From: a virus
IMG/VR virus record: IMGVR_UViG_3300037089_000073
Coordinates: 1-39,619 of that record
Direction: 5' to 3' (one strand)
DNA length: 39,619 bases
The notes beneath the pieces were generated by a model. It was not told the DNA's origin, did no database searches, and saw only the letters and a list, made by a program, of their open reading frames with translations. Shown in pieces: positions 1 to 39,619 of the stretch (its first letter is position 1; each line of letters begins with the position of its first letter). Made by a program: the position numbers and the translations under genes.

Positions 1-42
1 CCTCAGTACCCAACAAGGTTTGAAAGGGAGCCGGTGATATGA
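1..42 (+). CDS. C-terminal end of the gene that starts at 39089 (split by linearisation)
   Basis: Frame 1 reads thirteen residues ending in EREPVI and stops at TGA 40-42. The same residues end the complete gene at 39089-39493, so this is the tail of that gene carried round the circle and not a separate gene. Its stop overlaps the next start in an ATGA junction. Confidence 0.9.
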   Translation, partial: PQYPTRFEREPVI

Positions 43-168
43 CACCTGAAGAACAAGCCCTAGCTGATCGCGTCACCCTTGAGAGGCAAACGAATAACTC
101 CTTTTTCACAGACAGACTGAAAAAGGATGTGCTCGCCTACTTGGCGACACAGGGTAATCGTAGGGGTA
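1..168. repeat. Left copy of the terminal overlap
   Basis: Bases 1-168 match 39452-39619 with a constant offset of 39,451 and a single difference, A127 here versus G39578. The repeat runs through coding sequence in both copies. This fits a circular or circularly permuted genome assembled with an overlap. A true direct terminal repeat cannot be excluded from sequence alone. Confidence 0.95.
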
Positions 169-215
169 TGGCCATACTGGCACTGGGTTTGACTGAGGTT
201 AAAGTGCAAAAGTGA
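39..215 (+). CDS. Small protein (58 aa), truncated paralogue of the 32392 gene
   Basis: The ATG at 39 overlaps the previous stop (ATGA). The protein shares LKK-x-(V/I)L-x-YLA and the spaced LGLTE-x-x-V motif with the 66-residue product at 32392-32592. The similarity continues codon by codon past the stop: TGA 213-215 aligns with a TGG (Trp) codon of the paralogue, and the following codons keep matching (A, T/S, N/H, K, R). This copy therefore looks shortened by a Trp-to-stop change. A second in-frame stop ends the extended frame near 246. The helical pattern could suit a small DNA-binding or transcription-associated protein, but I do not recognise the family. At the right end the partial second copy differs by Asp to Gly at residue 30. 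Confidence 0.7.
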   Translation: MTPEEQALADRVTLERQTNNSFFTDRLKKDVLAYLATQGNRRGMAILALGLTEVKVQK

Positions 216-285
216 GCCACTAACAAGAGGATCTGGAAGGGTCTATGACTCCCGAAAAAGGCCTCTTCCACTAGTTGAGCACAAT

Positions 286-528
286 ATGATAATAGATATC
301 AAGCGTCAGGATAAGGTTGTGGCTGCACTAGAGGATATTCTAGTTGAGGTACGCAAAGGCAATGTAGTCTCATTCGCTGTAAGTGCTGTTTTCGATAATG
401 GTACTATCTTAAATCACTGGCAAAAGAACACACAAGCCAACTCGACTAGCTTGCTTGGAGCTATTAATCTCCTACTCCATGAGATAATCGAATCTCACGT
501 CAAGGAAGAACGTGAGAACCCCCTATGA
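286..528 (+). CDS. Hypothetical protein, 80 aa
   Basis: Probably the first gene of the long late operon. It is a soluble protein of alternating strand and helix with no signal peptide or membrane segment. The middle reads like a beta hairpin (VVSFAVSAVFDNGT) followed by a C-terminal amphipathic helix rich in Glu, Lys and His. The product is acidic at its end. The start is the first ATG after a roughly 70-base gap without a clear ribosome-binding site. Its stop overlaps the next start by four bases (ATGA), implying coupled translation. No family recognised. Confidence 0.6.
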   Translation: MIIDIKRQDKVVAALEDILVEVRKGNVVSFAVSAVFDNGTILNHWQKNTQANSTSLLGAINLLLHEIIESHVKEERENPL

Positions 529-749
529 ACCACACGGTTGAGTCCGTCCTCTGCGATGCCAGGGTACGTTCCTTGGTAGCCTGGTCAGCGATCAACATGA
601 CGAGCCGGTACCATTGGCTCGATGACGGAACCATCGTCCACATCCACCCGAGGGGACTCAGACACGTAGACATCCAGATCCAACCACGAGTAAAGCTTGA
701 CTTCATCAACCTAGACCTATCCTTCGAGGCACCCAAAGATGCCAACTAA
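525..749 (+). CDS. Hypothetical protein, 74 aa
   Basis: The start overlaps the end of the preceding gene (ATGA), and the 3' end overlaps the terminase small subunit start by 11 bases. The sequence contains a probable beta-rich middle (YHWLDDGTIVHIHPRGLRHV) and no membrane segment. Its place immediately before terS fits an accessory packaging or head gene, but nothing in the sequence shows a function. Confidence 0.6.
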   Translation: MNHTVESVLCDARVRSLVAWSAINMTSRYHWLDDGTIVHIHPRGLRHVDIQIQPRVKLDFINLDLSFEAPKDAN

Positions 750-1203
750 ATCCAAGCCTCGTAAGCAGGCCCACACGCCCATGAAGTCAGCCACCAACCG
801 ACCCAAGTTGGCGATGGCATTGGCGGCTGCTGACCAGGTTGGTCTAGAAATGGCGTCCTCACAGTTCTCCATAGCAGTTAGGACGTTGAGTAGGTACCGA
901 GCTATCATCGCCCAAGGCAAAGACCCAGAGCTTGCAACTTTAGTCCAGTCATCTGCCACACAAGCGATAGAAGCCTCCAGGGATCTACTGAACCTCACCG
1001 TCGACGACTACCTGAGACGGATGCGAGAGCTTGCCCGAACGGCCACCCATGCCCAAGCCGCCCTCTTATTCGAGAAGCTCGCCGAGGTCATGCTTACGAG
1101 AGAGAGTCTAGCCAATGGACATGCTGAGCCGAATTCAATCTCGAATCAAACGGTTGCAGTCAATACAGGGCCGATATTCCAAATCCTCAAACCAGCAATT
1201 TGA
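739..1203 (+). CDS. terS: Terminase small subunit
   Basis: The product is 154 residues. It starts with a basic segment (KSKPRKQ), then a helix-turn-helix-like stretch at about residues 25-60, then two long helices (about 65-125) that would form the oligomerisation core. This is the usual plan for a phage small terminase, which recognises phage DNA and hands it to the large subunit. The call rests on this architecture and on position directly upstream of a clear terL, with an 89-base overlap, so it is a good inference and not a motif match. A second in-frame ATG at 781 is an alternative start. Confidence 0.7.
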   Translation: MPTKSKPRKQAHTPMKSATNRPKLAMALAAADQVGLEMASSQFSIAVRTLSRYRAIIAQGKDPELATLVQSSATQAIEASRDLLNLTVDDYLRRMRELARTATHAQAALLFEKLAEVMLTRESLANGHAEPNSISNQTVAVNTGPIFQILKPAI

Positions 1204-3598
1204 TACCGTCACCGTTGACTTCAGCTTACCGACCATCAAGCTAGTCCCGATCTTGTCCCCAGGGTTGTTGGAGCCAACCCACCTGGCACCCTACGGGGAT
1301 GTTCTTGATAGAGCAATCGAACGTTCCCGAGCTGGGTTCGAATCAGACCGGTTCGAGGTTCATGTACTAGCGGCACCACCCCAACATGGAAAAGCCCTAG
1401 CTGATGACACCCCCATCTTGACCAAGAGGGGTTGGATTACGGTTGGTAGTGTTCGAGTAGGGGACTACTTCGTTGGTTCTGATGGTGGGTGGACACAAGT
1501 CCTAGCAGTCTACCCTCAAGGAGAGATACAATTATACAAGGTTTCTTTCAGTAATGGGAAGTCAGCTCGCCGAAAGAAGATGGTAAACCCATACTTGGAG
1601 GCATGTGGGGATCATCTTTGGCAAGTGCATAACAGGTATTCTGGGCGTCCAACCATCAAAAATACCAAACAACTCAAAGGGGATCTGCGCGAGAGCGACA
1701 AACGAAACAAGTGGAGACTCCCCATTGTAGTCCCACTACAGAACTCTCATGCTGACCTACCCATCAACCCATACCTTCTTGGGTGTTGGCTTGGTGATGG
1801 CACTGCTTGCAATGGTAGTGTAACTACGATGGATGAGGAGATCATAAACTCATTCAGGGTAACCTATGACCAAGGCGCTTCAAATAACAAGCATACTGGT
1901 AGGGCAACCACTTACAACCTATTGGGACTTCACCACCAACTGAGGTTACTTGGGGTAAAAAGTAACAAGCACATACCCGACTTGTACTTGAATTCCTCGG
2001 TAGAACAGAGGCTAGCTCTACTCCAGGGGCTGTGCGACACCGATGGAACTGTTGCAAAGAATGGCTCGCAACAATCCTATTGTAGTACCAACCCCAAATT
2101 AGCAGAAGGTTTCAAGTACTTGGTCAGCTCTCTTGGGGGTATTTGGACTGAGACCATAAAGCCAGCTGCAGACAAGATAGCTTGGAATATCTGGTTCAGA
2201 TTGCCCCACGGTTTACCAGCATTCCGCCTACTCAGGAAACAAGATCTTCTCAACGAGGACTCCCCGAGGAATCAACCCAGACGGTTCCTGGAGAGCATCA
2301 AACCATCAAGGGTTGGTAGGGCTACTTGCTTCACAGTCGATGCCCCAGATAAGTTGTTCTGTGCTGGTAGGGATTTGATCCTTACTCACAATACCTTCTG
2401 TACCGAGCACGGGGTGGTCAAAGCTTTGGTGTCCCTCCCTGGGAAGGTTCATGCTTACGTCACCTACGCCCAAGCGGTTACCCGAAGGGTTCAAGCGGAG
2501 ACCCGTCGCATCTGTGAGACCATCGGCCTTCAAGGAGAATACTCCCAGGACTCATGGTGGTTCCCGGCTACTAAGTCAGGCATCATCTGGACAAGCGTCG
2601 AAGGCGCTCTGACATCTCATCCAGTCTCAGGCCTCCTGATAGTGGATGACCCCCTCAAAGATGTAGCACAAGCCCGTAGTCAGCTCGAGAGGGCCAAGAG
2701 GTGGGATTGGGTGAAGCAAGTAGCTACCAAGCGACTTCACCCTGGAGCCACCCTTGTTATCATGGCTACCAGGTGGGTTCCCCTCGATCCCTCCGGTATG
2801 GCCATTAAGGAATGGAAAGCTCCCTTCCTAAACATCCAGGCCATCTGTGAAGACCCCAGCACTGATCCCCTTCATCGAGGCTTAGGGGAGGCACTGTGGC
2901 CCATCCGTAGGCCACTCCAGTTCTTACTTCAGCAGAGGCAAGCTGACCCATTCGGCTTTAGGGCCCAGTTCCAAGGTGATCCTCAGGACTTGGGGACACA
3001 GCTTTTCAAGACCCCCGAACGGTTCGCCAAGGATCTACCCCCGCACAGTACCTTCATCGCAGGTTGGGGCATTGACCTTGCCTACACGAAGACCACCATC
3101 TCCGACTGGTCTGTCATGGTGTACGGCAAGCGGGTCAAGACCAAAGACGGGGACAAGCTCTACATCACAAGGGTTGTCAGGAAGCAAGTAGACGTCACCC
3201 ACTTCTTGGATACGATGGTTCTGGAGACGAAGCTCAAGCCAGCCGCCCTAAGGTTCTATTATGGAGGTGGCGGTGAGTCGGGGGTCAGCAGCTTCATCTC
3301 GAAGAAGGTCAGGAACTTCCACGCGATACAAGCCAAGGATGACAAGGTAACTCGTAGCCAGTCAGCTCGTGAGGCCTGGAACCTTGGAAACATAGTAGTC
3401 CCAGATCCGGACTCACCCCATTGGACTCAAGATCTGGAAGACTTCATCGAAGAGATCACACAATTCACGGGTACTGGTGATGTTCACGATGACTGTATAG
3501 ACGCACTTGCTGCACTCTATGATCAGCTCTATAAGGGACAACTCGATTGGTCAACTGTGAACCGCTGGCAAAGTCAGATAGGTGGGTTCAGGCTATAG
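1115..3598 (+). CDS. terL: Terminase large subunit interrupted by an intein
   Basis: The 827-residue precursor is the ATP-driven packaging motor and nuclease. After removal of the intein (residues 94-426) a 494-residue TerL remains, a normal length. The rejoined exteins restore the Walker A loop, reading PPQHGK then TFC. In precursor numbering, Walker B is LLIVDDP (Asp511, Asp512), the coupling motif is MATRW (550-554), and the RNase H-like nuclease has GIDLAYT (Asp654) and a C-terminal HDDCIDAL with Asp792, Asp793 and Asp796. The start at 1115 overlaps terS by 89 bases. No better start lies between the terS stop and the conserved region. The family assignment is firm. Confidence 0.95.
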   Translation: MDMLSRIQSRIKRLQSIQGRYSKSSNQQFDTVTVDFSLPTIKLVPILSPGLLEPTHLAPYGDVLDRAIERSRAGFESDRFEVHVLAAPPQHGKALADDTPILTKRGWITVGSVRVGDYFVGSDGGWTQVLAVYPQGEIQLYKVSFSNGKSARRKKMVNPYLEACGDHLWQVHNRYSGRPTIKNTKQLKGDLRESDKRNKWRLPIVVPLQNSHADLPINPYLLGCWLGDGTACNGSVTTMDEEIINSFRVTYDQGASNNKHTGRATTYNLLGLHHQLRLLGVKSNKHIPDLYLNSSVEQRLALLQGLCDTDGTVAKNGSQQSYCSTNPKLAEGFKYLVSSLGGIWTETIKPAADKIAWNIWFRLPHGLPAFRLLRKQDLLNEDSPRNQPRRFLESIKPSRVGRATCFTVDAPDKLFCAGRDLILTHNTFCTEHGVVKALVSLPGKVHAYVTYAQAVTRRVQAETRRICETIGLQGEYSQDSWWFPATKSGIIWTSVEGALTSHPVSGLLIVDDPLKDVAQARSQLERAKRWDWVKQVATKRLHPGATLVIMATRWVPLDPSGMAIKEWKAPFLNIQAICEDPSTDPLHRGLGEALWPIRRPLQFLLQQRQADPFGFRAQFQGDPQDLGTQLFKTPERFAKDLPPHSTFIAGWGIDLAYTKTTISDWSVMVYGKRVKTKDGDKLYITRVVRKQVDVTHFLDTMVLETKLKPAALRFYYGGGGESGVSSFISKKVRNFHAIQAKDDKVTRSQSAREAWNLGNIVVPDPDSPHWTQDLEDFIEEITQFTGTGDVHDDCIDALAALYDQLYKGQLDWSTVNRWQSQIGGFRL
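1394..2392 (+). other. Class 3 intein with LAGLIDADG homing endonuclease inside TerL
   Basis: The insert is 333 residues (94-426), placed exactly between Lys and Thr of Walker A. It begins with Ala (ALADDTPILTKRGW) and ends THN before a +1 Thr. It lacks an N-terminal Cys or Ser nucleophile. It has the W-C-T triplet that defines class 3 inteins: Trp169 in GDHLW, Cys405 in ATCFTVDAPD, and Thr424 in the final THN. In this class the internal Cys starts splicing by a branched intermediate. Two LAGLIDADG-type motifs, LLGCWLGDG (Asp228) and LLQGLCDTDG (Asp310), indicate an intact homing endonuclease. I see no frameshift or missing key residue, so it is probably active. Confidence 0.92.
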
Positions 3599-3628
3599 AA
3601 TAAAGCTCTTGTCTATCAGCAAGAGTGT

Positions 3629-5740
3629 ATGCCCCCTCGAGCACGCAAGACCGCCACCACACCCCGACAGAGAGAACATGCCCCGCTTACCCAGTCTCAA
3701 GAGGCTGGTTGGGACTTACCACGTCAATACTCTAGTCTTGCGAGACAGGAAGGTATCCTCGATAGGATAGCCGAGACCTTCCAGGAGCTAGATCCTTACG
3801 CAGGCATTGCTGTCAACGGCACCGATGGTTTCCGCAGGCGAACTGAGACCATAGACCGTAAGCCCAAGATGGATGATCCCATCATTGACCCGCCTGCAGG
3901 CATCCCAATGTTGTGGAACGCTGAGGCCATCCAACAGAGCATCACAGAACACTACATAGGGAACTTCGCAACCTCAGGTTACCTTGTGGAGGCAATGCTC
4001 AGCGACGCCCGTATCTCTCATGCGGTCAACAGCCGAACCAAGGGTGTACTCAAAAAGAAGGCTTATTACACACCTAACAAGAGGGCACGCGACAAGAAGC
4101 TCGCTAAGTACATAGCGGACGAGATGCAGGAGATGCACGATGACATCTTCCCGCAAGACATCTTGGAGCAGCTCTGGGCCTTCACCCCCATGATGGGCTG
4201 GTCACTCTTTAATATGGTGTGGGAAGTCCAAGAGGAGATGACTCTCCCCACGTTCAGGTTCTGGCACCCAGCCTTCACGTTCTTCCTAATGAGTGGCAAC
4301 CTCGACGAGAGGAAGCTTCAGGCAATCACTATGGGTGGTGGTTCTGTAAACCGTACTGGGGCCAACATACCGATCATCTGTGGTGATCCTGAATGGTTCC
4401 ACTTCGCGCCTTATGGTGAATACCGAGGGTGGATTCGAGGAGCTGTTAGGCAAGTAGGCATCCCTTGGTTGGTGAGGAATCTATCCCTTCGCGACTGGAG
4501 TCGGTTGAGTGAGGTTCACGGCATCCCCCAACGTATCGTCAAGGTGCCAGCCAACGCACTTGAGGAGGACAAGGCTCGAATCTTCCAGAAGTTGATCCGC
4601 CTAGCCAGCGAAGCTGTGTTCGTTCTACCGGTGGCAGAAGACGGGACTGGGTTTGGAGTAGAGCTTCTCGAGCCCAAGACGGCTGACAGCTACAAGGTAA
4701 TGGAGATGCTGGGTCACAGGTGCGACTCAGACATTATGCTGGCTCTCAAAGGCACCCAGCTGATGTCAGGCCTTGGGGATCAAAAGGGTGGCTCATCCTC
4801 TATGGCGGCTTCAAAGACCGTCAAGAGTGAGGATGAGGACTACTCGGTAGGGGACGCGGTCAAGATCACTCAAGCCCTCCGTAAGCAGGTATTCCCTTTC
4901 ATCGTCAACTACAACTACGAAGACGCCCAGGATTGCATACCCCAGCTTCTGTTGTCTGACGAACCCCCACAAGACAAGAGCATGAACGCGAAGACCTGGC
5001 TCGATGTGAGCCAGGCGATGCTCAACTTCCAAGAGCTTGGGGCTGAGGTTGACCTAGATGAGGTCAAAGAAGAGTTTGAGATCCCATTCAAGAGCAACAA
5101 GCTGAACCCACCAGAGCAGCCGGAGCCTAACGTACCAGGAGCTGAACCCTCTGAGGAAGAGGTGGTTCAAAGACTCACTGAGCTGAAGATGGAACAAGAG
5201 CAAGTCGAAAGTGAGGAGCTTCGAAAGACCATGACTCTTCAGACGGTCTTGATCTCGAAAGACGATTACAGCTTGGATGAAGCCAAGAAGTGGCTTACAG
5301 ATCACGAGTACAAGACCGACGTCGACGAGAAGGAAGATACCCTCAGGTTCAGGCAACGCGACCCTGGAGATTTCATCCCAGCAAGCTTCCGCACTGTCAA
5401 TATAGAGAAGGGCATCAGCTTCGTACTGGGTAAACTCAAGCCCTCCAATGAAGAGTCTCACTCAGCCCACGGGCGCCGAAGGGCCAAACATTCAGATCAT
5501 CAACAATGGGTTGATAAACTAGTTGAATCCTCAATGGGTCACGGGGTCACTGCAATGACCCCACACCTGAAAAAGCTAAAGAAGGCAATTGAAGAGGCCA
5601 ATTCTTATGACGACCTCAGAAGGTCATTAAAGAGAATTGCCCGTGAAGTACAACGCGGGAGCCTTGAGAAGCTTATCACCAACTCCAGGCTCATGTCTCA
5701 CGTCGCGGGTAGGGCTGCTCAACAAGATGACGGGGAGTAA
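3629..5740 (+). CDS. Portal protein, Mu gp29-like (DUF935), with a C-terminal extra domain
   Basis: This 703-residue protein should form the dodecameric ring at the head vertex through which DNA passes. Residues of about 90-450 follow the Mu gp29/DUF935 pattern: MLSDARISHAVNSR near the start, FTPMMGWSLFNMVWE, the beta-rich FRFWHPAFTFF, and a long helical region with EVHGIPQRI. Position between terL and the F-like gene agrees. The C-terminal 250 residues exceed the usual portal length. They hold an acidic helical linker, then at about 534-602 a compact domain (SLDEAKKWLTDHEY, RFRQRDPGDF, SFRT) that I know mainly from prohead protease-type phage proteins. A basic helical tail follows. The stop overlaps the next start by one base. 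Confidence 0.85.
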   Translation: MPPRARKTATTPRQREHAPLTQSQEAGWDLPRQYSSLARQEGILDRIAETFQELDPYAGIAVNGTDGFRRRTETIDRKPKMDDPIIDPPAGIPMLWNAEAIQQSITEHYIGNFATSGYLVEAMLSDARISHAVNSRTKGVLKKKAYYTPNKRARDKKLAKYIADEMQEMHDDIFPQDILEQLWAFTPMMGWSLFNMVWEVQEEMTLPTFRFWHPAFTFFLMSGNLDERKLQAITMGGGSVNRTGANIPIICGDPEWFHFAPYGEYRGWIRGAVRQVGIPWLVRNLSLRDWSRLSEVHGIPQRIVKVPANALEEDKARIFQKLIRLASEAVFVLPVAEDGTGFGVELLEPKTADSYKVMEMLGHRCDSDIMLALKGTQLMSGLGDQKGGSSSMAASKTVKSEDEDYSVGDAVKITQALRKQVFPFIVNYNYEDAQDCIPQLLLSDEPPQDKSMNAKTWLDVSQAMLNFQELGAEVDLDEVKEEFEIPFKSNKLNPPEQPEPNVPGAEPSEEEVVQRLTELKMEQEQVESEELRKTMTLQTVLISKDDYSLDEAKKWLTDHEYKTDVDEKEDTLRFRQRDPGDFIPASFRTVNIEKGISFVLGKLKPSNEESHSAHGRRRAKHSDHQQWVDKLVESSMGHGVTAMTPHLKKLKKAIEEANSYDDLRRSLKRIAREVQRGSLEKLITNSRLMSHVAGRAAQQDDGE

Positions 5741-6450
5741 TGCCCCTCGAAGTATCAACAGATCCAGTCTACCCCGAAGCGGCCATCAGGTTCTTCAGGA
5801 ACAAGATTGGGGTAACCGAGGATGAGTGGGATGCTCTCGAGGAGCAGAACCACGACCTCTCGTTCAAGCTCGCAGGCATCGCCGACATAGATGTAGTGGA
5901 CGACGTCTACTCAGCTATCGATGATGCCATCACGAATGGGACGACCCTCGAAGAGTTCAAGACCAAGGTTTGGGGTGAGCTGGAGAACGCTTGGGGTGGT
6001 GAGGTAGTAAACCCAGGGTGGCGGATTGAGACCATCTTCCGAACCAACCTGCAGTCAAGTTACCAAGCGGGACACTACCAACAGGCACAAGAGAACAAGG
6101 AAGACCGGCCGTATGCGATGCTTGACGTCGTAGAGGACGGACGAACCTCTGACATCTGTGCAGATCTAGATGAAGAGATTGGTGGGCGAGCTATCCCACT
6201 CGATGATCCTATCTGGAGTAGAGCGTGGCCACCCAACCACTTCAATTGTCGTAGCTCTGTCATCACCATGGACGAGCAAGAGGCAATCGCCGAAGGCTTC
6301 CTGGAGGACAGTCCTGATCCCCCCTCAGCTGACGAGTTGGATATCGATGAGGACTTCGACCATGCGCCTGGAGACAGCCTCGATGAAGGCTTACCAGACC
6401 CCGAAGAATACCCTGAGGATCTACAGGAAGACGTAGAGAGGTTCCTATAA
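5740..6450 (+). CDS. Head morphogenesis protein, Mu F / SPP1 gp7-like
   Basis: The 236-residue product carries the signature of the phage Mu F-like minor head protein family: RIETIFRTNLQSSYQAGH at about residues 88-105, followed by DGRTSDICADLD, IWSRAWPPNHFNCRSSV with the conserved Pro-Pro-x-His-x-x-Cys-Arg segment. Members sit near the portal and help head assembly or DNA delivery. The C-terminal 50 residues are very acidic (DELDIDEDFD). Start and portal stop overlap (TAATG), suggesting coupled synthesis. Confidence 0.88.
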   Translation: MPLEVSTDPVYPEAAIRFFRNKIGVTEDEWDALEEQNHDLSFKLAGIADIDVVDDVYSAIDDAITNGTTLEEFKTKVWGELENAWGGEVVNPGWRIETIFRTNLQSSYQAGHYQQAQENKEDRPYAMLDVVEDGRTSDICADLDEEIGGRAIPLDDPIWSRAWPPNHFNCRSSVITMDEQEAIAEGFLEDSPDPPSADELDIDEDFDHAPGDSLDEGLPDPEEYPEDLQEDVERFL

Positions 6451-6453
6451 CCC

Positions 6454-6726
6454 ATGGAAACATACAGAGCAGGCGGCCCTCTCAAGTGGAAGGATGCCAA
6501 AGCACCTATAAAAGATGAGCATGGACACTACAAGGTCAACTGTACCGAACAGTGGATAACCATCCGGACAGCCTGTGAGAATAAAGTTCTTGTTTCCAGT
6601 ATGAGTGAGTTCGACGAACTTGTACCCGACGCTAGGCCTGATGACCGATACCGAGTGCAAGAGCTCTTCGAGACCTACGAGACGGATGACCACAAGCTCT
6701 ATCTCACCATCTACCCTGCGGACTAG
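6454..6726 (+). CDS. Hypothetical protein, 90 aa
   Basis: This is a small acidic soluble protein without membrane segment or signal. It alternates short strands (HYKVNCTEQWITIRT, KLYLTIYP) with one helix. It sits between the F-like head gene and a structural protein gene, three bases after the former, so a role in the head or in assembly is likely by context only. I do not recognise the family. Confidence 0.55.
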   Translation: METYRAGGPLKWKDAKAPIKDEHGHYKVNCTEQWITIRTACENKVLVSSMSEFDELVPDARPDDRYRVQELFETYETDDHKLYLTIYPAD

Positions 6727-6730
6727 CTGA

Positions 6731-7639
6731 ATGCCCTTCCACAACGTACCAGAGTCAGTCAGCTACGATAGTTCCATTACTGCAATGGACAATGGTGAGG
6801 CCGCTACTGCGGAGAACTTTGAACCCACCTACACAGGTCTGGCTAATCGTACAGCCTTCCTCAAGAGTAAGACTGATCTGATAGACACAGGGGTTCCTCG
6901 TATTCGTAGTGCTGCTGATACCACAGCGATGGCCGCCCTCACAGGGATGTCCGATGGTGATGCGTGCTTGATAACAGCCACCAACCTGTTCTACTTCTTC
7001 AATGATGCAGCCTTCTATACAGCGGACAATGTCCTCATATTCGATAGCACCACAGTTAGTGGGGCACACTGGTTTGCCTATAATTGGTTCACAGTGGATG
7101 TCGATAACGGGCCAGCTTTCGTAGGCCCAAACATCCAATCTCCCACTTGTGCCTCGGGTAAGATCCCTGTCACCCTTCAGACCAATTACTTGGTTGATAT
7201 CGGGGTTGTCACCAACGGTACTCCGATAGTCCAGACGGTAACGAATCAAGCTACCCCAGTAGTTCTAGCTAACTCTGACATACCCACCAACATCTCATGC
7301 CTTGCTGGGGACATCATTGAGATTGATTACGAAACTATCCGTGTTGACTCTACTGTCTCACTTAGTCCTGGGTATATGTACCTAGAAATTATCGAAGACT
7401 ACGGTGGCGCCAACGTAACCAACGTTATCCAGGGGTACAATGCTGGAGTTCCAGGAACTGGATCTTCTCTGTCATTCCTCAGCCCACGCATCATTCATAC
7501 TTGCTCGACCCCAGGTATCTTCGCTACTCGACTGTTGTTTTCTAACGCAGCCTCGGATTGTGAGCACGATATCATCACTACGAGTGGTATTCCGGCTTTT
7601 AACTACGTAGTGGGAACTTTCAAGGTGTTTCGCCCATGA
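6731..7639 (+). CDS. Probable virion surface or fibre-like protein, 302 aa
   Basis: The N-terminus (AENFEPTYTGLANRTAFLKSK, with a Tyr-Thr-Gly-Leu-Ala-Asn-Arg core) resembles the attachment part of phage fibre and tail-spike proteins. The following 80 residues (MAALTGMSDGDACLI, FDSTTVSGAHWFAYN) resemble short adaptor domains of such proteins. The C-terminal half is Thr-, Val- and Ser-rich beta structure with no helix prediction by eye. It lies within the head module, well away from the other fibre genes, so it could be a head fibre or decoration. There is no catalytic motif. The stop overlaps the next gene by four bases. Confidence 0.6.
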   Translation: MPFHNVPESVSYDSSITAMDNGEAATAENFEPTYTGLANRTAFLKSKTDLIDTGVPRIRSAADTTAMAALTGMSDGDACLITATNLFYFFNDAAFYTADNVLIFDSTTVSGAHWFAYNWFTVDVDNGPAFVGPNIQSPTCASGKIPVTLQTNYLVDIGVVTNGTPIVQTVTNQATPVVLANSDIPTNISCLAGDIIEIDYETIRVDSTVSLSPGYMYLEIIEDYGGANVTNVIQGYNAGVPGTGSSLSFLSPRIIHTCSTPGIFATRLLFSNAASDCEHDIITTSGIPAFNYVVGTFKVFRP

Positions 7640-7818
7640 TGAATCCAGCTGGCTCCATTGTTGGTGATGTAGTCTTTGATGAGATCGTCAGGACTTTCAC
7701 AGGCTCTAATCAAGCTGCTGATACAATCACCTACAAGTACAAGGGTAACATCGTAGCGATAGTTACCCAGACCGTAGCAAACTCGTACCAAGTCACTCAC
7801 GAAGTTCGCACTCGATGA
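7636..7818 (+). CDS. Hypothetical protein, 60 aa
   Basis: The start overlaps the preceding stop (ATGATG) and the end overlaps the next start (ATGA). The sequence looks like a small all-beta protein: strands IVGDVVFDEIVRTFTG and ITYKYKGNIVAIVTQTV. No known family is recognised. The chained overlaps favour a genuine coupled gene in the head module. Confidence 0.5.
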   Translation: MMNPAGSIVGDVVFDEIVRTFTGSNQAADTITYKYKGNIVAIVTQTVANSYQVTHEVRTR

Positions 7819-8096
7819 ACAATGCCCAAGTAGCTTCCAAGCTCACCAAGCATGATGAGCGCCTGACAGCCCTCGAGTCTCAGACAGGGTCAGGGGACAC
7901 TACTATAGTGTCAGACCTAAAGGACAGAGTCACTGATCTTGAAGCCAAGGTCAACCTCCTCTTAGGGATACTGGGAACCCATTGTTACCGGTGTGGGCTT
8001 GCTGCAGCATCTAAGATCAGGATCGCACGGGGTGGGATGTTTAACGACGTCTACTGCTGTGAGTCATGTCAGAAAAAGCAAGAGGTGGCAGCATGA
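7815..8096 (+). CDS. Small coiled-coil protein with a zinc-ribbon-like C-terminus
   Basis: The 93-residue product has a heptad-like N-terminal segment (about residues 10-50, KHDERLTALESQ and LKDRVTDLEAKVNLLLG). It is followed by two Cys pairs, Cys-Tyr-Arg-Cys near residue 57 and a Cys-Cys-x-x-Cys cluster near 82, spaced as in a zinc ribbon. It may be a small trimeric or dimeric scaffold or nucleic-acid-binding protein. It lies directly before the protease/scaffold gene, overlapping it by four bases. Zinc binding is inferred from Cys spacing only. Confidence 0.6.
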   Translation: MNNAQVASKLTKHDERLTALESQTGSGDTTIVSDLKDRVTDLEAKVNLLLGILGTHCYRCGLAAASKIRIARGGMFNDVYCCESCQKKQEVAA

Positions 8097-9304
8097 TTCG
8101 TACCTTTGCCATCCACATCCCAGTACCCGAAGGCGATCCGCCTAAGGCCTTCATTCTCATTCACAAGGGTGTCAACGAGTCTGAGAACGGCCCCTACGTG
8201 TTCGACGACATTGCAGCCAAGTCTGTAATGCAGGGCTACAAGAGGCGGGGCGTTGAGTGCATGTTCGATTGGCACCATGCCAGCCTCAACGACAAGGCAC
8301 CTGATCCACGACAGGCTATCAAGTCTGCAGGTTGGTACAGTCTCAAAGTCAAGAATGGCGATTTATGGGCCACTAACATCAAGTGGAACGAGGATGCCCT
8401 CGAAGACTTTGCAGCAAAACGGATCCGATACTTTTCACCAGCATTCGACTGCGACAAGAGCGGACGTGTACTTGAGTATATCAATTGCGCGCTAACCAAC
8501 TTGCCAGCGACACATGACAACGAATCTTTGGTTGCTGCCGCAAGGCGGTTTGAAAGGGAAACTCCCATGACGGAAGAGGAACGCAAGGCTTCAGAGGAAA
8601 TGAAGAAGACCCTCGAAGAGATGCGCAAGGCACACGAGACCACGGCCAAGAAGCTGGAGAAGCTCGAAGCCAAGCACGAGAAGCTTCTAAAGCGTATGGA
8701 GGAAACCTCTGAGGAGGAAGAGACCTACGAAGAGGAAGAAGAGGAAGGTCGTCACGAGGAGACCTCTGAGGAAGAGGAAGAGGGCCGCCATGAGGAAGGC
8801 AACCTACCTCCACCCAAGGCTCCCAAGGGAGACCATCCCGAACCCGATGGTGATGAGCCGGACGGTGACGAAGGTGAAGACGAGGACGAAGATGAAGACG
8901 AGGAGACCCGTCGCATGAAGAAGCACACCTCAGTCAAGTCCAGGGCCTCCCTCAACAAGGAAATCGTAAGGCTCACCATGGAGAACCAAAAGCTCCGCGG
9001 CGTAACCACGGGTAAGGATCTGGTAACACAGATTAAGACCGCGGTTAGCAAGGGCATCATCACCAAGACTCAGATGTCTTGGGCTCGAAGCAACCCCAAA
9101 GCCTTCCGTAAGCTCTGCTCGCAGAGCAAGGGCCACACGGCTGCTTACGTCCCACCTTCTCAGGAAGGGACAGCCACTCGCCGTCTCAGCACGACTGAGA
9201 AGGAACACTGTGAACGCATGGGGATCAAGGAAGAGGACTATACGAGATCCCTTCAGACTCGCCCAATCGGAACCCCGCTGAAGACCTCTCAGTGGAGCAA
9301 GTAA
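8093..9304 (+). CDS. Prohead protease with C-terminal scaffold, Mu gpI-like
   Basis: I place the start at 8093 because a good GAGGTGG ribosome-binding site lies 6-12 bases upstream and the ATGA overlap matches neighbouring junctions. An upstream ATG at 8066 would add nine residues. Residues 1-150 match the Mu I-like protease fold: GVECMFDWHHASL with the conserved acidic/His segment, the IRYFSPAF strand, and NCALTNLPAT near the end of the domain. A scaffold follows: a long Lys/Glu coiled coil (about 165-215), a remarkably acidic stretch with repeated EETSEEEE and GRHEE units, and a basic, helical C-terminus. In Mu-type phages this protein assembles the prohead and then digests the scaffold. 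Confidence 0.82.
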   Translation: MIRTFAIHIPVPEGDPPKAFILIHKGVNESENGPYVFDDIAAKSVMQGYKRRGVECMFDWHHASLNDKAPDPRQAIKSAGWYSLKVKNGDLWATNIKWNEDALEDFAAKRIRYFSPAFDCDKSGRVLEYINCALTNLPATHDNESLVAAARRFERETPMTEEERKASEEMKKTLEEMRKAHETTAKKLEKLEAKHEKLLKRMEETSEEEETYEEEEEEGRHEETSEEEEEGRHEEGNLPPPKAPKGDHPEPDGDEPDGDEGEDEDEDEDEETRRMKKHTSVKSRASLNKEIVRLTMENQKLRGVTTGKDLVTQIKTAVSKGIITKTQMSWARSNPKAFRKLCSQSKGHTAAYVPPSQEGTATRRLSTTEKEHCERMGIKEEDYTRSLQTRPIGTPLKTSQWSK

Positions 9305-9338
9305 GGGCTAACCCTCTAACCTTGAAGGAATCAAGACA

Positions 9339-10013
9339 ATGACTGCACTAGCTCATGGATACGCAATTCCCCAGATGGATCACGAGGTTGAACCTCGCCA
9401 ACTGACCTACCCAATCGCCTCCGGTGCCAAGATCTATCTCGGTGCAATGGTGGGGTTGAATGGTAGTGGGTTCCTAGTCCCGATGACTGCTACCACAGGT
9501 CTCATCTGTGTTGGTATCGCGGACTATGAAAACAATGTGGCCCCCAATGGTGTTCTAGACAATACCGGTGGTGGCAACGGAGCCTTCTTGGTTACGGTCA
9601 AGAGAGGCGTCTTCCTAGTCAACAACTACAGCCCAACCGATCCGGTTGTGGTTACGGACACCCTCCAAGTTGTCTATGCCCTCGATGACAATACAGTAAG
9701 GCATACCGGAGCTGGTATGTCCCCCGCAGGTTACTGCATCCAAGTTACCGACGGAACCACCCCAGGTGACGAGAACTTTGGTGCCGGCGTGTGGGTACAA
9801 CTAGGCATTGGAGTCTCTGGTCTCCAAGGCCCACAAGGTGCCACCGGCGATCCAGGTGGAGCAACTGGTGCAACAGGCCCGCAGGGTACAACAGGCCCGA
9901 CCGGAGCCACAGGTGCAACTGGTGGTAACGGAGCCACAGGTGCAACTGGTGGTAACGGAGCCACAGGTGCAACTGGTGCTGCAGGTGCAACCGGCGCAAC
10001 TGGAACCACATAA
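9339..10013 (+). CDS. Capsid decoration-type protein with collagen-like tail
   Basis: Residues 1-155 form a compact beta-rich domain ([38 protein letters not shown]) like the decoration proteins found just before the capsid gene in Mu-like phages. Residues of about 160-224 are uninterrupted Gly-x-y triplets ([17 protein letters not shown] and so on) dominated by Gly-Ala-Thr, ending the protein. A trimeric collagen-like stalk projecting from the capsid is the natural reading. The triplet tract contains a 27-base DNA repeat. A hairpin follows the stop. The ribosome-binding site GAAGGA lies upstream. Confidence 0.75.
9903..9978 (+). repeat. 27-base tandem repeat in collagen-like coding tract
   Basis: A 27-base unit beginning GGAGCCACAGGTGCAACT occurs at 9903-9929 and 9930-9956 identically, then partly at 9957-9978. 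It encodes nine residues (three Gly-x-y triplets), so copy changes keep the frame. Confidence 0.9.
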
Positions 10014-10039
10014 CCTAGATTTCAGATGTAGTGATCCCC

Positions 10040-10065
10040 GTGGGGGAGGAATGGTCTTCCCCCAC
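10040..10065 (+). terminator. Hairpin after the decoration gene
   Basis: GTGGGGGA at 10040-10047 pairs with TCCCCCAC at 10058-10065, and inner bases add a few more pairs around a small loop. No T run follows, so it may be a partial terminator or a 3'-end protecting structure. Two similar hairpins follow the capsid and tube genes. Confidence 0.6.
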
Positions 10066-10172
10066 CTCTCAACGAGAATCTCAACTTTGGCAGTGGTTGG
10101 CTAGCCCAACCTCCCAAGCCCTTCGGCTCTGTTGGATCTCGCTTCAATTCTCTCAATAGAGGAATTTTAGCC

Positions 10173-11153
10173 ATGCCCGACATTGCCCAGCCTAATGCAG
10201 ATATCGTCTTCCGAGAGGCAGACATCAAGTTCTACGAAGCCACTAAGGCTTCTGAAGCATCAACAGTTGCCAGTAAGCTCGTGAAGATTGTCCCGATGAC
10301 TACCATCATCGAGGATCAACTCTGGAGTGCACGGTTCTCCGCCGGTCGCCGATGGGTAGGCCCTCGAAGGGTCAACTCAGTTTCGAGCCACGCCAAGCGG
10401 CTTGTAGCTGAGCCCTTCGAAGACACTATCGAGATGAGGATGGAAGATCTCAAGTTTGAGAAGCTCCCTCTCTTTGCACAGAACATCGAGACCTTGGCTA
10501 TGCAAGCCGAGAAGCTCATTGACTACGAGGCAGCGAACTACCTCAAGGTCAACACCCATGTTGGATTCGATGGCAAGGTTCTCTTTGCCATAGATCATCC
10601 GACTACCGGTGGTGATGTCACGATGAGGCTGCCCACAGGTACGCCAGCGACCCAGAGCAACTTCGACACCACGACCCCTCTTACGTGGGACAACTACGTA
10701 GCAGCCAGGGCGAAGATGATGAGCTACTTGGCCGAAGATGGCAAGCCACTCAACATCGATCCTGACCTTCTAGTGGTTCCCCCACAACTGCAAGGGATCG
10801 CAAAGAACATCCTCGAAGCCGACATGATCGCGAATGCTGCAACCGGCCTAGCTGGAAGCAACATCGTCCAAGCACAGAACAACACCTTCAAAGGGACAGC
10901 TCGGCTCTTCATCGATCCGAACTTGGCAACCATGCCTCAGAGCTGGTTCTTGGCCGATACTCGCAAGGCGATCAGCCCACTCGTTTGGGGACAGCTTGAA
11001 GCCCCCATCTTCACCTACCTGATTGATCCCAAGAGCCCGAACGTGTTCTTCGAGAGGAAGTACATCTACGGTTGGAGTCGTTGGGGCACCTTAACCGAGT
11101 CCCTCTGGTACCTCATCTATGGTGCCACCGGTGGCGCCGCATACGGCGACTAA
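10173..11153 (+). CDS. Major capsid protein, Mu gpT-like
   Basis: The 326-residue product follows the Mu major head subunit (gpT) pattern: N-terminal helix-rich arm, then GRRWVGPRRVNSV, a long helix around IETLAMQAEKLIDYEAANYL, VLFAIDHPT, DPDLLVVPPQL, and a C-terminal AWTL-like strand region with SWFLADTRK and NVFFERKYIYGWSRWG. It should form the T=7-type shell. The ribosome-binding site AGAGGA at 10158-10163 is well spaced. The 160-base leader holds further small hairpins (for example GGTTGG/CCAACC at 10095-10111). Strong leader and trailer structures suit a highly expressed gene. Confidence 0.9.
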   Translation: MPDIAQPNADIVFREADIKFYEATKASEASTVASKLVKIVPMTTIIEDQLWSARFSAGRRWVGPRRVNSVSSHAKRLVAEPFEDTIEMRMEDLKFEKLPLFAQNIETLAMQAEKLIDYEAANYLKVNTHVGFDGKVLFAIDHPTTGGDVTMRLPTGTPATQSNFDTTTPLTWDNYVAARAKMMSYLAEDGKPLNIDPDLLVVPPQLQGIAKNILEADMIANAATGLAGSNIVQAQNNTFKGTARLFIDPNLATMPQSWFLADTRKAISPLVWGQLEAPIFTYLIDPKSPNVFFERKYIYGWSRWGTLTESLWYLIYGATGGAAYGD

Positions 11154-11170
11154 GAGTAAAGAACGGCTTC

Positions 11171-11213
11171 AGGTAGGGGTTCTCTTCGAGACCTCTGAGA
11201 GGGCCCTCTACCT
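11171..11213 (+). terminator. Long hairpin after the capsid gene
   Basis: Bases 11171-11185 (AGGTAGGGGTTCTCT) pair with 11198-11213 over 15 base pairs with one bulged T and two G-U pairs; the loop is 12 bases. There is no following T run. It lies between the capsid stop and the next start and argues against using the earlier ATG at 11119 for the next gene. Confidence 0.65.
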
Positions 11214-11238
11214 GACCTTAACCCTAGGTGCGTCCAAA

Positions 11239-11700
11239 ATGCCAGTGACACTCACAGCCTACGCTACGTTGCAAGACCTCCAAGACTTGGGAATAGCTCC
11301 TCAGTTCTTCACGGGGAAACTTGCACCTACCAGCGATGCTGTGACCAAGTCACTCAACAACGCATTTAGCTACATCAACAGTATCATTGGGGTTTCGGAC
11401 AAGATCACTCTTCCTCTGACTCCACCTTATGATCCCAATCTCGTACAAGCCAACTGCAATATAGCAGTCTGGAACCTCTTAGCTGCTCGCGGGTACAACC
11501 CAGAGAACCCAGCTGATGCTCATATCCGTGTGAGATATGAGGACACGATGAACTGGCTGAAGATGATCAGCCAGAACCGCGCTCAACTTCAACAGACGAC
11601 TCTGGTTCCCCAGAAAGCTGGGGTTCAACCTGATGTGGTTTGCTCTCGTCCAAGGCACCTGAGGAACTGGTCAGGCAACATTGGAGGGTGGGGCAACTAA
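11239..11700 (+). CDS. Head-tail connector, Mu gp36-like (DUF1320)
   Basis: I choose ATG 11239 because the upstream in-frame extension would cross the strong hairpin and the capsid end. The product has 153 residues. It opens with TLTAYATLQDLQDLG, the usual opening of DUF1320 proteins, followed by helices typical of head completion adaptors (SLNNAFSYINSIIG, NIAVWNLLAARGYNPENPAD). Members form the ring under the portal. The stop overlaps the next start (TAATG). Confidence 0.75.
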   Translation: MPVTLTAYATLQDLQDLGIAPQFFTGKLAPTSDAVTKSLNNAFSYINSIIGVSDKITLPLTPPYDPNLVQANCNIAVWNLLAARGYNPENPADAHIRVRYEDTMNWLKMISQNRAQLQQTTLVPQKAGVQPDVVCSRPRHLRNWSGNIGGWGN

Positions 11701-12371
11701 TGACCATTAGGGCCGCCTCCCACGACCTGGATCGGTTGAGAGAGCTTCTCAATCATCCTGAGGTCATTACTCAGCGCCTGCTTGAGAACGCAGCCGCTGA
11801 GGCGAAGAGGCTTGTCCAAATGGGCTTCCGCACTGAGACTGATCCCGACGGTGCCCCCTGGGAACGACTCAAGAGTCGTAAGGGCAAGATCCTCCGTGAT
11901 ACGGCCAGGATGGCCAACAGCTTCACCTCGGTAGCTACCAACGATGGTTTCCGCATTGGTTCGAACGTCAAGTACACAGTGTTCCACCAAGAAGGTACCA
12001 AAGGGCACAAGGCTTACCACCGAAGGCAGAACGTCAACACTGAGTCCGGACTGTTCGTCAGGAACAAGACTCGTGGACGTGGGAAGAACTACGCAGGCTT
12101 TGCACGGGTAGCCACTGGGGGAACCCAAGTTAGACACTCGTGGAGAAATGGAAAGCAGATCACCTTCACTGTAGCCCCCAAGAGAGTCCTCACTGATCTA
12201 GGTGCCTACCATCCCAGGATGCTTCAGTTCAAAGAGGGTGGGGGTAAGATCCCGATCCGTCGCATGGTTCCCGAAGGTGGGGAGCTCACCTCTAAGTGGA
12301 TGCAGGCGATTGACCGAGCTTGCTCGAACGTAATGATGCGAGCCGTGGTTGAAGCGGGAGGGAGGCCCTAA
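11700..12371 (+). CDS. Virion morphogenesis protein, Mu gpG / P2 gpS-like tail completion
   Basis: The 223-residue product has the family pattern: an N-terminal helical region, then GFRTETDPDGAPWERLKSR, ILRDTARMANSF, GSNVKYTVFHQEGTKG. This is the conserved 'Y-A-x-x-H-Q-x-G' type segment of phage virion morphogenesis proteins, which complete the head-tail interface. Start 11700 is set by the TAATG overlap. In Mu the gene lies earlier, next to F; here it follows the connector gene. It is basic and longer than the usual 150 residues, with an insertion between the two conserved parts. Confidence 0.72.
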   Translation: MTIRAASHDLDRLRELLNHPEVITQRLLENAAAEAKRLVQMGFRTETDPDGAPWERLKSRKGKILRDTARMANSFTSVATNDGFRIGSNVKYTVFHQEGTKGHKAYHRRQNVNTESGLFVRNKTRGRGKNYAGFARVATGGTQVRHSWRNGKQITFTVAPKRVLTDLGAYHPRMLQFKEGGGKIPIRRMVPEGGELTSKWMQAIDRACSNVMMRAVVEAGGRP

Positions 12372-12955
12372 TGCCTGCGATCCCTAACAACCCACCGGTT
12401 CTCGCTATCCAGAGCATTGATGACATCTTCAACTTCGTTATCGATGCCCTCACCGGTGGTGATCCAGCCAACTACTACTATGACCGGATCACAACGGGTG
12501 CCAAAGAGCTACCCGCTGAGATTGGGGCTCCTTGGATTGCCTTCGAGGCAACCGGAGAGACAGACTTCCAGAGTTCTACCATTGGTGATCCAGGGGACGG
12601 GACTCAACTCATCGGCTCCCATTCAATGACCTTCATAGTTCATTGTCTAGGGGAGTCTTATGGGGACGCCACAGCTTTAGCCAATGGGGTTTGGACAGCC
12701 CTCCAAGAAGCTGTCGACGATCAACGCCCTCAAGTAGAGGGTGGGACTTGGGAGCCAGGTGAACACGCTACCTCAGGGTACATGCTCGTCAGGCACTTCA
12801 AAGTAGTGGGTCTTGAGATCCCTGCTGTCAAACTCCCTCTACAGTACCCGCTTACCGGTCAAGCCAAGCAATCGGTCACGATCAAGAATCCAGTCATAGC
12901 TCCCCCAGCGGACGATATGTCCACGGGCATCACCTATCAGGTCACCTCTCCATAA
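12371..12955 (+). CDS. Probable tail terminator / neck protein
   Basis: This 194-residue protein lies between the morphogenesis gene and the sheath gene, where the tail terminator is encoded in Mu-like phages. It starts with helices (SIDDIFNFVIDALTGG), then beta structure (GAPWIAFEATGE, HSMTFIVHCLGESYGDA, LVRHFKVVGLEIPAV), matching the alpha/beta plan of such proteins. The C-terminal 25 residues look disordered. The call rests on position and fold impression only. Confidence 0.5.
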   Translation: MPAIPNNPPVLAIQSIDDIFNFVIDALTGGDPANYYYDRITTGAKELPAEIGAPWIAFEATGETDFQSSTIGDPGDGTQLIGSHSMTFIVHCLGESYGDATALANGVWTALQEAVDDQRPQVEGGTWEPGEHATSGYMLVRHFKVVGLEIPAVKLPLQYPLTGQAKQSVTIKNPVIAPPADDMSTGITYQVTSP

Positions 12956-12971
12956 GTAAGGAAATATCGCC

Positions 12972-14429
12972 ATGCCAATGGGAACAGTTACTATCAACGT
13001 GAAGGACGGCGGAATTGGCCTGGTTGGCGGAGCCAACCCCAATGCTGTCGTGGTACTCGGTGTGGCCTCCAAGACCAACGCCAACGTCCTACAGACCTTC
13101 TCTCAGATCACGGACATCGTGTCTGCAGTAGGTTACGGCCCTGGTGCTGAAGCTTGTGCATACCAGATCTCTTCGGCGGGTGGCTCAGTCTACTTCATGC
13201 CAGTTGAGAAGACGGTAGCCGCAACCATCACAGCTGGGACACCCATTGAGGGTGCAGTCACCTCCACAGGTGAGCTCAGCATCTCAGGTGGAACCCTCCC
13301 CTACGATAACTACAAGATGGTTATCACGGTGGTTTCGGCGACAGTGGACGCCCTAGTAGCTAGCGGGAACATCGGAGTCCAGGTTTCTCTCGATGGTGGG
13401 ATCAACTGGGGTCGGACGGTTCTAGTGCCAGCAAGCGGTCTTCTCACCCTCGATGTGGCTCACGGAGCCGTCAAGGGTGATACAGGCATGATCTTCCTCT
13501 TCGATGGTGGGAAGTTCAATGTAGGAGACAGCTTCCCCTACACCTGCGTAGCCCCCTTCTACAGCTCCACTCAGCTAGGTACGGCCTTCGATGCCCTACT
13601 TGCTGATCCTCACCTCTGGGGTCTGGTTCACGTGGTTGGGTATGGGACGACAGCGGCTGCTACAGCGGCCCTGAGTTCAACCATCTCCACGAAGATGAAC
13701 AATGCCTTCCTGGCCAACCGGTACGCAAGGGCTGAGCTTTCATGCCCCGATGTCACCGGTGACACGGATAGCAACATCATCAGCCAATGGGCTGCAATAG
13801 ATGACACTCGTCAGGCAGTAGCGGCTACCACGGACATGATCACCTCACCCATCTTGGGAGCCGTGATGGAACGTGGACACGGGTTTGCGATGATAGCTCG
13901 CCTATCCAGCATTCCAGCATCCCGAAGCCCTGGTATCCCAGACGACGGCCCGCTCATTGGGGTTGTCTCTACGAACCGAGACGAGCGAGTTACCCCAGGT
14001 CTGTACGATGCAGGCTTTGACGTGGCTAGAACAATCGTAGGCCGCTCAGGTGTCTACGCTTCACTGGGGCGTATCCACGTCCACAGTGGATCTGACTTCT
14101 CGATCTGGCCCTACGCCAGGACGATGGACTTGGTGTGCAACGGTGCCCTCCAAGGAGCTACCCACTTCCAGAACACGAGCGTCAAGGTTACCTCAACTGG
14201 GCTCATTGACGAGGTGGATGCAGCTTCTATCGAGAAGTACATCAAGGGTAAGATTATGGCCCTCGCAGCTGCTGACATCTCGAGTGTCACAGTAGCAGTG
14301 AACAGGTCAGCTAATATCCTAGCTACTCAAACCCTCATAGTCACCATCACTGTGGTTCCGTTCGGCTATGCAGCCAGCGTCGCTGTCACCATCGCCTACG
14401 TGAACCCAGCCCTCCAACTCGCGGCCTAA
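12972..14429 (+). CDS. Tail sheath protein, Mu gpL-like (DUF2586)
   Basis: The 485-residue product is the contractile sheath subunit. The N-terminus (VTINVKDGGIGLVGG) and the alternating Ala/Gly-rich alpha/beta middle (LADPHLWGLVHVVGYGT), the NNAFLANRYARAELSCPD segment, and the conserved C-terminal part with DAGFDVARTIVGRSGVYA and SIEKYIKGKIM are typical. Residues of about 85-200 form an inserted beta domain that would protrude on the sheath surface. The ribosome-binding site AAGGA lies at 12958-12962. The tube gene follows, as in all contractile-tailed phages. Confidence 0.85.
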   Translation: MPMGTVTINVKDGGIGLVGGANPNAVVVLGVASKTNANVLQTFSQITDIVSAVGYGPGAEACAYQISSAGGSVYFMPVEKTVAATITAGTPIEGAVTSTGELSISGGTLPYDNYKMVITVVSATVDALVASGNIGVQVSLDGGINWGRTVLVPASGLLTLDVAHGAVKGDTGMIFLFDGGKFNVGDSFPYTCVAPFYSSTQLGTAFDALLADPHLWGLVHVVGYGTTAAATAALSSTISTKMNNAFLANRYARAELSCPDVTGDTDSNIISQWAAIDDTRQAVAATTDMITSPILGAVMERGHGFAMIARLSSIPASRSPGIPDDGPLIGVVSTNRDERVTPGLYDAGFDVARTIVGRSGVYASLGRIHVHSGSDFSIWPYARTMDLVCNGALQGATHFQNTSVKVTSTGLIDEVDAASIEKYIKGKIMALAAADISSVTVAVNRSANILATQTLIVTITVVPFGYAASVAVTIAYVNPALQLAA

Positions 14430-14464
14430 CCCCAAGTAACTCTTGAGAAAAGGGAACAAGTACC

Positions 14465-14965
14465 ATGCCCGTAATTCAGCAACTCCCTGCTCCACTGGTG
14501 AACGGTGTCAGGACTCAACACTCGAACATTCAGGTTCGCCTGAATGGTCAGGTATATTTCGTCAAGTCAGTCAACTGGGATCACAGCCTGGAGCCGGGAG
14601 TCGTAAGGGCCAACCTTCAGGAGCCCATTGGTTGGACTGACGGTGAGTACAAGTCGACCTTCAACTTCGAATTGTACAAGGCTGAGGGTGATGCCTTCGA
14701 GAGTGATCTCATGGCTGATCCAACTTACATCGCTCCGGACGGCTCAGGCCACCTGGGATACATGCAATGCTTCTTCCCTGTCATCATCTTCCATAGGAAG
14801 GTTTCGGCGGCTGCTCTCACAGAGATTGACTTCTTTGCGAGGGTTACGAAGGACTCGGACTCCTCAACAGTTGGGACGGAAGCACATGTCCGAAAGTATG
14901 ACTGTGTCACCACCCCGCTGGCGAAGGACGGCCGTTTCGCATTCCTTGGTCAGTCAGGCCTATAA
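14465..14965 (+). CDS. Tail tube protein, Mu gpM-like
   Basis: The 166-residue product is of usual tube length and lies directly after the sheath gene and before the assembly chaperone. It is a beta-rich protein (IQVRLNGQVYFVKSVNWDHS, YKSTFNFELYKAEGDAF). It should form the inner tube. A strong hairpin follows its stop. Family call rests mainly on position and size, supported by the beta pattern. Confidence 0.75.
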   Translation: MPVIQQLPAPLVNGVRTQHSNIQVRLNGQVYFVKSVNWDHSLEPGVVRANLQEPIGWTDGEYKSTFNFELYKAEGDAFESDLMADPTYIAPDGSGHLGYMQCFFPVIIFHRKVSAAALTEIDFFARVTKDSDSSTVGTEAHVRKYDCVTTPLAKDGRFAFLGQSGL

Positions 14966-14977
14966 CCACTACTCGAG

Positions 14978-15004
14978 TCAGCCCCTACATTCCGTGGGGG
15001 CTGA
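14978..15004 (+). terminator. Hairpin after the tail tube gene
   Basis: TCAGCCCCTAC at 14978-14988 pairs with GTGGGGGCTGA at 14994-15004, eleven pairs with one G-U, around a five-base loop. No T run follows. It lies in the untranslated gap before the chaperone gene, and may reduce downstream transcription or stabilise the tube mRNA. Confidence 0.65.
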
Positions 15005-15029
15005 TCTAGGTAGAGAAAGCAGAGATCAG

Positions 15030-15362
15030 ATGCAACCAGAAGAGAAGACTAAGATAATCGCCGGCCTCAAAGAGAAGTATCCCAACGAAGAGCTGTACGA
15101 GCACTCACCCCTGTGTGACCCTGATGCGCTCGTAATCTTCAAGGGTGCCGGACGCAAAGAGGTGCTTCAGATGAGGCTCGATGGGGATGACCCCACCCTC
15201 AAAGAAGTAGCCGACGAACGCTTCGTGAAGAGCCTGGTTGTCTACCCAGAAGCCAAGGCCTTCGAAGCTCTACTCACCAAGTACCCCTTCTACGATTCAA
15301 CCCTCTGTAGAGCCATTATCACTGCGTCAGGAGGTGGGACTAAAGCCCCAAAAAAGTTGTAG
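15030..15362 (+). CDS. Tail assembly chaperone, short form
   Basis: The zero-frame product has 110 residues, acidic and helical (MQPEEKTKIIAGLKEK at the start). It precedes the tape measure gene and ends two codons after a slippery A AAA AAG. This is the arrangement of lambda gpG/gpGT and Mu gp41. The start at 15030 lies downstream of the hairpin; an in-frame ORF extends upstream into the tube gene but overlaps it in another frame and shows no tube-independent support. Confidence 0.8.
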   Translation: MQPEEKTKIIAGLKEKYPNEELYEHSPLCDPDALVIFKGAGRKEVLQMRLDGDDPTLKEVADERFVKSLVVYPEAKAFEALLTKYPFYDSTLCRAIITASGGGTKAPKKL

Positions 15363-15526
15363 ATCTCTTTGAGGCTGCCAAAGATGATTGGTATCTAGCC
15401 TCTCTCTGTTTCGACGCTGAGGTTAGGCGCCCAGATTCAGATGAGGCTGCAGCAAGTGGAATGCTCAGAGCTGAGTTTTATTGGAATGTCCGACAGCTCA
15501 CCCATGCCTACGTGAAGTTGGAGTAA
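15030..15526 (+). CDS. Tail assembly chaperone, -1 frameshift product
   Basis: A -1 slip at 15350-15356 joins 109 residues of the short form to 56 residues read from 15356 to the TAA at 15524-15526, giving 165 residues. The extension begins VVDLFEAAKDDWYLASLCFD and is helical with Trp and Tyr, as in known GT-type extensions. It has no start codon or ribosome-binding site of its own and fills the entire space up to the tape measure gene. The longer form would bind the tape measure while the short form coats it. Confidence 0.85.
15329..15402 (+). promoter_or_regulatory. dnaX-like programmed -1 frameshift signal
   Basis: Three parts are visible. AGGAGGT at 15329-15335 is a full Shine-Dalgarno sequence with no start codon after it. 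The slippery heptamer A AAA AAG is at 15350-15356, in the right frame (CCA AAA AAG). A small stem GAGGCT 15371-15376 / AGCCTC 15397-15402 lies 14 bases downstream. The same tripartite order stimulates -1 shifting in E. coli dnaX. The upstream spacing here, about 14 bases, is close to the dnaX one. The stem is modest, so its role is less certain. Confidence 0.82.
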
Positions 15527-15531
15527 TCTAA

Positions 15532-17361
15532 ATGCCCCAGTGGGATTTCAAGGTCAACAACGATATGTCCAACCCGATGAGGGCAATGGGCAGTGATCTG
15601 AACAATCTCGATGCAGGTATCAAGACCGCTACTACCAACATAGACAAGATGGAGAGGGCTATGAAGCTCGAAGCCCTCTCCAAGGCAAGCCCGATCCAGC
15701 AGCAACTTGGGTACATGAAGATGTACCGTGAGGACTTACAGAGGGCAAAAGCAGCGTCCGATGATGCAGCTGAGCACGGGTTCTTCAAGAAGCTCTTTGG
15801 TGCCGAAGGGTTCTTTGCTGCTGAGCAGATCGAGAAGGTAGTCCACTACACCCACGTGATCTTCGAGTGGGGTGAAAAACTACTCGAAGCCGGAGCCAAG
15901 GCTAATGAGTTCAAGGAAGAAGCCCTAGGCACCCTCAAGGTGATGACCGGTTCAGGGGACTTGGCTGAAGAGGAGTTCGAGAAACTCAAGATGCTAGCCA
16001 AGGGTACGGCGATGACCAAGACCGAGGTCATGGCTGAGTACCGAGACTTGTTCAGCTTCGCCCAGAACTATGGCACCAAAGCCACAGAGGATGTCATCTC
16101 CGCTGGTGCTGACATCCAAAAGTTGTTGGGTACTGGAGCCCAGCAGGCCTTCATAGGAGTAGTCCGCAATATTGACGCGATGGGTGGCCTCAACGAGAGG
16201 TTGATCCGACAGCTCAGGGAAGTCGGTATCGCCACCCCCAGTAGATTGTACGAGGCCCTAGCGGGTCAACTACACACGAGCGTCAAGGGCGTCCAGAACC
16301 TCATCAAGGCTGGTAGAGTATCCAAGGAAGTCAGCATCAATGCCCTCTTGGATCTGGTCAACACTGGAATCAACAAGGGCGAGGGCGTTGGGTTCTACGC
16401 TCTCGAGAAGAGTGCCGAGTCAGTCGACGACCAACTCAAGAACCTCAAAGAGTCTTTCCAGGACATCTTCACATCAGTTGACACCAAGACTGTGGCACAA
16501 GCCCTCAAGGATCTAGCTGAGTCCTTCAATCCCGCTACGCAAAGTGGCCAAGAGCTGAGGGCAGCAGCCCAGCAAGCTTTTGAAGTCGTAATCGCTGGGG
16601 CTAAATTTGCTCGTGATCACATGAGTGAATTCCTCACTGTGGCTCGTGGCGTCGTGTGGACTCTCAAAGAGATGTGGGCGGTGGCTAAGTTAGTTACTGA
16701 GCCTATAGCTCTGATAACCACAGGGCACACCTGGGAAGGCCAAGCCAAGATTCAGAAGGATCAGGCTAGCAAGGAAGCTGCAACCAAGGCGGAGATCGAA
16801 CGTAACACTATGCTTGCTGATGAGTTGCAAGCCAAACTTAATGCCAAGTTGGGTCCCAATGAGCAACTCGAAGCAACTACAGGTAAGTTTGCAACCTCTG
16901 GTGAGAACGCTGGTAGGGCCTTCCATGACAAGTTCATTGAAGGTGCAAACATGGCAGGTGCCTCGGCTGACCTACATAACATCTGGAAGACGGCTAACCA
17001 AGAGCACAGCCCATCGATTCTATGGGAACATCATGGGAGTAACTCAGCAGCTGGCTTCAATCTAGGGTTCAGTCGCAATGTCCACATGGCCCTCCCAGCC
17101 CACTTGGGTACTGGGTTCGGCTTCCACACAGGTGCCCAAGCTGGCTTTGGGTTACCCCCAGTAGCTCATACAGGGTTTGGCCCTCAGTCCTTCGGTGGGG
17201 TTGCAGCTGGAGGTGCCCCCAACATCAATATCACCATCGAGAACAAGTTCGCTGGAGGTGCCCCGACTACCCCAGAGCAGACGGCTCAGGTTAACGAGTC
17301 CATGCGTCAAAGCATGCGTAACGCAGCCCTTCAACTCTTCGCGGAGATGCGTCATGGCTAA
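15532..17361 (+). CDS. Tail tape measure protein
   Basis: The 609-residue product is long, helical, rich in Ala, Lys and Glu, and follows the chaperone pair. It begins with a coiled-coil region (MSNPMRAMGSDLNNLDAGIKT, residues 10-70) and has a central tape-measure-type region (LAEEEFEKLKMLAKGTAM, VRNIDAMGGLNERLIRQLREVG). The C-terminus is Gly/Phe/His-rich. Using the usual 0.15 nm per residue, a tail of roughly 90 nm would be expected; this is an inference. Its end overlaps the next gene by eight bases. Confidence 0.85.
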   Translation: MPQWDFKVNNDMSNPMRAMGSDLNNLDAGIKTATTNIDKMERAMKLEALSKASPIQQQLGYMKMYREDLQRAKAASDDAAEHGFFKKLFGAEGFFAAEQIEKVVHYTHVIFEWGEKLLEAGAKANEFKEEALGTLKVMTGSGDLAEEEFEKLKMLAKGTAMTKTEVMAEYRDLFSFAQNYGTKATEDVISAGADIQKLLGTGAQQAFIGVVRNIDAMGGLNERLIRQLREVGIATPSRLYEALAGQLHTSVKGVQNLIKAGRVSKEVSINALLDLVNTGINKGEGVGFYALEKSAESVDDQLKNLKESFQDIFTSVDTKTVAQALKDLAESFNPATQSGQELRAAAQQAFEVVIAGAKFARDHMSEFLTVARGVVWTLKEMWAVAKLVTEPIALITTGHTWEGQAKIQKDQASKEAATKAEIERNTMLADELQAKLNAKLGPNEQLEATTGKFATSGENAGRAFHDKFIEGANMAGASADLHNIWKTANQEHSPSILWEHHGSNSAAGFNLGFSRNVHMALPAHLGTGFGFHTGAQAGFGLPPVAHTGFGPQSFGGVAAGGAPNINITIENKFAGGAPTTPEQTAQVNESMRQSMRNAALQLFAEMRHG

Positions 17362-17983
17362 CATTGACACTAAGACCCTACAACCCTTCTGGGTTCGTCA
17401 CTCTATGCCAGAGAACTTTCTGGTATGGAACCCCATCGTCAACCCTTGGGACGTCGTGTTCCTCAATGGGTTCGCTCTACCTGGGGTGAGTAAGGTTGAG
17501 GTCTCAGGTGCTAGGAAGCTGGACGTCAAGCAATCTGCTGGACGCCACTTCAGCACCGTCACTGATATGGGATACAAACCCATAGATGTGATTGTAACTA
17601 CTACAATCTGGACTCCTCAACAGTGGATTGATTGGCAACTCAACATCCTTCCTATGATTGAGCCACTCCCCAATGCCACCTACTCGAAGAAGCCTGACTC
17701 GTACAACATCGTGCATCCAGCTACTCAGAGTCGTGGGGTTCAGGCTATCTGTATTGAGACTCTCACAGGGCCCCACCCAAGTCATTTGGGTTGGAGTGCG
17801 AGAGAATTCAAGATCAAAGCCATCCAGTGGAGCAAGGCCTTCCAAGCTTCAGCAACCAACACGGTCAAGGGTGGGGCAATCAATCCTCAATCCAATGCTC
17901 AGACCGGGAACAAGAACAAGCCCTCTAAGATCAAAGTCCCAGCGGCTCCCAACCCCTTCCCCACGGCCCCTGTCCACGACTAA
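17354..17983 (+). CDS. Tail / baseplate protein, 209 aa
   Basis: I choose ATG 17354, inside the final codons of the tape measure gene. The alpha/beta protein (WVRHSMPENFLVWNPIVNPWDVVFLNG, IDVIVTTTIWTPQQW) begins with two Trp-rich stretches and ends in a flexible Lys/Pro/Asn tail. In contractile-tailed phages a protein joining tube to baseplate hub is encoded here. I do not recognise the family with certainty. Confidence 0.6.
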   Translation: MANIDTKTLQPFWVRHSMPENFLVWNPIVNPWDVVFLNGFALPGVSKVEVSGARKLDVKQSAGRHFSTVTDMGYKPIDVIVTTTIWTPQQWIDWQLNILPMIEPLPNATYSKKPDSYNIVHPATQSRGVQAICIETLTGPHPSHLGWSAREFKIKAIQWSKAFQASATNTVKGGAINPQSNAQTGNKNKPSKIKVPAAPNPFPTAPVHD

Positions 17984-17986
17984 TCC

Positions 17987-18679
17987 ATGCCACTTATCAC
18001 CGTCAACGACCAACCCCTACTCTCAGGGGAGATCAGGATGCCCCGCGTTGGGGTGTTCAATGGCGATCTAGTCGTTGACACACCCACGGACTTGACTGGC
18101 CCCATCCTTCTCAAGACGGATGACAATAGGTTCTCTCTCAAGGGCGTAGCTTTCAGGGAGGGGCCTTTCACTCAGAAGCTCAAGCTCAGGTTCGTAGGAG
18201 GAGCCGGAGGGCTCGATACACTAGTCCCTCCAAAGGCCTTCGACGGGTACACAGTGAGATCCATTCTGATAGATACCCTCGCCGCCTGTGGTGAAACCCT
18301 AGCTGCAACCGCCGACAAGAACCTCTTGAATATCTTCCTCACCAAATGGGTACGACTAGCTCAAACGGGCAAAGACGTTGTGAAGAGCCTGCTAGAGCTA
18401 AACAATGGGGCAAGCTGGCGCATCATCCCAGACGGTACCTTCTTCGCCACAATGAACGAGCCTTGGCCATCCGTGAGTGATGACCAGTTTGATTTGGCAA
18501 CCTGGAACCGCTCCGAGGGTTGGGCGGTCATTGGTAGCCAACAACCCTTCGCTCTCCCAGGACAGACCATCACCATCACGGACGGTACTGACTTCCAAAG
18601 CACTCAAGAGATCTCTTATCTAATCCACTCAATCGAAGCGGATAAGGTCAGAACCCACCTGTACTTCGAGGATGTATGA
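17987..18679 (+). CDS. Baseplate hub protein, probable
   Basis: The 230-residue product has a beta-rich N-terminus (LITVNDQPLLSGEIRMPRVGVF, DLVVDTP), then a helix-plus-beta region (DGYTVRSILIDTLAACGETL, ELNNGASWRIIPDGTFFATM). That pattern is typical of hub proteins that carry the tail spike, such as Mu gp44 types. It lies before an OB-fold-like spike gene and overlaps it by four bases. Confidence 0.55.
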   Translation: MPLITVNDQPLLSGEIRMPRVGVFNGDLVVDTPTDLTGPILLKTDDNRFSLKGVAFREGPFTQKLKLRFVGGAGGLDTLVPPKAFDGYTVRSILIDTLAACGETLAATADKNLLNIFLTKWVRLAQTGKDVVKSLLELNNGASWRIIPDGTFFATMNEPWPSVSDDQFDLATWNRSEGWAVIGSQQPFALPGQTITITDGTDFQSTQEISYLIHSIEADKVRTHLYFEDV

Positions 18680-19188
18680 GCGATCTGACTGACCGCAGCA
18701 AGGAAGATCTAGAGTTCTTCATCGACCGACGTACGGCCAAGTATGACTACGCCTTGGTTTATTCATACATTGTAGTCAGTCAGAACTCCAATGGGACTAT
18801 CGAAGTCCAGCCGGAAGATCCATCGAGAACACCACCCCTCTCAAGTGTGGAGATCTTCTATGACAACCCAGCTACCAAGGTAACTCTCAAGAAGGGTGCC
18901 ATCTGTCGAGTCAGATTCGTCAATGGTGATCCCAAGCGTCCAGAGGCCTTCGGGTTCAAGCACGGAGACTACACTCTCTTGGAACTAGGTGAGGGTGGGT
19001 TCCCACTTGCAGTCCAAGGAGGGGTCGTCTCAGTAGGAGGGGTTGGTTTAGTAGCCACCTTCGCTGGTGCTGGAGTCCTTACCGCCGGAACACCCCTCCC
19101 CTGTGTTCTTGGTACAGTTACGAATCCAATAGGTGGTTGGCCAGGCTACATCATGATCCCTGGCACCTCGAAAGTGAAGGGCAGGTAG
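18676..19188 (+). CDS. Baseplate spike/assembly protein, gpV/gp45-like
   Basis: The start overlaps the previous stop (ATGA). The 170-residue product has a helical N-terminus (TDRSKEDLEFFIDRRT) and an OB-fold-like beta region (YSYIVVSQNSNGTIEVQPED, GAICRVRFVNGDPKRPEAFGF) in which strand and turn order resembles gp45/gpV spike proteins. Gly/Val-rich repeats follow (VVSVGGVGLVATFAGAG). No His-x-His iron-binding tip motif is visible, so a separate tip protein may exist. Confidence 0.6.
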   Translation: MSDLTDRSKEDLEFFIDRRTAKYDYALVYSYIVVSQNSNGTIEVQPEDPSRTPPLSSVEIFYDNPATKVTLKKGAICRVRFVNGDPKRPEAFGFKHGDYTLLELGEGGFPLAVQGGVVSVGGVGLVATFAGAGVLTAGTPLPCVLGTVTNPIGGWPGYIMIPGTSKVKGR

Positions 19189-19674
19189 ATGCCTACAACC
19201 ACCACAGTACTCGGTGAGTTCGATCTGTCCGCCATGTATCCAACCATGGTGAGTCTGATCGCTGCTATGGATGCAGACGCGGCTGCAAGGCTACAAGGAG
19301 CCTTGTCAGTATCAGGTCAGATATCGGTAACCCCTCCCTCCTTCAGTGCGATGGCAGAAGCTCTCGCCTCTGTTTCAGCTCAACTCCAAGCAGGAGGTGT
19401 GAGCTTAAGCTTTGCTGTTCAAGCTCAGATCATTGCAGATCTCGAAGCAATGATTGCTTTGATGGCCGCTTTGACAGCCGCTTTTGGATTCACTTCAGCC
19501 AAAGCAGAGGTCTTTACCACTGACGGCCCCGCTGTTGAGTTTGGGGGTGCGGTACAAGCTCAAGCGGGTGCAGGTATTCAGGGCGGACTACCTTCAGATC
19601 GTCTTCAATCCGTGGTCATCATGACCCGTTACCCAGCCTTTATCGAAGCCTTCTTCAAGGTGTTCCTCGCGTGA
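19189..19674 (+). CDS. Hypothetical baseplate-region protein, 161 aa
   Basis: This Ala/Ser-rich helical protein begins one base after the previous stop. It has long amphipathic or weakly hydrophobic segments (SLIAAMDADAAARLQGALSV, IADLEAMIALMAALTAAFGF). The second could be a membrane-active stretch. The position between spike and gp46-like genes suggests a baseplate or spike-associated part. No family recognised. Confidence 0.55.
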   Translation: MPTTTTVLGEFDLSAMYPTMVSLIAAMDADAAARLQGALSVSGQISVTPPSFSAMAEALASVSAQLQAGGVSLSFAVQAQIIADLEAMIALMAALTAAFGFTSAKAEVFTTDGPAVEFGGAVQAQAGAGIQGGLPSDRLQSVVIMTRYPAFIEAFFKVFLA

Positions 19675-19684
19675 GGGTAAGACT

Positions 19685-20110
19685 ATGCCAGCAAACTTTG
19701 GAGTAGACATCAGTATGAACATCTCAGGGAGCTTCCCTGACTTAGATCCTACTGGAAAGCTTGTAGTCGGTAATCAGCTCCTACAACAGGCGCTGATCAA
19801 TAGGCTCTTCTGCGACAAGGGTTCATACCTTCAAAGCCCAGACTTCGGGATCAACCTTGCAGCCTATGAGAACGCAGCTCTGTCCAAGGACTTCAGTACG
19901 AGTGGGTTGGCGTCAATCATTGAGCATGAGCTCCAGAAGGACGTCCGTGTACCCACAGTGGATGCCAAGGTTACCTTCAGTCAAGCCTCGATGACTCTCA
20001 ACATCGTCATCCAGGTCACCCCAGTGAACAGCGGGGACTTCACACTCACCATCTCCCAAGTCAGTCAGGGGAGCAACTTCCAGGTCTACTTTAACCAATC
20101 GGCGGCGTAA
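19685..20110 (+). CDS. Baseplate wedge protein, Mu gp46 / gp25-like
   Basis: The 141-residue product has the plan of gp25-like and gp46-like wedge proteins: an N-terminal region with VGNQLLQQALINRLFCDKGSYL, then DFGINLAAYENAA, then a C-terminal beta part (VTFSQASMTLNIVIQVTPVN). The next gene is a clear baseplate J protein, as in Mu (gp46-gp47). It begins 10 bases after the preceding stop. Confidence 0.7.
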   Translation: MPANFGVDISMNISGSFPDLDPTGKLVVGNQLLQQALINRLFCDKGSYLQSPDFGINLAAYENAALSKDFSTSGLASIIEHELQKDVRVPTVDAKVTFSQASMTLNIVIQVTPVNSGDFTLTISQVSQGSNFQVYFNQSAA

Positions 20111-20112
20111 TT

Positions 20113-21342
20113 ATGGCCCTCACCCTGCAAGACACACTAGACGCGACCAACAGCACGATCATCTCGGCTGACAACCAAACGCCCCAAATCGAGCTGGATT
20201 ACTTGGGAGTCATGCTGAGCTTCCTGAGCACACCTCAGTTCGGGAGCTTCCCGGTTAATACTTGGGAGGACGGGAGCCCTCTCAAAGGGTTCCTACAAGC
20301 CGACTCCCATGTCATCGCTGACTTGTCCTCTACGATGTACAATGTCATCTCTGGAGGCATCCTAGACCTCGCAGAAGGTCAGTGGTTGGACTTCTGGGGT
20401 GAAGGTCAGTACCAAGAGACAAGGCACCCAGCTATTCAGGAAGTGGGTTACGTTTGGGTCACAGTAGCTTCTGCTCTCACCCTCGCCGCTGGTGAGCTCA
20501 CCGTGGGTGCTGGCCCAGCTGAGCAGTACACGAGTGTCCAAGCCTCTACGGATTCCAATGGGAACACCATTTACATCCCAGCAGGGGTGAGCATCTCCTC
20601 AGGATCCTATCCCTTCCAAGCTCGAATCATTGTCCAAGCATTGGATATCTCCCCTGGAAGTGTGGGGTTCGTGTCACCAGGGGCCATCAATGTCATCGTC
20701 AGCCCCAACATTCCAGGGGCTAGTGTAACCAACCTGAACCCAGACAACACAGGGGCATGGGAGCTGGTTCACGGAGAAGACACCGAGAGCGATGCTTCAT
20801 ACCGAGCAAGGCTCAAGTCCAAGTGGCCCTCAATCGCTCTCCTCAGGGGCGGGACGCTAGCCGCATGGGGGTTCTGGATCACAGCCAGTGATCCCAAGGT
20901 GGCGAGGTTCAACGTCCTTGAGAACGTCCCCTCAGGTGGTCAGGTTACCATCTACATCGATCCCCCTGCTGAGGTGCCCACAGTGGACTTGTTCCTCAAC
21001 GGGGATGGAACCTCGGCTCACCCAGCCAATAGACCCTTGTGTACGACGGCCAATGTGTTTGGGGTTTCGGATACCTCTATCTCAATTACAGGCCAGGTCT
21101 ATGTCCCTACCAAGTGGAAGGTTCAAGCTCAAGCCGCATTTGAGACAGCAGTAGCCAAGCTTGCTGGGCTGGTACCCATCGGGTCGACCATCTACCTGTC
21201 AACCATCATCGGGTTCATTCAAGCGAGCTCTCACGTTGATCACAGTGAGAATGTGCAGCTCAATGGAAGTCCCTCTGACATCGTTTTAGGTACCAACGCG
21301 GTACCAGTATTCGCAGATAACCTCACCTGGATCGGGTTCTAA
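20113..21342 (+). CDS. Baseplate J protein, Mu gp47-like
   Basis: The 409-residue product shows the baseplate J family pattern: helical N-terminus (SADNQTPQIELDYLGVML), the segment GQWLDFWGEGQYQETRHPA, beta strands (VGYVWVTVASALTLAAG), and EDTESDASYRARLKSKWPS, the conserved 'E-T-D-x-x-x-R-x-R-x-x-x-x' part. The C-terminal half is alpha/beta repeats. It joins the wedge to the tail hub. The gene starts two bases after the wedge gene. Confidence 0.85.
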   Translation: MALTLQDTLDATNSTIISADNQTPQIELDYLGVMLSFLSTPQFGSFPVNTWEDGSPLKGFLQADSHVIADLSSTMYNVISGGILDLAEGQWLDFWGEGQYQETRHPAIQEVGYVWVTVASALTLAAGELTVGAGPAEQYTSVQASTDSNGNTIYIPAGVSISSGSYPFQARIIVQALDISPGSVGFVSPGAINVIVSPNIPGASVTNLNPDNTGAWELVHGEDTESDASYRARLKSKWPSIALLRGGTLAAWGFWITASDPKVARFNVLENVPSGGQVTIYIDPPAEVPTVDLFLNGDGTSAHPANRPLCTTANVFGVSDTSISITGQVYVPTKWKVQAQAAFETAVAKLAGLVPIGSTIYLSTIIGFIQASSHVDHSENVQLNGSPSDIVLGTNAVPVFADNLTWIGF

Positions 21343-21344
21343 AG

Positions 21345-22001
21345 ATGCCAAGTCCCCGCCAATATGTGAACTTCCAACCAGACTCACAACCTGGGTTCCT
21401 CCAAGGCTATCAAAGCAGAGCCTTGGGTGCGGGTATGGGGTACTTCAAGGATTGGTACGTTGAGGTCAACATCGTAGGTGTGAGATCTAGGTTCCTTGGG
21501 GTGTGCCCAGCAGACGCTCTCGCATACCATGGAGACGAGCGTTCACTCGATAGATACGTGGGGGACACGGATGATATCTATCGAACCCGTCTAGTCGACG
21601 CATGGCAGCTCTGGACATTCGCAGGGACAGCCTACGGTATCATCAAACAGCTCAACTCAGCTGGATTCAATCACATCTACATTGAAGAGGGGGCTACCTT
21701 CGGGCCTGATCACTCTCAGTGGTGGAAGTTCTGGGTCATCATCGACGACACTTTCGATCATGTGTTCGGGAGTGTGGCTTGGTTCATGGGCGACGGTTAC
21801 CTCATGGGTGGAGGGAAGAACCTTGGGTTCACGAACAACCCTCCCAATGAGAGCTCTATCCGTCCCATCATCAACAAGTGGAAGCCAGCCACAACGATTC
21901 TTGCTCAAGTCATAGTCATCCTAGATGGTTGGGTCATGGGCGATCCTCTCGTACTCATGGGTGATGGTCATCTTCTTGGGGGAACGGCGGTAAATATCTA
22001 A
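21345..22001 (+). CDS. Tail protein, P2 gpI / Mu gp48-like
   Basis: The 218-residue product follows baseplate J, where P2 gpI/Mu gp48-type proteins are encoded. It has the conserved [27 protein letters not shown] region used for wedge binding and a Gly-rich C-terminus with repeated [21 protein letters not shown] stretches. Its stop overlaps the fibre start by one base. Family assignment is by position, length and the Trp-rich helical segment. Confidence 0.65.
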
Positions 22002-25000
22002 TGGCAACCGGGCCAAAGTGGGCAAACGATGTCATCAACTCCATCGGCGCAACTGGGCCGAGCGGGAATACATGGCCTTCTAATCTTCCTGCTGATCCTG
22101 TTGCTCCTACTGGCTACCCGCCGGTGGTTGAAGCAAGTCCAGCACCTCCCGTACCAGTCTCACCTGTGTGGGCACCACAACCATTCATGCTCGCTTCGGG
22201 CCCCTCTGGGGTAACGACGTGGCCTGAAGACTTGTTCCCAGAGCAAGGTGTCACCGGCGCGACAGGTGCAACAGGGCCAGTAGCAGCAACAGGGCCCACA
22301 GGAGATCAAGGAACCACTGGCCCCACAGGACAGACCGGTCAAATGGGCCCCACAGGGCCTGGTGGTGGTGCTTCAGGGCCTACAGGTACAACTGGGCCTA
22401 CAGGAATTCAAGGCCCCACAGGAATCACTGGCCCGACTGGCCCGCAGGGCACGACAGGTACAACTGGGCCTACAGGAATTCAAGGCCCCACAGGAATCAC
22501 TGGCCCGACTGGCCCGCAGGGCACGACAGGCCCCACAGGATTACAAGGTACAACAGGGCCTACTGGGGCAACCGGAACTACAGGTTCCACTGGCCCGGTA
22601 CCATCGAGCCCTCAACTGTATGTGACTGCTAATGAGAGCACCTCTGTTAGAAGGGTTCTCACCTATACAGATGCAGTAGATCATACAGTAGCTGTAGGGA
22701 CTCAAGGAGTTTACTCTGATTGCTGCTGGGACGGGGTAAATCACATCTACATCACCAACCCAGGTTCAGGGACTGTTTCCAGAATCCTCATCTCTACAGG
22801 TTTGGTTGATGCAACCATCACAGTCGGGACGACACCAGCGGGGGTCTGCTGGGATGGTGCCAACCATGTCTATGTTTGCAACCGAGGTGACAACACTGTC
22901 TCTCGAATCAACATCACGACTGGGTTGGTTGATGCAACTACCACGGTAGGTACTAATCCAGTCAGGTGTTGCTGGGATGGTGCCAACCATGTCTATATTG
23001 CCAACGCCCCTGGAACGGTATCAACGATCTTGATCTCGTCTGGGTTAGTCGACAACACGATAAATGTTGGATCCTATCGTACTCTTTGGGGTATGTGCTG
23101 GGATGGCGGGCTCTATGTCTATGTTACTTTCAACAGTGCTACTGATGGCGGGCTCTATCGGATCCTCATCTCAACGGGAGCTGTCAGTCAAGTCTACTTG
23201 ACCGGTGATCCAACGGCCATTTGCTGGGATGGTGCCAATCACCTCTACTCATCCAATTCTACAGCTAGCACGGTTTCGAGGATCTTAGTTTCCTCTGGTG
23301 CAGTAGTCTCAACGATCAGTGTTGGAACTGGCCCTGCAGGCATCTGTTACGATGGTGCCAACCATGTCTATGTCATCAACAACAATGACAACACCCTCTC
23401 GAGGATCGCTGTCTCAACTGGGTTGGTTGACAACACCTTCGGTTCATTACCAGGAGGGATCAGTATCTGCTGGAACGGGATGGATAGCCTTCTCGGGCCT
23501 ACAGGGCCCACAGGAAACCAAGGAACTACAGGCCCAACGGGCCCAATAGGAGCAACCGGTATCGGAGCCACAGGAGCGACTGGTCACACAGGTGCGACAG
23601 GCCCTACCGGATCTTTGGGTAACACAGGCCCAACTGGAATCCAAGGCCCAACTGGTGTGACGGGTGGTACGGGCCCACAAGGAGCGACTGGTGCGGGTGT
23701 CACAGGAGCCACAGGTATTCAAGGGCCCACAGGGCCACAAGCTAACACCGGCCCAACTGGAGCGACTGGATTACAAGGCCCCACTGGAACAACAGGGCCC
23801 ACAGGAAACCAAGGAACTACAGGCCCCACTGGTACACAAGGTCTCTACGGTGGTGGGGCAACGATGCCCTACAACTTTAGTACAACTACAACGATCAGTG
23901 ATCCTGGAACCGGTTTCCTTCGTCTAAACAACTCAACTCAGAACATAGCGTCTCACTTACTTATAAGTGATTTTGATGCAGGCGGCCCCGTTGATGAAAC
24001 AAATATCCTCTTCTCAATCGTTGCTGGTAGTACAGTGCGATTGGTTAATAGAGTTAATCCTACTCAATTCCTTACCTTCACTGTTTCAAGCGTAACCAAT
24101 CCAAGTGGTTACTTTAACTTCACAGTAACAAACCTCACCTATAGTTCGGCTAGCCCATTCTCTAACAGTGAGCCATTACTCGTGATGGTAGATTACCCTG
24201 GTGTACCAGGGTTAAATGGGGCAACAGGGCCTACTGGTCACACCGGTACGACAGGGCCTACCGGTGGTATAGGGCCAACAGGAGGGATTGGCCCAACCGG
24301 TGAGACTGGTATTCAAGGAAACACAGGTGCAGGTGTCACTGGTGCGACTGGTGTTGCTGGAACCAATGGAATTACAGGAGCCACAGGTGCAACCGGTGCA
24401 ACCGGTGCATCAGGTTCGGTAGCGGCGACAGGCCCAAGTGGATCATCTGGCCCTACGGGAGCTACAGGGCCTCAAGGGGTGTTCGGAGGTGCAATCACTC
24501 TAGATTACCTATTCAATACAACACTTGGAGGGTCACCAACACCTAGTTACGTATCTTTCAATAGCTCTGGCCCCGCTTCGGTCACTGTAATCACCATCAA
24601 CCAAACTAATGTCAATTCAATTTCTGTCAGTAGTTTACTTGTTAGCGCTCTTGCTGTGGGTGGTAAGATCCGAATCTCGAGTAAAACCACTGATACTAAA
24701 TGGGACACCTACTTAATCACCAGCGTAGCCTCCGGTGGGGGTGTCTCCACAGTGGGGGTGTCCATTCTAGCAGAGAGTAGTGGTACCCTGCAGTTCGCCA
24801 CTAATGATCCTGTTTTGATAATGATAGACTCTCCTGGAGCTACAGGCCCCACAGGTACGACAGGGCCTACTGGAGGAACTGGCCCGCAGGGTACGACAGG
24901 CCCTACAGGAGGAACGGGGCCTACAGGAACTCAAGGAACCACGGGGCCTACAGGAACTCAAGGAACCACGGGGCCTACAGGAACTCAAGGAACCACGGGG

Positions 25001-26563
25001 CCTACAGGAGCTACTGGGCCAATAGGTAACGGTGCGTATGGCGAGTTGGTGTTGGTGGGTAACGTCACAGCAACGAGCCTACCAACCCAGAATACCTATG
25101 TGCAGGTTACTGCAGGGTGGGCCGCTGATGAACACTTAGGTACCACCCCTTCAGCAGGCTCGAGTAACATCACCTCGAACACGACAGCAGAGTTCCAGAC
25201 CAACTGCACTATAGCCTTCACTTCAGCTGGTGGTGCAAATCAGGTCTTCAAATTTGGGATCTTCAAGAACGGTACGCTTATCCCAGATCACGTAGCTACC
25301 TTCAAACTCAGTAACACGACTGACACTGGAAGTGTGACCATCACAGGAGTTGATACAACCACTTCTGGAGATGTCTGGGATCTTAGAGTTACTTGTACCT
25401 CTACTGCCTCAACTACTATTACCATCACTGATGCCAACTTCAACGTACACGCGGTAGCCGGATCGATGGGCTCAACTGGGCCTACAGGCCCATCTGGTAC
25501 TATCGGGACTAATGGAATTACAGGAGCCACAGGTGCGACCGGTGCTGGAACCACGGGGCCTACCGGTGTTCAGGGAGCAACTGGTTCTAATGGGGCTACA
25601 GGAGCCACAGGCCCGTTAGGTACAGGAGCCTACGGAGCTCTCACGATGACGGGTAATGCTTCGGCAACCACCCTAACAACACAGAACACGTATGTCCAAG
25701 TGACAGCGGGTTGGGCAAACGGAGACTCAGCGGGCACCACTCCGGATGCCTCAACGAACCACAACATCGTCTCGAACACCACAGCAGAATTCTTGGTTAC
25801 TTGTGACCTGACCCTCAAAACAGCAGGGGCGATCACCAACACCTATCGAGCTGAAATCTTCAAGGCTGGTTCGGCTATAGGCAGCCCATCAGCCACTGTG
25901 AAGTTGGATCTCACCACTGACGTTGCAACCATCAGTCTCTCTGAGTTGGTTTCAATTACCTCAGGTCAATCTATTGATGTGAGAATTACTTGTACCACTG
26001 TAAGCTCAACCTCAGTGGTGGTCAGTGATGCTTCTCTGGTTATCGTAGCAGCGACCGGAGGGTTAGGGGCAACAGGGCCCACAGGAGCTGCGGGCACCTT
26101 CGGAGGAACCCTCACCCAGAAACTAGATGCTGGACAGTTCGCCTTCTATGATTTCGACAATGGCCATAACGGAAGCTGGACAAGTCTTGGGGCTGACGGA
26201 TCTACCTCAACCCTGGCGGTTGCCATCAAGACAGCTGGGTTCACTCTCACAGCTTCTCATAAGTTTGTGGCATCCCTTGGTTGTCGTGTGTTCATGTACC
26301 TCAACTCAGACCACACTAAGGCTGGGTACATGGATATCACCACAATGGTGAACATAGTAACTGACGGTAGTTCTGTCTGTACCTGCATCTTCCTCAATAC
26401 AATCATCCCTGATCTATCTCAGCTCCCATCGAACCTTGCAGGGGCCACCTGCACCGTTGCTGCATCCACTGGAGGATTTACCATCTCTGCATCACGTCCC
26501 GCCGGTGTAGCAGCATCTGTGTGGGCTCATTGGTTCATCAACAACTTCCAGGATACCACTTAA
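22001..26563 (+). CDS. Giant collagen-like tail fibre with beta-propeller, 1520 aa
   Basis: Six Gly-x-y stretches alternate with globular parts. Collagen-like tracts: about 22247-22600, 23495-23850, 24212-24480, 24838-25025, 25470-25620, and a short one near 26065-26100. The triplets are mainly Gly-Pro-Thr, Gly-Ala-Thr and Gly-Thr-Thr. Between the first two lies a seven-repeat YncE/NHL-type propeller (22612-23490) with repeats of [10 protein letters not shown], then TVSRI and STGLVD; the N-terminal strand seems to complete the last blade. Three beta domains follow; those at about 25030-25465 and 25625-26060 are paralogues (both begin GAYG, both contain [12 protein letters not shown]). A different C-terminal domain ends the fibre. 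The N-terminus ([19 protein letters not shown]) would attach to the baseplate. A trimer is the expected assembly. Confidence 0.88.
22385..22528 (+). repeat. Two exact 72-base tandem repeats in the fibre collagen tract
   Basis: The 72-base units 22385-22456 and 22457-22528 are identical and encode 24 residues, eight Gly-x-y triplets. Exact DNA identity suggests a recent duplication and a site where the fibre can change length in frame. Confidence 0.9.
24916..24996 (+). repeat. Three exact 27-base tandem repeats in the fibre collagen tract
   Basis: Units at 24916-24942, 24943-24969 and 24970-24996 are identical and encode GPTGTQGTT. The start of a fourth follows at 24997. The unit size matches the 27-base repeat in the decoration gene (9903), though the sequences differ. 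Confidence 0.92.
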
Positions 26564-26564
26564 T

Positions 26565-27548
26565 ATGTTGGGATCTACAGCGCCAGGGCTTATTCCTCGA
26601 GGATTAAGTGGGTATAATAATAGGATCTTAGGGGTTCAAAATTCTGTTGGCGGTAGCTGCATCTATACTGTTGATGGTGGTACTACCTGGGTTACTGGGG
26701 GTGTACCATTTGTTAATCAAGCCCTCACTAAAATAACCTATTATCCACCATCAGGAAGGTTGGTATGCTTATCAGGTAGTACTACAGCTACAAGATTTTC
26801 TGCTGACGGTGGTATCACATGGGCTGCTAGTGGGGTTACCACGGTGGCTTCTATGGAATTTATTGTTTATGATCCAACTCATAGTAAGTTAATCACTGGT
26901 AACCCAGCATCCTCTCAAACAACAACCAATTTCTCAACGAATGGTGGAGCTAGTTGGAGCTCAGGGGGTGCTCTAACAGCCTCTAATAACTTCAGAGGAT
27001 CTCACGATCCGGCCCATGGAAGGGTAGTACTTGTTGGAGTTAGTGGACTGACCACCAACTACTCCACTGACGGAGGGGTTAATTGGAATGCAGGTGGGAA
27101 CCTCACCAGTAATAGGACTTGGATTGCTCCAGTCTACGATCCTATTAGTCTTAAACTAATAACTGTAGCTGGCAACTCAACCATCACAAACTTCTCCACT
27201 GATGGTGGGACTACTTGGAGTGCAGGTGGGAGCTTGGTTACTATCACTAGCGCTCTTGCATCAGTCTATGATCCGCTATCGGGTAGGATAATTTGTATTA
27301 GTTTGAGTAGTACCACAGTAAATTACTCCACTGATGGTGGGACTACTTGGAATGCAGGTGGGGCCCTCACTACAACCCCTGTAGTAGGGTTTTCAGCGTT
27401 AGTCTATGATCCACTTCATGGCAGAATTATAGCAGTGATTAGCGATACAGTAACAAATTACTCCACTGATGGTGGGACTACTTGGAGTGCAGGTGGAAAT
27501 ACCCCTGTAAGTCTTAACACATCACCTTTAGCTCTCATGCTCCCATAA
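26565..27548 (+). CDS. Seven-repeat Asp-box (BNR) propeller protein
   Basis: The 327-residue product has seven Asp-box motifs of the form S-x-D-G-G-x-T-W, for example YSTDGGTTWSAGG, spaced by about 42 residues with YDPxxxKLIT-type strands between. That suits a seven-bladed beta-propeller as in sialidase-like and sortilin-like domains. No catalytic Arg triad or Tyr/Glu pair is obvious, so binding is more likely than hydrolysis. It lies one base after the fibre gene. Codons are noticeably richer in A and T than neighbours, which suggests recent transfer. A receptor-binding role is inferred from position. Confidence 0.75.
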   Translation: MLGSTAPGLIPRGLSGYNNRILGVQNSVGGSCIYTVDGGTTWVTGGVPFVNQALTKITYYPPSGRLVCLSGSTTATRFSADGGITWAASGVTTVASMEFIVYDPTHSKLITGNPASSQTTTNFSTNGGASWSSGGALTASNNFRGSHDPAHGRVVLVGVSGLTTNYSTDGGVNWNAGGNLTSNRTWIAPVYDPISLKLITVAGNSTITNFSTDGGTTWSAGGSLVTITSALASVYDPLSGRIICISLSSTTVNYSTDGGTTWNAGGALTTTPVVGFSALVYDPLHGRIIAVISDTVTNYSTDGGTTWSAGGNTPVSLNTSPLALMLP

Positions 27549-27576
27549 AAACACAAACAGAAATGAGATCTCAAAT

Positions 27577-28776
27577 ATGAACCCAATCCTCAACCTATAC
27601 AAAGACTCCCCTATTAAGTTCAACTTCCACGTCCTCGGGTTTCCCCATACCCAGACGAACGAGACCCACCTCAGCTGCGCATATACCCAGAAGATCGTTA
27701 AGTTCCTGAAAATGTACAGCGGCTTCGGCCACAACATTACCCACTATGGGAACGAAGGATCGGTAGTCCCCTCGGATGTAGAGCACATTCAGATCTTCAC
27801 TGAGGCCGAACGCCTCAAGTTCTTCAAGCAAGGGCCAGTAGACACCTCCACTAATGACCTTGTCTGGGATGCCAACATGCCTTATTGGAGGGCCTTTGGT
27901 CTTCGAACGGCCTCTCACCTTGTTCATCGAGCCAAGAAGGGAGACTTCGTTCTACACCTAGCTGGAGGCCATTGCTACCATTGGGCTGTTGACCAGTTCC
28001 CAGGGTGCAACAAGTACGGGACTGACAACGTCTTCTTCGTTGACATCGGCTCAGGGCACTACGGGGATTGGACTGACTTCGTGGTCTACGAGTCATCAGC
28101 CCATCGAGAGCAGCTCCACGGACGTCGTAAGTCCTCCTGGGAAGCCTACGGCGATGCAGTCATCCCCAACTACTTCGACTTGAAGGACTTCCGATTTGGA
28201 ATCAACCCAGAAGAATCTGATCCGAGAATCAAGGCTATTCAGCAGAAGCCCTACCTGCTCTTCATTGGCCGACTCATCGCCAACAAGGGATACTGTATCG
28301 CCATTGATGCAGCCAAGGAACTGGGGATGCAGTTAGTTCTCGCCGGTCAAGGTGATCCTGGCCCTCTGCCACCCAATGTCTTCCCGTTCGGTTTTGCGAA
28401 CCTCGAACAGCGTAAGTCCCTTATGGCTGGTGCAGTAACTGTCCTGGCTCCTACGAGGTACCGAGAGCCCTTCGGTGGGGTCGTAGTAGAGGCCCAGCTC
28501 TCCGGTACCCCAGCCATCGCATCCGACCAATGCGGCTTCTGTGAGAACGTCCCAGAAGAGTTCCGGTGCTTCTCCCACCGAGAATACGTAGCAGCCGTCC
28601 GACACGCCATGACCCTCACCACAGAGGATCGTCTAGCTATCCAGAAGCAAGCTCAGGCCAAGTACTCCCTCGAAGCCATCAAGCCCCTCTACGACAGGTA
28701 CTTCCACCGGTTATATCAACTCAGAGCCCAAGGCTGGTATGAGAACCGCCCTTGGGGAGAGCTGGTGAACCTGTGA
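27577..28776 (+). CDS. Glycosyltransferase, GT4-like (GT-B fold)
   Basis: The 399-residue product has a GT-B architecture. Residues 1-190 form an N-terminal sugar-acceptor domain (FNFHVLGFPHTQTN, AYTQKIVKFL, NEGSVVP, VYESSAHRE, VIPNYFD). The C-terminal half has the GT4 donor motifs LLFIGRLIANKGYCIAIDAA and EPFGGVVVEAQLSGTP, which carries the E-x7-E pair. It probably transfers a sugar from a nucleotide sugar. There is no membrane segment. It is a paralogue of the downstream gene and overlaps it by four bases. Position after fibre genes suggests modification of virion proteins; other targets such as host surface sugars remain possible. Confidence 0.85.
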   Translation: MNPILNLYKDSPIKFNFHVLGFPHTQTNETHLSCAYTQKIVKFLKMYSGFGHNITHYGNEGSVVPSDVEHIQIFTEAERLKFFKQGPVDTSTNDLVWDANMPYWRAFGLRTASHLVHRAKKGDFVLHLAGGHCYHWAVDQFPGCNKYGTDNVFFVDIGSGHYGDWTDFVVYESSAHREQLHGRRKSSWEAYGDAVIPNYFDLKDFRFGINPEESDPRIKAIQQKPYLLFIGRLIANKGYCIAIDAAKELGMQLVLAGQGDPGPLPPNVFPFGFANLEQRKSLMAGAVTVLAPTRYREPFGGVVVEAQLSGTPAIASDQCGFCENVPEEFRCFSHREYVAAVRHAMTLTTEDRLAIQKQAQAKYSLEAIKPLYDRYFHRLYQLRAQGWYENRPWGELVNL

Positions 28777-30500
28777 CCTTCAACTTTCATATCCTCGGGT
28801 TCCCTCATACTGCGGTGAACAAAGACTACAATGCGAGTGCGTACACCCAAAAGATGGTGAAGTACATTCAAATGATGGCCCCTCGTGGGCATCAGATCAC
28901 TCTCTACGCCAATGAGGGTTCTGTTGTACCTAAGGGTGTTGAACTCGTTCAGATCTTCACCCAATCCGAGATGGACGGATACTTTGGCCCTCATGATAAG
29001 CAACAGATCTATGGGATAGAGTGGGAGCCTGACAAAGACTATTGGGTAAGCTTCTCGAGTAAGTGTGCCACTGAGACTTCCAAGAGGGTCAAGCGAGGGG
29101 ATTTTATCCTCTACTTGGGTGGAGGTCATTGCTACAAGCCGGTCTCTGATCGGTTTCCCAAGTGCTTGGAACTTGGATCCGAAGTGGCGGCGATGGTGGA
29201 CTACGGCTCAGGTCACTACTTCAAAACCTCTGACTACGTCGTATACGAATCCCATGGCCATCGAGAAGCTAACCATGGGTGGGTACACTCTAAGTGGCAC
29301 TCTGATCTTGATGCAGTCATCCCCAACTACTTCGATATCAAGGACTTCCGATTCGGCCCCAACCCAGAGGAATCTGACCCTCGAATCAAGATCATCCAAA
29401 AAGAACCGTACTTCCTGTTCATCGGACGTCTCATCTCAGAGAAGGGTCTCGATTACGCTATCAAAGCAACGGGCCACCTCGGTGTCAGGTTGGTGATGTG
29501 CGGCCAGGGGAAGTTTCCGGATAACCTCCCGGATCATGTCTTCCCCTTCGGATACGCAGACACTGAGCAACGTAAGTCCCTCATAGCGGGTGCAGTCGGT
29601 CTATATGCCCCCACCCTCTATCGGGAGCCCTTCGGTGGGGTCGCAGTCGAAGCTCTACTATCCGGAACCCCTGCCATCACGACGGATCATGGTGCCTTCT
29701 GTGAAACCGTGGAACCACGCTTCAGAGGCGTAACTGTGAGTGAGTTAGTCGAAGCTGGACAGCTTGCCCTGACGCTCACTGTAAATGAGCGTAAGATCCT
29801 TCAAGCCAAAGCTCAATATCAGTACAGTCTGGAAGCAATAGCCCCTCAATATGAGAGATACTTCTCTCGGATATACGAGATAAATAACATGTCAAAACCC
29901 TGCGAATCCAAAATAACCCAATCACAACACGATGAAGCTCAGGACTTCGAAGCGGGGTGGTGGGGCAACTGCGGCAACACTATGGGTGAGGAGACCAAGC
30001 AGCTCCTGTACTTTGACCGGATGGGCCTCCCTCCGTTCCACAATACGATGTGGAACTTCAACTTCCACGGGGAGGGGTTATCCATCCTGGACATTGGTGG
30101 TGGCCCAGTCTCAGCCCTGCTGAAGTTCCAAGGGGCTACGAGAAGAACCATCGTCGATCCATGCAACTACCCCAAGTGGGTAGATGAGCGATACGCCGCA
30201 TGTGGGATAGAGCAGATCAAATCACTGGCTGAGGACATCTCCTTCAATTCCTGCTTTGACTTAGTTTTGATCTACAACTGTTTGCAGCACGTTCACGATC
30301 CAGAGAAGATCGTGTCGAACGCCCTCCGTGCGCTCAAGCCTGGGGGCAAGCTCCACATGTTCGAGTGGGTTGATAGGCCCGTTGAGCCAGGTCACCCTCA
30401 TGTGTTGACTCAGGATAACCTAGAGAAGTGGACTGGCCTTAAGGGCAAAGTCGAGATGATGAATCAAAACGAATGCTACGGTAAGGCCTGGTATGTATGA
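28773..30500 (+). CDS. GT4-like glycosyltransferase fused to SAM-dependent methyltransferase
   Basis: I choose the GTG at 28773, overlapping the previous stop (GTGA) with GGGGAG upstream; the TTG at 28752 is weaker. Residues 1-370 are a full paralogue of the preceding enzyme (FNFHILGFPHTAVN at the start, LFIGRLISEKGLDYAIKA, EPFGGVAVEALLSGTP). Residues of about 373-575 form a class I methyltransferase: motif I ILDIGGG at 438-444, then FDLVLIYNCLQHVHDPEKIV and LRALKPGGKLHMFEW. The methyltransferase part resembles ubiquinone/sugar methylases, so methylation of a sugar added by either transferase is a reasonable guess. An internal ATG at 29889 could allow separate synthesis. Confidence 0.85.
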   Translation: MTFNFHILGFPHTAVNKDYNASAYTQKMVKYIQMMAPRGHQITLYANEGSVVPKGVELVQIFTQSEMDGYFGPHDKQQIYGIEWEPDKDYWVSFSSKCATETSKRVKRGDFILYLGGGHCYKPVSDRFPKCLELGSEVAAMVDYGSGHYFKTSDYVVYESHGHREANHGWVHSKWHSDLDAVIPNYFDIKDFRFGPNPEESDPRIKIIQKEPYFLFIGRLISEKGLDYAIKATGHLGVRLVMCGQGKFPDNLPDHVFPFGYADTEQRKSLIAGAVGLYAPTLYREPFGGVAVEALLSGTPAITTDHGAFCETVEPRFRGVTVSELVEAGQLALTLTVNERKILQAKAQYQYSLEAIAPQYERYFSRIYEINNMSKPCESKITQSQHDEAQDFEAGWWGNCGNTMGEETKQLLYFDRMGLPPFHNTMWNFNFHGEGLSILDIGGGPVSALLKFQGATRRTIVDPCNYPKWVDERYAACGIEQIKSLAEDISFNSCFDLVLIYNCLQHVHDPEKIVSNALRALKPGGKLHMFEWVDRPVEPGHPHVLTQDNLEKWTGLKGKVEMMNQNECYGKAWYV

Positions 30501-30823
30501 ATGACGAACCAACAATACCCTCTTCAGAAGCTCCTCAGCGAGACACTGATCCCCATGAGCTGAAGCCCAGTCTCGCTCCCAATTCGGTTACTTGGGCGGA
30601 CGTGTTAGCTACCCACCAAGCCGTTCTGGGTGAGTTAGCGGGTCTTCGGGGTGACGTATCAGAGATGAGGACCATGCTCAGAGATGCCTTTGATGCAGCT
30701 CTGAACCTCGACCCTCGGGTAGAGCAACTTGAGCACCAAGCCAAGCATGGATTTGTCGTGTGCAAGTTTCACCACTCCAATGGTGACGAGCCTGTAAGCC
30801 CACCAGATTCAGAGATCGGATAA
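30497..30823 (+). CDS. Hypothetical protein with coiled-coil middle, 108 aa
   Basis: The start overlaps the previous stop (ATGA). The first 35 residues look disordered (Pro/Ser/Asp-rich), then a helix with heptad spacing (LATHQAVLGELAGLRGDVSEMRTML) and a second short helix follow. It resembles small phage proteins found before lysis genes, but nothing specific is recognised. Confidence 0.55.
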   Translation: MNDEPTIPSSEAPQRDTDPHELKPSLAPNSVTWADVLATHQAVLGELAGLRGDVSEMRTMLRDAFDAALNLDPRVEQLEHQAKHGFVVCKFHHSNGDEPVSPPDSEIG

Positions 30824-30828
30824 ATATC

Positions 30829-31116
30829 ATGAAGAATGCAGCTCAATCACAACCACCTACGCCCGAGAAGGAAGTGAGGCCTGAGTTCTGGACGACAGAC
30901 TTGTACCTGGCAGCCTTCCTCCAGACAGAGGAGGTGGTTCTACTTAGAACTGAGACTGAGCTACGAGGAAGGTGTCAGTTCGTCTTCCTCGCAGATGTCA
31001 AACTAACCAGCTTGAAGACAGCTTGGTTTGCTCGTGGGGCTACCACCAATGCCTCACGATACGCAGACAACATCCGCTCCCTCAAGAGTCTAGTGCACTC
31101 CGGAGCAAGACAGTAG
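30829..31116 (+). CDS. DUF5659-type protein
   Basis: The product of 95 residues has the DUF5659 pattern: FWTTDLYLAAFLQTEE, then a CQFVFLAD strand, and YADNIRSLKSLVHS near the end. Members are small proteins common in phage genomes with unknown function, usually encoded near the end of the tail or lysis module, as here. Confidence 0.75.
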   Translation: MKNAAQSQPPTPEKEVRPEFWTTDLYLAAFLQTEEVVLLRTETELRGRCQFVFLADVKLTSLKTAWFARGATTNASRYADNIRSLKSLVHSGARQ

Positions 31117-31126
31117 TCCAAGTGAC

Positions 31127-31525
31127 ATGCACACCCCACCATGCGAGGAGTTGGACGAGATAAAGATCGAGATTGCAAGGATCGAGACCTCGATGCAGGA
31201 CTCGAACTACCCGTCCAAAACCTCGAAGAAGTGGAAGCGATTGGCAATCTTGATCCCAGTGGTAGTGACAATACTGGGTTCTATAGGAGCCTGGATCACG
31301 GCTGCCATCAATAGCTCAATCACGACTAAGATTCAATCTGTGTCCAAAGAGACTGCACGACAGACGTGCCAAGACCTCATTGTAAGTCAATCCGCTTCGT
31401 ACATGATGGGTATCCAAACTGGACGAGAGCAAGCTAAGCAGGAAGAAGCGCAGAAGCGAATCGAGAACCCTCCTCCCTTGGGACTGACGGTAACCCAGAA
31501 GAATCAAGTTAAGTCCCCTCACTAG
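31127..31525 (+). CDS. Single-membrane-segment protein, candidate holin
   Basis: The 132-residue product has an acidic helical N-terminus (EIKIEIARIETSM), a basic KTSKKWKR stretch, one transmembrane segment at about residues 38-62 (LAILIPVVVTILGSIGAWIT), and a long soluble, charged C-terminus. It lies two genes before the lysozyme-like gene. Position and topology make it the best candidate for a holin or for an anchored lysis accessory protein, although single-segment holins of this shape are not a firm family match. Anti-holin or spanin roles are alternatives. Confidence 0.55.
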   Translation: MHTPPCEELDEIKIEIARIETSMQDSNYPSKTSKKWKRLAILIPVVVTILGSIGAWITAAINSSITTKIQSVSKETARQTCQDLIVSQSASYMMGIQTGREQAKQEEAQKRIENPPPLGLTVTQKNQVKSPH

Positions 31526-31543
31526 CCGGTGTACATTGCTGTC

Positions 31544-31711
31544 ATGGATGAATCGAAGAAACTCTACCCGAAGAGCTCTCCACCAGTGAAGTGGCTTAAG
31601 GTGATGGTGCCCGCTGGGCTCCACGAAGATCTCACTAGCAAGTGCAAAGAACTCAAGATCACACTACCCGAAGGGGTGGAGCTATCCATCAAACGATGGA
31701 TACAGGAGTAA
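31544..31711 (+). CDS. Small ribbon-helix-helix-like protein, 55 aa
   Basis: ATG 31544 is chosen; a GTG at 31529 would add five residues. The strand VKWLKVMVPAGLHEDL, followed by a short helix, a turn and the helix GVELSIKRWIQ, matches the ribbon-helix-helix order. It lies between the membrane protein and the lysozyme. A DNA-binding function is inferred from shape; it could instead be a small structural protein. Confidence 0.55.
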   Translation: MDESKKLYPKSSPPVKWLKVMVPAGLHEDLTSKCKELKITLPEGVELSIKRWIQE

Positions 31712-31717
31712 GACCCA

Positions 31718-32392
31718 ATGCCCACAGAACTAACTGATTCCCTTACCCTCCTCAATAAGCCTGATCTGGCTAAGGCCATGTATCATGCATGGAATGAGCT
31801 CTTCGGAGACTATCCAAAGAAGGAATCACTGTGGGTATTGCTGGCTCAGATTCAATTGGAAACTGGGATGAAGTACTGCCACAATTGGAACTTGGGCAAT
31901 TGCAAATCCGTAGAGGGAGATGGGCATGATTACCAGTTCTATGGTTGCGGTGAAGAGCTGCCCAGTGGGGTCGCTCAGCATGCGGTAGCCAGCTCACCCC
32001 TCGTGGCCATCAAGAGAGTCTACACAGCGAACGGGCAGCAGATGGCCTCCGTGTGGATTGAACCCGATCATCCCTGGTGTCGGTTCCGAGCGTTCGAGAG
32101 TCTCGAGTTGGGGGCCGCCGATCATCTAGTGCTGATGAGTAAGAGGTTTTCAAAAGCATGGCCTGCAGTAGTGCAAGGTTCCCCCGCCGTGTTTGCCCAT
32201 TTATTGAAGCTCCAACACTATTACACGGCTCCGGAGGAGCAGTACGCCCATACCCTCACCAGTTGCTATAACGACTGGTCTAAGGTGCCTGTCGACTACG
32301 ACACAGTGGAACCCCTCACTGACGATGAGAAGTCCAAGATACAGAACCTTGTGGCTCTGACGATGGCAGCTTCATTGGATGAGACGGTGTAA
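31718..32392 (+). CDS. Endolysin, glucosaminidase/lysozyme-like
   Basis: The 224-residue product matches the glucosaminidase/lysozyme-like fold: helices leading to LAQIQLETGMKYCHNWNLGN with candidate catalytic Glu48, then FRAFESLELGAADHLVLM, the segment that follows the active site in FlgJ-like muramidases. It should cut the glycan backbone of peptidoglycan at lysis. No signal peptide is seen, so it needs a holin for release. The stop overlaps the next start by one base. Confidence 0.78.
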   Translation: MPTELTDSLTLLNKPDLAKAMYHAWNELFGDYPKKESLWVLLAQIQLETGMKYCHNWNLGNCKSVEGDGHDYQFYGCGEELPSGVAQHAVASSPLVAIKRVYTANGQQMASVWIEPDHPWCRFRAFESLELGAADHLVLMSKRFSKAWPAVVQGSPAVFAHLLKLQHYYTAPEEQYAHTLTSCYNDWSKVPVDYDTVEPLTDDEKSKIQNLVALTMAASLDETV

Positions 32393-32592
32393 TGCCTACG
32401 GTTGATGAACTTCGTGAAAAACTGACCGCTGCAAGGCTAACCCCGCGGATCCCCAATCTCCTCAAGAAGGAGATACTAACCTATCTTGCTGGGGTGGAGA
32501 CTCACCAACGGTGGCAGGTGCTATCCAGCTTGGGTCTGACAGAGAGTAGGGTGGCAAAATGGGCTTCTCACAAGAGGACGTTCCACACCTGA
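32392..32592 (+). CDS. Small helical protein, full-length paralogue of the 39 gene
   Basis: The 66-residue product overlaps the endolysin stop (TAATG). It is helical and basic at the end (VAKWASHKRTFHT). It aligns with the product at 39-215 over most of its length. It ends the late operon and is followed by a hairpin terminator. A helix-turn-helix-like core (LSSLGLTESRVAKWA) suggests DNA binding, with low certainty. Confidence 0.65.
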   Translation: MPTVDELREKLTAARLTPRIPNLLKKEILTYLAGVETHQRWQVLSSLGLTESRVAKWASHKRTFHT

Positions 32593-32769
32593 TTAAACAA
32601 CAACGCCCCGGGAAACTGGGGCGTTGTGTAGCGTGTGTTTCATGCCAACATCAAAAGTGGTTTCATCGGGTACCAGGATCTCCCTGACCACCATGCACGC
32701 TAGGTAATCAGTACACCAATCAGGAGCCGGTGGCAAGGTGCACGCCGGAGTCCCACTCTGAATCCACAT
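32593..32769 (-). CDS. Possible small minus-strand gene, 58 aa
   Basis: An ORF starting at 32769 overlaps the end of the repressor-like gene in another frame and ends at TAA 32593-32595, just past the hairpin. The middle reads like real protein (APDWCTDYLAC, ILVPDETTFDVGMK). Its last residues are encoded by the terminator stem itself, which weakens the case. No ribosome-binding site is evident. A shorter form from 32685 is possible. Confidence 0.35.
   Translation of the reverse strand: MWIQSGTPACTLPPAPDWCTDYLACMVVREILVPDETTFDVGMKHTLHNAPVSRGVVV
32600..32627. terminator. Bidirectional hairpin terminator between convergent operons
   Basis: ACAACGCCCC 32600-32609 pairs perfectly with GGGGCGTTGT 32618-32627 around an eight-base loop. 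In minus-strand orientation the stem is followed by a T-rich stretch (TGTTTAA), a better intrinsic terminator than the plus direction, where GTGTGTTT follows after a few bases. It separates the late operon from the minus-strand repressor unit. Confidence 0.8.
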
Positions 32770-33175
32770 GCCTGGTGTCAGGACGGGGCGGCTGCAACCG
32801 TGGGGCCGGGATCTTATCAGCGTAGCTCTCCATCGCCTCTAATAGAACAGTGGCCCAGGAGTCCCCCTCGGCCCGCCTGTGCTCGTCTACCTTACGGTAC
32901 AGGCCAGTAGGTAGGAGATCCCAGAGTGTCCCCTGCAACCCAGGGGTCGGAACCTCTTTGGCGCCAGCTGCCGGAAGGGTGCATTCATTCAACCAGTAAG
33001 CCAAAGCTTCTTCGGTCGCTGGGCCCATAAGCAAACCCATCTCCAGGGCCCGCGCCCTGAATCGGAATTTAAGGAGCTTGGGTACTATCACATCTAGTGA
33101 TGCAAATCCTTCCGGCGGCGGTTTATAGGTTGTCGGTTTCGAACGCCCATTTGATATCTGAGATTTGATTATCAT
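32720..33175 (-). CDS. Probable ribbon-helix-helix repressor
   Basis: This is the clearest leftward gene (151 aa). Two segments have the ribbon-helix-helix rhythm. The first is a strand LDVIVPKLLKFRFRARALEMG followed by TEEALAYWLNEC, at about residues 27-67. The second is near 90-115, GLYRKVDEHRRAEGDSWATVLLEAMESY. The C-terminus is Pro/Arg-rich and probably disordered. Lying divergent from another ribbon-helix-helix gene across inverted repeats, it has the position of a lysis-lysogeny or early/late repressor, as with Arc/Mnt in P22. The fold call is by eye. Confidence 0.6.
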   Translation of the reverse strand: MIIKSQISNGRSKPTTYKPPPEGFASLDVIVPKLLKFRFRARALEMGLLMGPATEEALAYWLNECTLPAAGAKEVPTPGLQGTLWDLLPTGLYRKVDEHRRAEGDSWATVLLEAMESYADKIPAPRLQPPRPDTRHVDSEWDSGVHLATGS

Positions 33176-33198
33176 GGCTCAAAACACGTAGTCCCACG

Positions 33199-33240
33199 AT
33201 ATGAGAAAGTCAAATCTCATATTCAGGTTTCTCATAAACC
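33199..33240. promoter_or_regulatory. Candidate operator: inverted TCTCAT/ATGAGA repeats
   Basis: ATATGAGA (33199-33206) is repeated in inverse as TCTCATAT (33215-33222). A third TCTCAT lies at 33230-33235, 15 bases from the second, within an inverted repeat GGTTT-n5-AAACC (33226-33240). The half-site recurs as a palindrome at 34139-34148. Ribbon-helix-helix dimers bind such spaced half-sites, and both flanking genes encode that fold. Confidence 0.7.
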
Positions 33241-33274
33241 GGCTGGCCTATCATTGGGGCCAGATAGAAACCCC

Positions 33275-33303
33275 TTGACGAACCATCACAACCACATTAC
33301 GTT
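33275..33303 (+). promoter_or_regulatory. Candidate promoter for the rightward early genes
   Basis: TTGACG (33275-33280) and TACGTT (33298-33303) are separated by 17 bases, reasonable for a housekeeping sigma factor though the -10 match is weak. The transcript would lead into the 33317 gene with almost no leader. A CTGGCC/GGCCAG inverted repeat (33243-33263) lies just upstream. Confidence 0.4.
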
Positions 33304-33316
33304 CTAGTACGTCAAC

Positions 33317-33493
33317 ATGACAAAGTATCTGAGAATCAAAATTGAAGACCGGCTGCACCGCCAGCTGAAGGCCAAAGCGGCCCTAGAGTCAAAACATCTC
33401 CACACCTTAGTCGAGGAGATGCTCGAACGAGGGGCCCTAGAGCCGGAGCCTATTCGCGTGGCACCCGAACAAGCACTGGAGGATTCCAAGTGA
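33317..33493 (+). CDS. Ribbon-helix-helix regulator, 58 aa
   Basis: The product shows strand KYLRIKIED, helix LHRQLKAKAALES, turn, and helix LHTLVEEMLERG, the Arc/CopG order. It starts shortly after the operator region and ends by a GTGA overlap with the next gene. It is likely to bind the inverted repeats upstream and to control its own operon or the divergent repressor. It resembles the 38913 product in size and fold. Confidence 0.7.
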   Translation: MTKYLRIKIEDRLHRQLKAKAALESKHLHTLVEEMLERGALEPEPIRVAPEQALEDSK

Positions 33494-33717
33494 AGATTAC
33501 CATCCAACTAGACGACATTCGACTCCCCGCGGAACGCGGCCCTTACAAGCCTGTCATCATCCAAGTAGATGTCGTCAGAGCAGGTGAGGATCACCAGGTA
33601 GAGATCCGTGGGTACAAGCCTGCCAACGCAGACGAGGATGAGTTCTGGGGGATCATGATCCCCCGAATCATGGGGCAAGTGTGTGATATCGTGAACGGTC
33701 TTCAGAGGGCTAACTAG
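33490..33717 (+). CDS. Hypothetical protein, 75 aa (GTG start)
   Basis: The GTG start overlaps the preceding TGA by four bases. The product is a small alpha/beta protein (KITIQLDDI, KPVIIQVDVVRAGEDHQVEIRG, then a helix with IMGQVCDIVNGLQ). It looks soluble and acidic. It belongs to the early operon behind the regulator; function unknown. Confidence 0.6.
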   Translation: MKITIQLDDIRLPAERGPYKPVIIQVDVVRAGEDHQVEIRGYKPANADEDEFWGIMIPRIMGQVCDIVNGLQRAN

Positions 33718-33987
33718 ATGAGAGTCACATCCATCACCTGCTCCTCCAAGTGTGAGGGTCAGTTCGTCAGTTGCCAAGCCGACCTAGGTGAACAGGATGA
33801 TACCCACCCTGAACGGTTGGCCCTCGTGGCCCTCACCTTGAAGCAAGCTACAATGACGAGCTGTTTACTGAATGCGGTGGCCGACGGAACACTCTCAAAA
33901 GAGGTGGCTCTTCAGCGAATCGCGGCTTTGAAAAAGCAGATAGGTGCCTTGAAGGAATCCCTCTCTTCTAACATTAGCCTACCTTAG
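33718..33987 (+). CDS. Hypothetical protein, 89 aa
   Basis: This protein begins directly after the previous stop (TAGATG). The N-terminus has Cys pairs (ITCSSKCEG and VSCQ), then two helices with heptad-like spacing (LALVALTLKQATMTSCLLNAV, LQRIAALKKQIGALKESL). No known family recognised. It ends the first early cluster; a 193-base gap follows. Confidence 0.6.
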   Translation: MRVTSITCSSKCEGQFVSCQADLGEQDDTHPERLALVALTLKQATMTSCLLNAVADGTLSKEVALQRIAALKKQIGALKESLSSNISLP

Positions 33988-34138
33988 GGCCAGTGAATTT
34001 ATCAATCTGAGTAATTCCAGGGCCGGCCCACCAATCACTGAACAAAGAAGTAACACTCCAAAAACACTTTCAGCCAGAGAGTCAAAAATCGGAGTCCTGG
34101 ATTTACTCAGAAACCGAATTCATTAGAATCGTAAAAAC

Positions 34139-34148
34139 TCTCATGAGA
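34139..34148. promoter_or_regulatory. TCTCATGAGA palindrome upstream of the lipoprotein gene
   Basis: The gap 33988-34180 holds no gene. Within it, this perfect ten-base palindrome carries the same TCTCAT half-site as the operators at 33199-33240. It lies about 33 bases before the lipoprotein ATG, where a core promoter is expected, and near a GTAATACT stretch. It suggests control by the same repressor. GGCCGGCCC near 34021 is the other visible symmetric sequence. Confidence 0.5.
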
Positions 34149-34180
34149 ATCACTGACCTCATCCGTAATACTAATCAACC

Positions 34181-34762
34181 ATGAAAAACCTATTCATCCT
34201 GGCAATTACCCTCACCGCCTGTGGCTCACCCCAGGATGCACTCTCAGATGTAACTACAGGTGGTTCATCCGCTGTTACCATATCTGAGACGGGTGGGGAC
34301 TCGGTGACCCTCGAGACCACAGGTGGCGCTGACTCAGCTACGGGAGGTTCTGAGAGCCTCACCACAGGTGGCTCCAGTGCAGCTACCACAACGACTTGCC
34401 CCGCCGGTGCGTGCGTTACTGGAACCGGTGGAAGGGGTTCCACGGGTGGTTCACCTGGTACTGGCGGTGGCAAGGCTACCGGTGGCTCCAAAGCCCTGGC
34501 CACGGGAGGGTCGTCCTCCACGTGTCGTCCTGGTGACCTGGGCTGCCTCTGTGGAACGGGATCAACCTGCTACGGGTCTGGCCACTGCATCACGTCCACG
34601 ACCCCTCCCAGGTGCTGGGCAGTCAACTACACAGACCCGACCCAAGTTGGGAACGCCGGCTTCGCTTGTGATACCACATGCATGATCGGCCAGACCCCTC
34701 CATGTGCTTCGTGTAATTACGCGAGCCTGACTTGTTCAGGCGGGATCTGTGTGAGCAAATAA
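34181..34762 (+). CDS. Surface lipoprotein with TGGS repeats and Cys-rich C-terminus
   Basis: The signal is short: MKNLFILAITLTAC, with lipobox Leu-Thr-Ala-Cys and Cys14 as lipid site. Residues 25-110 are low-complexity Thr-Gly-Gly-Ser repeats (TTGGSSAV, TTGGADSATGG, ATGGSKALATGG). Residues 115-193 have a dozen Cys in the spacing of small disulphide-bonded domains (CRPGDLGCLCGTGSTC and following). This architecture is familiar from exported proteins of Myxococcota. It stands alone, preceded by a possible operator, so it may be a lysogenic-conversion gene (for example superinfection exclusion). The function is inferred. Confidence 0.78.
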   Translation: MKNLFILAITLTACGSPQDALSDVTTGGSSAVTISETGGDSVTLETTGGADSATGGSESLTTGGSSAATTTTCPAGACVTGTGGRGSTGGSPGTGGGKATGGSKALATGGSSSTCRPGDLGCLCGTGSTCYGSGHCITSTTPPRCWAVNYTDPTQVGNAGFACDTTCMIGQTPPCASCNYASLTCSGGICVSK

Positions 34763-34811
34763 AATTCAAATGTAGATGTAAATGGCCCCAGACCCCAAAG
34801 GAGTCCAGACC

Positions 34812-34979
34812 ATGAAGCATCAAATAGTCCCTGAGTTACAATTGATTACCGCCGAGCTCCGAATCGCAGTACAGGTTCTCCGCGTTATGCGAGCCCAGCT
34901 CGAAGTCATCAGAGCCCTACAAAAGATGACTCCCACCGACCAAGCACCATTGCAGATCGGTGGGAGTGTTACCCTTTAG
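34812..34979 (+). CDS. Hypothetical helical protein, 55 aa
   Basis: ATG 34812 is chosen because AAAGGAG (34797-34803) lies eight bases upstream; an ATG at 34782 would read ten residues through it. The product is a single long amphipathic helix (LQLITAELRIAVQVLRVMRAQLEVIRALQ) with a short polar end. It is too short for a firm call; oligomerisation or an anti-regulator role is possible. Confidence 0.5.
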   Translation: MKHQIVPELQLITAELRIAVQVLRVMRAQLEVIRALQKMTPTDQAPLQIGGSVTL

Positions 34980-34990
34980 GAGAGATTCGT

Positions 34991-35236
34991 ATGGGAGATA
35001 CACCGAAGCCTTGGACGCCACCCAACCTCGAGTACATGATCAGCCCAGTGACCAAACTGGATGAAGCCATCCGGGAGTTCGAAGTCCTGGTAGCCAACAT
35101 GAGACTCAAGGAACGCCTAGGGGATGAGATGGACGGTTGCTACTCCCACTACCGGAACGCCTTCCAGGGAGCCTTGGAGGAGGGTTTGGAGCTACCCGAA
35201 CGCTTTGACCCTGACACGGTCATCCCAGGAGTGTAA
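34991..35236 (+). CDS. Hypothetical protein, 81 aa
   Basis: A clear ribosome-binding site (TAGGAGAGA) precedes ATG 34991. The acidic product is helical (KLDEAIREFEVLVANMRLKERL, then YRNAFQGALEEGLEL). No family recognised. A strong hairpin follows its stop, marking the end of a transcription unit. Confidence 0.55.
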   Translation: MGDTPKPWTPPNLEYMISPVTKLDEAIREFEVLVANMRLKERLGDEMDGCYSHYRNAFQGALEEGLELPERFDPDTVIPGV

Positions 35237-35242
35237 ATAGAA

Positions 35243-35274
35243 CTCAAGCCAGGGGGATGACTCCCTGGCTTGAG
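35243..35274 (+). terminator. Twelve-base-pair hairpin after the 34991 gene
   Basis: CTCAAGCCAGGG (35243-35254) pairs perfectly with CCCTGGCTTGAG (35263-35274) around an eight-base loop. No T run follows, but the stem is strong and lies seven bases after a stop codon, so it is a likely terminator or mRNA end. Confidence 0.65.
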
Positions 35275-35306
35275 CAACCAGTTTCCAATTAGTGGAGGCA
35301 TTACGA

Positions 35307-35807
35307 GTGCCTATCCAGACCGAACGAGTACTTAATACACCGGTGAGGGTTCGAGGTCAACTTCGAATAGTTCCGACCCGAGAGAGTACTCTCTCAAAGA
35401 GGGTCAAGTGGTGGCTCCGACGATCCCTCACTCTCACCCGGAAGACACCCTGGCTCCAGCTCCTGAGGCACCACGAGAGATGGCTTCGACTCAAGCCTAG
35501 GGTCAAGGCCCTCTTGGGTTCCAGAGAGTATCTGAAGGCCCTCTACGCTGGCCAACCATGGAAGCGATTCAAGCTCTTGTACCAAAGAGCTTGGGAGAAG
35601 AATACGGTCAATGGTCAGGCTTCCCTCTTCCTCCGGAAGCTTCGTTACAAGAGGACTCCTACAGGGAAGACTAAGACCAAAGAAGCCAAGGCTCGTCATC
35701 GAGCTCGTCATCGAGCTAAGGTACTTGAAGCCTACCAATCAACCATAGGCCGGTCAATCGTTCAGTCCCCTATTAATCAGGATCTTTTAACCAAGAAGGG
35801 GATCTAA
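35307..35807 (+). CDS. Highly basic protein, 166 aa
   Basis: GTG 35307 is chosen because GGAGG (35294-35298) lies eight bases upstream; another GTG at 35292 would overlap it. The product is extremely rich in Arg, Lys, Trp and Leu, with helical segments (RVKWWLRRSLTLT, WKRFKLLYQRAWEKN), and a direct repeat Arg-His-Arg-Ala-Arg-His-Arg-Ala in its C-terminal part. It should bind nucleic acids or be a structural nucleoid-type protein; no catalytic motif is seen. It directly precedes the noncoding repeat region, so a role in replication or DNA organisation there is a reasonable guess. Confidence 0.55.
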   Translation: MPIQTERVLNTPVRVRGQLRIVPTRESTLSKRVKWWLRRSLTLTRKTPWLQLLRHHERWLRLKPRVKALLGSREYLKALYAGQPWKRFKLLYQRAWEKNTVNGQASLFLRKLRYKRTPTGKTKTKEAKARHRARHRAKVLEAYQSTIGRSIVQSPINQDLLTKKGI

Positions 35808-35944
35808 TTTCTAGGGTTATAAACACGTCCCCCGCAGCCCATTGGCCGATAGGTAATTTGTCTATCCACATCTGATTGACCGGTCTATATTGATTGACCA
35901 TTCGGACGTGGAGGGACGTGTTTATCTCTGTCGGATGGACGTCC
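35750..35944. repeat. Repeat cluster, candidate replication origin or regulatory array
   Basis: TGATTGACC occurs at 35873-35881 and 35891-35899 (18-base period), and its inverse CCGGTCAATC at 35750-35759 mirrors GATTGACCGG at 35874-35883. ATAAACACGTCCC (35819-35831) is perfectly inverted at 35913-35925. GGACGT recurs at 35904, 35914 and 35937, the first two one helical turn apart, the last within the palindrome GGACGTCC. No gene covers 35808-36121. Repeats of this density suit initiator binding. I see no obvious AT-rich unwinding element or known initiator, so the origin call is tentative. Confidence 0.5.
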
Positions 35945-36002
35945 CCCTACGGCCCGAGACCCAGAGGAAGAGGGATCGAGAACCCGGTGTAACAGAGTGA
36001 GT

Positions 36003-36114
36003 ACCTCTAGGTCAGCTCAGAATGCTTCGATGACTACAATTCAAATGATCCAATCCTCGAAAGAGGATTGGTCAGTACCGTCTTCGAGAGACTTGTCTGA
36101 GTTGACCTAGAGGT
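36003..36114 (+). ncRNA. Structured leader RNA upstream of the 36122 gene
   Basis: ACCTCTAGGTCAGCTCAG (36003-36020) pairs with CTGAGTTGACCTAGAGGT (36097-36114) over all 18 positions, one being G-U; A36021 and T36096 add a nineteenth. Inside, CCAATCCTC (36050-36058) and GAGGATTGG (36063-36071) form a nine-pair hairpin with a GAAA tetraloop, extended by TGA/TCA beyond one bulged T. The right outer arm contains AGAGGT, the best ribosome-binding site for ATG 36122, and the left arm contains ACCTCT opposite to it. The fold would hide the start of translation. Whether it is a cis leader or a free RNA cannot be told here. Confidence 0.7.
36030..36110 (+). CDS. Possible leader peptide, 26 aa
   Basis: ATG 36030 opens a 26-codon frame (MTTIQMIQSSKEDW at the start) that stops at TAG 36108-36110, inside the right arm of the outer stem. 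A ribosome reaching its end would open that stem next to the ribosome-binding site of the following gene. An even shorter frame (ATG 36022, stop 36031-36033) overlaps its start. No good ribosome-binding site precedes it, so it is a speculative candidate. Confidence 0.3.
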   Translation: MTTIQMIQSSKEDWSVPSSRDLSELT

Positions 36115-36121
36115 TCAAAGG

Positions 36122-36496
36122 ATGCCCCTACCCAAAGTGGATGGAACCCTCATGGGTTCGAGTCTCTACTCCTCTCTCCATGAGTATGGAACCTCTGCGA
36201 GAAATGGGAAGTACATAGTCCATAAGGACTTCAAAGAGGTAACCCTCCACGGTGTCACAATTCTTGTGAGGAATGTTCACGATGGTGACCCCTATCCACA
36301 AGGACATGATGAATTAGAGTTCGTCAATTGGTTGTTCCCGATTATGACGAACAAAGAAGCCCATGATCTTGTGAACCAATTTATTGGGCACGAAGTGGAT
36401 ATGACTCTCGTTGGGGATATGGCTCGAACTCTCTGTCGGATGAGGATGATCCCTCCTACGAGGTTCGAACGGATTCTTTCTGAGGACATCCTCTGA
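36122..36496 (+). CDS. Hypothetical protein, 124 aa
   Basis: First gene of the rightmost operon. It has beta elements (KYIVHKDFKEVTLHGVTILVRNVH) then helices (ELEFVNWLFPIMTNKEAHDLVNQFIG, MARTLCRMRM). No signal, no membrane segment, no family recognised. Its ribosome-binding site AGAGGT (36109-36114) is inside a 19-pair RNA stem, suggesting translational control. It leads the sigma-like regulator genes, so it may itself be regulatory. Confidence 0.6.
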   Translation: MPLPKVDGTLMGSSLYSSLHEYGTSARNGKYIVHKDFKEVTLHGVTILVRNVHDGDPYPQGHDELEFVNWLFPIMTNKEAHDLVNQFIGHEVDMTLVGDMARTLCRMRMIPPTRFERILSEDIL

Positions 36497-36524
36497 CCTG
36501 GTGTAGGTGGGCCCGGGAACTCTT

Positions 36525-37187
36525 ATGGGTTACCACCCTATACCCTTCCACGAGCTCGAGAGCCTCATCCCCTCACCGGAACCCGATGATGGTCTCCGAA
36601 GCCTTCACGACCTCCTGGAGCGGTATGATTGGGAGAAGGATGTCAAGCCCCTCTTGGAGTTGATCCCTCCTTACGTCGCCGATGTACTAGATATGTTCCG
36701 CCTAGGGAAAGGGCAGGTAGCCATCGGAGAGATCTTCGATTACAGCCAAGCCAATATCTCGTATACGAGGCGATACGCAATCAAACGTTTGGTTTGGCTT
36801 CTTACTCGACCCAAGTTCACGGATGAGGAGATCCGTGAGTTAGTGGAGCCTTACACAGTGGAAACCACCCTCAATGTGTACTATGTAGCCAATTACACTC
36901 AGAAGCCTATTCGTAAGTACGAGGTTACACCTGTTTCAAAAAAGGAACAGATTGAGATTATGGTTCTGATCTACAAGAACCCCAACACATCACGCTGTGG
37001 TAGGACGCTTCAGCGTAGATCCCCTACAGTTCGAGCATACTTTAAGAAGGTAATTTTTCGAATGCTGAGTGATCCCCAACCCTCCCCAGGTGCTGACTTA
37101 CTCCGAAAGCACTTCTACAAGGTCATTGTGAACAAGGAGTATCGGATACTTGACCACCTGATCCGTAAGTCTCACCGGTGTACTTAG
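36525..37187 (+). CDS. Sigma-region-4-like transcription regulator, copy 1
   Basis: ATG 36525 is chosen over the GTG at 36507 because the latter lacks a well-spaced site. The 220-residue product has an N-terminal acidic part, then at about 35-90 a helix-turn-helix of sigma-70 region 4 / ArpU style: VKPLLELIPPYVADVLDMF, GKGQVAIGEIFDYSQANISYT, RRYAIKRLVWLLTRPKF. The C-terminal half has SPTVRAYFKKVIFRML. It is a full-length paralogue of the 37882 product, whose equivalents are VVPLLDSLPPRIADIVEL, SQSAICYI and TTVRKIFHNSIEVLRE. It may drive late transcription by binding promoters or RNA polymerase. Confidence 0.65.
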   Translation: MGYHPIPFHELESLIPSPEPDDGLRSLHDLLERYDWEKDVKPLLELIPPYVADVLDMFRLGKGQVAIGEIFDYSQANISYTRRYAIKRLVWLLTRPKFTDEEIRELVEPYTVETTLNVYYVANYTQKPIRKYEVTPVSKKEQIEIMVLIYKNPNTSRCGRTLQRRSPTVRAYFKKVIFRMLSDPQPSPGADLLRKHFYKVIVNKEYRILDHLIRKSHRCT

Positions 37188-37195
37188 TCCACTAG

Positions 37196-37861
37196 ATGGC
37201 CGACAAGACCGACAGCAACAGTGATATAGAATCCTTCTGGGAAGGGATTCGACCCCAACGCCCCAAGCCCAAAGACATAGGTGACCTGGCTAAAGAGGGT
37301 TACCAACTGGGTGGTCTTCGGCTCGGTGGGCTCCCAGTAATGAATTCCTCGACCGCTCGTCCCCTATCTGAGATGGTTCGAGGGGCGGTAGGCGTAACAG
37401 GTATCACAGGCTCTACTGGCCCGGTAGGAGCCCAAGGATACACTGGGCCCCCTCCTGGGTTGAATGGCCCTCACGGCCCCACTGGGCCCACAGGAGTCAT
37501 CCTACCGAGCCGATATGGAGCTGCTTACCACAGTATCGATTTTGAGACAGAGTGTGAAGGATTCCTGGCTCATGCCACCCACTACCAAAACCATCCGATC
37601 CTCCATGCGAGGTACATCTATGATCAGTTCAGTGGGATTTGTATCTACGGTTGTGTGAACCATCAGAACAATGTGTATGAGATTATAGGACGACGTCACG
37701 GCTACGGTAATGTGTATGCGATAGAACACAGTATTGCAGTGGAGCAACTTCAATATCCCCCACCAGAAATGGCACTTAACTTACTGAGGCAGGCGTTCGA
37801 GAATGGCCTTCATGAGTTGTTAATGAGACCCACACAATCACTCCTAGAGAACTTCCGGTAG
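37196..37861 (+). CDS. Collagen-like segment protein in the regulatory operon, 221 aa
   Basis: The gene starts eight bases after the previous stop. The N-terminal 60 residues are polar and Gly-rich (QLGGLRLGGLPV). Residues of about 65-102 form Gly-x-y triplets (GITGSTGPVGAQGYTGPPPG, GPHGPTGPTG). The C-terminal 115 residues form an alpha/beta domain (YHSIDFETECEGFLAH, ARYIYDQFSGICIYGCVN, PEMALNLLRQAFENGLHELL). It is the third collagen-containing protein of the genome but lies between two regulator paralogues. A virion component expressed from this operon, or a regulatory partner, are both possible. No known family recognised for the C-terminal domain. Confidence 0.6.
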   Translation: MADKTDSNSDIESFWEGIRPQRPKPKDIGDLAKEGYQLGGLRLGGLPVMNSSTARPLSEMVRGAVGVTGITGSTGPVGAQGYTGPPPGLNGPHGPTGPTGVILPSRYGAAYHSIDFETECEGFLAHATHYQNHPILHARYIYDQFSGICIYGCVNHQNNVYEIIGRRHGYGNVYAIEHSIAVEQLQYPPPEMALNLLRQAFENGLHELLMRPTQSLLENFR

Positions 37862-37881
37862 TTGGGGTATGTTAGTGGGAT

Positions 37882-38877
37882 ATGCGTATAGCTGGACTTG
37901 TAGGTTTAGAGAAGCAGATCTCGCACAAGTCCTCTCAGATTGAGATCAGTTGGCATAACTCCCACTTCTTTCAGTTTCTTGAGGACTCCGAGCGCATCCC
38001 ATTAACAGCCCAGGTTCCATTCAGGGATCCATTCGATGATCCTGAAGAGGAACCTGAGTACCAACCTCGGTTCAATTGGGATCGTGATGTGGTTCCCCTA
38101 CTGGACTCCCTCCCTCCACGTATAGCCGATATCGTAGAGCTCCGTCACCAAGGGGTGGGCGAGTATATCATCGCCAATATGTTCGAGGTGTCACAGTCTG
38201 CCATCTGTTACATCCTACAAAGGGCTCACGAGAGGCTTCGGTTCCTCTACAATCGTCCAAAATACACAGACGAACAACTAGAGAGGCTCCTCTCTCTGTG
38301 TCTTACCGCACCTAAAGTAATAAGACTAATGATCAAGCTCTGGAATGACCCCAATCAAACCAAAGCCGTGGGTGAGGAATTCCAAACACAGACTACAGTG
38401 CGCAAGATCTTCCACAACTCTATTGAGGTACTGAGAGAATCATGCCAAGCCTTCCCGGAAATCCTGCCTATCTACCTACACTTTAAGAACGTGAAGGATA
38501 ACAAGCTCTACAGTATACTAGTAAATCCAACACATAGCCTGGAGCACAATTCGATGATACGGAAAACTGTGTTGGAAAATAGGAGCCTAACAGCTGAGGA
38601 GAGGGCAGCCAAGGTAGAGGAGAGGCAAGCCAAAGCCGCTCATGCGCAGAGAGTGAAGCGATTGGCAGCGGCGCGTCTCCGGCGCGCTGCCAAGAAGAAG
38701 GCCTGGGAAATTGAGTATAGAGAAAAGAATGAAGCTAGAAAAGCACAAGAAGCTGCGAAAGAGCAAGCTACTCGTGAGAAGATCCAAGAGCGACTTGCCA
38801 AAGCCGCTGATAGAAGAAAAGCCCTTCAAGATGCCTTAGTGGAGGAGATGGTAAACCATCGTGACCAAGTGGACTAA
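37882..38877 (+). CDS. Sigma-region-4-like transcription regulator, copy 2
   Basis: The 331-residue product shares the helix-turn-helix region (FNWDRDVVPLLDSLPPRIAD, VGEYIIANMFEVSQSAICYI, LRFLYNRPKYTDEQLERL) and following half with the 36525 product. It adds a long C-terminal helix of about 90 residues, strongly charged (RSLTAEERAAKVEERQAKAA, AARLRRAAKKKAWEIEY) and probably a coiled coil or a nucleic-acid-binding helix. A longer version with a basic tail next to a shorter one suggests divergence after duplication. Function in transcription is inferred from the region-4-like core. Confidence 0.65.
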   Translation: MRIAGLVGLEKQISHKSSQIEISWHNSHFFQFLEDSERIPLTAQVPFRDPFDDPEEEPEYQPRFNWDRDVVPLLDSLPPRIADIVELRHQGVGEYIIANMFEVSQSAICYILQRAHERLRFLYNRPKYTDEQLERLLSLCLTAPKVIRLMIKLWNDPNQTKAVGEEFQTQTTVRKIFHNSIEVLRESCQAFPEILPIYLHFKNVKDNKLYSILVNPTHSLEHNSMIRKTVLENRSLTAEERAAKVEERQAKAAHAQRVKRLAAARLRRAAKKKAWEIEYREKNEARKAQEAAKEQATREKIQERLAKAADRRKALQDALVEEMVNHRDQVD

Positions 38878-38912
38878 TGTTCTTGTCCTCCGGTGTAAAG
38901 TAGGTACCAAGA

Positions 38913-39089
38913 ATGGCCAAGGAAATAATTCTCCGCACCAAGGTCGACGAGGACACCCACAAGCGGATCAGGGTTAGGGCAGCCCGAGAAGGCCTCACGA
39001 GGCAGGATTGGATCAAGCAAGCCATCCTAGCCTTCCTCAAGCGTGAGGGTGTCCCTGAGCCATCGTCGACCCAACCAGAGGTGGTTTGA
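38913..39089 (+). CDS. Ribbon-helix-helix protein, 58 aa
   Basis: The product has strand EIILRTKVDED, helix THKRIRVRAARE, turn GLTR, and helix QDWIKQAILAFLKRE, a typical CopG/Arc-like fold. The C-terminus is Pro/Ser-rich. It begins about 35 bases after the regulator and overlaps the next start by one base (TGATG). It probably binds operators in this genome; which ones is not shown. At least three other such folds are encoded (31544, 32720, 33317). Confidence 0.7.
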   Translation: MAKEIILRTKVDEDTHKRIRVRAAREGLTRQDWIKQAILAFLKREGVPEPSSTQPEVV

Positions 39090-39493
39090 TGCCCGGGCTG
39101 CACTACCTGTCTCACTCATTCAGCATGGGTGAGTCTCTTACCGAGGGGCGAGATCAGTGGCTTGATTATACGGAACAACTGGGCGTCGACCTATCCAGGT
39201 ACATTGGTGCACCTGGTAACACAGGGACTCTGGCTTCAATCAGAGCAGCCCTCCGTGATGCCCTCCCCCCAGAGGCTGTTATTGACGTCAAGCTCGACGA
39301 GCTTACTCAAGTGATTACCATTCAAGTGGCGGCTGCTGAAGTACCCAACCTTGATCACAGGCTGATGGTTGCCATCGATAAGGTTGTACCTGCTTCCATC
39401 ACCACTGAGGTCAAGGACGGCCGGATCAGGATCGGACGAGAGATAACACGACCTCAGTACCCAACAAGGTTTGAAAGGGAGCCGGTGATATGA
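39089..39493 (+). CDS. Hypothetical protein, 134 aa
   Basis: ATG 39089 overlaps the preceding TGA. The N-terminus is helical and polar (SLTEGRDQWLDYTEQLGVDL), then a segment with ASIRAALRDALPPEAVIDVKLDEL and beta strands (VITIQVAAAEVP, VPASITTEVKDGRIRIGRE). It looks like a small alpha/beta protein. Its end is repeated at 1-42, and its stop overlaps the gene at 39490. No family recognised. Confidence 0.6.
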   Translation: MPGLHYLSHSFSMGESLTEGRDQWLDYTEQLGVDLSRYIGAPGNTGTLASIRAALRDALPPEAVIDVKLDELTQVITIQVAAAEVPNLDHRLMVAIDKVVPASITTEVKDGRIRIGREITRPQYPTRFEREPVI

Positions 39494-39619
39494 CACCTGA
39501 AGAACAAGCCCTAGCTGATCGCGTCACCCTTGAGAGGCAAACGAATAACTCCTTTTTCACAGACAGACTGAAAAAGGGTGTGCTCGCCTACTTGGCGACA
39601 CAGGGTAATCGTAGGGGTA
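39452..39619. repeat. Right copy of the terminal overlap
   Basis: It repeats bases 1-168 with one difference. Removing either copy leaves a 39,451-bp circle with continuous genes across the junction. Confidence 0.95.
39490..39619 (+). CDS. 5' part of the gene at 39-215, second copy
   Basis: This copy begins at the ATGA overlap and runs off the window end. It is identical to 39-168 except for G39578 (Gly) in place of A127 (Asp). It is the same gene seen twice through circular closure. Confidence 0.9.
   Translation, partial: MTPEEQALADRVTLERQTNNSFFTDRLKKGVLAYLATQGNRRG

Follow-up and report, generated by a model that had tools for sequence, protein, structure and literature searches.

The gene at 36122 of this IMG/VR virus record (39,619 bases, analysed over its full length and called the window below) is preceded by a leader RNA predicted to fold into a long hairpin that buries the ribosome-binding site of the gene. 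This ribosome-binding-site hairpin is real, exactly placed, ordinary in kind and new in sequence. We propose, with a confidence somewhat short of even, that it works in cis on the mRNA: transcripts carrying both arms of the stem would be silent for 36122, and RNAs lacking the left arm would be translated. Coordinates of the leader elements and of the neighbouring genes are given in Table 1.

Table 1. Positions of the leader elements, the second inverted repeat, the operon genes and the end repeat in the window
Feature	Position	Strand	Remark
Direct terminal repeat, 168 bp	1-168 and 39452-39619		One mismatch, position 127
Second large inverted repeat, ATAAACACGTCCC / GGGACGTGTTTAT, in the same intergenic region upstream	35819..35925		13 perfect pairs plus inner helices
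Open frame from GTG 35997 / ATG 36030 to TAG, spanning the hairpin	35997..36110	+	Translation not supported
Outer stem, left (5') arm ACCTCTAGGTCAGCTCAGA	36003..36021	+	First six bases, ACCTCT, pair with the Shine-Dalgarno
Middle helices with internal loops	36025..36090	+	Alone: z -4.1 (+ strand), -2.9 (- strand)
Inner hairpin CCAATCCTC-GAAA-GAGGATTGG, nine pairs	36050..36071	+	z -4.7 for 36046-36072
Outer stem, right (3') arm TCTGAGTTGACCTAGAGGT	36096..36114	+	
Shine-Dalgarno AGAGGT of the 36122 gene, within the right arm	36109..36114	+	Anti-SD duplex -6.5 kcal/mol
First operon gene, 124 aa, no known relative	36122..36496	+	
Sigma-region-4-like protein, paralog of the 37882 product	36507..37187	+	ATG 36525 likelier start
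Sigma-region-4-like protein	37882..38877	+	Sigma70_r4 E 4e-5, just under the Pfam cut-off

The sequence-only reading had described a compact fold of about 112 bases, built from a 19-pair outer stem and an inner nine-pair hairpin with a GAAA loop. These elements were all recovered: the fold spans 36003-36114 with matching coordinates and pairing, the outer stem joins 36003-36021 to 36096-36114 with a single G-U pair, and the inner hairpin was present in the MFE and centroid structures, which concur. At the DNA level, the element is an almost perfect inverted repeat.

The stability of the leader was evaluated against dinucleotide shuffles. The leader MFE was -59.1 kcal/mol, compared with -30.1 ± 3.9 kcal/mol for the shuffles, none of which came near it, and the z score of the fold ranged from -7.5 to -8.2. 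The fold energy was -59.0 kcal/mol on the + strand and -52.3 kcal/mol on the - strand, which fits the expectation for an RNA made from the + strand. In addition, the interior (36022-36095) taken alone outfolded its own shuffles, more so on the + strand (z -3.7) than on the - strand (z -2.4), indicating that the structure does not come from the outer inverted repeat alone. Among 120-base stretches of the + strand, the one starting at 36001 ranked second in stability despite its low G+C; the most stable stretch, at 34391, has a G+C content of 81/120. The 19-pair stem is also the longest in the window, and the maximum stem in order-1 Markov windows of the same composition (n = 40) did not exceed 17 pairs. 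A survey of real related DNA (2.63 Mb) yielded 13 stems with a length of 19 pairs or more, corresponding to ~0.2 per window by length alone, and the long-span stems inspected there overlap open reading frames, apparently within coding sequence. Stem length alone is thus uncommon but not impossible, and it is the location on the Shine-Dalgarno that makes chance unlikely.

The claim that the leader hides the ribosome-binding site of 36122 was borne out in folding predictions, in which the Shine-Dalgarno had a pairing probability of ~1.0 in the full leader. In an RNA covering 35808-36200, its bases were again paired at ~1.0, with 0.89 for the last base. The cost of opening the start at 36122 was 18.6 kcal/mol, the highest among 44 likely starts in the window. 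When the upstream bases were shuffled with the Shine-Dalgarno and the coding part fixed, none of 400 sequences reached this cost (mean 8.1, maximum 17.9 kcal/mol). The outer stem by itself contributes ~-34.6 kcal/mol and is therefore too stable for unaided melting. It is very unlikely that translation instead begins at the in-frame ATG 36152, which would leave the hairpin upstream of the real ribosome-binding site: the GATGGA preceding this codon pairs with the anti-SD at -5.5 kcal/mol, but the Shine-Dalgarno of ATG 36122 is better (-6.5 kcal/mol) and normally spaced, and ATG 36152 itself sits in a hairpin loop closed by six pairs. Separately, GAACCTCT within the coding region (36189..36196, + strand) is a perfect complement of the Shine-Dalgarno stretch AGAGGTTC (36109-36116), and could be a second pairing partner of that stretch.

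The effect of losing the left arm was examined by simulating truncated RNAs. With 5' ends no further than 36003, opening costs remained at 15-20 kcal/mol; they fell to ~13-14 kcal/mol at 36006 and 8-11 kcal/mol at 36009, and were ~4-7 kcal/mol for 5' ends from 36012 to 36106; this last range likewise held for 5' ends at 36100-36106, which mimic cleavage of the stem. An RNA lacking the 5' arm is accordingly predicted to expose the start site, with a change from ~19 to ~5 kcal/mol. Computation shows, at the level of modelled RNA, the fold, the burial of the Shine-Dalgarno and its release for 5' ends past ~36012. In the proposed switch, a transcript arriving from upstream would carry both arms and keep 36122, the first gene of the operon, untranslated, and transcription starting between ~36012 and 36095 would yield an RNA without the left arm from which 36122 is translated. 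Alternatively, a double-strand-specific nuclease such as RNase III might cut the stem and permit translation. Transcripts from upstream presumably exist, the left arm would be lost through an internal start or a cut, and the purpose may be to time the sigma-like regulators.

The + strand showed no intrinsic terminator in the interval from the co-directional gene upstream to 36122, which makes read-through RNA plausible. The leader hairpin was itself considered as an intrinsic terminator and rejected; its stem is followed by TTCAAAGG instead of a T run, and the + strand search was negative. A sigma-70 promoter scan of 34900-36600 returned no hit, against 1.1 expected by chance, and promoters of phage sigma factors are not recognisable by such a scan. 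The sole -10-like hexamer between the arms, TACAAT at 36035, has no -35 element, and hexamers of this kind are common (75 on the + strand).

The leader had been called novel, and this holds for its sequence but not for the device, since hairpins that bury a ribosome-binding site are established in phages (PMC3014915, PMC2988022, PMC5371410). For T4 e, soc, 49 and I-TevI, late promoters yield transcripts without the 5' strand (PMC3014915, PMC2988022). As in these genes and in Aeh1 mobE, a stable helix is predicted here to bury the Shine-Dalgarno on long phage transcripts, and, as in the T4 e and I-TevI kind, a missing 5' arm is predicted to release the site. In contrast to T4 e, I-TevI and Aeh1 mobE, no late promoter was identified between the arms, and the leader is far longer, with 112 bases, a 19-pair stem and a large structured loop. 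It also has no sequence relation to those leaders, and the gene that follows is unrelated to theirs.

The leaders of lambda cIII and E. coli adhE are opened by RNase III (PMC5371410). The present leader resembles them in its occluded ribosome-binding site, and its predicted fold is a plausible substrate for the enzyme. RNase III also opens the leader of lambda N. Compared with the cIII and adhE leaders, the longest unbroken stem here has 19 pairs, and cleavage is a candidate step. This length is slightly below the 22 nt quoted as the minimum RNase III target (PMC5371410) and counts against opening by that enzyme.

A further route had been suggested by a 26-codon frame (36030-36110), the translation of which might open the stem as in translational attenuation. 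The frame exists, with TAG at 36108-36110 as its stop, but belongs to a longer 37-codon frame that begins at GTG 35997. The attenuation model was not supported for the 36030 frame, which has a weak start and a poor codon score and lies 3' of the left arm. Its ATG shows almost no anti-SD pairing (-2.2 kcal/mol), and its codons do not score like those of a gene (P(null) 0.25, P(true gene) 0.06). Because the frame begins only after the left arm, a ribosome translating it cannot release the site in the manner of erm: a simulated ribosome initiating at ATG 36030 left an opening cost of 15.0 kcal/mol, and one in mid-frame (36060-36090) left 18.7 kcal/mol. A short frame ahead of a buried downstream ribosome-binding site does recall erm-type attenuators. 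In contrast to these, the frame starts past the left arm from a weak start, the ladder of alternative pairings is absent, and inducer-dependent stalling is not indicated; the combination that marks an erm-type attenuator, a translated leader peptide with a ribosome over the left arm, was not found for the 36030 frame.

Leader translation might still open the stem in another form, in which a ribosome initiating at GTG 35997 covers the left arm, or a ribosome that stops at TAG 36108-36110 unfolds the right arm and then restarts at ATG 36122, 11 bases further on. According to the simulations, leader translation would open the site only by initiation at GTG 35997 or by arrival of a ribosome at the stop codon. 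With a ribosome at 35997, opening the site cost 5.0 instead of 18.7 kcal/mol, the frame 35997-36110 terminates within the Shine-Dalgarno, and the GGTG ahead of 35997 pairs at -5.6 kcal/mol with an extended anti-SD. We nevertheless regard this explanation as unlikely: both starts are weak (-2.2 kcal/mol for 36030, and -3.0 kcal/mol for 35997 with the core anti-SD), codon use does not resemble that of genes (P(true gene) 0.04-0.06), an open run of 36 codons is unremarkable, and erm-type stalling on the ATG 36030 frame, which starts downstream of the left arm, keeps the stem closed.

The near-perfect symmetry of the arms also raises the question of function in the DNA. The arms, each containing ACCTNNAGGT, could be paired sites for a phage DNA-binding protein, perhaps one of the two sigma-like proteins, with the RNA fold as a by-product. 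The near-palindrome ACCTNNAGGT occurs in both arms and has one further copy in the window, and a second large inverted repeat located 77 bases upstream (35819-35925) folds equally on both strands (z ~-5.5 on the + strand and -5.1 on the - strand). Moreover, a search with the arm pattern matched one unrelated virus (listed twice, as L166 and L167) that carries the same 12-mers, inverted and 117 bp apart, and a scrambled control gave 0 matches. This match and the second inverted repeat keep the DNA-level reading alive. The sole imperfection in the arms, however, is a G-U that preserves the RNA pair on the + strand, and the interior too outfolds its shuffles. The copy in the other virus lies within a CTACGTCCT-type repeat and covers no Shine-Dalgarno; its interior differs from that of the leader, and no protein is common to the two. 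With a chance expectation of roughly 0.1, a single independent match is not far above chance, and it is probably a coincidence. A function in the DNA would also leave unexplained why the stem ends exactly at the Shine-Dalgarno, and we consider it improbable. The inverted repeat in the matching virus (L166:688-820) is a perfect one of 20 bp with CCTCTAGGTCAG, measures 117 bp across and adjoins the CTACGTCCT-type repeat. In the window, GATTGACC repeats occur inside the inverted repeat at 35819-35925.

A simpler possibility is that the structure is static, and that this 5' hairpin stabilises the mRNA or holds 36122 translation low with no switching. The very stable stem near the operon start is consistent with such a role, and no ligand, promoter or leader peptide was identified. 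A stem of 34.6 kcal/mol nevertheless far exceeds what tuning needs and would silence the first gene almost wholly, so that we give this explanation little credence and prefer the switch that depends on loss of the left arm.

As the sequence-only reading had suspected, the leader is not a known riboswitch: Rfam 15 contained no match at the gathering score among riboswitches, thermometers or leaders. A weak match to RF01359 (CRISPR-DR46; 25.1 bits, E 0.098) raised the idea that 36039-36075 gives a CRISPR-repeat mimic (Racr). The score is half of the gathering score (50), several mismatches are present where the SRU method requires a CRISPR repeat to be matched at 90% identity or more, and the candidate is part of a larger fold at a ribosome-binding site. 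We judge a Racr extremely improbable. The leader could also represent a new class of phage switch RNA, in which a folded core (the middle helices and the GAAA hairpin, with the second, upstream hairpin flanking) would be recognised by a phage protein, perhaps one of the sigma-like paralogs downstream, and would time translation of the operon leading into the late genes; we hold this to be highly unlikely.

Relatives of the leader and its operon were sought in several collections. No relatives of the 36122 and 36507 products were found among phages by tblastn, a phage blastn search returned no relative of the operon or leader, and IMG/VR searches with the 36122, 36507 and 37882 products and the terminase found none. 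The 37882 product gave a single weak match, in a huge phage. A leader covariance model gave no match across 2.0 Mb of related loci (best outside match E 0.66), an IMG/VR search for the core of the nine-pair hairpin was negative, and leader blastn against plasmids and phages gave short chance matches only. The closest relatives of the major head protein, Myxococcus phage Mx4 and a few uncultured viruses, share ~34-36% identity, and relatives of the head protein do not exceed ~36% over most of its length. The sigma-like operon protein was absent from the head-protein relatives searched, and the leader was not found at the related head-gene loci.

The leader does stand at the head of an operon with sigma-like regulators, in agreement with the original description, since two sigma-region-4-like paralogs are encoded there. 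The 36507 and 37882 products are paralogs by BLASTP (E 1e-20), and the 36507 product resembles sigma region 4 weakly (E 0.1). For the 36122 and 36507 products, structures modelled from single sequences were not good enough to use. One of the two paralogs has a long charged C-terminal part, and a collagen-like protein is encoded between them.

The last 168 bases of the record equal the first 168 with one mismatch, and the record is therefore probably a complete, circularly mapping genome of ~39.45 kb. It contains Mu-type portal, protease, major head, sheath and baseplate genes, and nearly all genes run in the same direction. If the record ends are joined, the 36122 operon runs into the terminase and head genes, and a timing role for the operon would therefore be reasonable. 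If the proposed switch is true, a contractile-tailed orphan phage that is distant from T4 and lambda shares their device of burying a ribosome-binding site, here to time an operon with two sigma-like regulators, which would be further evidence for the repeated origin of such hairpins. The leader hairpin opens no new question by itself.

The terminase (1115-3598, 827 aa) also matches primase and DnaC-like helicase-loader families in its N-terminal third. In addition, a strong hairpin of 12-13 pairs with a T-rich tail on the - strand, resembling a terminator, lies at 35243-35274 between 34991-35236 and 35292-35807.
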